A stretch of DNA of 38,396 bases from a virus, in the IMG/VR virus record IMGVR_UViG_3300009702_000051, positions 1-38,396 of that record; one strand, 5' to 3'. How positions within the stretch are numbered: the first letter of the stretch is position 1; every line of letters starts with the position of its first letter. Both the position numbers and the translations under genes were made by a program. Positions 1 through 38,396 of this stretch are shown one piece after another. The notes beneath the pieces were generated by a model, which was not told where the DNA came from, ran no database searches, and saw only the letters and a list, made by a program, of their open reading frames with translations.

Positions 1-276
1 AGGTGTATCGGTGTCGTAGTTACCACCGCTAGCACTCGTAGTGAGATCTTTGATCCCTGTACCAGACGAGTCAGTAGCTTGCTGCAACTTGCACGTGTCG
101 AGATCGTCAGCCGCGTTCCAGGTACCTAGTTCTACAACGCACATTAAGGTTTGAAACTCTGCCATCGAAACCCAATGCACAGTGTCATCACTTCCAGCAG
201 AATTCGTTCCACCAATATCAGTCTCAGTGAATGGAAACGAAACTGCAATTTCATCAGAAAGTTTCCGAGTTTTCAT
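1..276 (-). CDS. Unknown structural-operon protein, C-terminus cut by window edge
   Basis: The frame is open from an ATG at 274-276 to the window edge and gives 92 residues beginning MKTRKLSDEIAV. An AGGAG sequence sits about nine bases upstream of that ATG. It lies 18 bp downstream of the major capsid gene on the same strand, a position usually held by a head-completion, decoration or small virion protein. The visible part is rich in Thr, Ser, Asp and Gly and has no transmembrane segment or recognisable motif. I do not recognise the family. It is the first gene of the late operon to leave the window. Confidence 0.75.
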   Translation of the reverse strand, partial: MKTRKLSDEIAVSFPFTETDIGGTNSAGSDDTVHWVSMAEFQTLMCVVELGTWNAADDLDTCKLQQATDSSGTGIKDLTTSASGGNYDTDTP

Positions 277-294
277 TACGTCTTATCTCCTAGA

Positions 295-1605
295 TTAGCT
301 GCGAGTCGCCAAAGACACGACAGGGCTGAGAGTGTTGCTTCCGTTGGCAGGAGTCAAAGCAGTACGCCATGCCAATTGACCGTCAATTCGATAGGTCCAG
401 CGATAGGTCATTTGATCAGTCAAGAACTGAACATGCATCGATTCTTGAGCATTTACACCGCCCTTGTCGATAGTGAGATATTGGCTGGGATCGAAAAGAA
501 CCAGGTCACCAACAGTTCCCAGCGTTGAAGCATATTCAACAGGAATCATAGGGCGACCCAACAACTTACCGTAGGGCGTATCACTCAACCCACCGGGCGG
601 TAGGAAAATAGGAACACCACCAGTTCCAACAGGGAACTCCAGTGCCATCATCTGCGGTTCGATGTCTTGGTTGTAAAACCAAATGGCGTTAAGCCGACTT
701 CGACCCCACATTCGAGACCACATCTTCGTGATGTTGTTTACCATAATCGTTGCTGCAGCCTGTCCAGATTCTTTGGGCTGCGAAATAGTGGCTGTTGCAT
801 TCAAAACTCCTTGAGGTTGGCCAGCACCTGTTCCACGGAAGATGGCATTTTCAGTTTGCCAAATCATTTCCTCTGCCACTGCTTGCTGCGAAATCGCACC
901 CAAAGCCGTAGTATCCTGCAGAAGTTCATCTGTAGCATACATCACAGCAAACAGTTTGTTCAAACCCATTTCAATCTGACGCAACTTCGGCTTAGTAGCC
1001 GTAGCAGTACCGCCTTCAGATTCCCAATACGATTGAATACCACCCCAGCGACTTCCAGTTACACGAGACGTTTCATCAATAGCATTCATCTTCAGACCGT
1101 TAGCACTGGCACTGATTGGAATGTTACGTACACGACTCAGAATCTCTCCTCCCGTGTGGGCAAGCTGGAAAATTCCCGCGGCAAAGTCTTGTTGGACAAG
1201 GAAACCGCCATCAGCAGGGGTACCTTCGCTCAAACCCAAAACAGCCTTCTGAGCTTTCAAACGTTCATCCGTACGATAAGGCGTCATCGCTGCTGTATAT
1301 ACTGCCTGCAACTGTTCACCCAACGATTTCCAAGGCTTTGCGGCCTTTTTATCCGTCTCATCCTCAACAACAACAAGCGTATCCGCAGCTTTTTGAGGAG
1401 GCTCAGCATCAATCTTTTCTTTGAATGTCCGAAGAGTTTCCAGTTCCTGCATTTCAGCAGATTTCAACGTTTGAGGAGGAGGAGGATCTTCAAGACCCTG
1501 AACAGCCTTCAACGCTTTTGCTTGGTTTGTCAACTGCTCAGCCTTCTCGAGATCTCCTGCAAGAATTGCGGCTTTTGCAGCAGCAATCAGTTCTTCGATA
1601 GTCAT
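295..1605 (-). CDS. Major capsid protein, HK97 fold
   Basis: The 436-residue protein fits the phage capsid (HK97-type) family. Residues 1-105 are charged, Ala/Glu/Lys-rich and probably helical, as in the scaffolding-like delta domain that the prohead protease removes. The mature domain then follows, with features such as GTGAGQPQGVLN (E-loop/P-domain region) and a C-terminal stretch around YRIDGQLAWRTALTPA. It forms the icosahedral shell. The protease gene lies immediately upstream, consistent with cleavage after assembly. An AGGAG lies six bases before the ATG. A long antiparallel open frame covers this gene but carries no recognisable protein. Confidence 0.93.
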   Translation of the reverse strand: MTIEELIAAAKAAILAGDLEKAEQLTNQAKALKAVQGLEDPPPPQTLKSAEMQELETLRTFKEKIDAEPPQKAADTLVVVEDETDKKAAKPWKSLGEQLQAVYTAAMTPYRTDERLKAQKAVLGLSEGTPADGGFLVQQDFAAGIFQLAHTGGEILSRVRNIPISASANGLKMNAIDETSRVTGSRWGGIQSYWESEGGTATATKPKLRQIEMGLNKLFAVMYATDELLQDTTALGAISQQAVAEEMIWQTENAIFRGTGAGQPQGVLNATATISQPKESGQAAATIMVNNITKMWSRMWGRSRLNAIWFYNQDIEPQMMALEFPVGTGGVPIFLPPGGLSDTPYGKLLGRPMIPVEYASTLGTVGDLVLFDPSQYLTIDKGGVNAQESMHVQFLTDQMTYRWTYRIDGQLAWRTALTPANGSNTLSPVVSLATRS

Positions 1606-1638
1606 TTTGATCTCCTAATAATTGTATTACACAGGTTA

Positions 1639-2757
1639 CTACGCAAGCTCAATTAGTTCAAGCTCTAGCTGAAGCTGCTTTTCTCGATTTGCTTTATCTG
1701 CTGCTACATCCGTCGCGGATACGTTATCCGCCTTTGATCGAGATGTCTCAACATCAGATACAGCATCTCTAGAAAAGAGACTTTCTAACTCAGGCAACTT
1801 TTCTACAAGAGCTTTTGCTGCCTGTAGGGTATTGTCAGTTAGCATTCGATAGTCCATAGGACATACGGTAAGAGTATCACGCATCAAAGGCCAAGCTTTG
1901 ATTTCACCGTCCGGCGCAACTTTTACATCACTAGTGACTGCTTGACTGCTAGAACCGATAAGATTTGCACGAATCAAACGTTCCAAAATTTGTACATATT
2001 TGTAACGCCGATTTAGTACACGTTCGACAAAAATACCGGTATCATCAACTTGCGCCGATTTCCAATCAACAATGCCTAAAACATCTTCCTTACGTGGACC
2101 GTCGTTTTGCTGGCCGTGTTCCCAATCAACGTAAAGCATGCCAGTATCTGTATAGGTACTTTCAAAAGTCGTAGCCTTTGTAAAAAATTCACCGCGACTA
2201 CCATCACCGTTTCTTCGTCTACTTAAAGTACCTTCCAAATCCCGACCGCCGAACAGTACAATGTAATTGCCAACACGTAGCTCATCGTCAGAAGAGGAGA
2301 TTGCCTTCAAAGCATTTGGCGTACTTTCTGGATAATCAATTTCCAAGCGCGCAAGGGCTTTTGCACGCCACTCTTTCTCAACTTCGGTCCACGTACTTCG
2401 ATCTGCAATAGTAACTACATTCGTTTCAGAATCAATTGTATATCCTGCTCGAAAAAACTGGCGATTTTCAGACAAAATTACTGTGTTAGCATAAACCTCT
2501 ACCACACTCGTGTAGGAAGAAGGAATGGAAGATGTTTCTGGCGGATCATTAAAACGATCTACTGCAGCATAAACCCTGTCCATTCGTTCGCTAAGAGAAA
2601 CTAAGTTGGCCGCTTTCTTAGCATCAGAAGTGTTGGCATATAACGCAGCCATAAAGTCTTTAGCAGCTTTTTCAGCTGAAAAGCACTTTACAACTGAATC
2701 ATCACTTTGTTTTAGTACACAGTATTCATCATTACGTTTAGCAATTTTCCAGGGCAT
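1639..2757 (-). CDS. HK97-type prohead maturation protease with N-terminal extension
   Basis: Residues 165-300 match the S78 prohead protease pattern. A His lies in VDWEHGQQNDG (about H214), a Ser cluster in LIGSSSQAV (about S269-271), and a DTGIFVE strand lies between them. The protease would cleave the capsid delta domain and itself during head maturation. The first ~150 residues are an unusual extension. It opens with PWKIAKRNDEYCV...ALYAN, a cysteine-containing N-terminal motif I associate with several phage maturation proteins, followed by a beta-rich stretch. It lies between the gp10-like and capsid genes in standard head-gene order. The protein is much longer than the ~200 residues of the bare protease. 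Confidence 0.85.
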   Translation of the reverse strand: MPWKIAKRNDEYCVLKQSDDSVVKCFSAEKAAKDFMAALYANTSDAKKAANLVSLSERMDRVYAAVDRFNDPPETSSIPSSYTSVVEVYANTVILSENRQFFRAGYTIDSETNVVTIADRSTWTEVEKEWRAKALARLEIDYPESTPNALKAISSSDDELRVGNYIVLFGGRDLEGTLSRRRNGDGSRGEFFTKATTFESTYTDTGMLYVDWEHGQQNDGPRKEDVLGIVDWKSAQVDDTGIFVERVLNRRYKYVQILERLIRANLIGSSSQAVTSDVKVAPDGEIKAWPLMRDTLTVCPMDYRMLTDNTLQAAKALVEKLPELESLFSRDAVSDVETSRSKADNVSATDVAADKANREKQLQLELELIELA

Positions 2758-2770
2758 TGTCTATCATCTC

Positions 2771-3196
2771 CTACTTCTTAAAGTTTTTGGATATAACTGC
2801 CATAAGCTTTTTTGTAAGTTTCGGTGCACGACGTTGAACTTCTTGACGAAACGTCCACCACCTACCCTGAAACATCCAACGCTGTGAAACTCGTCCCCGT
2901 ACATCACCAATAACAAAAAGAGGATAGTTTACACCCGCACGCGAACGAGTAACATTTTGTACTGCATGAACACCCGTCTTAATCTTAGTTGCATGCCAAC
3001 CTTTCCCCAACCTACCCGTACGAACATATGTTTGTTGAGCACGTTCTGGCGGATAGGGTTTTACAGTTAGGTCTTGAGCAACTTGCTCTGTAAACTCCTT
3101 CAGCGCTGGATCTAGCATCGGCAACAAATTCGAAGCCATGCGCCGTAAATTATTACGTACACGATTGTCCCCACGAATAATAATTGTAACTGGCAT
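2771..3196 (-). CDS. HK97 gp10-like connector / tail-completion protein
   Basis: The ~141-residue basic protein has the layout of the HK97 gp10 neck family: an N-terminal helix (LRRMASNLLPMLDPALKEF), a central YVRTGRLGKGW motif and a C-terminal helix rich in Lys/Arg. Such proteins join the head connector to the tail. A GTG at 3211 would add five residues and overlap the portal gene. The ATG at 3196, one base after the portal stop codon, seems more natural, though its SD (GGGA) is weak. The order portal, gp10-like, protease, capsid is somewhat unusual but compact. Confidence 0.75.
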   Translation of the reverse strand: MPVTIIIRGDNRVRNNLRRMASNLLPMLDPALKEFTEQVAQDLTVKPYPPERAQQTYVRTGRLGKGWHATKIKTGVHAVQNVTRSRAGVNYPLFVIGDVRGRVSQRWMFQGRWWTFRQEVQRRAPKLTKKLMAVISKNFKK

Positions 3197-3197
3197 G

Positions 3198-5198
3198 CTA
3201 AAATTTCCCACGCACTGCTTCAGTAGTTTCTACAAGCCGACAGTCACAGTAAAATCCATGACAAGCAAGATTTCGTCCCTGCGGATGCCAACCACTCGCC
3301 AACCATTCCGCACCCGTGTGGACTTGTCCGCGAAGACGTAAACAATCAGAGCAGTGATCAGTAGTGTTACCTAACAACCACTCATAACGAATTTGTGTTG
3401 GACTTTGCTTTTGCAACAACCCCAAACTAAAAATCTCAGCAACCGCAGTTTCCCACATCAGTGCGCGACCCATCAAACGAGATAGGCCATCATCAGTTGC
3501 CATGTACCGATCCAAGTTAAAAATGTCATAACTTAAACCTGCAACTGCTTCATGAGACAAATTTTGTTTCGCACTTAGCGTTGCTTGCATCGTAGACGTG
3601 AGTTCTTCAATAGCCGCAATACCCACACCGGTTAAAAAAGCTCTCTCTAAAAACTTTTGAATACTGCTAGACATACGCTGTTCAAAAGCTGGCTTACTAA
3701 TATGATCAGCAACAGCCTCCTTGAAAAGAAGACGCAACTCAACATCATACTCTAAAAGTAGCGTATCAATTTCAGGATCACCAACTTGAAAACTTTTTCC
3801 CCGTGCGGGTAGATACTCTTCTTCAGGATAAAGCTTACGTAAAACAGCGATTTTATCTGCTCGAGACAGAACAACGCTCTTGAAACTTTCTGGATCAGGC
3901 ATCTCTTTCCGCTGTGCCCAACGCCTAAACTTCCCCAACTCCACACGGCGTTGAGAATCGGGTAGGGCGGGAATCGCTTTTGCAACCGGGGGTTCTTGTG
4001 GTTGCGTCACCGGTGGCTGTGTAACAGATTCGTCTAACGAACTATACGAAAGACCTTGCGGCATATCAATGCCCAAAATACTTGCAGCAATTGACGGAAG
4101 CATGCCTGCCGAAATATACGAAGCATAGCTACCCGCACGATCAGCTTCTTCTTCTTGGAAGATAGACATTTCGTCGGGACGCAAAACCATGCTATAGCCG
4201 TGTGGATTGAATAGCTGGTCATTTAGAACATCTGTCAGAAACTGCATTTCCGGAATTAAAGTCTTGTCATAGAAATGCCGATTGTCTACAGTAGCTGTTG
4301 CATAGTTAGCTGCATCAGAAAAAACTAATGAATGAGGTACCCCCAACGCTGTAGCAATATCCTGCCGCTTTTCGTGCGTTAATTCATTTTGTGAGAGACT
4401 TTCCATTCCCTCACCTACAATAACAGGTGTAACGTTTGCGCGCACAGCAACAGTCTTCCAAGCTGATTTTATTCCTTGAAAAAATTGTTGCCACCAACGC
4501 TCCAGCCTTCGCAATTCGTTCTTATCGGGGTTTCCTTCTACCGATAAAAGGGTTGCTTTAATCGCACCTCTGTCAAAAAAGTTTGTTGCAAAGACATCTA
4601 CGCTACGCAAAACCGAAGCAGCATTTATGACCGTCTGTCCCGGAGGTCTGCCAGGAATCGTTTCATGCCCAGGATTCGGCAACGCAAAATAGACATAGTC
4701 AGATGTGTCATACGTTCTTGAACGTACGCCCGTTGCAGAAGGAAGAACACGCTTAAACCCAGTTAAACCTGCCTTAGAACTCCACTGAGGTATTACTGTC
4801 TGTGGCGCATGCCAACGAAGAGACAGAATACGAGAACGGTTCTGCTCAATGAACCAGAATGCCTCGGGCGAGAGACACATAGCAGTTTCTGTTAAGCGCA
4901 ATAACCGACCGAAAGACTTCAAATATGCTAGATCTTGGGGTGGCTCTGTATCCGTACTTAGCCAAATATCTTGTGAACCCTTCCTAACAGCCCAAGGAAT
5001 CCGCGTAATTGCGCCCGCACGAATTTGAACACAACGATATAAAAAAGCAACTTTGTCATGCAATAGCGCTGCTTTTGAAAAATCTTCTCGGTTTTGATTT
5101 TTCTGCGTTGAGGCTTTCGGCGTAATATCGTCCCAAGCAGCGGCAGGAAAATTATCTAAAGAAGAAGCTTTCTTTCCATCAAAGAAAACATTAGGCAT
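3198..5198 (-). CDS. Portal protein fused to MuF-like head morphogenesis domain
   Basis: The first ~430 residues read as a phage portal (HK97/SPP1 type). They have an N-terminal region with YRCVQIRAGAITRIPW, a long helical region ending LSQNELTHEKRQDIATALGVPHSLVF, and a proline-rich linker near residues 395-415. The last ~200 residues match the Mu F / SPP1 gp7 minor head domain: two cysteines in DHCSDCLRLRG, then HTGAEW, then CHGFYCDCRLVE. The portal is the dodecameric DNA gate in the capsid vertex, and MuF-like proteins sit inside the head. The fusion removes the need for a separate gp7-like gene, and none is seen next door. Confidence 0.9.
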   Translation of the reverse strand: MPNVFFDGKKASSLDNFPAAAWDDITPKASTQKNQNREDFSKAALLHDKVAFLYRCVQIRAGAITRIPWAVRKGSQDIWLSTDTEPPQDLAYLKSFGRLLRLTETAMCLSPEAFWFIEQNRSRILSLRWHAPQTVIPQWSSKAGLTGFKRVLPSATGVRSRTYDTSDYVYFALPNPGHETIPGRPPGQTVINAASVLRSVDVFATNFFDRGAIKATLLSVEGNPDKNELRRLERWWQQFFQGIKSAWKTVAVRANVTPVIVGEGMESLSQNELTHEKRQDIATALGVPHSLVFSDAANYATATVDNRHFYDKTLIPEMQFLTDVLNDQLFNPHGYSMVLRPDEMSIFQEEEADRAGSYASYISAGMLPSIAASILGIDMPQGLSYSSLDESVTQPPVTQPQEPPVAKAIPALPDSQRRVELGKFRRWAQRKEMPDPESFKSVVLSRADKIAVLRKLYPEEEYLPARGKSFQVGDPEIDTLLLEYDVELRLLFKEAVADHISKPAFEQRMSSSIQKFLERAFLTGVGIAAIEELTSTMQATLSAKQNLSHEAVAGLSYDIFNLDRYMATDDGLSRLMGRALMWETAVAEIFSLGLLQKQSPTQIRYEWLLGNTTDHCSDCLRLRGQVHTGAEWLASGWHPQGRNLACHGFYCDCRLVETTEAVRGKF

Positions 5199-5212
5199 GG
5201 TCAGTTAACGCC

Positions 5213-6577
5213 TTACCACAAAAGTAGTGATTGATTACTTTCTTCGAGGTATTGTACACCGTAACGGACGCAGTCCATGCCATGATCATTTAGTTTGACA
5301 GGCGTTTCTTGTAACGCTCTACCCTTGCGACTGCTTGGATACACATACGAACCAAACTCATCGACAGTTTTATACGGTTTATGAGCATTCATCAAAGATA
5401 TGTCAGGTTCTACAAGTGCGTTACGCAAAAAAAAGATTCTCGGCTGTCCGTCGTCAGCATTTTTCAATCTTTCTTCAACAGACTCAATACCCACTAAAAT
5501 AGATTTTTTTGCGGCTACAGAGTAAATTTCATGTTCCTCAAGTGTTGCACGTCCCTCAGCATCATGATCACAGACAGTATCTAGGTACACTTCACCTTTA
5601 GAAAGTTCGGTTATTTGTTCTGCATGTACCCTAACAGTTCGATGCGTATGGTATAATTCACGATACATGTACATCCGGCCGTCATCGTCAATTGCCCACC
5701 ACTGACATACAAAGGGGTTTGTGTAACCAAAATCAATTACACGAAAACGTGGCCATGATTTGGGAATTTCAAACCAATCGACCAAGTGCGTTGAAGGATC
5801 GTATTCGTAAACTTGCCCCTCAGCAGCTACCCATAACCCTAAACGACCTCGCTTGTACCGAAGACCGGTCAAGCCATCAAGAATTTCAAGGGTTTGTTTG
5901 CCTTGAGCAGTCCATTCATTTGTCTCATGATTGTAAAGTACTGGATTATCTTCATGCCGCGATTCAAATAAGCGTAAACTTTCGCGACTTAGAATCCAGT
6001 GTGAGGGAGGACCAGGATTGCAATCTGCAATTATCTGTGGGTAAGGAGCGTTACCAGCACGACCTGTTGCTCGACCAACAATAATCTCCCAGTCGTTCAA
6101 AGACAGTTCTTCTGCTTGGTTAACGTAAATATAGTCAAACTCAGCGGACAGGAACTTTGCCGGATTGTCTAATCCACCCAAAATTAGAGCACTACCATTC
6201 GGATAGAAGTATGCTTCAGGGTGGTTTCTACCCAGCTTCTGAACTACTGACTTAGGATCGTCTGGTGGATATGCAAGAACCTTCTGCTCATACGTAATAA
6301 CTGCACTGTTAACTAGACTAGCGTACGTCTGTCGCAGCATCAAAGCACGAGTAAAAGGATATTTACACAGTAAGGCGTTTAGTTTTTGTAACGCACTGAA
6401 AGTCTTACCTGTTTCATAAGGGCCAGAAAGAATTGCTTCATGACCCTTATACCGCCACAATTCAGCTGCTGCTCCATACGCTTGGAACCCCAACTTACTA
6501 TTTTGCGACGCCTGTACAATAACCCCCACACCGCCTTTAGAGTTGGAAGACTTTGCTACAACAGCTCGTGTAGCCAC
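5213..6577 (-). CDS. terL: Terminase large subunit
   Basis: The 454-residue protein is an ATP-driven DNA packaging motor with an endonuclease domain. An atypical Walker A, GPYETGKT, lies at residues 52-59. A Walker B-like strand, FDYIYVNQAEEL, lies at about 147-158. The RNase H-like nuclease starts at about 277 with RVIDFGYTNPF and continues through VCDHDAEGRATLEEH. Translation appears to start at a GTG directly abutting the TAA of the small subunit, with GGATGAG as SD inside that gene, so the two subunits are translationally coupled. It docks on the portal encoded next. Confidence 0.93.
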   Translation of the reverse strand: MATRAVVAKSSNSKGGVGVIVQASQNSKLGFQAYGAAAELWRYKGHEAILSGPYETGKTFSALQKLNALLCKYPFTRALMLRQTYASLVNSAVITYEQKVLAYPPDDPKSVVQKLGRNHPEAYFYPNGSALILGGLDNPAKFLSAEFDYIYVNQAEELSLNDWEIIVGRATGRAGNAPYPQIIADCNPGPPSHWILSRESLRLFESRHEDNPVLYNHETNEWTAQGKQTLEILDGLTGLRYKRGRLGLWVAAEGQVYEYDPSTHLVDWFEIPKSWPRFRVIDFGYTNPFVCQWWAIDDDGRMYMYRELYHTHRTVRVHAEQITELSKGEVYLDTVCDHDAEGRATLEEHEIYSVAAKKSILVGIESVEERLKNADDGQPRIFFLRNALVEPDISLMNAHKPYKTVDEFGSYVYPSSRKGRALQETPVKLNDHGMDCVRYGVQYLEESNQSLLLW

Positions 6578-6997
6578 TTACAACTCATCCAAATCCATTT
6601 TAACAACGGCAATAGGAATCGGAGTACCGTCAGGACCCGAATTTTCCCGGCGCTCAATATAACCACGTTCCTTACCCAAACGGGAAAGAATCCAACGTGC
6701 GTCAGAACTATCACTTACAAGATTGCCAGACTCATCTTCAAGCTGTGCTTTACGAATTGCATTGATATTGTGAAACATAATGCTCTCAGCAACATCAACC
6801 ATGCCCTCTCGAGCATTGTCACGCACTTCTTGAAGACTGGGCTCTTTGTCGATACGCCTCTTCAAATCCCAACTTGAGTATGAAAGTAAACGTGCAGCTT
6901 CAGAAACCACACCGCCTGCTTGCATTAGAGCAACGGTAATTTCTGCGTCAGTAACTTGAAAAACTCCGACAGCTACACCTGTACGATTTGCACCCAT
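6578..6997 (-). CDS. terS: Terminase small subunit
   Basis: The ~139-residue protein has an N-terminal helix-turn-helix-like segment (VSEAARLLSYSSWDLKRRI) followed by helices and an acidic C-terminus, typical of small terminase subunits that recognise the packaging site. A GTG at 7006 is possible. The ATG at 6997 is better placed, eight bases behind an AAAGG motif. The stop codon touches the TerL start. Family assignment relies on the HTH and on position directly before TerL. Confidence 0.82.
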   Translation of the reverse strand: MGANRTGVAVGVFQVTDAEITVALMQAGGVVSEAARLLSYSSWDLKRRIDKEPSLQEVRDNAREGMVDVAESIMFHNINAIRKAQLEDESGNLVSDSSDARWILSRLGKERGYIERRENSGPDGTPIPIAVVKMDLDEL

Positions 6998-7022
6998 ACA
7001 AAACACCTTTCTCCAAACAAAA

Positions 7023-7451
7023 CTACACAGCTTTCCACGAGCGCCGTTTGATTATTGCAGCCAAAGCAGACACAGACATGGCATACTTTTTAGCAAGTTG
7101 CGTGTAGGAAGTATCTCCAGAAGCATATTCTTGGCGTATTTGCACCACAGTCTCAGAAGTTAACTTCGACCAGGGATGCTTTTCACCGCGTATACGGTTT
7201 TGTGTGTGAGGCTTTTTCTTCGGCTTAGCGCCAACTACCATGTGAGAGGGATTTACGCAGTCCGGCGTATTACATGCTTGATGCAAATGCTGTCCAAGTT
7301 CAAGAGTGTTTCCAGTAAGTAAGTAAGCAGCGCGTTGAGCAAACATTTGTCGCCCACCGTACGCAAATACCCCGTACCCTTTATTATTGACAGCTCCTTG
7401 CCAATGCCAACATGAAGAAGTTTTTACTACCTGAGACCAAAAATCTGCCAC
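7023..7451 (-). CDS. HNH endonuclease with C-terminal HTH
   Basis: This ~142-residue protein resembles the HNH_3 type found in phage homing enzymes. It has an N-terminal FWSQV...CWHWQGAVNNKGYG, a core QHLHQACNTPDCVNPSHM carrying the His/Cys/Asn residues, and a C-terminal helix-turn-helix (TVVQIRQEYA...YTQLAKKYAMSVSALAAIIKR). The GTG at 7451, four bases behind GGGGAGAGG, aligns with the start of the related gene at 20680; a TTG at 7466 is an alternative. It is the first gene of the late operon, beside terS. It may be a selfish homing nuclease or a packaging-associated HNH nuclease. Confidence 0.85.
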   Translation of the reverse strand: MADFWSQVVKTSSCWHWQGAVNNKGYGVFAYGGRQMFAQRAAYLLTGNTLELGQHLHQACNTPDCVNPSHMVVGAKPKKKPHTQNRIRGEKHPWSKLTSETVVQIRQEYASGDTSYTQLAKKYAMSVSALAAIIKRRSWKAV

Positions 7452-7492
7452 CTGTCCTCTCCCCAATTAAAGCAAACTAATCCGCTATTTTT

Positions 7493-7521
7493 ATTATAAC
7501 CTATGTCGCAAACTTTTTCAA
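7493..7521 (-). promoter_or_regulatory. Late (structural) operon promoter
   Basis: On the minus strand a TTGAAA (complement of 7516-7521) and a perfect TATAAT (complement of 7493-7498) are separated by 17 bp. The box pair lies 42 bp upstream of the HNH start and points into the terminase-capsid operon. It is the only strong minus-strand promoter I see before position 1. Confidence 0.75.
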
Positions 7522-7548
7522 CGGGCAAAATACGTTTTGCCTAGACCT

Positions 7549-7653
7549 GCTCAACTTCTCAAGTAATCTTACGTGATACAGTGAAACTTTTTTGTACAAA
7601 TTCTTTTTAAAGAGTTTTAGGTGTATCACGTAAGATTACTTGAGAAATTGAGC
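7549..7653. repeat. Long inverted repeat (hairpin copy A)
   Basis: Two 31-bp arms at 7549-7579 and 7623-7653 are complementary with one mismatch, around a 43-bp loop. The arm core is CTCAAGTAATCTTACGTG and the loop contains CAAATTCTTTTTAAAG. The element lies between divergent promoters for the late and replication operons. A homologous element in the same orientation lies at 25388-25493. It is not a classical terminator because no U-tract follows an arm. Candidate roles are an operator for a dimeric regulator, a replication origin, or a structured RNA. Confidence 0.9.
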
Positions 7654-7682
7654 TAACGCTTTGCTGAACTCAATCTTGACTC

Positions 7683-7711
7683 TTGCTTTTTACAAACTTT
7701 TATATTATAAT
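7683..7711 (+). promoter_or_regulatory. Replication operon promoter
   Basis: TTGCTT (7683-7688) and TATAAT (7706-7711) with a 17-bp spacer precede the primase gene by about 55 bp. A TTGACT at 7676 is nearby but too far from the -10. The promoter lies just right of hairpin A and diverges from the late promoter. Confidence 0.65.
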
Positions 7712-7765
7712 TAGGATGAACTTTTCCACATTCTCCACTTACCTTTATTGAGGCCTCCACACGCC

Positions 7766-8557
7766 ATGAATTTGACCTTTTTCCTCAATTCCCTGTTCCC
7801 TGAACAAATTCTTGCAAACCACACGGCCGCAATAGAACTGAAAGGTCTAGTTGACGGACTTCCACTGTTTCACAAATATACTTATTCAATAGACGAAGCA
7901 ACCGAATTAGCCATGCGTTGGGATCAGAAAAACAATGCAGACGTTTATTTTGGTGTCGCATTGCGGCAGATCAAAAATGCGCGAGGAATGGCGGGGTTCA
8001 AATCTAATGTACACTCCACTTACGCGCTGTGGGTAGACGTTGATAAAACAGAAAAAACCTACGAAACATTCTTAGGTCCTGCATCAGCCTTAATTGATTC
8101 AGGTAACGGATTTCATGCCTACTGGTTTCTCGAAAAGCCTCTTGTAGGAATACAGCTCATTGAAGAAAGATTAGACGAACTAACACGAGCAATTGAAGCA
8201 GCTGACCCCTCAGGAAAAAACTGCAACCGCATTTTACGCTTCCCCGGAACACATAACCACAAAGACAAACAAAAACGTAAGCCTGTACATTTCATAGATC
8301 AAGTACCCGTTTCAAATGGCCTTCCCCCGGTGTGGAGTTTGAACGACTATTCAGCAATAAACGTCTCTACAATACAAACAATACTTTTACCCGGGGAAAA
8401 TGTTTCTGATCAACCTGTACGTATAAACTCTGAGCAGCCAAAAATTACTGCTGCGTACAACGAAACTGACCTAACAATTATTACCTCTATACTGCCAAAT
8501 GCTCGAAAAGACTTGCGAGATGAATTTCTTACAGAAAAGCCACGTGGAACACGTTGA
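7766..8557 (+). CDS. RepB/AEP-type DNA primase domain protein
   Basis: The ~263-residue protein looks like an archaeo-eukaryotic-type primase catalytic domain of the RepB-primase group. The metal-binding motif is YALWVDVD (about residues 84-91). Later motifs are SGNGFHAYWFL and NRILRFPGTHNHK. It would make primers for phage DNA synthesis. The ATG at 7766 lies 12 bases behind a GAGG; an upstream TTG at 7748 has no SD. The frame ends at a TGA (8555-8557) inside the start of the helicase frame. A +1 shift at CGT-TGA would continue directly into a helicase linker, so this may be the first half of one protein. Confidence 0.85.
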   Translation: MNLTFFLNSLFPEQILANHTAAIELKGLVDGLPLFHKYTYSIDEATELAMRWDQKNNADVYFGVALRQIKNARGMAGFKSNVHSTYALWVDVDKTEKTYETFLGPASALIDSGNGFHAYWFLEKPLVGIQLIEERLDELTRAIEAADPSGKNCNRILRFPGTHNHKDKQKRKPVHFIDQVPVSNGLPPVWSLNDYSAINVSTIQTILLPGENVSDQPVRINSEQPKITAAYNETDLTIITSILPNARKDLRDEFLTEKPRGTR

Positions 8558-10292
8558 AATCGACTTCCACGTTATGGCATGGTTACTTGAACGAGGTGCG
8601 TCAGAAAAGTTAGTCCGAGCATTTTTTGATTTATATCCCGTAGGAAGCAAAGTTCGTGAAAGAGGTCAAACATACTTTGACCACACATTAGAACGTGTTC
8701 GAAATCGAATTCATGTTTCAGGAGCAGAAACACTTGAAAAGCCTGACACAGCAATTAGTCCCTTCAAAGCATTACCCCTAACAGGCGAAAATTTCAATTC
8801 TTTACTGACAAGTCCTGCAGACGATGTAGGACATGCTCAATGCGTATTGAAACTGTATCCCAATACCTTTATTCATTCGCCAGAATTAGGTTGGCTATGC
8901 AATTTCAAAACGCATTGGGCAAATGACAGCGGTCGCGCAGTACGCTTTGTCGAACAAGCTGTTGAAGAGACTTTACTACAGCGACGCACTGCCGCAGTGA
9001 GCGGTGAGCGAGTCAACCAAAACTTAAAGAAAATTATCAGTGCTAGCTGGGCAACCAGCAACCGTGTGGAATCCGTTGTAAAAAGACTCCGCGCACGTAC
9101 AACATATCCCCTAAGTGATTTTAACAACGACCCCTTCGAACTAAACGTACAAAACGGCGTACTTGACCTACGTAAAGGTATACTTAGACCAAGAACCAAG
9201 GATGACAGATTCACCTACTGCCTATCCGTCGCATATGATCCAAACGTTCGCTCAAATCTCTGGGAATCAACAACACGAGAAAATCTCAATAACGACGATC
9301 TTTGGGAGTTTTTACAGCAAGCGGTAGGTTATTCACTAACTGGTGATACACGAGAGGAATGTCTTTTTTACATATACGGACCTACACGATCAGGTAAAGG
9401 GACTTTCTTAGAACCGCTAAACGTATTGCTAGGTGACCTTGCAAGAAGCATTAGCATTGATGTACTAACTCAATCCGACAAAGCCAGCCGACAAAAACAT
9501 GAAATGGCAGATCTCCACAGCGCTCGATTAGTCGTTGTAGGAGAATCAACAAAGTATCGTAGACTTAATGCAACTCAAATCAATGCCATGACGGGCGGCG
9601 ACGAAATTTTATGCGCTTTTAAGTACGGCCAGTTCTTTCGATACCGACCAAAATACAAACTATGGATTGCGTCGAATTGGCCAATCCCAGCAGATCCCGA
9701 TGACGTCGCATTTTGGCGTCGTGTACGCTATGTAGAATTTCCTGTTCGTAAACTAAGTACATATAACACAAACCTGAAAATAGAACTCAAGAAACCTCAC
9801 CATCTACAAGGAATTCTTACCTGGGCCGTAGAAGGAGCAGTGAAATACCAACAAAACAACCTTCTGCATCTACAAAAAATGCCTCAAATTATTCAAGACA
9901 CACTTGATAAACAACGTACCGAACAAGATAGCGTCCATATGTGGTTATGTGAAAACTGTCTAGTTCACCCACAAGCATTTGTTGGAACCGAGTTCGAAGC
10001 AGTACAAACAAACTTTACACTAAGTGAGGATACCGAAGTTGTTTTTGTTACTCCCAATGCTACACTGTACGATAACTATAAACAGTTTTGTATTCAAAAT
10101 GACTTTACACCGAAAAACAGGCGGCATCTATTTTACAGTCTACATGCAAAAGGTTTCAAGATAAATTATCGGGGCCGTTATACATTGAAAACTGACCCAG
10201 TACTTAAAACCCGCGTCTGTACTCGTGGTTTGAAACTGCAAATAGCGACTAGAGCAGTTACCATTCAAAATGCATCATTCATTCAAGGATAA
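8499..10292 (+). CDS. SF3 / D5-like replicative helicase (primase-helicase second half)
   Basis: The frame gives 597 residues. Residues 15-75 resemble the linker between primase and helicase in P4-type primase-helicases (FHVMAWLLERGASEKLVRAFF...GSKVRERGQTYF). A D5_N-like domain follows, then the SF3 ATPase with Walker A GPTRSGKGTF at about residue 289. Downstream are LVVVGESTKYRRLNATQINAMTGGDEI and KYKLWIASNWPI (sensor Asn). It should form a hexameric helicase. The start is uncertain: ATG at 8499 or 8520, both with poor SDs inside the primase gene, or frameshift-fused translation from the primase. The frame overlaps the primase by 59 bp. Confidence 0.88.
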   Translation: MLEKTCEMNFLQKSHVEHVEIDFHVMAWLLERGASEKLVRAFFDLYPVGSKVRERGQTYFDHTLERVRNRIHVSGAETLEKPDTAISPFKALPLTGENFNSLLTSPADDVGHAQCVLKLYPNTFIHSPELGWLCNFKTHWANDSGRAVRFVEQAVEETLLQRRTAAVSGERVNQNLKKIISASWATSNRVESVVKRLRARTTYPLSDFNNDPFELNVQNGVLDLRKGILRPRTKDDRFTYCLSVAYDPNVRSNLWESTTRENLNNDDLWEFLQQAVGYSLTGDTREECLFYIYGPTRSGKGTFLEPLNVLLGDLARSISIDVLTQSDKASRQKHEMADLHSARLVVVGESTKYRRLNATQINAMTGGDEILCAFKYGQFFRYRPKYKLWIASNWPIPADPDDVAFWRRVRYVEFPVRKLSTYNTNLKIELKKPHHLQGILTWAVEGAVKYQQNNLLHLQKMPQIIQDTLDKQRTEQDSVHMWLCENCLVHPQAFVGTEFEAVQTNFTLSEDTEVVFVTPNATLYDNYKQFCIQNDFTPKNRRHLFYSLHAKGFKINYRGRYTLKTDPVLKTRVCTRGLKLQIATRAVTIQNASFIQG

Positions 10293-10299
10293 ATTGTAT

Positions 10300-10740
10300 A
10301 TGCGGTATCTATCTTTCGATCCTGGCGGTGTCCACACGGGGTGGGCATTCTTTGATGCAGGAGTTCTTACCGACTACGACGTAATTAACTGTAAAAATGT
10401 TGCAGAACATTCGGAAATTCTTTGGGTATTGCTTAATAAATTTCAGCCCCAAACAGTTATTTGCGAATCATTTTTGCTACGTCTATCTGCCGCGTCTGCT
10501 TTGATCGGCAATAGCTTTCCAACAGTTGAGCGTATTGGAATAATACGTTTGTGGTGTACTCTGAAAAAGATACCCTTCATTATTCAAAGTCCTGCAACAG
10601 CTAAAGAAAATGTCCCAAACTTTGTCTTGAAAAGAAACGGTCTTTGGGTACGTAATCGACATGCCGCTGATGCAGTACGTCATGGCGTATACTACTGGCG
10701 CAAAAAAACTCGAACATGGCCTACTTTAGTAAAGGACTAA
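10300..10740 (+). CDS. RuvC-like Holliday junction resolvase
   Basis: The ~146-residue RNase H-fold protein has the acidic residues expected for RuvC/YqgF-type resolvases: Asp in LSFDPGG (residue 7), Glu in TVICESF, and Asp in the C-terminal RHAADAVRHG. It would resolve branched DNA during recombination or before packaging. The ATG at 10300 with AAGGAT ten bases upstream is preferred over the ATG at 10270, which lies inside the helicase end. It sits between the helicase and SNF2 genes, within the replication operon. Confidence 0.8.
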   Translation: MRYLSFDPGGVHTGWAFFDAGVLTDYDVINCKNVAEHSEILWVLLNKFQPQTVICESFLLRLSAASALIGNSFPTVERIGIIRLWCTLKKIPFIIQSPATAKENVPNFVLKRNGLWVRNRHAADAVRHGVYYWRKKTRTWPTLVKD

Positions 10741-12444
10741 GTGCTCATGCCTCCACGCGTAGTTTCTTTTGACAAACGACATCCGCAACGTCTAACAGTA
10801 CAAGGAACAACTGACGGCTTTAGACGTTCAGTGCCCGGTTTTGGTTATGATGGAAATGTAATTGCCTCTCCATCCCCATACACGCCTCCATCGCCAAAAC
10901 TAATGCTAACGTTAATGCGTGACTTTGATTGCGGCGCAACACAAGCAGCGATGGCTTGGCTTCTGCAAGAACAGCGTCTTCGTGATAAAGTATTTGTTTC
11001 TCAAACGCGTACAGAAACAGATGCCACAATACCCCCAGGCCTTAAACTACGCCCTTTCCAATGCGGCGGTGTGGAAATGCTTTCATTGCAGCATTTTGCA
11101 TTACTTTGCGATGAACAGGGACTTGGAAAAACTGTACAATCTCTTGTTGCACTACGAAAAGACTTCCAAGAAACTGTATCAGATGAAAAGGCCACATTCT
11201 ATCTCGTAATATGCCTGAAAAACTCCATTGCAACTTGGGAATATGAGATAAATCGTTGGTGGGCAGATCTACCACATAAAACAATTCCTCTGCACTATTC
11301 TACAAAACGCAAAGACATTCTAAACCAAGCTATTCACACCGCGTCGTTTGGGAAAGCGACTTTTGTTATTACTAACTGGGCAAGTTTGCTTAGCTTGGGA
11401 TCAATCTTTGCTAGCGTACCTTGGCGTGGTATTATTGGCGACGAAGCGCATAAGATAAAGAATCGTAATGCAAAAACAACCAAGGAACTTCGAACTCTTA
11501 TAAAAACAAGTGCGCCTCAAAACATTTTCTTTTTGACGGGAACTCCCGTTGAAAAAAGTCCTGCTGATATGTGGTCACTACTCAATCTTATAAAACCGCG
11601 TAAATTCACAAGTTTTTGGTCTTTTGTAAGTGTTTTTGCTACACATACTTCGGGCTGGAACAATTGGCAGAAAGTTTCGGGGCATAATCCCGAAACAATT
11701 CATATTTTACATGACCTACTCGCACCCCACTATCTGAGACGACTACGCAAAGATACTTTGAAAGACGTTCGAGAACCGCAAAAAATCTCTATACCCGTAA
11801 TTCTCTCGAAAAAGCATCGACATGTTTATAAACAACTGATGCTAGGACTAAAAAGCGAATTGTTTAGTGACACAGGAACCGACTTGGGTTTAGGTCAAAA
11901 AGTAACTAAACTATTGCGAGCTAGACAAGTTACAGTTGAACCAAACATGCTTGATATTCCTGAAGAAGTGTCTTCATCTAAGATTGAAGCAGCTGTCGAA
12001 TTGATCCAAGAAACTTTATCGGATGACAAAGTAATTGTGTACACAACTTTTCGAGCTGCAGCTAAAGCAATGCATGAGGCTCTAGCACCTAAAACTTCGC
12101 GTCTCTATCTTTCAGGCATGCCTGAAACTCTCTTTCGTGATTGGGCTGAAGCAACTGAAAATGTATTGTGTACAACATTCGGCTCGTTAGGAACGGCCGT
12201 TAATCTACAACACGCTAACGTCGAAGTATTTTTAGACCTACCGTGGTCTAGCCTTCAAATTCAACAAGCTATTGGCCGTATCGTTCGAATCGGCCAGGAA
12301 GGACAAACAGCGATTTATATCCTATTTGCGCGTAATACGGTAGACGAATATGTTAATAAGTTGGTCTCAGAAAAGCTAAAATCTTTTGATGCTACAGTTG
12401 TTACTAGCGCAGTATTACAAGCAATGCATGAAGGAAATTTGTAA
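10741..12444 (+). CDS. SNF2-family helicase/translocase
   Basis: The 567-residue superfamily 2 enzyme has Walker A in LLCDEQGLGKTVQS (about residue 122), DEAH (about 233), and LTGTPVEKSPADMWSLLNLI. The second RecA lobe has VYTTFRAAAKAMHEAL, FGSLGTAVNLQHA and QQAIGRIVRIGQEGQT. Phage SNF2 proteins are presumed to remodel replication or recombination forks. GTG at 10741 directly follows the RuvC stop codon and has AAGGA five bases before it. An ATG two codons later is also possible. There is no obvious nuclease fusion. Confidence 0.92.
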   Translation: MLMPPRVVSFDKRHPQRLTVQGTTDGFRRSVPGFGYDGNVIASPSPYTPPSPKLMLTLMRDFDCGATQAAMAWLLQEQRLRDKVFVSQTRTETDATIPPGLKLRPFQCGGVEMLSLQHFALLCDEQGLGKTVQSLVALRKDFQETVSDEKATFYLVICLKNSIATWEYEINRWWADLPHKTIPLHYSTKRKDILNQAIHTASFGKATFVITNWASLLSLGSIFASVPWRGIIGDEAHKIKNRNAKTTKELRTLIKTSAPQNIFFLTGTPVEKSPADMWSLLNLIKPRKFTSFWSFVSVFATHTSGWNNWQKVSGHNPETIHILHDLLAPHYLRRLRKDTLKDVREPQKISIPVILSKKHRHVYKQLMLGLKSELFSDTGTDLGLGQKVTKLLRARQVTVEPNMLDIPEEVSSSKIEAAVELIQETLSDDKVIVYTTFRAAAKAMHEALAPKTSRLYLSGMPETLFRDWAEATENVLCTTFGSLGTAVNLQHANVEVFLDLPWSSLQIQQAIGRIVRIGQEGQTAIYILFARNTVDEYVNKLVSEKLKSFDATVVTSAVLQAMHEGNL

Positions 12445-12476
12445 CGGTCAATTTATTTTCGAAACAAATTGCCCAC

Positions 12477-12505
12477 TTGCAATTTTGCAAGAAGTCCGTT
12501 ATAAT
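12477..12505 (+). promoter_or_regulatory. Promoter upstream of the Sak4-like gene, with palindrome on the -35
   Basis: TTGCAA (12477-12482) and TATAAT (12500-12505) are separated by 17 bp, 38 bp before the ATG at 12544. The -35 lies inside the palindrome CTTGCAATTTTGCAAG (12476-12491), a plausible operator. An AGAAGTCC sequence sits two bases before the -10; the promoter at 17915 has the same octamer at the same distance. Confidence 0.7.
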
Positions 12506-12543
12506 TGAGTCATGGCGCAAACTTTATCTAACAAAGGGAATTC

Positions 12544-13320
12544 ATGAACGCACAACAACTACCCTTCAAAAGACTCACAAAAAATACTGCTGAAATGCAA
12601 ACCATCTCAGCTTTTATCTATGGCTTTTCAGGCGCAGGCAAAACGTATCTTGCTCGCACAGCGCTAGAAAATCCCAACACTGCCCCAATCCTAGTTCTTA
12701 TGTGTGACAATGGAGAACTGACCCTAAACGATTTAATGGATTCCCCAGACCTTGACGTTGTACGAATTACATCTATGGGAAGCTTCAACAACGTATTTCG
12801 ATACCTCGCAAATACAAAAATCTGCCGCTACAAAACAGTCTTTATTGACAACCTTACAGAACTGCAGCGCAAAGTTTTAATGACCCACGCAGCAGATAAC
12901 AAGCAACCCGATGGTGTCATAACACAACAAGATTATGGAGTTACACGTAACCTGATACTTAACCTGGTTTCAAAATTTGCTTTGAACCTGAGGCATCTTA
13001 ACGTTGTATTCACATCTCTAGCACATAACTTACAGGAGGAAGCCACTGGCTATCAATACGTAACACCCGACCTAGCAGGAAAGCTCGCATTTGAAGTACC
13101 TGGTTACTGCGACATTGTAGGGTTTCTTGAGGTAAAGACACCACGACGACGTAGCAAACAACCGAATAAACCTCACCGAATACTTACAGTCTCACAAACC
13201 ACGCGATGCCCCACAGCCCGAAATAGAGGGGGCTTTTTACCCGACGAAGTAATTGAACCAACCATACCACTTTTACTGGGCTTTAGAACGCCTAGCGCAC
13301 AATCAAAGGAAACAGCTTAA
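12544..13320 (+). CDS. Sak4-like RecA-fold ATPase (recombination)
   Basis: The 258-residue P-loop protein has Walker A GFSGAGKT at residues 27-34, Walker B TVFIDNL near 97-103, and a later VVFTSLAHN strand. This is the compact RecA-core pattern of phage nucleotide-binding proteins of the Sak4 type, which act in single-strand annealing. An SSB-like gene follows immediately, the usual Sak4 partner. It has its own promoter and an AAAGGGA SD before the ATG. Confidence 0.78.
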   Translation: MNAQQLPFKRLTKNTAEMQTISAFIYGFSGAGKTYLARTALENPNTAPILVLMCDNGELTLNDLMDSPDLDVVRITSMGSFNNVFRYLANTKICRYKTVFIDNLTELQRKVLMTHAADNKQPDGVITQQDYGVTRNLILNLVSKFALNLRHLNVVFTSLAHNLQEEATGYQYVTPDLAGKLAFEVPGYCDIVGFLEVKTPRRRSKQPNKPHRILTVSQTTRCPTARNRGGFLPDEVIEPTIPLLLGFRTPSAQSKETA

Positions 13321-13758
13321 ATGCCTATCACAGTTGATTTCACACAAACTAGTGCAGAAAATGAACCTCTTGACGAAGGTTTTTACGGTGCCACTGTCTC
13401 TGCCTGCAAAGCCAAACAAAGTTCTGCAGGAAATCCCATGCTTGAGTGGCGCTTCACAGTTGAAACACCTGACGAATTTGCAGGTCGCTCAGTATTCACC
13501 AACACTGTCCTAACTCCCGGAGCTCTTTGGAAACTGTATGCCTTTTTGAAAGGCTTGGGCTACACTTCCGAAGAACTTGCAGGTGAACTCGAATTTGATC
13601 CTTCCGACGTTATTGGACTCACTTGCATGATTCAGGTAATACAGCGAGCATACCAAAAACAAATGCGCAACGATGTTGCCAAAGTCATGCCGCTTGAAGA
13701 TACGTCAGATGATACGTCAGATGATACGCCAGAAGTTCCAGACGAAATTCCCTTCTAA
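13321..13758 (+). CDS. DUF669-like single-strand DNA-binding protein
   Basis: The 145-residue protein resembles the DUF669 phage family (EGFYGATVSACKAKQSSAGNPMLEWRF..., ALWKLYAFLKGLG). It ends in an acidic tail closing with PDEIPF, as in SSB proteins whose C-terminus recruits partners. The tail contains an in-frame duplicated 12-bp segment giving DTSDDTSDDTP. The ATG abuts the stop codon of the Sak4-like gene. Probable role: coating ssDNA for the neighbouring annealing ATPase. Confidence 0.75.
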   Translation: MPITVDFTQTSAENEPLDEGFYGATVSACKAKQSSAGNPMLEWRFTVETPDEFAGRSVFTNTVLTPGALWKLYAFLKGLGYTSEELAGELEFDPSDVIGLTCMIQVIQRAYQKQMRNDVAKVMPLEDTSDDTSDDTPEVPDEIPF

Positions 13759-13842
13759 AACCACATACTAATGCATGTTGCGTAGAGAACTTACTTTCTC
13801 TGCGCAATATGTTTGTACAATCATACACAGGAGCATACCTTT

Positions 13843-14574
13843 ATGTGCGACGAAAGAAAAGTAGTTGTCATTTTTAGCGGCGGCCTAGATAGTACCATTC
13901 TACTTTGGTATCTTCGAACTAAAACTTCTTTTAATGTAGAAGCGTTTAGCGTTAACTACGGCCAAAGACATGTACGTGAACTAGAGCAGGCAAAGCTTAT
14001 CACGCAGAAACTCAAAATTCCGCACATTGTCCTAGAACTTCCACAACTACGAACTATTTTAGGCGGCTCTGCTCTTACATCTGAAATTCCTGTTCCACAT
14101 GGGATGTACGATGCAGATAACATGAAAACCACTGTCGTACCCAACCGCAACGCAATTTTAATCAATCTCGCTGTTGGATATGCTCTCTCAATAAACGCCA
14201 TGGCCGTTTACACAGCTGTTCACGCAGGAGATCATGCAGTTTATCCGGACTGTCGGCCGAGTTTTATTCACGCTATGGACCTTGCAATACGTCAAGCAAC
14301 AGAAAACACTGTAGTGCTTGCCGCTCCTTTTTCTAACATGTCCAAGACAGACATCGTCGGAGTAACTCGCGGTTACCCAGAAATTACGGACCTAGTTTTA
14401 CCGTATACATGGTCTTGTTATGAAGGAGGAGCCCTTCATTGCGGAAAATGCGGTACATGTGTCGAACGAATTGAAGCATTTTACAATGCTGGGGTAAAGG
14501 ATCTAACCCCATACCAACCAGGCGGTCGTGAATATGCTTTACAATTACTGAAGGAGAAAGCCCATGCCAACTAA
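13843..14574 (+). CDS. queC: 7-cyano-7-deazaguanine synthase QueC
   Basis: QueC converts 7-carboxy-7-deazaguanine to preQ0 using ATP and ammonia. The 243-residue protein has the PP-loop FSGGLDST at residues 11-18, VVPNRNAILINLAVGYA, HAGDHAVYPDCRPSF, and a zinc-binding Cys cluster near the C-terminus (CYEGGALHCGKCGTC). The ATG at 13843 follows CAGGAG by nine bases; an upstream in-frame TTG lacks an SD. No N-terminal glutamine amidotransferase is fused, unlike Gat-QueC proteins linked to amidine-type modification. The 3' end overlaps the next gene by 11 bp. Confidence 0.95.
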   Translation: MCDERKVVVIFSGGLDSTILLWYLRTKTSFNVEAFSVNYGQRHVRELEQAKLITQKLKIPHIVLELPQLRTILGGSALTSEIPVPHGMYDADNMKTTVVPNRNAILINLAVGYALSINAMAVYTAVHAGDHAVYPDCRPSFIHAMDLAIRQATENTVVLAAPFSNMSKTDIVGVTRGYPEITDLVLPYTWSCYEGGALHCGKCGTCVERIEAFYNAGVKDLTPYQPGGREYALQLLKEKAHAN

Positions 14575-14914
14575 GACTAGCGCAGGTTTGATTGGAAATG
14601 AATCCATTCTTGCAGCAAACGACGAGCAACATAGACACGAAATGCTTGGCATTCTTGACACTGCTCATAAACTGATAGCCCGTAAAGGACAAGACTACGA
14701 TCACTGGCTTCCATTTTACCTGGCTATGCCGCATGGTGGCGCCAGTTGGTCAACCCTACTTTGGATGAAAGCACGTCGGGCAGTAAGTCTCGTAAACAAA
14801 GTCCAAGCAAGTACATATGAACCTCTTGAAGACACTTTGTTAGACATAATTGTCTACGCCGCAGCATATCTAGCCTGGCTTCGCATAAAACGAGAGAATG
14901 AAGAATGCAACTAG
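14564..14914 (+). CDS. Nmad1 / DUF1599-like nucleotide modification-associated protein
   Basis: The 116-residue protein has the pattern I associate with DUF1599, renamed nucleotide modification-associated domain 1: an RKGQDYDHW segment, a W-KARR helix (LLWMKARRAVSLV), and EPLEDTLLDIIVYAAAYL. The all-helical fold recalls MazG/dUTPase-type nucleotide hydrolases. It overlaps queC upstream and the dpdA-like gene downstream, so it is almost certainly co-translated with the modification enzymes. It could sanitise or shape a nucleotide pool, but no function is proven. The SD AAGGAG is well placed. Confidence 0.7.
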   Translation: MPTKTSAGLIGNESILAANDEQHRHEMLGILDTAHKLIARKGQDYDHWLPFYLAMPHGGASWSTLLWMKARRAVSLVNKVQASTYEPLEDTLLDIIVYAAAYLAWLRIKRENEECN

Positions 14915-15678
14915 CACTTATCACACCCACAGCCTTTTTGAAAATATACAACAGTTCGCGTAAAATACACATGGTCTTAGCCCATCAAGTATTACGTGAC
15001 CTTGTATATGCCAACTTCTACCGAAACGTGAAAGGATATAAAATCCTAGACAACAGCCTTATGGAGAACGGACACAAAGCTGTTCCTCTTATCGAGTTGC
15101 TCACAGCGGCTGAGACAGTGCAAGCACATGAGATAGTGTTGCCAGACGCATTTTGCGATGCAGCACAAACACTCAAGTTAGTAAACCATGCACTCACACA
15201 CTTAGAGGCAAACGGACTTCCACACCGGGAGGTGAAAATCGCTGCAGTTGCCCAAGGAAAAACGCCAAGTGATTGGATTAGGTGTTTCAAAAAACTGCAT
15301 GCAAATCCGCGGATTGACGTGATACACATACCCAAAGTAATGGATGTCATCTGGCCTTATGCGGGTAGATATGGGCTACTGACACATATACACAATTTCA
15401 TGTTAGATACCATTGTCAAAAGCAAGAAAGAGATACACCTCCTAGGCGTGTGGTCATCCGTATTGGACCTCGCATATTCAAGCAGTTTCTTTTGGGTTCG
15501 TTCACTTGACACTGCTTTACCAATTCATGCTGGTCTTAATGGAATAAGATTAGACTTGCTTAGCAACCAACCTAAATCTAAGAGGCCAGAGCACTACTTC
15601 AATGTACCAATTAGTCAAGACAACGGCATGATAGCACTTAACATTGCAATTGCCGACAGCCTAGTAAAAAGGAGATAA
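14905..15678 (+). CDS. dpdA: DpdA-like DNA guanine transglycosylase
   Basis: The 257-residue protein resembles phage DpdA, a relative of tRNA-guanine transglycosylase that exchanges guanine in DNA for a 7-deazaguanine. TIM-barrel-like segments include YKILDNSLMENG, IVLPDAFCDAAQTL, VKIAAVAQGKT and HLLGVWSSVLDLAYS. The Asp residues of the first two are candidates for catalysis or base recognition. Supporting context is the co-occurrence of queC, queD, queE and folE in the same operon region. It overlaps the Nmad1-like gene by 10 bp. A TGT acting on tRNA is less likely because the protein is short and no tRNA-binding PUA or zinc module is visible. Confidence 0.75.
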   Translation: MQLALITPTAFLKIYNSSRKIHMVLAHQVLRDLVYANFYRNVKGYKILDNSLMENGHKAVPLIELLTAAETVQAHEIVLPDAFCDAAQTLKLVNHALTHLEANGLPHREVKIAAVAQGKTPSDWIRCFKKLHANPRIDVIHIPKVMDVIWPYAGRYGLLTHIHNFMLDTIVKSKKEIHLLGVWSSVLDLAYSSSFFWVRSLDTALPIHAGLNGIRLDLLSNQPKSKRPEHYFNVPISQDNGMIALNIAIADSLVKRR

Positions 15679-15682
15679 ACAC

Positions 15683-17884
15683 ATGGACCCGTTGGTTACA
15701 GTACTTGGAAAACCTTCGAAAATACGTAATCAAGTACTTAGCAGTATCTTTACCTACCACGGAATTTCGAACTGTGCTGCATTTGTTTCGTCAGAAGCCG
15801 AAATACCACCAAGTACACGCGCTGTAGTTACGCTTGGCTACAAAGCATACCAAGCATATTCAAAAGCACCACCAGCAGTCTTTCCAAAAGACATGGACAC
15901 TCTATCTTGGATTCCGGACGGCCCATCAATTACTCCTTCTTGGGATCCGTGGTATATTTACCAAACAGCACCAGACCGACTTACTGATTTGGTATTTGAT
16001 ATCGAAACAGCTTACTGGGCAGCTTTACAAGATCCCAAACAAATATCTGCAGATGTGAGCTTTCAAACCATCGAAGAACCCAAGGATGTGACAGCACTAC
16101 ACGAAAAGCTACTACTCAACACAAGCATGCTTTACGCTTGTGATATTGAAACAACGGGTTTTGACCCATACAAAGATGAAATTCTTTGCATCGGTGTGGG
16201 TTTGTCAGCAACAGAGGCGGTTGTTATCGCAGGAGAAGCTTTACAAGCTCCTGAAGTAGCGACACTATTTTCTGACCCCAAGATTTCTTGGATTTTCCAC
16301 AACGGAAAGTTTGATGTACGGTTTCTATTGCACAAGTACAAAGTCCAACCCAAAATTGCGGCTGATACGCTGCTTCTAAGCTATGTTTTAGACGAAAGAG
16401 GAGGCAAACACGGCCTCAAGTACTTGATACGAACTAGACTTGGTTTGGGTGATTACGAACAAGAACTTCGTTCTTATCTCAAGAAAAAGTCAGATAGCTT
16501 TGCCTTGGTACCTCCGCCAGTACTTCACAAATACCTAAGTTTAGATGTCTGCTATACCACACGCCTGCATGAGTACTTGTTATGGCGTCTTGCGCGTGCT
16601 GAGAGCAGTAACGAAGCCGGAATTACCAAACTATATCTGTGGCTCGTTTCAGTCGAAAATTCTTTGATCGAAGTTGAAGATAACGGGTTACTTGTCGACA
16701 GAGAAATTTTGGATTCCACAGCGGCTGAATTTGGGTCAGAGTTAGATCAACTTGAAAAGTCCCTGCAACAGCTAACAAAAAACAATTCGTTCAATCCGCG
16801 CAGCTTTAAGCAAGTGGCGCATTGGTTGTACGACGTATTTCATCTGCCAGAAGTCACCCTTTTCAGAAACAATCGACCACGCTCCACAGCGCGGGAAGCG
16901 TTAGACAAACATGCAGAAGCGTTGGAACTACAGCAACTTACCGATTCGACAGTAAGTAAAGCGCTGGTGTTTATCAAAACGCTTATTCAATATCGCGAAC
17001 TGAAGAAAATTCAGTCCACGTACGTACTTCCTATGTACGATAAACTGCAAGGAGATGGTCGTGTACACACTGACTTCATGCTACATGGATCTGTAACCGG
17101 TCGTTTAGCAAGTTCACGCCCAAATTTAATGAACATTCCACGGGCCACAAAGAACCAGTATGCAAAACGTATTCGTGGGATGTTTGTTGCAAGCCCTGGA
17201 AACGTTTTGATAAGCGCAGACTACAGTCAAGCAGAAATGCGTGTTTTAGCTACGCTCAGTCAAGACCCGTTCCTACTAAATGCCTATCGCAAAGGTTTAG
17301 ACCTGCATACAGAGACAACAATCATGCTTTTTGGTGAGAACTGGGTAAAAGAAGATCGCATGATTGCGAAGATGCTTAACTTCGGTCTTGTCTACGGGCG
17401 AACAGCTAACTCAATTGCTGTTGAAAGACAAATAGATCTTGCCGAAGCTGAAAGGCTAATGCAAGAATTTTTTGAGCGTATGCCAGAAGTATCTGATTGG
17501 ATAGGTAGAATTCGACAACAAGCAGTGACACAAGGATTTCTTACAACGCGGATGCATCGTTTTCGTCGCTTTGGTTTGGTCACACATGTAAACCAAGCGG
17601 TTGTTGCTAACCAAGCAGCGAACTTCCCAATTCAATCCACAAGTAGTGACATCTGTCTTACAGCACTACTAAACGCGCATAACTGGCTAAAAGAAACTGG
17701 TCTTGGTAAAGCTCTCTTGATGGTCCATGACAGCATTATCGTCGAGTGCGCTAAATCAGATGCCGAACAGGTTTCTGAAAAGCTGTCGGAACTAATGCAA
17801 AACGCAAGTAAACAAGTACTTGGAGAGAGCCTCGTACCTTTCAAAGTAGACGTTAGCACAGCAACAAATTGGGGCAGTTTGTGA
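15683..17884 (+). CDS. polA: Family A DNA polymerase with 3'-5' exonuclease
   Basis: The 733-residue replicative polymerase has an exonuclease motif I, CDIETTGF, near residue 153. Palm motif A is DYSQAEMRV (~513), the O-helix is RMIAKMLNFGLVYG (~558), and motif C is MVHDSIIVE (~680). There is no 5'-3' exonuclease domain. Residues 1-130 are extra; a segment VVTLGYKAYQAY...DPWYIYQTAPDR resembles the UDG-like N-terminal domain of some phage PolA proteins, but this is tentative. The SD is AAGGAG, eight bases before the ATG. It ends the first replication transcription block. Confidence 0.95.
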   Translation: MDPLVTVLGKPSKIRNQVLSSIFTYHGISNCAAFVSSEAEIPPSTRAVVTLGYKAYQAYSKAPPAVFPKDMDTLSWIPDGPSITPSWDPWYIYQTAPDRLTDLVFDIETAYWAALQDPKQISADVSFQTIEEPKDVTALHEKLLLNTSMLYACDIETTGFDPYKDEILCIGVGLSATEAVVIAGEALQAPEVATLFSDPKISWIFHNGKFDVRFLLHKYKVQPKIAADTLLLSYVLDERGGKHGLKYLIRTRLGLGDYEQELRSYLKKKSDSFALVPPPVLHKYLSLDVCYTTRLHEYLLWRLARAESSNEAGITKLYLWLVSVENSLIEVEDNGLLVDREILDSTAAEFGSELDQLEKSLQQLTKNNSFNPRSFKQVAHWLYDVFHLPEVTLFRNNRPRSTAREALDKHAEALELQQLTDSTVSKALVFIKTLIQYRELKKIQSTYVLPMYDKLQGDGRVHTDFMLHGSVTGRLASSRPNLMNIPRATKNQYAKRIRGMFVASPGNVLISADYSQAEMRVLATLSQDPFLLNAYRKGLDLHTETTIMLFGENWVKEDRMIAKMLNFGLVYGRTANSIAVERQIDLAEAERLMQEFFERMPEVSDWIGRIRQQAVTQGFLTTRMHRFRRFGLVTHVNQAVVANQAANFPIQSTSSDICLTALLNAHNWLKETGLGKALLMVHDSIIVECAKSDAEQVSEKLSELMQNASKQVLGESLVPFKVDVSTATNWGSL

Positions 17885-17893
17885 GTCAGTTTC

Positions 17894-17910
17894 GCAAAAA
17901 CAGTTTTTGC
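17894..17910. repeat. 17-bp palindrome upstream of promoter
   Basis: GCAAAAACAGTTTTTGC is a perfect inverted repeat with 8-bp arms. It lies ten bases after the polymerase stop codon and five bases before the -35 of the next promoter. The one-base loop is too tight for RNA, so the repeat fits a protein operator better than a hairpin terminator. Confidence 0.7.
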
Positions 17911-17914
17911 CGAG

Positions 17915-17943
17915 TTGATTTTTTCAAAGAAGTCCTCTATAAT
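17915..17943 (+). promoter_or_regulatory. Promoter for HTH-queDE-folE segment
   Basis: TTGATT (17915-17920), a 17-bp spacer and TATAAT (17938-17943) extended as TATAATATAGA, 51 bp before the ATG at 17995. The spacer carries AGAAGTCC just before the -10, as in the 12477 promoter. Confidence 0.78.
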
Positions 17944-17994
17944 ATAGATGTAGATTTTCACTAACTTTTTTTCACCCTTCACAAGGAGTAGCAC

Positions 17995-18291
17995 ATGTCT
18001 GAATCAGAAACCGCACGCATTACCGAACTTCTGAATGAGTTTTTCAGCCTGACTTCCACCGTGGTCGATGCGGCCGAAACCCTGGGTATACATATCCAAT
18101 ATGCTCGGCAACTGTTGCATAGCCACGAAGGATTTGCGGACAAAACTTTTCGCGTCGGCAACAAGGTTTTCTATCTGACCTCTTGGGTCGCAGAAGTCGC
18201 AGAAGAGCGGCGTCTTCAAGCAGAGAGTCGCAAAGTAACTATTGCCAAATTTGCCGAACCTGAAGAAGAAGAAGAAGTTGTGCCAGCTTAA
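17995..18291 (+). CDS. Small excisionase-like HTH protein, acidic tail
   Basis: The 98-residue protein has a probable helix-turn-helix in VDAAETLGIHIQYARQLLHS, followed by FRVGNKVFYLTSWVAEVAEERR. This is the strand-helix wing seen in MerR/excisionase-type (HTH_17) domains. The last 15 residues are strongly acidic (EPEEEEEVV). The architecture matches the proteins at 21347, 24019 and 24378, so it belongs to a family expanded in this phage. The SD AAGGAG lies six bases before the ATG. It is first behind a strong promoter, so an early regulator is plausible. Confidence 0.75.
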   Translation: MSESETARITELLNEFFSLTSTVVDAAETLGIHIQYARQLLHSHEGFADKTFRVGNKVFYLTSWVAEVAEERRLQAESRKVTIAKFAEPEEEEEVVPA

Positions 18292-18326
18292 GTTGGCTTA
18301 GTCTCTAACACAGAGAGGAATTGACT

Positions 18327-18908
18327 ATGTCAGACGTAATGAAAGTCTCTGCCATCGCAAAAATGCTGGGGACCACACCGCAGGCAATCAACAAGTGGGT
18401 TCGCGACGGAGCACCAACCGCCTCAGAAAAACCCCGCATGATTGATCCAGAAGCTTTGCAAAAGTGGGTAGCAGCAAACGTTCTTAACAAACCCCGCACA
18501 CGCAAAACCTCAAAGAACACCCAGCCCCTTCCACGGCTGATTCATAAGGGTGATATTATCACCTGGAATCGTCGCAAAGGGCGGGGCTGGGCGTTAGCTG
18601 CTCCGAAAGACGACAAACAACCTGTAGACAACCTATACACATACATCAAACAAAACGGTACTGCAGGTTATGCCACGCAACAAAAACTTCGGCAGCAGTT
18701 TGATGCTGGTGAGGTTTACTTTCTTGACCCCGTGGAAGCCCTCATCTTCATCTACGGACAGCTTAAAGCCCGACAAGAGCACAGTTCGACAGAAGCTCTT
18801 GAAAACGGAACTACGTTACTAACCTCAGCCTTGCAAGAACTCACTGCTTGGCGCGAAGACATGCAAAGGAATCAAGATGACGATAATCACGAAACGCAAA
18901 TCGTTTGA
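18327..18908 (+). CDS. HTH DNA-binding protein of unknown function
   Basis: The 193-residue protein starts with a MerR/excisionase-like HTH (KVSAIAKMLGTTPQAINKWVRDG), then a basic linker (KPRTRKTSKN). A middle region, KGDIITWNRRKGRGWAL, follows, and the C-terminus is helical and charged. The ATG at 18327 lies eight bases after GAGAGG; the in-frame TTG two codons earlier is unlikely. Its 3' end overlaps queD by 32 bp, so it is co-transcribed with the preQ0 genes and may regulate them or the replication block. I do not recognise the C-terminal part. Confidence 0.75.
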   Translation: MSDVMKVSAIAKMLGTTPQAINKWVRDGAPTASEKPRMIDPEALQKWVAANVLNKPRTRKTSKNTQPLPRLIHKGDIITWNRRKGRGWALAAPKDDKQPVDNLYTYIKQNGTAGYATQQKLRQQFDAGEVYFLDPVEALIFIYGQLKARQEHSSTEALENGTTLLTSALQELTAWREDMQRNQDDDNHETQIV

Positions 18909-19356
18909 TGCCGCTCATTGGCTGCCAAATCACTACGGAAAGTGCCACAATTTACATGGTCATACTTACATTGTGGAATGTTCTGTTGCAGGAAATCGGC
19001 TAGATACTCCCGGCCATTCTAGCAACGGTATGGTCCTTGACTTTGCGGTTCTGAAAGAAGCCATGAACAGCATAATTATTCTTTGGGATCATCATGTCCT
19101 AACACCTTACACGCACGACCAGCTGGTACAATTGTTCAAAAACAACAAAAAACAGCTTGAACAATTCGGCTTACGACATGCCCGCTGTGTTCCAATTGGT
19201 GAGGACACTACTGCAGAGAACTTAGCACACATTTTTGCCGAACACATCTATGATGCACTTCAAGGTCGAAAAATTGCTTTCGACTTTGTTCGAATACTGC
19301 TTCACGAAACACCTGATTCCTGGGCCATCGCAGAAATTCCACAGCGGGGAGAGTGA
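18877..19356 (+). CDS. queD: 6-carboxytetrahydropterin synthase QueD
   Basis: QueD turns dihydroneopterin triphosphate into 6-carboxytetrahydropterin, the second step of preQ0 synthesis. The 159-residue protein has the zinc histidines H14, H27 and H29, the catalytic Cys23 within FDAAH...KCHNLHGHTY, and a later GEDTTAENLA motif. It is about 40 residues longer than typical QueD, mainly through an insertion around residues 80-110. AAAGGAATC precedes the ATG. The stop codon is one base from the queE start. Confidence 0.94.
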   Translation: MTIITKRKSFDAAHWLPNHYGKCHNLHGHTYIVECSVAGNRLDTPGHSSNGMVLDFAVLKEAMNSIIILWDHHVLTPYTHDQLVQLFKNNKKQLEQFGLRHARCVPIGEDTTAENLAHIFAEHIYDALQGRKIAFDFVRILLHETPDSWAIAEIPQRGE

Positions 19357-19357
19357 G

Positions 19358-20083
19358 ATGAACGTAATTGAAATCTACAAAGCTGCCCAAGGTGAAGGTA
19401 TGCGTGTCGGACAACCAACGGTTTTTGTACGACTCGCTGGCTGCACCGTTGGTTGTCGGTGGTGCGACACCAAATTTAGCTGGAAGGCCGCACAAGGTAC
19501 TACCTATACACCACAAGAACTTTGTGATGCCTTTCTGCAGTACGGTATAAACAGTCTTGTGCTTACGGGAGGCGAACCCATGCAGCACCCAGCAGCTGCT
19601 TTGGGTGAGTTTCTCGATCTAACTGTGCCTCATGTACGAGACATAACGATCGAAACTAGCGGCATTGTTTTTCCCGCATTCACGCTCAACACACAACCAC
19701 CTTTCCCACTGCTGTGGTCCGTAGCACCAAAACTTCCTGCCGCAAAAACCCGGACAACTTTTCCAAACCTTCGTAAGTGGGTCGATATTGCCACTTCTCG
19801 GGGTGAACCTATCCAGTTCAAGTTCGTTGTTTCATCTCAACTCGAAATTGACTTGGTTAAGATACTTCTACACACCCACAACATATCCACCTACGTCCCG
19901 GTTATCATACAACCAACAACTGTATTCAAACCCGCCTCACAACCGGAAGTTGTTAAATCCCTCTTGACAAGCACTCGACAAATGCAAGAATACTTGCTTA
20001 AACAGGACTGGACCAACAAATACCAGATCTACATTCGTCCACAAATGCATGCCCTTCTCTACGGGCAGAAACGAGGTATCTAA
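19358..20083 (+). CDS. queE: 7-carboxy-7-deazaguanine synthase QueE (radical SAM)
   Basis: QueE is a radical SAM enzyme that contracts the pterin ring to 7-carboxy-7-deazaguanine. The 241-residue protein has the [4Fe-4S] motif CTVGCRWC (C29, C33, C36; CX3CX2C), an N-terminal IYKAAQGEGMRVGQP typical of QueE, and TGGEPM. The ATG at 19358 sits behind GGGGAGAGTGAG and one base after the queD stop codon; the frame is open further upstream but that part overlaps queD. The product feeds QueC. Confidence 0.94.
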   Translation: MNVIEIYKAAQGEGMRVGQPTVFVRLAGCTVGCRWCDTKFSWKAAQGTTYTPQELCDAFLQYGINSLVLTGGEPMQHPAAALGEFLDLTVPHVRDITIETSGIVFPAFTLNTQPPFPLLWSVAPKLPAAKTRTTFPNLRKWVDIATSRGEPIQFKFVVSSQLEIDLVKILLHTHNISTYVPVIIQPTTVFKPASQPEVVKSLLTSTRQMQEYLLKQDWTNKYQIYIRPQMHALLYGQKRGI

Positions 20084-20086
20084 CTA

Positions 20087-20680
20087 ATGGCACTAGAAAA
20101 TGCCGCTGAACAGGCTTTTGCTATATTCATGCGTGAAATCGGCTTTCCGCCCGAACACAGTCTTCACCTACGCAACACTCCACACCGCGTAACAAAGATG
20201 TTCCGAGAAATGTTCTACGGTGTAGACAAAGAACCAAAACTAACTGCCTTTGACATCGAAGAATATGTTCCTGGACACGTTGGAGATCCTGGAATCGTTG
20301 TTGTTCGAGACATTCCTTTCTACTCAATCTGCGCTCACCACTTCCTGCCCTTTTTCGGTACTGCTCATGTTGCCTACATCCCCGAAAGAAAACTTCTAGG
20401 TCTTTCTAAATTTGCCCGTGTGGTAACAGCTATGGCTGCAGGACCACAAGTCCAAGAAGACATCGGTTCGCAAACAGCGGATTATATTCAGAAAATTCTT
20501 CAGCCTTTGGCAATCGGTGTGGTACTCCAAGCAACACATATGTGCATGTCGGCCAGAGGCGTTAAAGCGCATGGGGCTTCTACGGTTACTTCCGCCTTGC
20601 GCGGTATTTTCTTCTCTGATGCACGAGCTAGAGAGGAAATGTACCGTTTAATCACTATTCCACACGGGGGAGGATTTTAA
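20087..20680 (+). CDS. folE: GTP cyclohydrolase I FolE
   Basis: FolE opens GTP to dihydroneopterin triphosphate, the entry step of preQ0 (and folate) synthesis. The 197-residue protein has the zinc/active-site motifs SICAHHFLPFFG, LLGLSKFARVV and the C-terminal MCMSARGVKAHGASTVTSALRG. It is four bases after queE, with a GAGG ten bases upstream. Together with queD, queE and queC it gives the phage a full GTP-to-preQ0 route independent of the host. Confidence 0.95.
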   Translation: MALENAAEQAFAIFMREIGFPPEHSLHLRNTPHRVTKMFREMFYGVDKEPKLTAFDIEEYVPGHVGDPGIVVVRDIPFYSICAHHFLPFFGTAHVAYIPERKLLGLSKFARVVTAMAAGPQVQEDIGSQTADYIQKILQPLAIGVVLQATHMCMSARGVKAHGASTVTSALRGIFFSDARAREEMYRLITIPHGGGF

Positions 20681-21132
20681 TGAGTTCGCTGCAGCAGCGT
20701 TTTTGGTCTAAGGTTTGGATTGATCCTGATTCTGATTGTTGGATTTGGGAGGCGGCAAAAACAGCTGGTGGTTACGGCCAAATAGCAGTTAACGGAAAAC
20801 CCGCCTACGCTAACCGAGTTTCATACGAGCGCGACATTGGACCGCTTTTACCAGGGCAAATTCTAATGCATCTGTGTGGTGAACCGTCTTGCGTAAATCC
20901 AAACCACATGTTCGCAGGAACCCCTGCTGAAGTAGCTGCTAAGCGAAAAGAATTGAATATGCCGAAAAAAGAACCCAACGTTGAGCTCAGCGTTTCCACA
21001 CGGGAGAAAATTCGGCGGAGATACGAAGCGGGGCAGACGCAAGTTTCATTGGCTCGTGAATACGGTATTACGCAGGCTAGGGTTGCTTACATCTGCCAGC
21101 GATTTGAGTATGACTCTTATGTAGGACATTAG
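20680..21132 (+). CDS. HNH endonuclease with C-terminal HTH (paralogue)
   Basis: The 150-residue protein is organised like the HNH protein at 7023. It opens RFWSKVWIDPDSDCWIWEAAKTAGGYG, has the core MHLCGEPSCVNPNHMFAGT, and ends in a helix-turn-helix (YEAGQTQVSLAREYGITQARVAYICQ). Its ATG overlaps the folE stop codon (TAATG). It closes the replication/modification segment, and the GC-rich block begins soon after. Two related HNH genes at module borders suggest homing mobility. Confidence 0.87.
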   Translation: MSSLQQRFWSKVWIDPDSDCWIWEAAKTAGGYGQIAVNGKPAYANRVSYERDIGPLLPGQILMHLCGEPSCVNPNHMFAGTPAEVAAKRKELNMPKKEPNVELSVSTREKIRRRYEAGQTQVSLAREYGITQARVAYICQRFEYDSYVGH

Positions 21133-21253
21133 TATTTTGTAGGACGTTATTTTTTTTCTAGATGTCTAGGAATAAAGCCCGAATCACCCAGACCATTTCT
21201 AGTGTTGGATTTACCAGAAAAGAACCGTTCAAAAACCTACACCGAATTACGTA

Positions 21254-21282
21254 GAGATTTTCACTCCAAAGGGGAGTATAAT
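21254..21282 (+). promoter_or_regulatory. Possible promoter for the small HTH gene at 21347
   Basis: A perfect TATAAT, extended TATAATTTAGA, is at 21277-21282 with a poor -35 (GAGATT at 21254-21259, 17-bp spacer). It lies 64 bp before the ATG. A GGGGAG precedes the -10 where the other promoters are AT-rich, so activation by a regulator is possible. Confidence 0.45.
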
Positions 21283-21346
21283 TTAGATGTGGAACAAACA
21301 TCGGAATCCCCCGGTGTACCCACTTCAACCCTTAAGGAGTTTTGTC

Positions 21347-21580
21347 ATGACCAGTTCGAACCAGGAAATCCCGGAAGTCCAGAACGTCAACGAGACCATT
21401 GGACCGGACAAGGTAGTCACCTTCGGATCCGCTGCGAAGTACCTTGGGGTCAGGTACCAACAGGTATATCAACGAGTCCAACGAGGTCGGATGAAATCGA
21501 CGGTCGTTTTTGGACGGAAGTGTGTATTCCTAGCTGAAGTAGAGGAGTGGAAGGACCAACGAAGTTTACTGGGTAAGTAG
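21347..21580 (+). CDS. Small excisionase-like HTH protein
   Basis: This 77-residue protein carries the HTH signature FGSAAKYLGVRYQQVYQRVQ, then the wing FGRKCVFLAEVEEWKDQR. The signature AARYLG-RYQQ-YQ recurs in the minus-strand proteins at 24019 and 24378, so the three are close paralogues. AAGGAG lies seven bases before the ATG. Base composition is clearly more GC-rich than the genes to its left. It is followed by a strong terminator. A regulator of the nearby block is the likeliest role. Confidence 0.82.
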   Translation: MTSSNQEIPEVQNVNETIGPDKVVTFGSAAKYLGVRYQQVYQRVQRGRMKSTVVFGRKCVFLAEVEEWKDQRSLLGK

Positions 21581-21586
21581 TTCGTA

Positions 21587-21635
21587 GGTGGACTGGTGTT
21601 TATTGGACACCAGTCCACCACATTTATTTTTTTTT
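21587..21635 (+). terminator. Rho-independent terminator
   Basis: A perfect 13-bp stem (21587-21599 with 21607-21619, arm GGTGGACTGGTGT) with a 7-base loop is followed by ATTTATTTTTTTTT. It lies seven bases after the stop codon of the HTH gene. A run of ten C and four G follows at 21639-21652. Confidence 0.9.
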
Positions 21636-21675
21636 CCTCCCCCCCCCCGGGGACCATCCGAAAGGACCACGACTA

Positions 21676-21867
21676 GTGAGTACCGATCAGGAAATCCGAC
21701 GAATCAAAGACCTCCGTCAGGAATACCTCAACGCGTGGGAGACCGCCAAGACTCTTCACCTCAACAACGACCCCAAGTTCCCCATCGCCCTGGAGAAGGA
21801 GGACATCGCGTACCGTCGTTGGCGGGTCGCGATTGAAACATTCCGACGTAAACAATACGTACACTAA
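21676..21867 (+). CDS. Small charged helical protein, paralogue of the protein at 32634
   Basis: The 63-residue protein is highly charged and probably all helical (EIRRIKDLRQEYLNAWETAK...). The segment YLNAWETAKTLHLNNDPKFP followed by ALEKEDIAYRR aligns well with the C-terminal half of the protein at 32634. It starts at GTG 21676, nine bases behind AAAGGA. It lies between two strong terminators, so it may be transcribed only by read-through or from an unseen promoter. Function unknown. Confidence 0.7.
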   Translation: MSTDQEIRRIKDLRQEYLNAWETAKTLHLNNDPKFPIALEKEDIAYRRWRVAIETFRRKQYVH

Positions 21868-21874
21868 GGACCCC

Positions 21875-21906
21875 GGGGGGACGGACTACTTCGTCCCCCC
21901 CCATTT
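21875..21906 (+). terminator. Rho-independent terminator
   Basis: A 9-bp GC-rich stem (GGGGGGACG at 21875-21883 with 21892-21900) and an 8-base loop are followed by CCATTTTTA. It lies eight bases after the stop codon at 21867 and ends plus-strand transcription before the tandem array. Confidence 0.8.
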
Positions 21907-21911
21907 TTACC

Positions 21912-21955
21912 CCCGTTCAGGACTTCGTCAACTCCCGTTCAGGATTTCGTCAACT
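21912..21955. repeat. Tandem 22-bp repeat, two copies
   Basis: Two adjacent 22-bp units, 21912-21933 and 21934-21955, differ at one base. Each begins CCCGTTCAGGA and ends TTCGTCAACT. They precede the 25-bp array in the same non-coding convergent gap. Confidence 0.9.
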
Positions 21956-21976
21956 CCGCAACCTGGTCCCGACCCA

Positions 21977-22201
21977 GTCCCGGGAAAAATGGGTCAATGA
22001 TGTCCCGGGAAAAATGGGTCAATGATGTCCCGGGAAAAATGGGTCAATGATGTCCCATCTTTTCTCCGTCAATGATGTCCCAGAACAAAGCGGTCAATGA
22101 TGTCCCGTCTTTTCTCCTTCAATGATGCCCCAGGAAAAATGGGTCAATGATGTCCCAAGCAAGAACATTCAATGATGCCCCAGGCAAGAACATTCAATGA
22201 T
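21977..22201. repeat. Nine-unit 25-bp tandem array (iteron-like)
   Basis: Nine units of exactly 25 bp run from 21977 to 22201. Each has a constant 13-bp block (TCAATGATGYCCC, read across the unit junction) and a 12-bp variable block. The variable blocks fall into classes: GGGAAAAATGGG (units 1-3, near-copy in 7), RTCTTTTCTCCK (4, 6), AGAACAAAGCGG (5) and ARGCAAGAACAT (8, 9). It fills the gap between convergent genes (stops at 21867 and 22207) and has no coding potential because the period is not a multiple of three. An iteron-type origin or protein-binding array is plausible. Confidence 0.93.
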
Positions 22202-22206
22202 GCTGC

Positions 22207-22761
22207 CTACTCCAAGTCATTCTGCACCTTACGAACACTATTCAGCGCCTCAGCAAGACTCTGTCTCAAAGCATCTACACGGGCCAGTAAGTCATCCTCG
22301 TACTTGTCTAGGGCCCCCGATACCTCTGCCGACCACACATCATACTCTGACGAATGCTTCATAACATCCCCCAGCATCCTGTTCCCAGCCTCTATTGCCC
22401 GTACGACCTCTTCGCCGTCTCGCTGGATGAATGCAGCATAATCACCCAACTCTTCTCGGAATGCTACTACACAATCCCGCGCTTCCTGTTCCTGTTCCCG
22501 CAACGTAGTCCGACGAAGCACCAGGTGCCATTTGGTCGTACCGGAAGTACGCCTGGGGTAGCATTCGATTCCACGATACTGCATGACAAACGAAAGCCTA
22601 CCCGGAAAACCCTTCTCGGACCATCCCATACCCCGCTTCAGGGCAATGAAGTCATTCAAGGACTTCCGCAACTTGTCCTCCCACTCCTCATACGTCAGAC
22701 CCTGATCATAAGCCTCCTGCGACATACGATCCCGCGCTTCTACATCGACTTCGAAGAACAT
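22207..22761 (-). CDS. Hypothetical acidic helical protein
   Basis: The 184-residue protein has an excellent SD (AGGAGG, five bases from the ATG) and a dedicated promoter 49 bp upstream. Residues 1-70 contain LTYEEWEDKLRKSLNDF and a middle beta-like YRGIECYPRR. The rest is strongly helical and charged, ending in a probable coiled coil (SGALDKYEDDLLARVDALRQ). There is no transmembrane segment and no recognised family. It is the last gene of the minus-strand GC-rich cassette, just before the 25-bp array. Confidence 0.78.
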   Translation of the reverse strand: MFFEVDVEARDRMSQEAYDQGLTYEEWEDKLRKSLNDFIALKRGMGWSEKGFPGRLSFVMQYRGIECYPRRTSGTTKWHLVLRRTTLREQEQEARDCVVAFREELGDYAAFIQRDGEEVVRAIEAGNRMLGDVMKHSSEYDVWSAEVSGALDKYEDDLLARVDALRQSLAEALNSVRKVQNDLE

Positions 22762-22809
22762 TTGTACCTCCTAGAATATGAACCGGTCCAATACCGATCC
22801 TCTACCTAT

Positions 22810-22839
22810 ATTATAACGTAGACCTGGGGGTCTTTTCAA
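22810..22839 (-). promoter_or_regulatory. Minus-strand promoter for the 22207 gene
   Basis: Read on the minus strand: TTGAAA (complement of 22834-22839), an 18-bp spacer and TATAAT extended to TATAATATAGG (from the complement of 22810-22815). Upstream lies AAAAAGTCTAATTGAAAT (complement of ~22846-22863), which recurs at the same distance in the promoter at 25093. Confidence 0.78.
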
Positions 22840-22916
22840 TCCGACATTTCAATTAGACTTTTTGGCGTCACGACCCCCAGGCCCCAGGCGCATACGCAGC
22901 CTGATGACAACATGGA

Positions 22917-23312
22917 CTAATGATCAGCCGCCGCCAAAAGCTGCATCTGACAAAATAACACGGTAGGATCAGTCGAAAGAATCGGTCGATCCGGATCACG
23001 CCACATATTCAAAAGAGTCATGACGTCATCCATTACTTTGGTCCGCTGTTCGTACAACTCGTCAAACAACCGGGACGCATCTTCAAACCGTTTCGAGTCC
23101 CGCGGAATATCCTGACTCCCCAAACGGTCAAAAAGTTTCTGGGTCTTATGTAAATAGTCCAATCCCGCACGTACCTGAGTACGCCGCATTATCTCACGAG
23201 CCGCATTCTCCACACCGTACACTTCAACAAGCTGCGTCTCATTCAGCACGGTTATAGTCTCATATCCCTTCAGCATTCGGTACGTGATACCCGCCACAAA
23301 TTTCGTATCCAA
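22917..23312 (-). CDS. Hypothetical helical protein
   Basis: The ~131-residue protein is mainly helical and charged, with an Arg/Glu-rich middle (ENAAREIMRRTQVRAG, DASRLFDELYEQRTKVMDDVM). The best start is a TTG at 23312, nine bases behind GAAAGGA. The nearest ATG is 12 codons downstream. An ATG just upstream is out of frame. It belongs to the minus-strand cassette 22.2-24.9 kb. I do not recognise it. Confidence 0.65.
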   Translation of the reverse strand: MDTKFVAGITYRMLKGYETITVLNETQLVEVYGVENAAREIMRRTQVRAGLDYLHKTQKLFDRLGSQDIPRDSKRFEDASRLFDELYEQRTKVMDDVMTLLNMWRDPDRPILSTDPTVLFCQMQLLAAADH

Positions 23313-23360
23313 CTTGCACCATCCTTTCGACTAACTAGCACTCCACACGGGGGAAGATTC

Positions 23361-23388
23361 GGGGAGGGCTAAGGCTGCGGCCCTCCCC
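23361..23388. other. GC-rich hairpin between small minus-strand genes
   Basis: A perfect 9-bp stem (GGGGAGGGC at 23361-23369 with 23380-23388) with a 10-base loop lies between the stop codon of the 67-residue gene (23399) and the next start (23312). No clear U-tract follows on the minus strand, so it could be an attenuator or mRNA-stability structure rather than a full terminator. Confidence 0.6.
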
Positions 23389-23398
23389 CTCAATGACG

Positions 23399-23602
23399 CT
23401 ACAGCACAATGAAGCCGCGGGCGGCTCGAATTTCGGCCGAAAGTTCCTCGACAGTCGCCCGCAACTCGTCACGGTCTCGAGTCACTTCCTGAAGTTCCTT
23501 GTAAACTAACCGGTACTGGCGGCGTATTTCCTCCAAGCTCCCTTCCAGCTGGGTCTTGGCATCGTCAATAATCCAATTGATCGGTAGTGGTTGATCTGAC
23601 AT
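23399..23602 (-). CDS. Small coiled-coil protein
   Basis: The 67-residue protein is almost entirely predicted coiled coil from residue 15 on (heptad-like LEEIRRQYRLVYKELQ, RDELRATVEELSAEI). AGGAG is six bases before the ATG. It is likely an oligomerising accessory protein. Function unknown. Same operon direction and GC-rich composition as its neighbours. Confidence 0.75.
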   Translation of the reverse strand: MSDQPLPINWIIDDAKTQLEGSLEEIRRQYRLVYKELQEVTRDRDELRATVEELSAEIRAARGFIVL

Positions 23603-23642
23603 TAGGCTCTCCTATTCTGACGAAGTCGCTGGTTAGTTGGAA

Positions 23643-23957
23643 CTACCGTTGTGAAGCCTTTAGGACTACACGTTCTGCCCGGTCAAAAGTCTCCTCAATG
23701 TACGGGTCGAAGTCTCCCTCAATGGCCAGGTAAACGGCTCTGACGGCCGCACTAGCAACCGCAGCCGGCGCTTCTTGGTACGCACAGCGGGCAGTTTCCG
23801 CAGCCGCCAAGGTCAATTGAGAAGCCGCATCTAACGCAGTGGCGGCCGTTTCAAAGTCATTGTCGAGAATAGCCTTCTCGGCGACCTTGAAAGTGCTGTC
23901 CGACACAGCCTCTTTAGCACAGTACAATGCGAATAATGCTTTCTGTTGTACGGACAT
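23643..23957 (-). CDS. Small Ala-rich helical protein
   Basis: The frame is open to 24332, but the real start is the ATG at 23957, preceded by AAGGAGGACGTA, an ideal SD. That leaves 104 residues, very rich in Ala (YCAKEAVSDSTFKVAEKAIL, AAATALDAASQLTLAA) and probably an alpha-helical hairpin. The acidic stretch IEGDFDPYIEETFD comes near the end. Residues upstream of the ATG would overlap the neighbouring gene and do not look like protein. Function unknown. Confidence 0.75.
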   Translation of the reverse strand: MSVQQKALFALYCAKEAVSDSTFKVAEKAILDNDFETAATALDAASQLTLAAAETARCAYQEAPAAVASAAVRAVYLAIEGDFDPYIEETFDRAERVVLKASQR

Positions 23958-23975
23958 TACGTCCTCCTTTTTGAA

Positions 23976-24011
23976 GTCCACACGGCCGGGAGTTGAAACG
24001 ACCGTGTGGAC
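23976..24011. other. Hairpin built from two CCACACGG motifs
   Basis: GTCCACACGG (23976-23985) is perfectly complementary to 24002-24011, with a 16-base loop. It sits between the stop codon at 24019 and the SD of the gene at 23957. Both arms are copies of an 8-mer iterated across the window. No U-tract follows. Confidence 0.8.
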
Positions 24012-24018
24012 GGGTTTG

Positions 24019-24354
24019 CTAACGGCGCATTGCGCGCCAGTTGATGACGTCTCCAAGTCGAAGACGTTTTTTCCCCCGCTGAATGATCGGTTGAAGATGA
24101 CCAGCCTCAACTGCCTGGTAAATTTGCTGGTACCTAATGCCCAAGTACCGGGCAGCATCCCCGTACGAAACCCAAATGGTTCCCAGTTGTGAAATGGCCG
24201 ATGGACTTTCGCCCGGATTCCGCAGGATTTGGATTCCGGTAAAAGGACTCTTTTTGACTTTGAACATTTCCCGGGCACACTCCCAAGCCTCCAGGAATGT
24301 GGAAAAGTCCTTCTTGTATACCTTCTGGTCACGTTGGAATTGTAAGACTGGCAT
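24019..24354 (-). CDS. Excisionase-like HTH protein (AARYLG family)
   Basis: The 111-residue protein has an N-terminal ~55-residue region (FEAWECAREMF-type helix, then KKSPFTGIQIL) and a C-terminal HTH with VSYGDAARYLGIRYQQIYQA and a basic wing (QRGKKRLRLGDVINWRAMRR). The HTH is nearly the same as in the proteins at 21347 and 24378. AGGAG is six bases from the ATG. A DNA-binding regulator is likely. Confidence 0.82.
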   Translation of the reverse strand: MPVLQFQRDQKVYKKDFSTFLEAWECAREMFKVKKSPFTGIQILRNPGESPSAISQLGTIWVSYGDAARYLGIRYQQIYQAVEAGHLQPIIQRGKKRLRLGDVINWRAMRR

Positions 24355-24377
24355 GAATTTCTCCTAGGATACGTAGG

Positions 24378-24899
24378 TTACCGAGCGGAGTTGGCGGCGA
24401 TTTCGGCCTTACGTTTCATGTATACCCGACGTCGTTCGATCCAGTCGACCAAATCGTCACGAAAGACCAGTTTTGTTTGGTCATCGGGTGAGATGTAAAG
24501 ACGAATTCGACCAGAGGTGGCGGCTTGATATACCTGTTGGTACCTTACGCCGACAAATCGGGCAGCTGACGAAATGCGTAAAAGTACCGGCACATTGTCA
24601 TCACCACTACCATCTGGGGGCTGGGGTTCCTCTTGGCCCTGTTCTACCACTTCCACCTCTTGTTCGTCAACTACTTCGTCGTCAACAGGTTCAACAGGTT
24701 TAACGTCAACTACTTCGTCAACCACGTCAACCACGTGTTCAGGTTCAACCTCATCTTCACTAAGACGCATAAGAACTTTGGACTGTTTCTGGACTCCCTT
24801 ACGTCGCCGAGCGCGTTTCCACTCCAAATTGGCCTCCTGCTCAGTTTCCCATTTAGAGGTTACCAGTTTGTCGTTCCGTACATAGGACAAAGAATACAT
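24378..24899 (-). CDS. Excisionase-like HTH protein with long acidic linker
   Basis: The ATG at 24899 has AGGAGG six bases upstream; the frame is open further but with no SD. The 173-residue protein has a basic N-terminal domain to about residue 45 (WETEQEANLEWKRARRRKG). An acidic Val/Asp/Glu/Pro low-complexity linker follows (~50-100, e.g. DVVDEVVDVKPVEPVDDEVV). The HTH comes last (ISSAARFVGVRYQQVYQAA...LVDWIERRR). The linker could be a flexible or protein-recruiting region. It is the first gene behind the 25093 promoter and so leads the minus cassette. Confidence 0.82.
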   Translation of the reverse strand: MYSLSYVRNDKLVTSKWETEQEANLEWKRARRRKGVQKQSKVLMRLSEDEVEPEHVVDVVDEVVDVKPVEPVDDEVVDEQEVEVVEQGQEEPQPPDGSGDDNVPVLLRISSAARFVGVRYQQVYQAATSGRIRLYISPDDQTKLVFRDDLVDWIERRRVYMKRKAEIAANSAR

Positions 24900-25092
24900 T
24901 TTTTGCCTCCTAGGCATAATCAAAAACCACGACTGAGAAAAGTTACCACTCCTACTGTGAAGCATAGAAAGAAGAAGAATTGAGCCCAAGGCGACTTCTT
25001 CGTTCTCTTTAGACCCCACATCCCTACTAACACTAAAAGAATTGCCAAATTTACCTCCTACTTAGACCTATGATGTTTGAAACACTATCTAT

Positions 25093-25122
25093 ATTATAAA
25101 GTAGAACTTGGGTCAATTTCAA
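25093..25122 (-). promoter_or_regulatory. Minus-strand promoter of the GC-rich cassette
   Basis: Minus-strand TTGAAA (complement of 25117-25122), an 18-bp spacer and TATAAT (complement of 25093-25098) in TATAATATAGATA. The upstream block AAAAAGTCTAATTGAAAT is the same as in the promoter at 22810. Transcription would enter the gene starting at 24899. Confidence 0.78.
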
Positions 25123-25273
25123 TACGTAATTTCAATTAGACTTTTTCACTCCCCGCCCTGCCCACCCCGCACTAGCCCCTTCGCCTCCGCTCCACCCCGC
25201 GCTAACACCGTCGCCCCTTGGTCCCGCGCGACTCTGCACCTTCCCATTCGCACCGTCGCCCAACCAAACGAGA

Positions 25274-25362
25274 CTAATGATGCTAATGATGCTAATGATG
25301 TGCTGACAGCCAATTAATGATGTGCGTTTTTTTAGCGCAAAATTTCAGGTTGAATGATGTGC
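25274..25362. repeat. Cluster of AATGATG direct repeats
   Basis: AATGATG occurs at 25276, 25285 and 25294 (9-bp period, unit CTAATGATG), then at 25316 and 25353 in the longer form AATGATGTGC. It resembles the constant block AATGATGTCCC of the 25-bp array 3 kb away. Non-coding. Confidence 0.75.
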
Positions 25363-25387
25363 AAAATCAAACCTTACGATTTTGTCG

Positions 25388-25493
25388 GCTCACTTTCTCA
25401 AGTAATTTAGCGTGATACAGCTAAAAGTTTTATATCAAATTCTTTTATAAGGGGTTTTAGCTGTATCACGTAACTTTAGTTGAGAAATTGAGC
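25388..25493. repeat. Long inverted repeat (hairpin copy B)
   Basis: Arms of 39 bp (25388-25426 and 25455-25493) pair with six mismatches around a 28-base loop. The inner 16 bp (CGTGATACAGCTAAAA) pair perfectly. Arm and loop sequences (loop CAAATTCTTTTATAAG) match hairpin A at 7549-7653 in the same orientation. It again lies in a divergent intergenic region. Confidence 0.9.
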
Positions 25494-25686
25494 TGACCAA
25501 AAATTCAGGCTAAAACACGCATATTTTTAGTTTCAGAGGCCCGGTTAAAAAACGCGTTATTTTAGCTTGGAATTGCGCAAGCTGGATAAACTTATATGAA
25601 AGCGATTCTACCAAAAATTTGCTATGAAATTTCAAGCTATACGCTGGAATAATGATAGCTTTGCATAGTTTAATTTAAAGTGACTC

Positions 25687-25715
25687 TTGAAAGTCCTTCA
25701 ATCTTCCTCTATAAT
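25687..25715 (+). promoter_or_regulatory. Promoter of the right-hand accessory operon
   Basis: TTGAAA (25687-25692), 17-bp spacer, TATAAT (25710-25715) in TATAATATAGC, 37 bp before the ATG at 25753. Confidence 0.8.
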
Positions 25716-25752
25716 ATAGCAGACAATCATTTCACTCACATCTTAATTCACT

Positions 25753-26016
25753 ATGACTACATATGCACCACCACGTCGAAATGTATATTTAGTTCTTATC
25801 AACCACGCCGAAACAATTTACGCCGGTGTGGTAGTGGAGAGCTCACCAAGACTAGCTCGTCAGACTGTATTCAACTTAACCGAGACTGAATCCGATCAGG
25901 TAACTGACACTTTTCTAATCGGCTATGCAAATCCATCTATGCGAGACGGCCTAATTCTTTTTGGACCACAAGAACTTCCAGAACCAAAGGAACCTAATGA
26001 TGCAATTACAACTTAA
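25753..26016 (+). CDS. Hypothetical small protein
   Basis: The 87-residue protein starts MTTYAPPRRNVYLVLINHAE. It has a beta-rich N-terminal half (NVYLVLINHAETIYAGVVVE) and an acidic Pro-rich tail (PEPKEPND). There is no SD before the ATG; the leader is only about 30 bases and purine-poor, so initiation may be weak or unusual. It is the first gene after the promoter at 25687 and overlaps the next gene. Not recognised. Confidence 0.65.
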   Translation: MTTYAPPRRNVYLVLINHAETIYAGVVVESSPRLARQTVFNLTETESDQVTDTFLIGYANPSMRDGLILFGPQELPEPKEPNDAITT

Positions 26017-26182
26017 CCGTGCAGAACTCTCACTTTTGCTAAAGGCTATTGCAGCCTTGCCGACAAGCAAGCAAACTCAAAACCTACTAGTCAAACTTAA
26101 GGAGACACAAATTCGCACAACACTACCACACACGCCGAAACTAAACCGCGATTCTGATGACCCCGACATCATCTGGGCCTAA
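26000..26182 (+). CDS. Hypothetical small helical protein
   Basis: The ~60-residue protein starts MQLQLNRAELSLLLKAIAALP, an amphipathic helix, followed by a Lys-rich segment and the acidic end DSDDPDIIWA. Tandem ATGs lie at 25997 and 26000; AAAGGAA places the start best at 26000. It overlaps the previous stop codon by 17 bp, suggesting coupling. Not recognised. Confidence 0.65.
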   Translation: MQLQLNRAELSLLLKAIAALPTSKQTQNLLVKLKETQIRTTLPHTPKLNRDSDDPDIIWA

Positions 26183-26204
26183 TGATATCATCATCTGAGC
26201 CTAA

Positions 26205-26274
26205 TTACTAGTTACTAGTTACTAATTACTAGTTACTAGTTACTAATTACTAGTTACTAGTTAGTAATTACTAG
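26205..26274. repeat. Heptamer tandem repeat (TTACTAG)
   Basis: Ten consecutive heptamers run without a break, arranged as TTACTAG, TTACTAG, TTACTAA three times and then a final TTACTAG. The third TTACTAA has one change (TTAGTAA). Each TTACTAGTTA junction contains the palindrome ACTAGT. It lies between two genes on the same strand, 20 bp before the start at 26295, so it is in the leader of that gene. Confidence 0.93.
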
Positions 26275-26294
26275 TCAACACGAAAGGAACGTTC

Positions 26295-26999
26295 ATGTCA
26301 ATCATTAGCAAAATTCAAAAGTTACGAGCAATGGCCGAAAGTGCAACGATAATGGCTGAAGCAGAGGCCTTTGCAATGAAGGCTCAGGAATTATGCTTCC
26401 AATACAATATCACAGAGTTAGAGTTGGAAGCATCAAAACCAATTCCTGGAGCAAGTGCATTTACAAAGGTTAAGATACAACTGGGAGCACCAACAAATCA
26501 CCTTATTACCTGGCGCAGAAACTTAGCCCAAGCAGTGGCTCAGGCAAACTTCGGCAACATAGTCATAATTAGAAAGCAAAGTTATGCCTACGTAATTGCA
26601 GAAGACCGTAACCAGAAAATTATCCAACTTACTTTTAACATACTATGTGCATCGATAACTAACATATGCGCATTTCACTGGTCAAGATACTACGGATCAG
26701 AAAACAAGACAAGTTGGACTAACGGATTTTTCAACGGAGCTGCAGACGCTCTTGCCACACGGCTTGAAAGGCAGCGAGCTAGGCAACTAACCGATCTTAC
26801 ACAAACACGTTACGCCCTGGTAAAAACAAACCAGGAAGTATTGAATAAAAGTATGCGAGATTTTTTCCCGAACTTGCGAATGCGTGTACCCACTAATTAC
26901 CGAGTTTCCAAAAACGGCTACCACCAAGGCCGTGTGGAGGGGGCAAAAATTGAGATACCGAACCCTAAGATGCAAGATCGCCTGCAAAAGTCTACATAA
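26295..26999 (+). CDS. DUF2786-domain protein
   Basis: The 234-residue protein opens with a DUF2786-like domain: ISKIQKLRAMAESATIMAEAEAF, AFAMKAQELCFQYNI. The C-terminal part (residues 60-234) is mixed and basic, with FNGAADALATRLERQRA near residue 150. The family is widespread in phages and bacteria with unknown function, often near nucleic-acid genes. GAAAGGAA precedes the ATG by six bases. The heptamer repeat lies in its leader. Confidence 0.8.
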   Translation: MSIISKIQKLRAMAESATIMAEAEAFAMKAQELCFQYNITELELEASKPIPGASAFTKVKIQLGAPTNHLITWRRNLAQAVAQANFGNIVIIRKQSYAYVIAEDRNQKIIQLTFNILCASITNICAFHWSRYYGSENKTSWTNGFFNGAADALATRLERQRARQLTDLTQTRYALVKTNQEVLNKSMRDFFPNLRMRVPTNYRVSKNGYHQGRVEGAKIEIPNPKMQDRLQKST

Positions 27000-27008
27000 T
27001 TTTCCGTA

Positions 27009-27038
27009 TTGCTTTTACCTTCGCAATTCCTCTATAAT
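27009..27038 (+). promoter_or_regulatory. Promoter upstream of the 27079 gene
   Basis: TTGCTT (27009-27014), 18-bp spacer, TATAAT (27033-27038) extended TATAATATAGA. The sequence TTTTCCGTATTG around the -35 is repeated at the 32225 promoter. Confidence 0.75.
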
Positions 27039-27078
27039 ATAGACCATAACCTAATTCACTTTTCATTCAGGAGGCACC

Positions 27079-27411
27079 ATGTCTTGCAAACGTCAACCAC
27101 CCCTGTGGATTAAAACGTCTTCGTATGATGATGACTTTTACAACAATCCACACGCCATAATGGTAACTGGGTATTACGGAGATCCTGTGATTGATCAGTT
27201 TGATGGTTCCGGGCCCAGTCCAACGTTATTTTCGTTCAAAGCATTACTAGTTGCCGATGTGATTTATCAGCCTGATCCACGCCAGGATCGATACGATCTC
27301 GCACAACGCGAAGACCGCTTGTGGATTCCTTGCCGAGTCCAGCCGACTCCCAGTCACCTGAAACCGGCAAAAAGATGGCCAATTCAATCTACTTCTGCGA
27401 AACTCGAATAA
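27079..27411 (+). CDS. Hypothetical protein
   Basis: The 110-residue protein starts MSCKRQPPLWIKTSSYDDDF, contains several aromatic residues, Asp and Pro, and ends in a basic tail. No transmembrane segment or known motif is seen. A good SD (AGGAGG) lies five bases before the ATG and a dedicated promoter 40 bp upstream, so it is surely expressed. A 139-bp gap follows with a possible RNA structure (AGGGGC at ~27451 and GCCCCT at ~27495). Confidence 0.75.
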   Translation: MSCKRQPPLWIKTSSYDDDFYNNPHAIMVTGYYGDPVIDQFDGSGPSPTLFSFKALLVADVIYQPDPRQDRYDLAQREDRLWIPCRVQPTPSHLKPAKRWPIQSTSAKLE

Positions 27412-27550
27412 ACCGAAAGGTTGCCTATTGCGGCCTCGGTTATTATGAATAGGGGCACAATTCGCTTCTGATAAGTGGCTACATTCTTTTTGAAGCCCCT
27501 AAAAGCGTTCCGGGAAATCCAAATACTTGTCATGTGTTGGGAACCATTTG

Positions 27551-27877
27551 ATGAAAAAACTCGTTTGGAAAAAGTACGGTAACCGAAAAGCCTTTTGCAT
27601 GCGAATAGCAACAGCTGCTATACAGGCCTGGCGGGTGATAAATACGTACTTAGATGAGAACAGGGAACGTTATCCAGACGCAACTGCATCTGTAGACTTT
27701 GAGGGTCTGATGGACTATTACATAGCAGAATATGCCAACGATGTGGAGTACTGCAGTCAGGCAACGTGGACATCACTCAAGAAACAAATTTTCCGGGAAC
27801 TGAGAGTATTCCTAGAAGTAACCACAGATGAGTGGGACGGTTTGCTAGAACACGCCAAACAGGAACTTATTTCATGA
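27551..27877 (+). CDS. Hypothetical protein, tandem paralogue 1
   Basis: The ~108-residue protein (MKKLVWKKYGNRKAFC...) shares a pattern with the next gene: FC--IA--I--W, then FEGLMDYYIAEYA and CSQATWTSLKKQIFREL, then EW--LL. It is mostly helical. The preferred start is the ATG at 27551 with GGGA eight bases upstream; an earlier TTG lacks support. It ends in an ATGA overlap with its paralogue. The family is not recognised. Confidence 0.7.
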   Translation: MKKLVWKKYGNRKAFCMRIATAAIQAWRVINTYLDENRERYPDATASVDFEGLMDYYIAEYANDVEYCSQATWTSLKKQIFRELRVFLEVTTDEWDGLLEHAKQELIS

Positions 27878-28137
27878 GATGGAAAACAACAAGCAGTAGG
27901 ACAAAGTTTTGCGAAGCTGTGGCCGGTAAAATTCTGGCTAATTGGCAACCATCAATGACGGACACTGACATAGTGTTCGATGTTGACGATTTCATGCAGT
28001 ATTTTTTTGAAGAGTTTGCTATACACACGCAAACTTGCAGTAGAAGAACCTGGAAAATTCTCAGACAATATGTTCTCATTGAACTGCAGAAACAAGCTAA
28101 AACCGAGTGGTCTGCCCTACGAGACTGTTTGAAGTAA
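27874..28137 (+). CDS. Hypothetical protein, tandem paralogue 2
   Basis: The 87-residue protein (MRWKTTSSRTKFCEAVAGKI...) matches the preceding gene in order: FC--VA--I--NW, VDDFMQYFFEEFA, CSRRTWKILRQYVLIEL and EWSAL. The ATG overlaps the upstream stop codon (ATGA), with AGGAAC as SD inside that gene. The two probably form a heteromer or are a simple tandem duplication. Function unknown. Confidence 0.75.
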   Translation: MRWKTTSSRTKFCEAVAGKILANWQPSMTDTDIVFDVDDFMQYFFEEFAIHTQTCSRRTWKILRQYVLIELQKQAKTEWSALRDCLK

Positions 28138-28141
28138 CCTA

Positions 28142-28603
28142 ATGAAACAGTTTCTCACCACTTTGTTTCTAGTCGTAATGACGGCAACAACCGTACCTAC
28201 AACACCGCCTACACCACTGCCTACACCACTGCCAATTACAGGGGAGGCGACATATTATGGGAAGGGGGTTTTTGAAAAAGTAGTTAGTAACCGTATTCGT
28301 TGGGGGCAAATTGAACTAAACAGTTGCCCCCACTGTCAAGGCTACGTCGCCATGCTCCGCCCTGTGGATATGGGACGAAAAGTGTGCGTACGTATCCATA
28401 AACGAATATGGGGTCCGTATTTGGTTGTAGATGTTGCAACTGACCACGATAGAGCAAACCTAATTTCTCGTGGCTGGGTGTTGGACGTACAGTGGGAAGT
28501 TTGGTTTGAACAGTGGAAACAACCACGTCGTCCCATTAACGTAACCGTTGTAGAGTGTTTGAAGGGTTCGAGACAGAAACGACTACCAAAGTTACTTTTC
28601 TAA
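28142..28603 (+). CDS. Secreted RlpA-like / double-psi barrel protein
   Basis: The 153-residue protein has a signal peptide (MKQFLTTLFLVVMTATT), a short Thr/Pro-rich linker (PTTPPTPLPTPLP) and a domain starting GEATYYGKGVFEKV. That segment, with KVCVRIHKRIWGPYLVVDVA and DRANLISRGWVLDV, fits a double-psi beta-barrel of the RlpA type. It would act at or outside the cell surface. Sitting in the accessory region rather than among lysis genes, it may modify the infected cell's envelope. The assignment is moderate; no catalytic Asp is certain. Confidence 0.6.
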   Translation: MKQFLTTLFLVVMTATTVPTTPPTPLPTPLPITGEATYYGKGVFEKVVSNRIRWGQIELNSCPHCQGYVAMLRPVDMGRKVCVRIHKRIWGPYLVVDVATDHDRANLISRGWVLDVQWEVWFEQWKQPRRPINVTVVECLKGSRQKRLPKLLF

Positions 28604-28920
28604 GTGCTAGGAGACCAAAAGAAGTGCTGAAGAAGATTCGGTTTGTTGAAGAAACTTTTGAGGATGCGCAACTCTCAGTACGCATGCAATGCTACAGACG
28701 GATTTTGCTGTTGCAGTAGAACGTTCTACTAAAGAACAGATGCAAAAGTCAACTTCGCCGAAGAATGTTTCGGCATTTGTACGGAGAAATTTGATCTTTT
28801 GCAGTAGAATCTGCTAGAGACTGTTGATCTGTACAATGCGCCACACATACAGCGAAAAGAATTTTTGCCTCATTACAAAAACTCGATACCTTGCTGACAG
28901 ATTTAGAAGATTGAGGAGTA
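28604..28920. other. 317-bp gap with palindromes, no firm gene
   Basis: No convincing coding gene fills this gap. It contains a 31-codon GTG-initiated frame (listed separately), the perfect 16-bp palindrome AGTAGAACGTTCTACT at 28715-28730, and a GCCGAA/TTCGGC inverted repeat near 28757-28774. Two further short ATG frames (near 28750 and 28832) have no SD. It could be a decayed gene or hold a small RNA. Confidence 0.5.
28624..28719 (+). CDS. Possible 31-residue peptide
   Basis: A GTG at 28624 lies ten bases after AGGAG and opens a 31-codon frame (MLKKIRFVEETFEDAQLS...) that is charged and helical and ends at TAG 28717-28719. The stop codon overlaps a perfect palindrome. Support is only SD plus reasonable composition; it may be the remnant of a longer gene. 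Confidence 0.35.
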   Translation: MLKKIRFVEETFEDAQLSVRMQCYRRILLLQ

Positions 28921-28923
28921 ATG

Positions 28924-29160
28924 ATGAACAACTGCAATTGCGCATGTGGTGAAATGGGGATTATTTTCCATCAAGGAGTTTGGTATTGCGGAAATCATCT
29001 GCCCAAAATTTCTCCTTCCCCAGACCTCTCCCCTGTGGAAAACCGGAAATTTGCCCAGGCAACTGACTTAGTTGCTGTGTTAGAAAGAATCGTACGTTTA
29101 GAAGAAGCTATTTTCAACCAACAAGGAGAAGACTCTGATGGAACTTTTACCGGAACATGA
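28924..29160 (+). CDS. Small Cys-rich protein
   Basis: The ~78-residue protein begins MNNCNCACGEMG and continues to VWYCGNHL, giving Cys/His spacing suggestive of a small zinc-binding knuckle. The helical C-terminal half (LVAVLERIVRLEEAIF) is a possible coiled coil. Two ATGs lie in tandem; the second has GAGGAG five bases away. It overlaps the next gene by 23 bp. Not recognised. Confidence 0.7.
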   Translation: MNNCNCACGEMGIIFHQGVWYCGNHLPKISPSPDLSPVENRKFAQATDLVAVLERIVRLEEAIFNQQGEDSDGTFTGT

Positions 29161-29320
29161 AGAATTTCTCAACAAACTGCGTAGTTCGGGTGCAGATATG
29201 TTTAGTGCGCGTCCGCAGTTACGAGAACAATTTCCTGAGTTGTCTGCCACTGAGACATTCAAAATTATAGTAACCTGGCTTCTAGCTCAAGATACTGAAC
29301 CTGAGGCTGAAGTCAAATGA
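29138..29320 (+). CDS. Small phage protein, FLxxLRxxGAxMF family (copy 1)
   Basis: The 60-residue protein contains FLNKLRSSGADMFSARPQLR then FPELS--E---I--TWLL. This matches the protein at 30422 and, from memory, a widespread small phage protein family of unknown function. It is helical. GGAG lies nine bases upstream, and an ATGA overlap links it to the next gene. Confidence 0.75.
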   Translation: MELLPEHEEFLNKLRSSGADMFSARPQLREQFPELSATETFKIIVTWLLAQDTEPEAEVK

Positions 29321-29574
29321 CCTTTTCTCCTGGCACACAAATTGCTTACGTTCCAGCGCACGCCTGTGGGGACATAAACCATCCCGACGTAGAATTTGGC
29401 TTTGTTACTAGCACATGGGAAAAAATCGTGTTTTGCCGTTTCTGGTCTAATGATGATTCTAATAGGCTCAGAACTGTGGCCAATAGTGAATCTGTCCTTG
29501 CCAACAGGTTGCTTGTGCATGAAACACATCCACAGCGGCAGATTGATGTGTTATTGCAACAAAAGTCTACTTGA
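29317..29574 (+). CDS. Hypothetical small protein
   Basis: The 85-residue protein starts MTFSPGTQIAYVPAHACGDI, is rich in beta-type residues and includes EKIVFCRFWS. The pattern PGT-IAYVP-HA-GD--H-D-E-G resembles a recurring small phage protein of unknown function. The start overlaps the previous stop codon (ATGA). The promoter at 29584 follows. Confidence 0.75.
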   Translation: MTFSPGTQIAYVPAHACGDINHPDVEFGFVTSTWEKIVFCRFWSNDDSNRLRTVANSESVLANRLLVHETHPQRQIDVLLQQKST

Positions 29575-29583
29575 AATTACGTA

Positions 29584-29613
29584 TTGATTTTACCTCCGTA
29601 ATTCCGCTATAAT
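29584..29613 (+). promoter_or_regulatory. Promoter upstream of the 29653 gene
   Basis: TTGATT (29584-29589), 18-bp spacer, TATAAT (29608-29613) in TATAATATAGATA. It shares CGTATTG-TTTTACC with the 27009 promoter. Confidence 0.78.
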
Positions 29614-29652
29614 ATAGATATGGAGTTATTCTTTACTACCAGGAGGTCAAAA

Positions 29653-29838
29653 TTGGTTACGAATCAAGATGCCTATCGAAGATTGCATACCAAGTACATT
29701 TCACTAATGGAAGCGTATGCTGTCTTACAAGCAGAGAACGAGTTTCTACGAGAACAGGCAGAAGGAACAGATTGGCTTCTCGAGCAATACCAGAAGTTAA
29801 GTAGACTGCGATCATCAACCACGACGCTTCCCAACTAG
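29653..29838 (+). CDS. Small coiled-coil protein (TTG start)
   Basis: AGGAGG at 29641-29646 lies six bases before a TTG, which gives a 61-residue protein (MVTNQDAYRRLHTKYI...) with a clear coiled coil (YAVLQAENEFLREQAEG). An in-frame ATG at 29620 is only seven bases from the -10 box and has no SD, so it cannot be the start. Function unknown. Confidence 0.72.
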   Translation: MVTNQDAYRRLHTKYISLMEAYAVLQAENEFLREQAEGTDWLLEQYQKLSRLRSSTTTLPN

Positions 29839-29855
29839 GGCAAAGGAAAATACGC

Positions 29856-30410
29856 ATGAACTCAGAACCAAGGATTAAGTACGGAGAGTGGCAGACTTTG
29901 TTTGATCCGAAAACAAAAGCAGAATGCTCTTTTCGTTCTCTTCCCAATGGGTGTGTTAGAGTAGAGCCTTCTGTTTCGGATCCAATTTGGTCTCGTCCAA
30001 GAGCGGTAAAGTTTTTCAAAGAGCTGCGTAGCTTGGGATGGATTCGAAAACCTGGCAGTGGTAAGAACATACGAATAGGCAACTTAATTCGTCGTATTGC
30101 AGAGGAACGAGATTTGTTCCCAAACAGCTACAAAGAACCGGGTAGTTTGAGCTTGTGGGCTTTGAACGAATTTTCCCTTTCTGAGACGCAATTGGATATT
30201 TTGCATGTGGCTACAGTTGTTGAGATTTTGGCTTTGTCTGGGCCACCGCAAACAATGCTATTCAAAATCGACCAGGAATTCTTCAAACAAGAAACACCTG
30301 TAGCGGCTTTGAGACATCTCAAAACACAGTGGCCCACGCTTAATGCCTGTATACTTCTATCAATAATCAAAGATATCTATGCCGATTGGGATACAACTTC
30401 CACTTACTAA
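29856..30410 (+). CDS. Hypothetical protein
   Basis: The 184-residue protein has a basic first half (WSRPRAVKFFKELRSLGWIR, GKNIRIGNLIRRIAEERDLF) and a helical second half (ALNEFSLSETQLDILHVATV). The N-terminal part looks like a small nucleic-acid-binding or winged-helix module, but no family is recognised. CAAAGGAA precedes the ATG. Confidence 0.72.
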   Translation: MNSEPRIKYGEWQTLFDPKTKAECSFRSLPNGCVRVEPSVSDPIWSRPRAVKFFKELRSLGWIRKPGSGKNIRIGNLIRRIAEERDLFPNSYKEPGSLSLWALNEFSLSETQLDILHVATVVEILALSGPPQTMLFKIDQEFFKQETPVAALRHLKTQWPTLNACILLSIIKDIYADWDTTSTY

Positions 30411-30421
30411 GGAGAAGAGTT

Positions 30422-30625
30422 ATGGAACACAGTAACAATGAAAAGTACTTTGTCTTTTTGGATTCCTTGCGTGAAACAGGAGCAACTAACATGTTTGGCG
30501 CTGTTCCTTTCATGCTAGAAATGTTTAACGAATTGGGTAAACGACAAGCAACAGCAATTCTAACCGATTGGATGAAGTCATTTGATGATCGCCATCCGGA
30601 AGGAGAGACTACTGCCGATAAATAA
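30422..30625 (+). CDS. Small phage protein, FLxxLRxxGAxMF family (copy 2)
   Basis: The 67-residue protein contains FLDSLRETGATNMFGAVPFM, then FNELGKRQATAILTDWMKSF. The pattern is shared with the protein at 29138, so it is a second copy of the family. AAGGAG lies eight bases from the ATG. Function unknown, likely helical and soluble. Confidence 0.78.
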   Translation: MEHSNNEKYFVFLDSLRETGATNMFGAVPFMLEMFNELGKRQATAILTDWMKSFDDRHPEGETTADK

Positions 30626-30661
30626 CCTGTTTTCGAAAGTAGCTAAAGGAGCGATAGAACA

Positions 30662-30907
30662 ATGGCTTCCACACGGCGATTAACTGGGCGAGAACTTGGC
30701 CAATTCAAGATTACGCAACAAAGAGTAGTTGCGGAAAACCAGCGAAGAACTTTGAAAGGCCTGGCTCCAACACCCAGCACAGATCATGACATCTGGGCCA
30801 AAGTGTTTCTTGTTGGAACGGGAATGTTCAAAGTAACAATGGACCCGGACGGAACGGAAGGTAGCGTAACTTGGTTATTGAGGTACGATTGGGAGATTGC
30901 AAGATAA
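30662..30907 (+). CDS. Hypothetical small basic protein
   Basis: The 81-residue protein starts MASTRRLTGRELGQFKITQQ (basic, helical) and has a beta-like second half (KVFLVGTGMFKVTM..VTWLLRYDWEI). AAAGGAG lies 11 bases before the ATG. It abuts the secreted-protein gene at 30910. Not recognised. Confidence 0.7.
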   Translation: MASTRRLTGRELGQFKITQQRVVAENQRRTLKGLAPTPSTDHDIWAKVFLVGTGMFKVTMDPDGTEGSVTWLLRYDWEIAR

Positions 30908-30909
30908 CT

Positions 30910-31476
30910 ATGAATAACCGTAACGAAGTATTCGATGCCCTGCAGAAGAGTTTGAACCAACAAGAATTTGCGCCCCCGAAAGGAGGAATGTTTTTTTCCG
31001 GCCCAAAGTGCTCTTGGTTTGAGCCAAGACGGTTTCTGATGCTATTGCTCATAACGCTTGTGTTAAGTTTGCTTCCCGCACAAAGCTATGCTGCACCGCT
31101 AACAGGGCCTACGTGTAACGAATTACCTCATCACATCCTGAATCAATATACACAACGAATGCTGAACAATCCGAATGCCTACGTTTGGGGTAATTTGCGA
31201 ACAGGAGATGTATTCGTTGCAATGAGAATCGCCGAGTGCGGCAATCGTTGGTTTATTTCCATCTGGAGAGGCTGGCGCTGGCGAACAAACTTCTTCCCGA
31301 AGTGGGGGCAGTCGTTGGGCTTTGCTTGGTCATACATTGTTCGAAACGTAATACGCGCAGGTGCTAGTTGGATTTCTTGGAACGAGATTTCACTGCCAAG
31401 TATTTTCATGATCATTCCAATTCCATGTAATCGCCTATCGCGAATCACGGGGTGTGGAGTTGGCAGTACCTCATGA
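30910..31476 (+). CDS. Secreted or membrane protein of unknown function
   Basis: The ~188-residue protein has about 35 soluble N-terminal residues, then a hydrophobic segment (FLMLLLITLVLSLLPAQ) ending in SYA-AP, a good signal peptidase I site. The exported part is rich in Trp, Arg and Cys (RGWRWRTNFFPKWGQ). The long N-region suggests either a signal anchor or a later start. The nearby internal ATG has an SD only one to two bases away. It may act on the cell envelope. The stop overlaps the next ATG. Confidence 0.7.
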   Translation: MNNRNEVFDALQKSLNQQEFAPPKGGMFFSGPKCSWFEPRRFLMLLLITLVLSLLPAQSYAAPLTGPTCNELPHHILNQYTQRMLNNPNAYVWGNLRTGDVFVAMRIAECGNRWFISIWRGWRWRTNFFPKWGQSLGFAWSYIVRNVIRAGASWISWNEISLPSIFMIIPIPCNRLSRITGCGVGSTS

Positions 31477-31931
31477 CTTCAACATTGCGTGTAGACATCT
31501 CACAGTTACATAGGATGGTTTGGGATTTTCGTCGAGAATCCCAAACCTATTTTCCTATCCCGGATCGAACAACTTGCCTGGAATTTGCTTTCACAGAAAT
31601 AGCCGAAGCGTTAGATGCTGAGTTACGTCGCAAAACAAAGTTTCGCCGTAACACACCGAAAGAGCATTCAGTTGAAACAGAGCTGACTCAATGCGCATTT
31701 ATGCTTTTGTCTTCTGTCGAAGTATGTGTTCTACAGACAGCTAGAGTTACAGCAATTCCAACACCTACAACCGAACTCTGTCGTCGAGTTGCTAAAACAC
31801 TCTCGCCCAAGTATACCAAAAATCTTATTGCTTTGTACATCGTAGCAAACATCCAAACCCGTGTGGATTTGTTTGAAACCCTTCCAAAAGAGTTTGATCG
31901 AATCCGCAGAAAGTTTGGTCCTAAGGTATGA
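31473..31931 (+). CDS. MazG-like nucleotide pyrophosphohydrolase
   Basis: The 152-residue helical protein has CLEFAFTEIAEALDAELRRK, resembling the acidic EExxE-type metal site of MazG/all-alpha NTP-PPases, and a later ETELTQCAFMLLSSVEV. Such enzymes hydrolyse (d)NTPs or (p)ppGpp and are common in phages. The ATG overlaps the previous stop codon, and the 3' end overlaps the XRE gene (ATGA at both joins), so the three are coupled. The assignment is moderate because the second acidic pair is partly degenerate. Confidence 0.62.
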   Translation: MTSTLRVDISQLHRMVWDFRRESQTYFPIPDRTTCLEFAFTEIAEALDAELRRKTKFRRNTPKEHSVETELTQCAFMLLSSVEVCVLQTARVTAIPTPTTELCRRVAKTLSPKYTKNLIALYIVANIQTRVDLFETLPKEFDRIRRKFGPKV

Positions 31932-32215
31932 ACATAGGAAAAGCAATTAAGTTTTGTCATACTCAGAAAGGTTTAGATCAATCTGAATTAGCTGACTTAG
32001 TACATCTCTCGGTTTCGTACATATCGTTGTTAGAAAGGGGGAGACGTAACTCAAACTTCTCTGTCGTAGAAAACATAGCGACTGTACTTGGTATTCCGGT
32101 CGTAGTACTAGTATTCTTAGGTTCTTCGCGAGGCGAGCTTGGCGAAGTGGGTATTGAACTAGCAGAAAAACTTTCCTACGTTGCGATTAACCTGATGAGT
32201 CCGATGTCTACGTGA
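31928..32215 (+). CDS. XRE-family transcriptional regulator
   Basis: The 95-residue protein has a Cro/CI-type HTH in residues 4-60 (IGKAIKFCHTQKGLDQSELA, VHLSVSYISLLERGRR, ENIATVLGIPVVVLV). A short C-terminal helix follows. It could repress the promoter at 32225, which lies ten bases after its stop codon and carries an inverted repeat just downstream of the -10. No other phage repressor or antirepressor is seen. Confidence 0.88.
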   Translation: MNIGKAIKFCHTQKGLDQSELADLVHLSVSYISLLERGRRNSNFSVVENIATVLGIPVVVLVFLGSSRGELGEVGIELAEKLSYVAINLMSPMST

Positions 32216-32224
32216 TTTTCCGTA

Positions 32225-32253
32225 TTGATTTTGGTTGGAAAAAAGCGTATAAT
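32225..32253 (+). promoter_or_regulatory. Promoter after the XRE gene
   Basis: TTGATT (32225-32230), 17-bp spacer, TATAAT (32248-32253) in TATAATATAGATA, about 50 bp before the ATG at 32300. TTTTCCGTATTG around the -35 is shared with the 27009 promoter. Confidence 0.8.
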
Positions 32254-32262
32254 ATAGATAGA

Positions 32263-32281
32263 GATCGAAATCGATTCGATC
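32263..32281. promoter_or_regulatory. Inverted repeat operator candidate
   Basis: GATCGAA-ATCGA-TTCGATC is a 7+5+7 inverted repeat starting nine bases after the -10, overlapping or just downstream of the transcription start. The position suits repression by a dimer such as the XRE protein encoded just upstream. Confidence 0.6.
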
Positions 32282-32299
32282 GTACCAATGGAGCGTATT

Positions 32300-32566
32300 A
32301 TGCATAGCTTTGGAAACCCTCTAAAGGGACCACGAATTACTGACGTTGAACGGCAAATCCGAAAAACTCTTAGCAAGGGTCAGCCAGTACTGCCTTCGAC
32401 ACTTTTTAACCAGGGGATTGTTTCTGATGAGGAATCTCTTGAATTTGCATTCGATATTATCGACACAGTTCGAGAGATGCACGCTGACGGTGAACTTGAT
32501 GTTCGCAAAGGTGTGGGATTTGTTAAGGGGAAAGGTCGTTCTCGTCGACACAAGGAGCGTACCTGA
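32300..32566 (+). CDS. Hypothetical basic protein
   Basis: The 88-residue protein starts MHSFGNPLKGPRITDVERQI and has a helical middle (EESLEFAFDIIDTVREMHAD) and a very basic end (KGKGRSRRHKERT). The end may bind nucleic acid. The ATG at 32300 has GGAG six bases upstream; the ATG at 32288 has none. First gene behind the 32225 promoter. Not recognised. Confidence 0.7.
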   Translation: MHSFGNPLKGPRITDVERQIRKTLSKGQPVLPSTLFNQGIVSDEESLEFAFDIIDTVREMHADGELDVRKGVGFVKGKGRSRRHKERT

Positions 32567-32633
32567 AAACGAAAGTAGTTTGTGGGGGGAGAATCCAGCA
32601 ATGGGTTCTCCTCTTATCCACACAGGAGGAAAA

Positions 32634-32900
32634 ATGATGCAAGCATATGGAATTGCTGCGAAGAGTGGGAGTAACGAAGAAAAAACTGGGAACCGATACA
32701 AACGCATTATCAAGAAGCGTGCACGGCAAGTAGCTAAGAAGCAGCTTCGAAAATTCGAGCTTGTCTACCGTAATGCTTGGGAGCTTGCTAAAATGCTACA
32801 TCTAAACCAGAGCACAGGATTTCCCGATGCTCTTAAGAAAGAAGACTTAGCGTTTCGTAGCCGAGTAGCACTAGCTGTTTACCGCGAGTTCTTTGAATAA
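32634..32900 (+). CDS. Small basic helical protein, paralogue of the protein at 21676
   Basis: AGGAGG, four bases before an ATG-ATG pair, sets the start at 32634. The 88-residue protein has a Lys/Arg-rich front (RYKRIIKKRARQVAKKQLRK). A second half, YRNAWELAKMLHLNQSTGFP then ALKKEDLAFRS, is shared with the small gene at 21676. The open frame extends upstream through the previous gene but that part is not coding. Function unknown. Confidence 0.75.
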   Translation: MMQAYGIAAKSGSNEEKTGNRYKRIIKKRARQVAKKQLRKFELVYRNAWELAKMLHLNQSTGFPDALKKEDLAFRSRVALAVYREFFE

Positions 32901-32922
32901 CGTACTGAAAGGGTTTGAAACA

Positions 32923-33075
32923 ATGGGTCTTATTTTATTATTCATGGGAGGAGTGTTTTTCGGTCTTATAATGATGGCAATTCTCTGCGCCGGTTCATAT
33001 GCCGATGACGTAGCTGAAACGCAAGCAACCCTTCATCGACTACAAAGGAGTGAGCATGACAGAGACAATGAGTAA
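32923..33075 (+). CDS. Small single-pass membrane protein
   Basis: The ~50-residue protein starts with a transmembrane helix (LILLFMGGVFFGLIMMAIL) and ends in a charged cytoplasmic-type tail (LHRLQRSEHDRDNE). AAAGGG is nine bases before the ATG. Its end overlaps the next gene by 20 bp. Its size fits a small regulatory or host-takeover membrane peptide. The lysis functions appear to be at 34-36 kb instead. Confidence 0.7.
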   Translation: MGLILLFMGGVFFGLIMMAILCAGSYADDVAETQATLHRLQRSEHDRDNE

Positions 33076-33691
33076 TGATGCGTTAGAGACTCGTATTGCG
33101 CAAAAAATTTTGCGTATGGATCGCATGTCAGTTGACACTGGATCTGGTTTTAGGCCCTTTCTTGTTAAGCTGAAGGCAGGTAGTTGTGGTGAAGACGGTA
33201 ACACCATAATTTTAGGCCGCACTGAAGATGGAAGTCAGCGCTTGTTTTGCGGCCGTCTCTGCCCCGCATGGTCTACGGACCTAAATGCTATTTGGCGACT
33301 TATAAACGAAACACTTCAAATACTTCCAAACATCCCTCCAGAAGCACTAAACTTCATGCTTCTTTTAACTGGCGCCAATAACTTGACAACAAAGTCACCA
33401 GAAGTTGTTGCACATACCCTGTGCGTAGCATTGCTTGACGTCTTAGAAATTGTTAAGTTACCAGAACAGTATTTTGTTCTTTATGAGCAAATCACAGAAG
33501 GTGATAAAACAACTGTCGCATGTGGCACAGATCGTGAATATGTTACTGCCCTTATGGATAAACATGCGCAAGAATGTTTACTAGATGGTTGGAACACGTG
33601 TTTGTACTATCCTGAAAACTACTGGATTCTTCAACGACCTCAAAAAGGCTTTTGTTCTATTTGGGTCGAATCTCACACGGGGACGTGTTAG
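33056..33691 (+). CDS. Hypothetical protein
   Basis: The ~211-residue protein starts MTETMSNDALETRIAQKILR behind AAGGAG. It has no transmembrane segment; a Cys pair occurs in LFCGRLCPAW, and a helical middle is followed by a beta-rich end (YYPENYWILQRPQKG). No motif is recognised. It precedes a 59-residue gene by one base, at the end of the plus-strand region. Confidence 0.72.
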   Translation: MTETMSNDALETRIAQKILRMDRMSVDTGSGFRPFLVKLKAGSCGEDGNTIILGRTEDGSQRLFCGRLCPAWSTDLNAIWRLINETLQILPNIPPEALNFMLLLTGANNLTTKSPEVVAHTLCVALLDVLEIVKLPEQYFVLYEQITEGDKTTVACGTDREYVTALMDKHAQECLLDGWNTCLYYPENYWILQRPQKGFCSIWVESHTGTC

Positions 33692-33692
33692 T

Positions 33693-33872
33693 ATGACAAA
33701 AGAACAGCGACAGATTCTTGCGGGCAGAGTTGAAAAATTACTACGAATGTGGTGGGGAGATGAGTTTGATGAAACCCATGATGCTATTCAAATCTATGAC
33801 TACTGTATGGATGAAACAGAGTCAGAAAGTCCTAGAGTAGTTGCAATGGAATACGAACTCAAGTACGGATAA
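33693..33872 (+). CDS. Hypothetical small acidic protein
   Basis: The 59-residue protein (MTKEQRQILAGRVEKLLRMW...) has a helical front and a strongly acidic second half (GDEFDETHDAIQIYDYCMDE). The start is one base after the previous stop codon; the SD is weak (GGGGA). It is the last plus-strand gene, 10 bp from the convergent membrane-protein gene, with no visible terminator between them. Confidence 0.65.
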   Translation: MTKEQRQILAGRVEKLLRMWWGDEFDETHDAIQIYDYCMDETESESPRVVAMEYELKYG

Positions 33873-33882
33873 TGATGTAACC

Positions 33883-34173
33883 TTAGTTCATAGTGTGATA
33901 TGTTTTTTCTCCATTATGAGCCCATTGACTGGCTGCAAATGCAAGAACGCCAGCTTGAGCTGCAAGGAACAAAGAGTTTGGATCAGTTTGGCCTTGCGCA
34001 AAATCTGCCCCTACCGGAACTAGGAGGCAAATCAGAAGAACAGTCCAAAACTTTACTTTGCTCGGCAATTTTCCAAATGACGTTTGGCGCTCAAGAAAAT
34101 AGGCTAAGGCCATTCCGCCTCCACCACTTACAGTGAGCCATTGAAGAAAAGTCGAAAGAGTATCAAATTGCAT
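33883..34173 (-). CDS. Small membrane protein, holin candidate
   Basis: The 96-residue protein has about two or three hydrophobic segments (LTVSGGGGMALAYFLE, FWTVLLICLLVPVGADF, and LFLAAQAGVLAFAASQW). The tail is short and hydrophilic. The ATG at 34173 follows GGGAG by seven bases. Size, topology and position at the end of a run of membrane-protein genes behind the putative endolysin fit a holin or antiholin. Sequence alone cannot settle this. Confidence 0.62.
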   Translation of the reverse strand: MQFDTLSTFLQWLTVSGGGGMALAYFLERQTSFGKLPSKVKFWTVLLICLLVPVGADFAQGQTDPNSLFLAAQAGVLAFAASQWAHNGEKTYHTMN

Positions 34174-34540
34174 AAAGTTTCTCCCATAACTGAATAAGAA
34201 TTTTGTAAAGTTGCTTAAACCAGGTAGTTTTAACTTCGGCTTGTTTTTGGTCGTATACAAAGTGCGTAATTGCATACCCCAAAAGATCTATGGTATATAC
34301 AACAGAAACAAGCGTAGACAAAGAAGTTAAGAAGAATCTAATGCCGACATCTGCTTGAATTCCTAGTATGTTTCCAACATTGAAGTCGATCAAGTTGATC
34401 ACCATAATAATGAAGATTCCCAATGCCCAATGATGGTCTATCCAATGACGAACAATGGCAATCCCAATGATTGCAGTAATCACATGAAACGTAAACCAAC
34501 GAATTAGACTGAAAATCATTTCTAACAGTGTAATATCCAT
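34163..34540 (-). CDS. Multi-pass membrane protein
   Basis: The 125-residue protein has three to four predicted transmembrane helices (WFTFHVITAIIGIAIV, WALGIFIIMVINLIDF, FFLTSLSTLVSVVYTIDLLG). The C-terminal tail is basic (KTTWFKQLYKIL). It overlaps the CHAT-like gene (TGATG) and the next membrane gene by 11 bp. Candidate holin/antiholin, or a partner of the membrane-anchored CHAT-like protein. Confidence 0.7.
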   Translation of the reverse strand: MDITLLEMIFSLIRWFTFHVITAIIGIAIVRHWIDHHWALGIFIIMVINLIDFNVGNILGIQADVGIRFFLTSLSTLVSVVYTIDLLGYAITHFVYDQKQAEVKTTWFKQLYKILIQLWEKLYAI

Positions 34541-35298
34541 CAGGGAATTATCAGCAGCATTCTTGCCAGTGCAATTACCATAAGTACAAAAGCGATAATA
34601 GTTGCACTATAAATTCCAATAGCGGCCAACCAATGGCCGGAATGGGGAATGTCAATCGGTGCGATCTCTTCCAGAATGTCCTGGCGAATTTGTGCCAGTA
34701 GGGCTTTGATACTTCTAAATTCTCCGAGGAAATCAATCTCTACAAGTATCGGCTTCAATGTAATAATCGAGTACTCTCCATTTCGTTGAGGTGAAATTGC
34801 TTCAATATAAGCCGCTCTAAAATCCACAACTTTTCCAGAACGTCCTTGCGTAACAACTGCCCTAAAAAATCGCTCGGGAACCTCCCAAGCTGATTTATCT
34901 AGAATTATTTCTGTTGTATAGATAACAGCTTCTAAATCAGTATTCTGAATTACATAAGTACCCACACGGGCAGTGTCACATGCGTTTAAGAACAAAAGAC
35001 GCAGGTGTGGAGAAGCTTGTACTAAACCAGCGATTTGATGTTGCTCTAGATAAGTAGTGTCTGAAAGCATTATCCGATCACTAGCTTTTGGAGTTGCTAA
35101 TTGATTTTCGCCCAAAATGTAAAGACCGTCAAAAGGGCCGTCTCGTAGGCAAGTATTAAAAAGCATGTCATAAGTCACAACCCCAGACACGATCTGAGTT
35201 CGTACTAAGCGACTCAGCGTAAGAAACTCATGCGAAGCAGAAATGTCTGTTTGTGATCCAGCAACAATCAGCAGACGGAATTCAAAATCGGTGTCCAT
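34540..35298 (-). CDS. Membrane-anchored CHAT/caspase-like domain protein
   Basis: The 252-residue protein has a predicted CHAT-like (caspase-fold) domain in residues 5-180. LRLLFLNACDTARVG with Cys107 matches the CHAT cysteine motif, preceded by FDGLYILGENQ where active CHAT proteases have an xxxHG motif. The His is absent (N/E at 64-65), so it may be inactive. A C-terminal helix (AAIGIYSATIIAFVLMVIAL) anchors it in the membrane. ATG 35298 has GAGGGAAG upstream. It lies between holin-like genes in the lysis region. An enzymatic, sensing or anti-defence role is unproven. Confidence 0.65.
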   Translation of the reverse strand: MDTDFEFRLLIVAGSQTDISASHEFLTLSRLVRTQIVSGVVTYDMLFNTCLRDGPFDGLYILGENQLATPKASDRIMLSDTTYLEQHQIAGLVQASPHLRLLFLNACDTARVGTYVIQNTDLEAVIYTTEIILDKSAWEVPERFFRAVVTQGRSGKVVDFRAAYIEAISPQRNGEYSIITLKPILVEIDFLGEFRSIKALLAQIRQDILEEIAPIDIPHSGHWLAAIGIYSATIIAFVLMVIALARMLLIIP

Positions 35299-35521
35299 TC
35301 TTCCCTCGTGTAAATTGCCATAGGACAATTCCTTCGACAAGTAAGAGCAAAATTAGTAGGGCGATCTTCCAAATCTGAACTTGCCAAACTTCAATCAACA
35401 GTAAGTAGACAGCCCAGCTGCTGAGAAGTCCTGCGAACTGTTGCCGACCTCTGTTGAACATCTCAATGGAGATGCCAATTCCAACAATAACGACACCCAG
35501 TGCAACTATAGTTGTTAGCAT
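35282..35521 (-). CDS. Small multi-pass membrane protein, holin candidate
   Basis: The 79-residue protein has two or three transmembrane helices (TTIVALGVVIVGIGISIEM, SSWAVYLLLIEVW, IALLILLLLVEGIVLWQF) and a basic C-terminus (TRGKNGHRF). Start and stop overlap the neighbours (TAATG upstream; 17 bp with the CHAT-like gene). Size, charge and the nearby endolysin-like gene suit a holin. Confidence 0.68.
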   Translation of the reverse strand: MLTTIVALGVVIVGIGISIEMFNRGRQQFAGLLSSWAVYLLLIEVWQVQIWKIALLILLLLVEGIVLWQFTRGKNGHRF

Positions 35522-35775
35522 TATGTCATCCAAAATGTAGCAATTGACAAAGCCAATGCAAGAAGTGCAAATATCAATCGCTGGCGATCTGACCACCCAG
35601 AAACAATCAAACTGTCAGCCAGAGTTAGTAGCTGTCGCAATTCTCGAACTTGTTCAGTAAGCTGAACGAATTCTTCTACAGTTTCTGCGTCATAGATCCC
35701 ATCTAGAAACTGGCTGTCTAGCTCCTTAATACGATCTTCCAGAGTTTTCAGATTTGCATGCAGCTGTGGGAACAT
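35521..35775 (-). CDS. Coiled-coil protein with C-terminal TM anchor
   Basis: The 84-residue protein is a long helix/coiled coil (LKTLEDRIKELDSQF, EEFVQLTEQVRELRQLLTLA) followed by one C-terminal transmembrane helix (LIFALLALALSIATFW). The TM-anchored coiled coil recalls hemolysin XhlA-like lysis proteins that recruit holin/endolysin, a family-type inference. The start is 14 bp from the tRNA-like gene, with a weak SD. Confidence 0.68.
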   Translation of the reverse strand: MFPQLHANLKTLEDRIKELDSQFLDGIYDAETVEEFVQLTEQVRELRQLLTLADSLIVSGWSDRQRLIFALLALALSIATFWMT

Positions 35776-35789
35776 TGTGAATCTCGAGA

Positions 35790-35863
35790 TGGTAGCGGGG
35801 GCAGGAGTCGAACCTGCCTAAGCGAAGTCATGAGTCTCGCTGCATCCCGGATGCGCCCCCGCA
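35790..35863 (-). tRNA. tRNA-like gene, CAT anticodon (Met/Ile2 type)
   Basis: Read on the minus strand, a 74-base gene ends in encoded CCA (35790-35792). It has a canonical T arm (GCAGG TTCGACT CCTGC), an anticodon loop CTCATGA giving CAT, and acceptor strands TGCGGGG / CCCCGCT that pair except at position 1-72 (T-T). Unpaired 1-72 is a feature of bacterial initiator tRNA. The D loop is short (CCGGG), and the anticodon stem (CGAGA/CTTCG) has a G-T and an A-C pair, so folding is imperfect. It sits between the endolysin-like and lysis genes. Confidence 0.65.
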
Positions 35864-35874
35864 GTAACGTTGGA

Positions 35875-37005
35875 CTATTTTCGTTGTACCCAACGCACGT
35901 CTCCCCAGTTCTGGGGCGAAACGTAGTAGACTCGTACTCTACCATCTTTCAAGTCTTCAGCTCGTTGAGCTACAAAATCGTCGAATGGAAATACATTACT
36001 ATTTGGCGAAAACCGGTCAGCAGAGATTTCCTTTTGTAACGCAGCATCGGGATTGAATTGAATTGCTAAAGCTTTCTCACCCGCGGCTAGCAAACGTTCT
36101 TCGAAATCTGGATCTGGCCGTGGGGGTTTCACAGGTGTAACGAGTGCGTTGTCCCAACTACTATTTGCTGGAAGCTTGTCTAAGAGCGGGCGAATGTCCA
36201 ATGATCCATAAGGATTGGAAAAGTCCCATGTAAAGACTTGTAACGAGTGAACACGCGGATCAGTCGCCATTGCTGACTCGTATTCAAGCAACTGGGAAAG
36301 ATATTCTCCTTGCGAAAGCCAACCCTGCCAACCCCACTTTTCTGGCGGTAAGTTCACAGGCTTGACTCGTTCCTCCATGCCACATTCACCCACGATAATC
36401 GGAACGTTCCACGGACATTGCAATACTCGACCAGCTAGCCAACTCCACCGAAATCCAGGTCCCTCGTGCGGCCAGTATTCATGTACAAATAAAACATGAT
36501 TACCTCTTAGAATGGCGTCTCTTACTGGTTCATACGGTTCCCAATTCGGCGGAGTATCTTTACCTGTATTAGCAGGCCAACCGACAGAAAAGTTTAATGC
36601 GCCTCCTCGAATACCATGTTCGGTAAGCCTGTCTAAAAACGCTACCGTATAAAGGGTGGTAATTTCAACACCGCCAGGATCCCAAACATGCGGCTCGTTA
36701 ATACCAAGAACGATTTTCTGTACGTCTGGGGCAGAATGGTTCCAACGACTGAATTTTTCAGCCCAATCATTTGCATGACGTATTCCGGTTCCTCGAGGAT
36801 CATGAAACATTGAGTCGTGTTCCTCGCTCTTCGGATGATCCCGATAAACGAACACGCTGTTAGGTGAAAGTGTTTGCAATTCATGCATTCGTCCATCAAG
36901 CTGATTGACACACTTCACACTGCGGGGCTTGATGCGACTTAGTTGGTAAGCATCTTCAGGTCCCCAGTGAAGCGGGATAAGATGCGCAGAAAGCAATGTT
37001 CGCAT
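35875..37005 (-). CDS. GH-A clan-like glycoside hydrolase, putative endolysin
   Basis: The ~376-residue protein has a TIM-barrel-like layout: LLSAHLIPLHWG at the start, a putative acid/base Glu in GINEPHVWDP (E104), HEYWPHEGPGFRWSW, and a putative nucleophile Glu in PIIVGECGMEE (E207). These match the clan GH-A pattern. A Pro-rich linker at about residues 290-300 leads to a ~75-residue C-terminal module (FNPDAALQKEI...VAQRAEDL...VRVYYV), perhaps cell-wall binding. It probably cleaves peptidoglycan or a surface glycan. Membrane-protein genes downstream favour endolysin; tail genes upstream leave virion depolymerase possible. Confidence 0.72.
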   Translation of the reverse strand: MRTLLSAHLIPLHWGPEDAYQLSRIKPRSVKCVNQLDGRMHELQTLSPNSVFVYRDHPKSEEHDSMFHDPRGTGIRHANDWAEKFSRWNHSAPDVQKIVLGINEPHVWDPGGVEITTLYTVAFLDRLTEHGIRGGALNFSVGWPANTGKDTPPNWEPYEPVRDAILRGNHVLFVHEYWPHEGPGFRWSWLAGRVLQCPWNVPIIVGECGMEERVKPVNLPPEKWGWQGWLSQGEYLSQLLEYESAMATDPRVHSLQVFTWDFSNPYGSLDIRPLLDKLPANSSWDNALVTPVKPPRPDPDFEERLLAAGEKALAIQFNPDAALQKEISADRFSPNSNVFPFDDFVAQRAEDLKDGRVRVYYVSPQNWGDVRWVQRK

Positions 37006-37009
37006 ATCT

Positions 37010-37372
37010 TTAAACCAGGTACCCAAAAACATCGACCGTTGCAGTACAAGCAGCTGTTGATCCAGTCGTTACTGTAATTTCAATGGCAGTGCCAGCAGCT
37101 GTTTCTGTATACTTAGCATTATTTCCGCCTAGAACAACGTAGTCAGTACCTGGCGTTGTAAGACTAGAAAGGTCTACCGTTTGTAGAAAGTTCGTAAACG
37201 AGTAACTAGTTCCACCCGCTAATGATGCTGATGGATCACGAACAACAACTGCTTGTAAGTAAAGCACTTTACCAGGTGGAACTGTATAAAGTGTGGTATT
37301 TGCCGGTGTCTTCATATCCACACCGGTGGTGGATGATAATAGTGCTATTGCAACTGTATTTAACTCTGCCAT
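37010..37372 (-). CDS. Small virion protein (tail/fibre region)
   Basis: The 120-residue protein starts MAELNTVAIALLSSTTGVDM and is Thr/Val/Ala-rich and beta-type throughout (TLYTVPPGKVLYLQAVVV, AIEITVTTGSTAACTATVDV). This composition is typical of small beta-sandwich virion proteins. GGAGGAG precedes the ATG by eight bases. It lies four bases before the putative endolysin gene. No exact family is recognised. Confidence 0.75.
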   Translation of the reverse strand: MAELNTVAIALLSSTTGVDMKTPANTTLYTVPPGKVLYLQAVVVRDPSASLAGGTSYSFTNFLQTVDLSSLTTPGTDYVVLGGNNAKYTETAAGTAIEITVTTGSTAACTATVDVFGYLV

Positions 37373-37578
37373 ACAACTTCTCCTCCTGAGGTTACAACAG
37401 ACCCTTCAAATACACAAACGTTTTGTAACGTTGCGCTTCCTGAAATTGTGTTTGTTGATCCCGCAAGATCTACCCACCGTAATTGATCTACTTCTGTTGC
37501 GGGGAAACTTAAAGCGACTTGGCCACTTCCAGGCGCTGTGGGGGTATCAGTTTTAGTAAGAACGACTGTTCCGCTCAT
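37360..37578 (-). CDS. Small beta-rich virion protein
   Basis: The 72-residue protein (MSGTVVLTKTDTPTAPGSGQ...) is beta-rich (VALSFPATEVDQLRWVDLAG, ATLQNVCVFEGSVVTSGG) and overlaps both neighbours by a few bases. It resembles the short modules that follow tail-fibre genes. Function is inferred only from composition and place. Confidence 0.7.
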   Translation of the reverse strand: MSGTVVLTKTDTPTAPGSGQVALSFPATEVDQLRWVDLAGSTNTISGSATLQNVCVFEGSVVTSGGEVVWQS

Positions 37579-37946
37579 AAGATGATTAAGTCTCCATTCA
37601 AAACTACGTCGCCGTCAATTGTATACGGGCCAAACACAAGTTGCTGGTATCCATCTGGAACTGTTAGAGTCGCACCACTTGAAACAGTTGTTTTAACAAA
37701 CATTCCGTAGCTATCTAACTGATCCAATGCAGCTTGGATAGTAGCAGTGGTAACAGCATCTAAAAGAAAATTCCACGTCGTTGTCGTAGCTGTGAGAGAA
37801 TTTCCTCCATCACCTGCAACTGCTGAATGCGTGTGGTTGTTTAGAGCAGCTGTACTTGAACTACTTCCAGAAGTATACATACTTGAACGAGTAGCATCAG
37901 CAGTTTCTGGGGTATCGATAATACGATCAAGTTCGTTTTTTGCCAT
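37575..37946 (-). CDS. Tail-fibre-like protein
   Basis: The 123-residue protein contains NNHTHSAVAGDGGNSL, the HTH-type metal/trimer motif frequent in phage tail fibres. A helical segment (TIQAALDQLDSYGMF) and a beta-rich C-terminus (TLTVPDGYQQLVFGPY) follow. It likely forms part of a trimeric fibre or its collar. It overlaps its neighbours by one or four bases. Confidence 0.78.
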   Translation of the reverse strand: MAKNELDRIIDTPETADATRSSMYTSGSSSSTAALNNHTHSAVAGDGGNSLTATTTTWNFLLDAVTTATIQAALDQLDSYGMFVKTTVSSGATLTVPDGYQQLVFGPYTIDGDVVLNGDLIIL

Positions 37947-38314
37947 TAGCCTGTACTATCCTCAACGGCGTATTTTGCGCCAGTGACTTCATAGACCTGA
38001 CCGGAAGTAAGCCATGAAATAGAAGACAGATCGTAAACAGACATTTGTGTATCGTCACTTCCCAACGTAACATTAGAGCCCACACCGGAGGGATCGGAAA
38101 GTACTACTGTTCCAGAAGAAAGAGCTTGGAACCACAAATAACGCCAAAGATTTATAAAACTGAACGTTGTCCCAGACTCACCTCCCTTTACGGCCCAATT
38201 TTCCCCAACTAAAATTGCATTCAGTATGGTAAGGTCATCAGAAAAAATGTTCATATTTGCCGCAGAGATTGTTTGATCTCCGTGACTGAATCTCGTAGGT
38301 GTAGAGTATGCCAT
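37946..38314 (-). CDS. Virion-associated protein of the fibre region
   Basis: The 122-residue protein starts MAYSTPTRFSHGDQTISAAN, a pattern common near the start of phage fibre or baseplate-attached proteins. It continues NIFSDDLTILNAILVGENWA and ends with beta-rich Ser/Val stretches. The ATG overlaps the upstream stop codon (TAATG). Likely structural. Confidence 0.75.
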   Translation of the reverse strand: MAYSTPTRFSHGDQTISAANMNIFSDDLTILNAILVGENWAVKGGESGTTFSFINLWRYLWFQALSSGTVVLSDPSGVGSNVTLGSDDTQMSVYDLSSISWLTSGQVYEVTGAKYAVEDSTG

Positions 38315-38396
38315 TATGCCGCCGCATCCGATTCGAACATTCGTTCAATTTTGAACCAGCTGTCGCCACTTAATCCAGCTTGTGCATGACTAGCAT
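38314..38396 (-). CDS. C-terminal end of an upstream late gene (cut)
   Basis: The open minus-strand frame enters from the window edge and ends at TAA (complement of 38314-38316). It gives 26 residues ending WFKIERMFESDAAA. It overlaps the next gene as TAATG. It belongs to the tail/fibre operon; too little is visible to name it. Confidence 0.65.
   Translation of the reverse strand, partial: ASHAQAGLSGDSWFKIERMFESDAAA

Follow-up and report, generated by a model that had tools for sequence, protein, structure and literature searches.

Does a phage that encodes the four enzymes for making preQ0 (7-cyano-7-deazaguanine) beside a short, unannotated protein also write a 7-deazaguanine into its own DNA? 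The question is raised by the stretch of DNA analyzed here (the window), which is the whole of a 38,396-bp IMG/VR virus record with 44% GC. The record is classed as linear and is therefore probably a fragment; no terminal repeat was found in its 38,396 bp. On the left side of the window, the minus strand carries genes for the major head protein, the portal, and the large terminase. The plus strand has a replication module made up of a primase/helicase, an SNF2-type helicase, and a Sak-like ATPase with a DUF669-type protein after it; no tail genes were recognized in the window. We consider it highly probable (roughly 0.85) that the locus is a self-contained phage cassette for 7-deazaguanine modification of DNA.

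The pathway genes are all on the plus strand, with queC at 13843..14574, queD at 18877..19356, queE at 19358..20083, and folE at 20087..20680, and comparison with Pfam, PHROGs, NCBIfam, and alignments bore out the original prediction that all four are present with intact catalytic motifs. QueC, the preQ0 synthase, matched PF06508 (3e-57) and TIGR00364 (191.5 bits against an NCBIfam cut-off of 150.3), and QueD, a 6-carboxytetrahydropterin synthase, matched PF01242 (PTPS; 1.6e-28). QueE, the radical SAM enzyme 7-carboxy-7-deazaguanine synthase, matched phrog_2076 (2.6e-36) and, under its cut-off, TIGR03365 (3e-26), and FolE, GTP cyclohydrolase I, matched PF01227 (3.2e-56) and, above cut-off, NF006826 of NCBIfam. 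Scores of QueD and QueE under the strict NCBIfam equivalog cut-offs are expected of divergent phage versions. Active sites were checked by alignment with the chemically characterized phage CAjan and others. QueC had kept the PP-loop SGGLDS and the four zinc cysteines (C-x7-C-x2-C-x2-C); QueD the Cys before HGH, the Asp/His of WDHH, and the C-terminal Glu (HET); QueE the motifs CX3CX2C, QGEG, and GGEP; and FolE its zinc and GTP-site motifs (C-x-HH, QVQE, H-x-C, and ARG), with the oddity of an Ala after the first zinc Cys, where the aligned phage homologues have Glu. The best starts were ATG 13843 for queC and ATG 19358 for queE, each with a purine-rich ribosome site 5' of it; no Rfam match to a preQ riboswitch was found in the window. 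FolE, QueD, QueE, and QueC are the enzymes encoded by the preQ0 group of 7-deazaguanine-modifying phages (group 2 of Hutinet 2019), a group further marked by a DpdA homologue, by the lack of an amidotransferase (Gat-QueC, QueF-L/QueF, or ArcS), and by dPreQ0 in the virion DNA.

The product of the plus-strand gene at 14905..15678 (257 aa) matched no Pfam or NCBIfam model, and its sole PHROG match was to phrog_20335 (4e-8), a family of unknown function. Its AlphaFold2 model (pLDDT of 91.5) had eight alternating strands and an eight-stranded barrel, and in a Foldseek search the top 23 PDB matches of this model were all tRNA-guanine transglycosylases (TGT; best, 6e-6), so the protein passed the structural check set for it beforehand, namely, that it should fall inside the TGT fold. 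Among its best viral fold matches were proteins of phiST and nt-1 (R9TGF0) and annotated queuine transferases. A profile made from an alignment of 18 relatives (A2) matched the bacterial DpdA of PDB entry 7UI4, a DNA-guanine transglycosylase of solved structure (E = 1.2e-4); the match brings the HLLG motif and the Asp that follows it (Asp202 here) into register. D49, D81, H178, L180, G181, and D202 were invariant among the 18 relatives, the aspartates standing in the contexts LDNS (Asp49), PD (Asp81), and LDT (Asp202). The window protein thus has the fold and the HLLG...D nucleophile motif in common with bacterial TGT and with 7UI4, which is longer (436 versus 257 aa). Relatives, profile match to a solved DpdA, predicted fold, and fold search all agree with the DpdA-like identity proposed earlier, and the TGT fold and 7UI4 match make the protein the DpdA homologue that completes the gene set of the preQ0 group. 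Judged from motif order, by analogy with TGT, Asp49 would be the candidate acid/base, Asp81 may belong to the pocket, and Asp202 would be the candidate nucleophile.

We compared this DpdA with the known subfamilies. Relatives were found in 12 phage records at 22 to 30% identity (about 24 to 30% for the named phages) and were mostly labeled hypothetical, the Flavobacterium phage immuto copies carrying the DpdA label. No close relatives turned up when viral and genome contigs were scanned with the single protein, and an earlier alignment (A1) held no stretch conserved enough to serve as a scan query. The A2 profile found Youna2 and CP220 gp056 (1.2e-56), which by sequence places the window protein in the short-DpdA family that holds gp056, and it had no match in the 9g, CAjan, nt-1, or HVTV-1 records. 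With the CAjan and 9g DpdAs (DpdA1) there was no BLAST match, the profile scores were 4.4 and 0.6 bits, and the profile-profile match with A2 was only marginal, so that the comparison of subfamilies called for by the original prediction assigns the protein to the gp056 family and not to the CAjan/9g type. By sequence similarity it likewise falls outside DpdA2 (nt-1), with which R9TGF0 links it at the fold level only, and outside the HVTV-1 type. We take CP220 gp056 to be the DpdA3 of Cui et al. 2023, who are said to have tied CP220-type DpdA3 to complete replacement of G, and the HVTV-1 enzyme is presumably DpdA4. In the tree, the window DpdA grouped with that of contig L007 (99/96) and then with those of contig L064, Weizmannia phage Youna2, and Bacillus phage BSP7 (95/85; five rows), the last two unannotated and about 30% identical to it; CP220, immuto, and their kin formed a second clade, and phiST and MA9V-3 formed a third. 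The deep branching order is unsure because the end branches are long.

The surroundings of dpdA were conserved. Contigs L007 and L009 keep the order of the window (helicase, Sak-like ATPase, DUF669, queC, a small gene, dpdA, polA, queD, queE, and folE), and gene order is closely similar in BSP7 and Youna2, whose cassettes share queC, queD, queE, folE, dpdA, and polA with the window; in these two phages, however, queD, queE, and folE lie 5' of dpdA rather than 3' of polA, and the small gene is lacking. Of 37 short-DpdA loci, most of them found via queC, all that had enough flank carried pathway genes. The window polA, a family A DNA polymerase gene (15683..17884, plus strand; PF00476, 7.5e-91), begins 4 bp past dpdA, and polA is also directly 3' of dpdA in BSP7, Youna2, and five other short-DpdA contigs (L014, L026, L036, L040, and L053). 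CAjan and 9g share with the window the four preQ0 enzymes, the apparent lack of an amidotransferase, a phage DpdA, and nearby Sak4/DUF669-type and DNA polymerase genes; there, too, the polymerase gene is downstream of dpdA, but with a clamp gene in between. Because a DNA polymerase gene follows dpdA even with the unrelated-looking CAjan/9g DpdA subfamily, the base may be exchanged in step with replication.

The small gene (14564..14914, plus strand) overlaps the ends of queC and dpdA and encodes a helical protein that matched phrog_1485 (1e-8) and, below the cut-off, PF07659 (DUF1599, nucleotide modification associated domain 1; E = 0.007); its model (pLDDT of 70) had no fold match. The gene was found at the same position in L007 and L009 and nowhere else, and it was rejected as a general cassette component, the small genes 5' of dpdA in Youna2, phiST, immuto, RHph_I1_18, and MA9V-3 being unrelated to it. 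A different small family of unknown function with an HRHLF motif, phrog_17812, occurs near dpdA in phiST, RHph_I1_18, and MA9V-3 (members at L003:7195-7542, L005:3901-4278, and, as the C-terminal part, L006:4647-5528). QueC was not found in these three short-DpdA phages, and the phrog_17812 family is also present in L019, a contig with QueC. Its product is a candidate enzyme acting on CDG, the QueC substrate.

Together, the genes are predicted to form an active pathway in which FolE, QueD, QueE, and QueC would turn GTP into preQ0 and DpdA would swap guanine for preQ0 in replicated phage DNA. The swap would be a covalent base exchange of the TGT type, with, by analogy, Asp202 as the nucleophile and Asp49 as the acid/base, and the modified DNA would be shielded from restriction enzymes with G in their sites.

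Which base is inserted was approached through the gene set. The original prediction held that QueF and an amidotransferase extension were missing and that dPreQ0 was the simplest product. Its first part stood in profile searches of the whole contig, in which QueF gave only a subthreshold match inside folE (a fold relative) and GATase_6 gave no match, QueC itself having no Gat domain; a formyltransferase was not found in the window either. For the second part there is a precedent: with FolE, QueD, QueE, QueC, and DpdA but no amidotransferase, CAjan has dPreQ0 in place of about 32% of its G and Rosebush in place of 28%. Deletion of dpdA in CAjan abolishes both modification and restriction resistance (PMC6884629). 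The protection is partial, CAjan DNA still being cut by EcoRI and SwaI (PMC6884629). We regard dPreQ0 as the most likely inserted base, but its place as the simplest product is qualified by the subfamily of the window DpdA. In CP220, the only chemically characterized phage found with a member of this DpdA family, the cassette genes are scattered and the reported base is dADG, which replaces 100% of dG there and in CPt10 (PMC8306585). The main alternative is therefore dADG (7-amido), the DpdA family perhaps accepting the amide. Like the window, CP220 encodes QueC. QueC forms ADG en route to preQ0. We nevertheless hold dADG to be unlikely for the window phage: its DpdA and that of CP220 belong to different subclades, its QueC is orthodox by score and has kept all four zinc cysteines, and CP220 may carry further genes.

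Further modification of the base by a gene outside the fragment, for instance to preQ1 or G+ or by formylation or methylation, appears quite improbable. Because the contig is incomplete, with no tail genes on it, additional modifying genes may be missing; in the related phage immuto, genes for QueF and a formyltransferase adjoin dpdA. In BSP7 and Youna2, however, the closest phages with a syntenic cassette, annotation shows neither QueF nor Gat nor a formyltransferase in its vicinity, and none of the three was found in the window. That the genes serve tRNA queuosine or host metabolism instead of phage DNA is very improbable, for although folE, queD, queE, and queC double as queuosine precursor genes, the contig has neither a match to the tRNA TGT family (PF01702) nor QueF, and its transglycosylase, a member of the DNA-modifying DpdA family, has the phage DNA polymerase gene directly after it.

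How much of the G would be replaced by a 7-deazaguanine was addressed through a footprint in the genome sequence. If all G were modified, G-containing restriction sites would be under relaxed selection and G-free sites would still be exposed. Observed-to-expected ratios (O/E) of the 56 G-containing 6-bp palindromes, under a maximal-order Markov expectation, were 0.94 in the window, 1.04 in CP220, 0.97 in Youna2, 1.02 in BSP7, 0.98 in phiST, and 0.94 in immuto, all with short DpdA, and were 0.70 in CAjan, 0.69 in 9g, 0.79 in nt-1, and 0.43 in HVTV-1. Over contigs, the median O/E was 0.96 with short DpdA (n = 27), 0.71 with DpdA1 (n = 30), and 0.73 at loci without the pathway (n = 49; fetched as helicase relatives), and control words of the same composition gave 1.00 in every group. 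Short-DpdA loci differed from the other two groups (Mann-Whitney P = 3e-7 and 7e-7, with loci counted singly despite kinship), also when GC was limited to 0.30 to 0.58 (P = 5e-5 and 6e-6), and the difference persisted, though weaker, when averaged over five clades (P = 0.007 and 0.012). Three contigs of one short-DpdA subclade (L050, L061, and L063) did not fit the pattern and avoided G-containing palindromes (0.74 to 0.79); their DpdA possibly has partial or motif-limited activity.

None of the 2,080 hexamers was more depleted in the window than the G-free palindrome AATATT, the SspI site, of which 9.1 copies were expected and none was seen (P = 1.2e-4, uncorrected for the 64 palindromes). 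In 20 window genes, palindromes of A and T only numbered 19, versus 46 ± 5.7 in synonymous shuffles, and G-containing palindromes numbered 200, versus 213 ± 13. AATATT was not depleted in L064 or L007, and its depletion in the window may therefore reflect the phage's own host. The palindrome pattern, from an exploratory analysis devised after seeing the data and with host restriction repertoires uncontrolled, hints indirectly that nearly all G is replaced; for the window phage, we give near-complete replacement slightly less than an even chance. A tentative generalization, which we would sooner doubt than adopt, is that short DpdA replaces essentially every G, with dPreQ0 or, as in CP220, dADG, and that AATATT is absent and G-containing palindromes are near chance because only G-free sites are still selected against. 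If that is true, full replacement could be recognized throughout the short-DpdA phages from sequence only, by the lost avoidance of G-containing palindromes.

As a kind, the cassette is ordinary and has ample precedent, and 7-deazaguanine as a defense against restriction is already known. New are the lineage, which joins the known guanine-rewriting phages with a divergent DpdA, the occurrence of this short, unannotated enzyme together with preQ0 genes, and a footprint from which full replacement of G becomes a testable prediction for cultured relatives such as BSP7 and Youna2. Such modification is undercounted because enzymes of this kind are labeled hypothetical in most records. If the footprint holds, the extent of replacement could be read from the sequence by itself, and uncultured, wholly G-substituted phages could be found without chemistry.

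Directly 3' of folE, the window carries an HNH-type endonuclease gene (20680-21132; phrog_1872, 7e-26). A second gene, with weaker HNH/HTH-like character, stands where the packaging module begins (7023-7466). A tRNA gene with a CAT anticodon, called as tRNA-Met, lies at 35790-35863 on the minus strand amid genes without known function.
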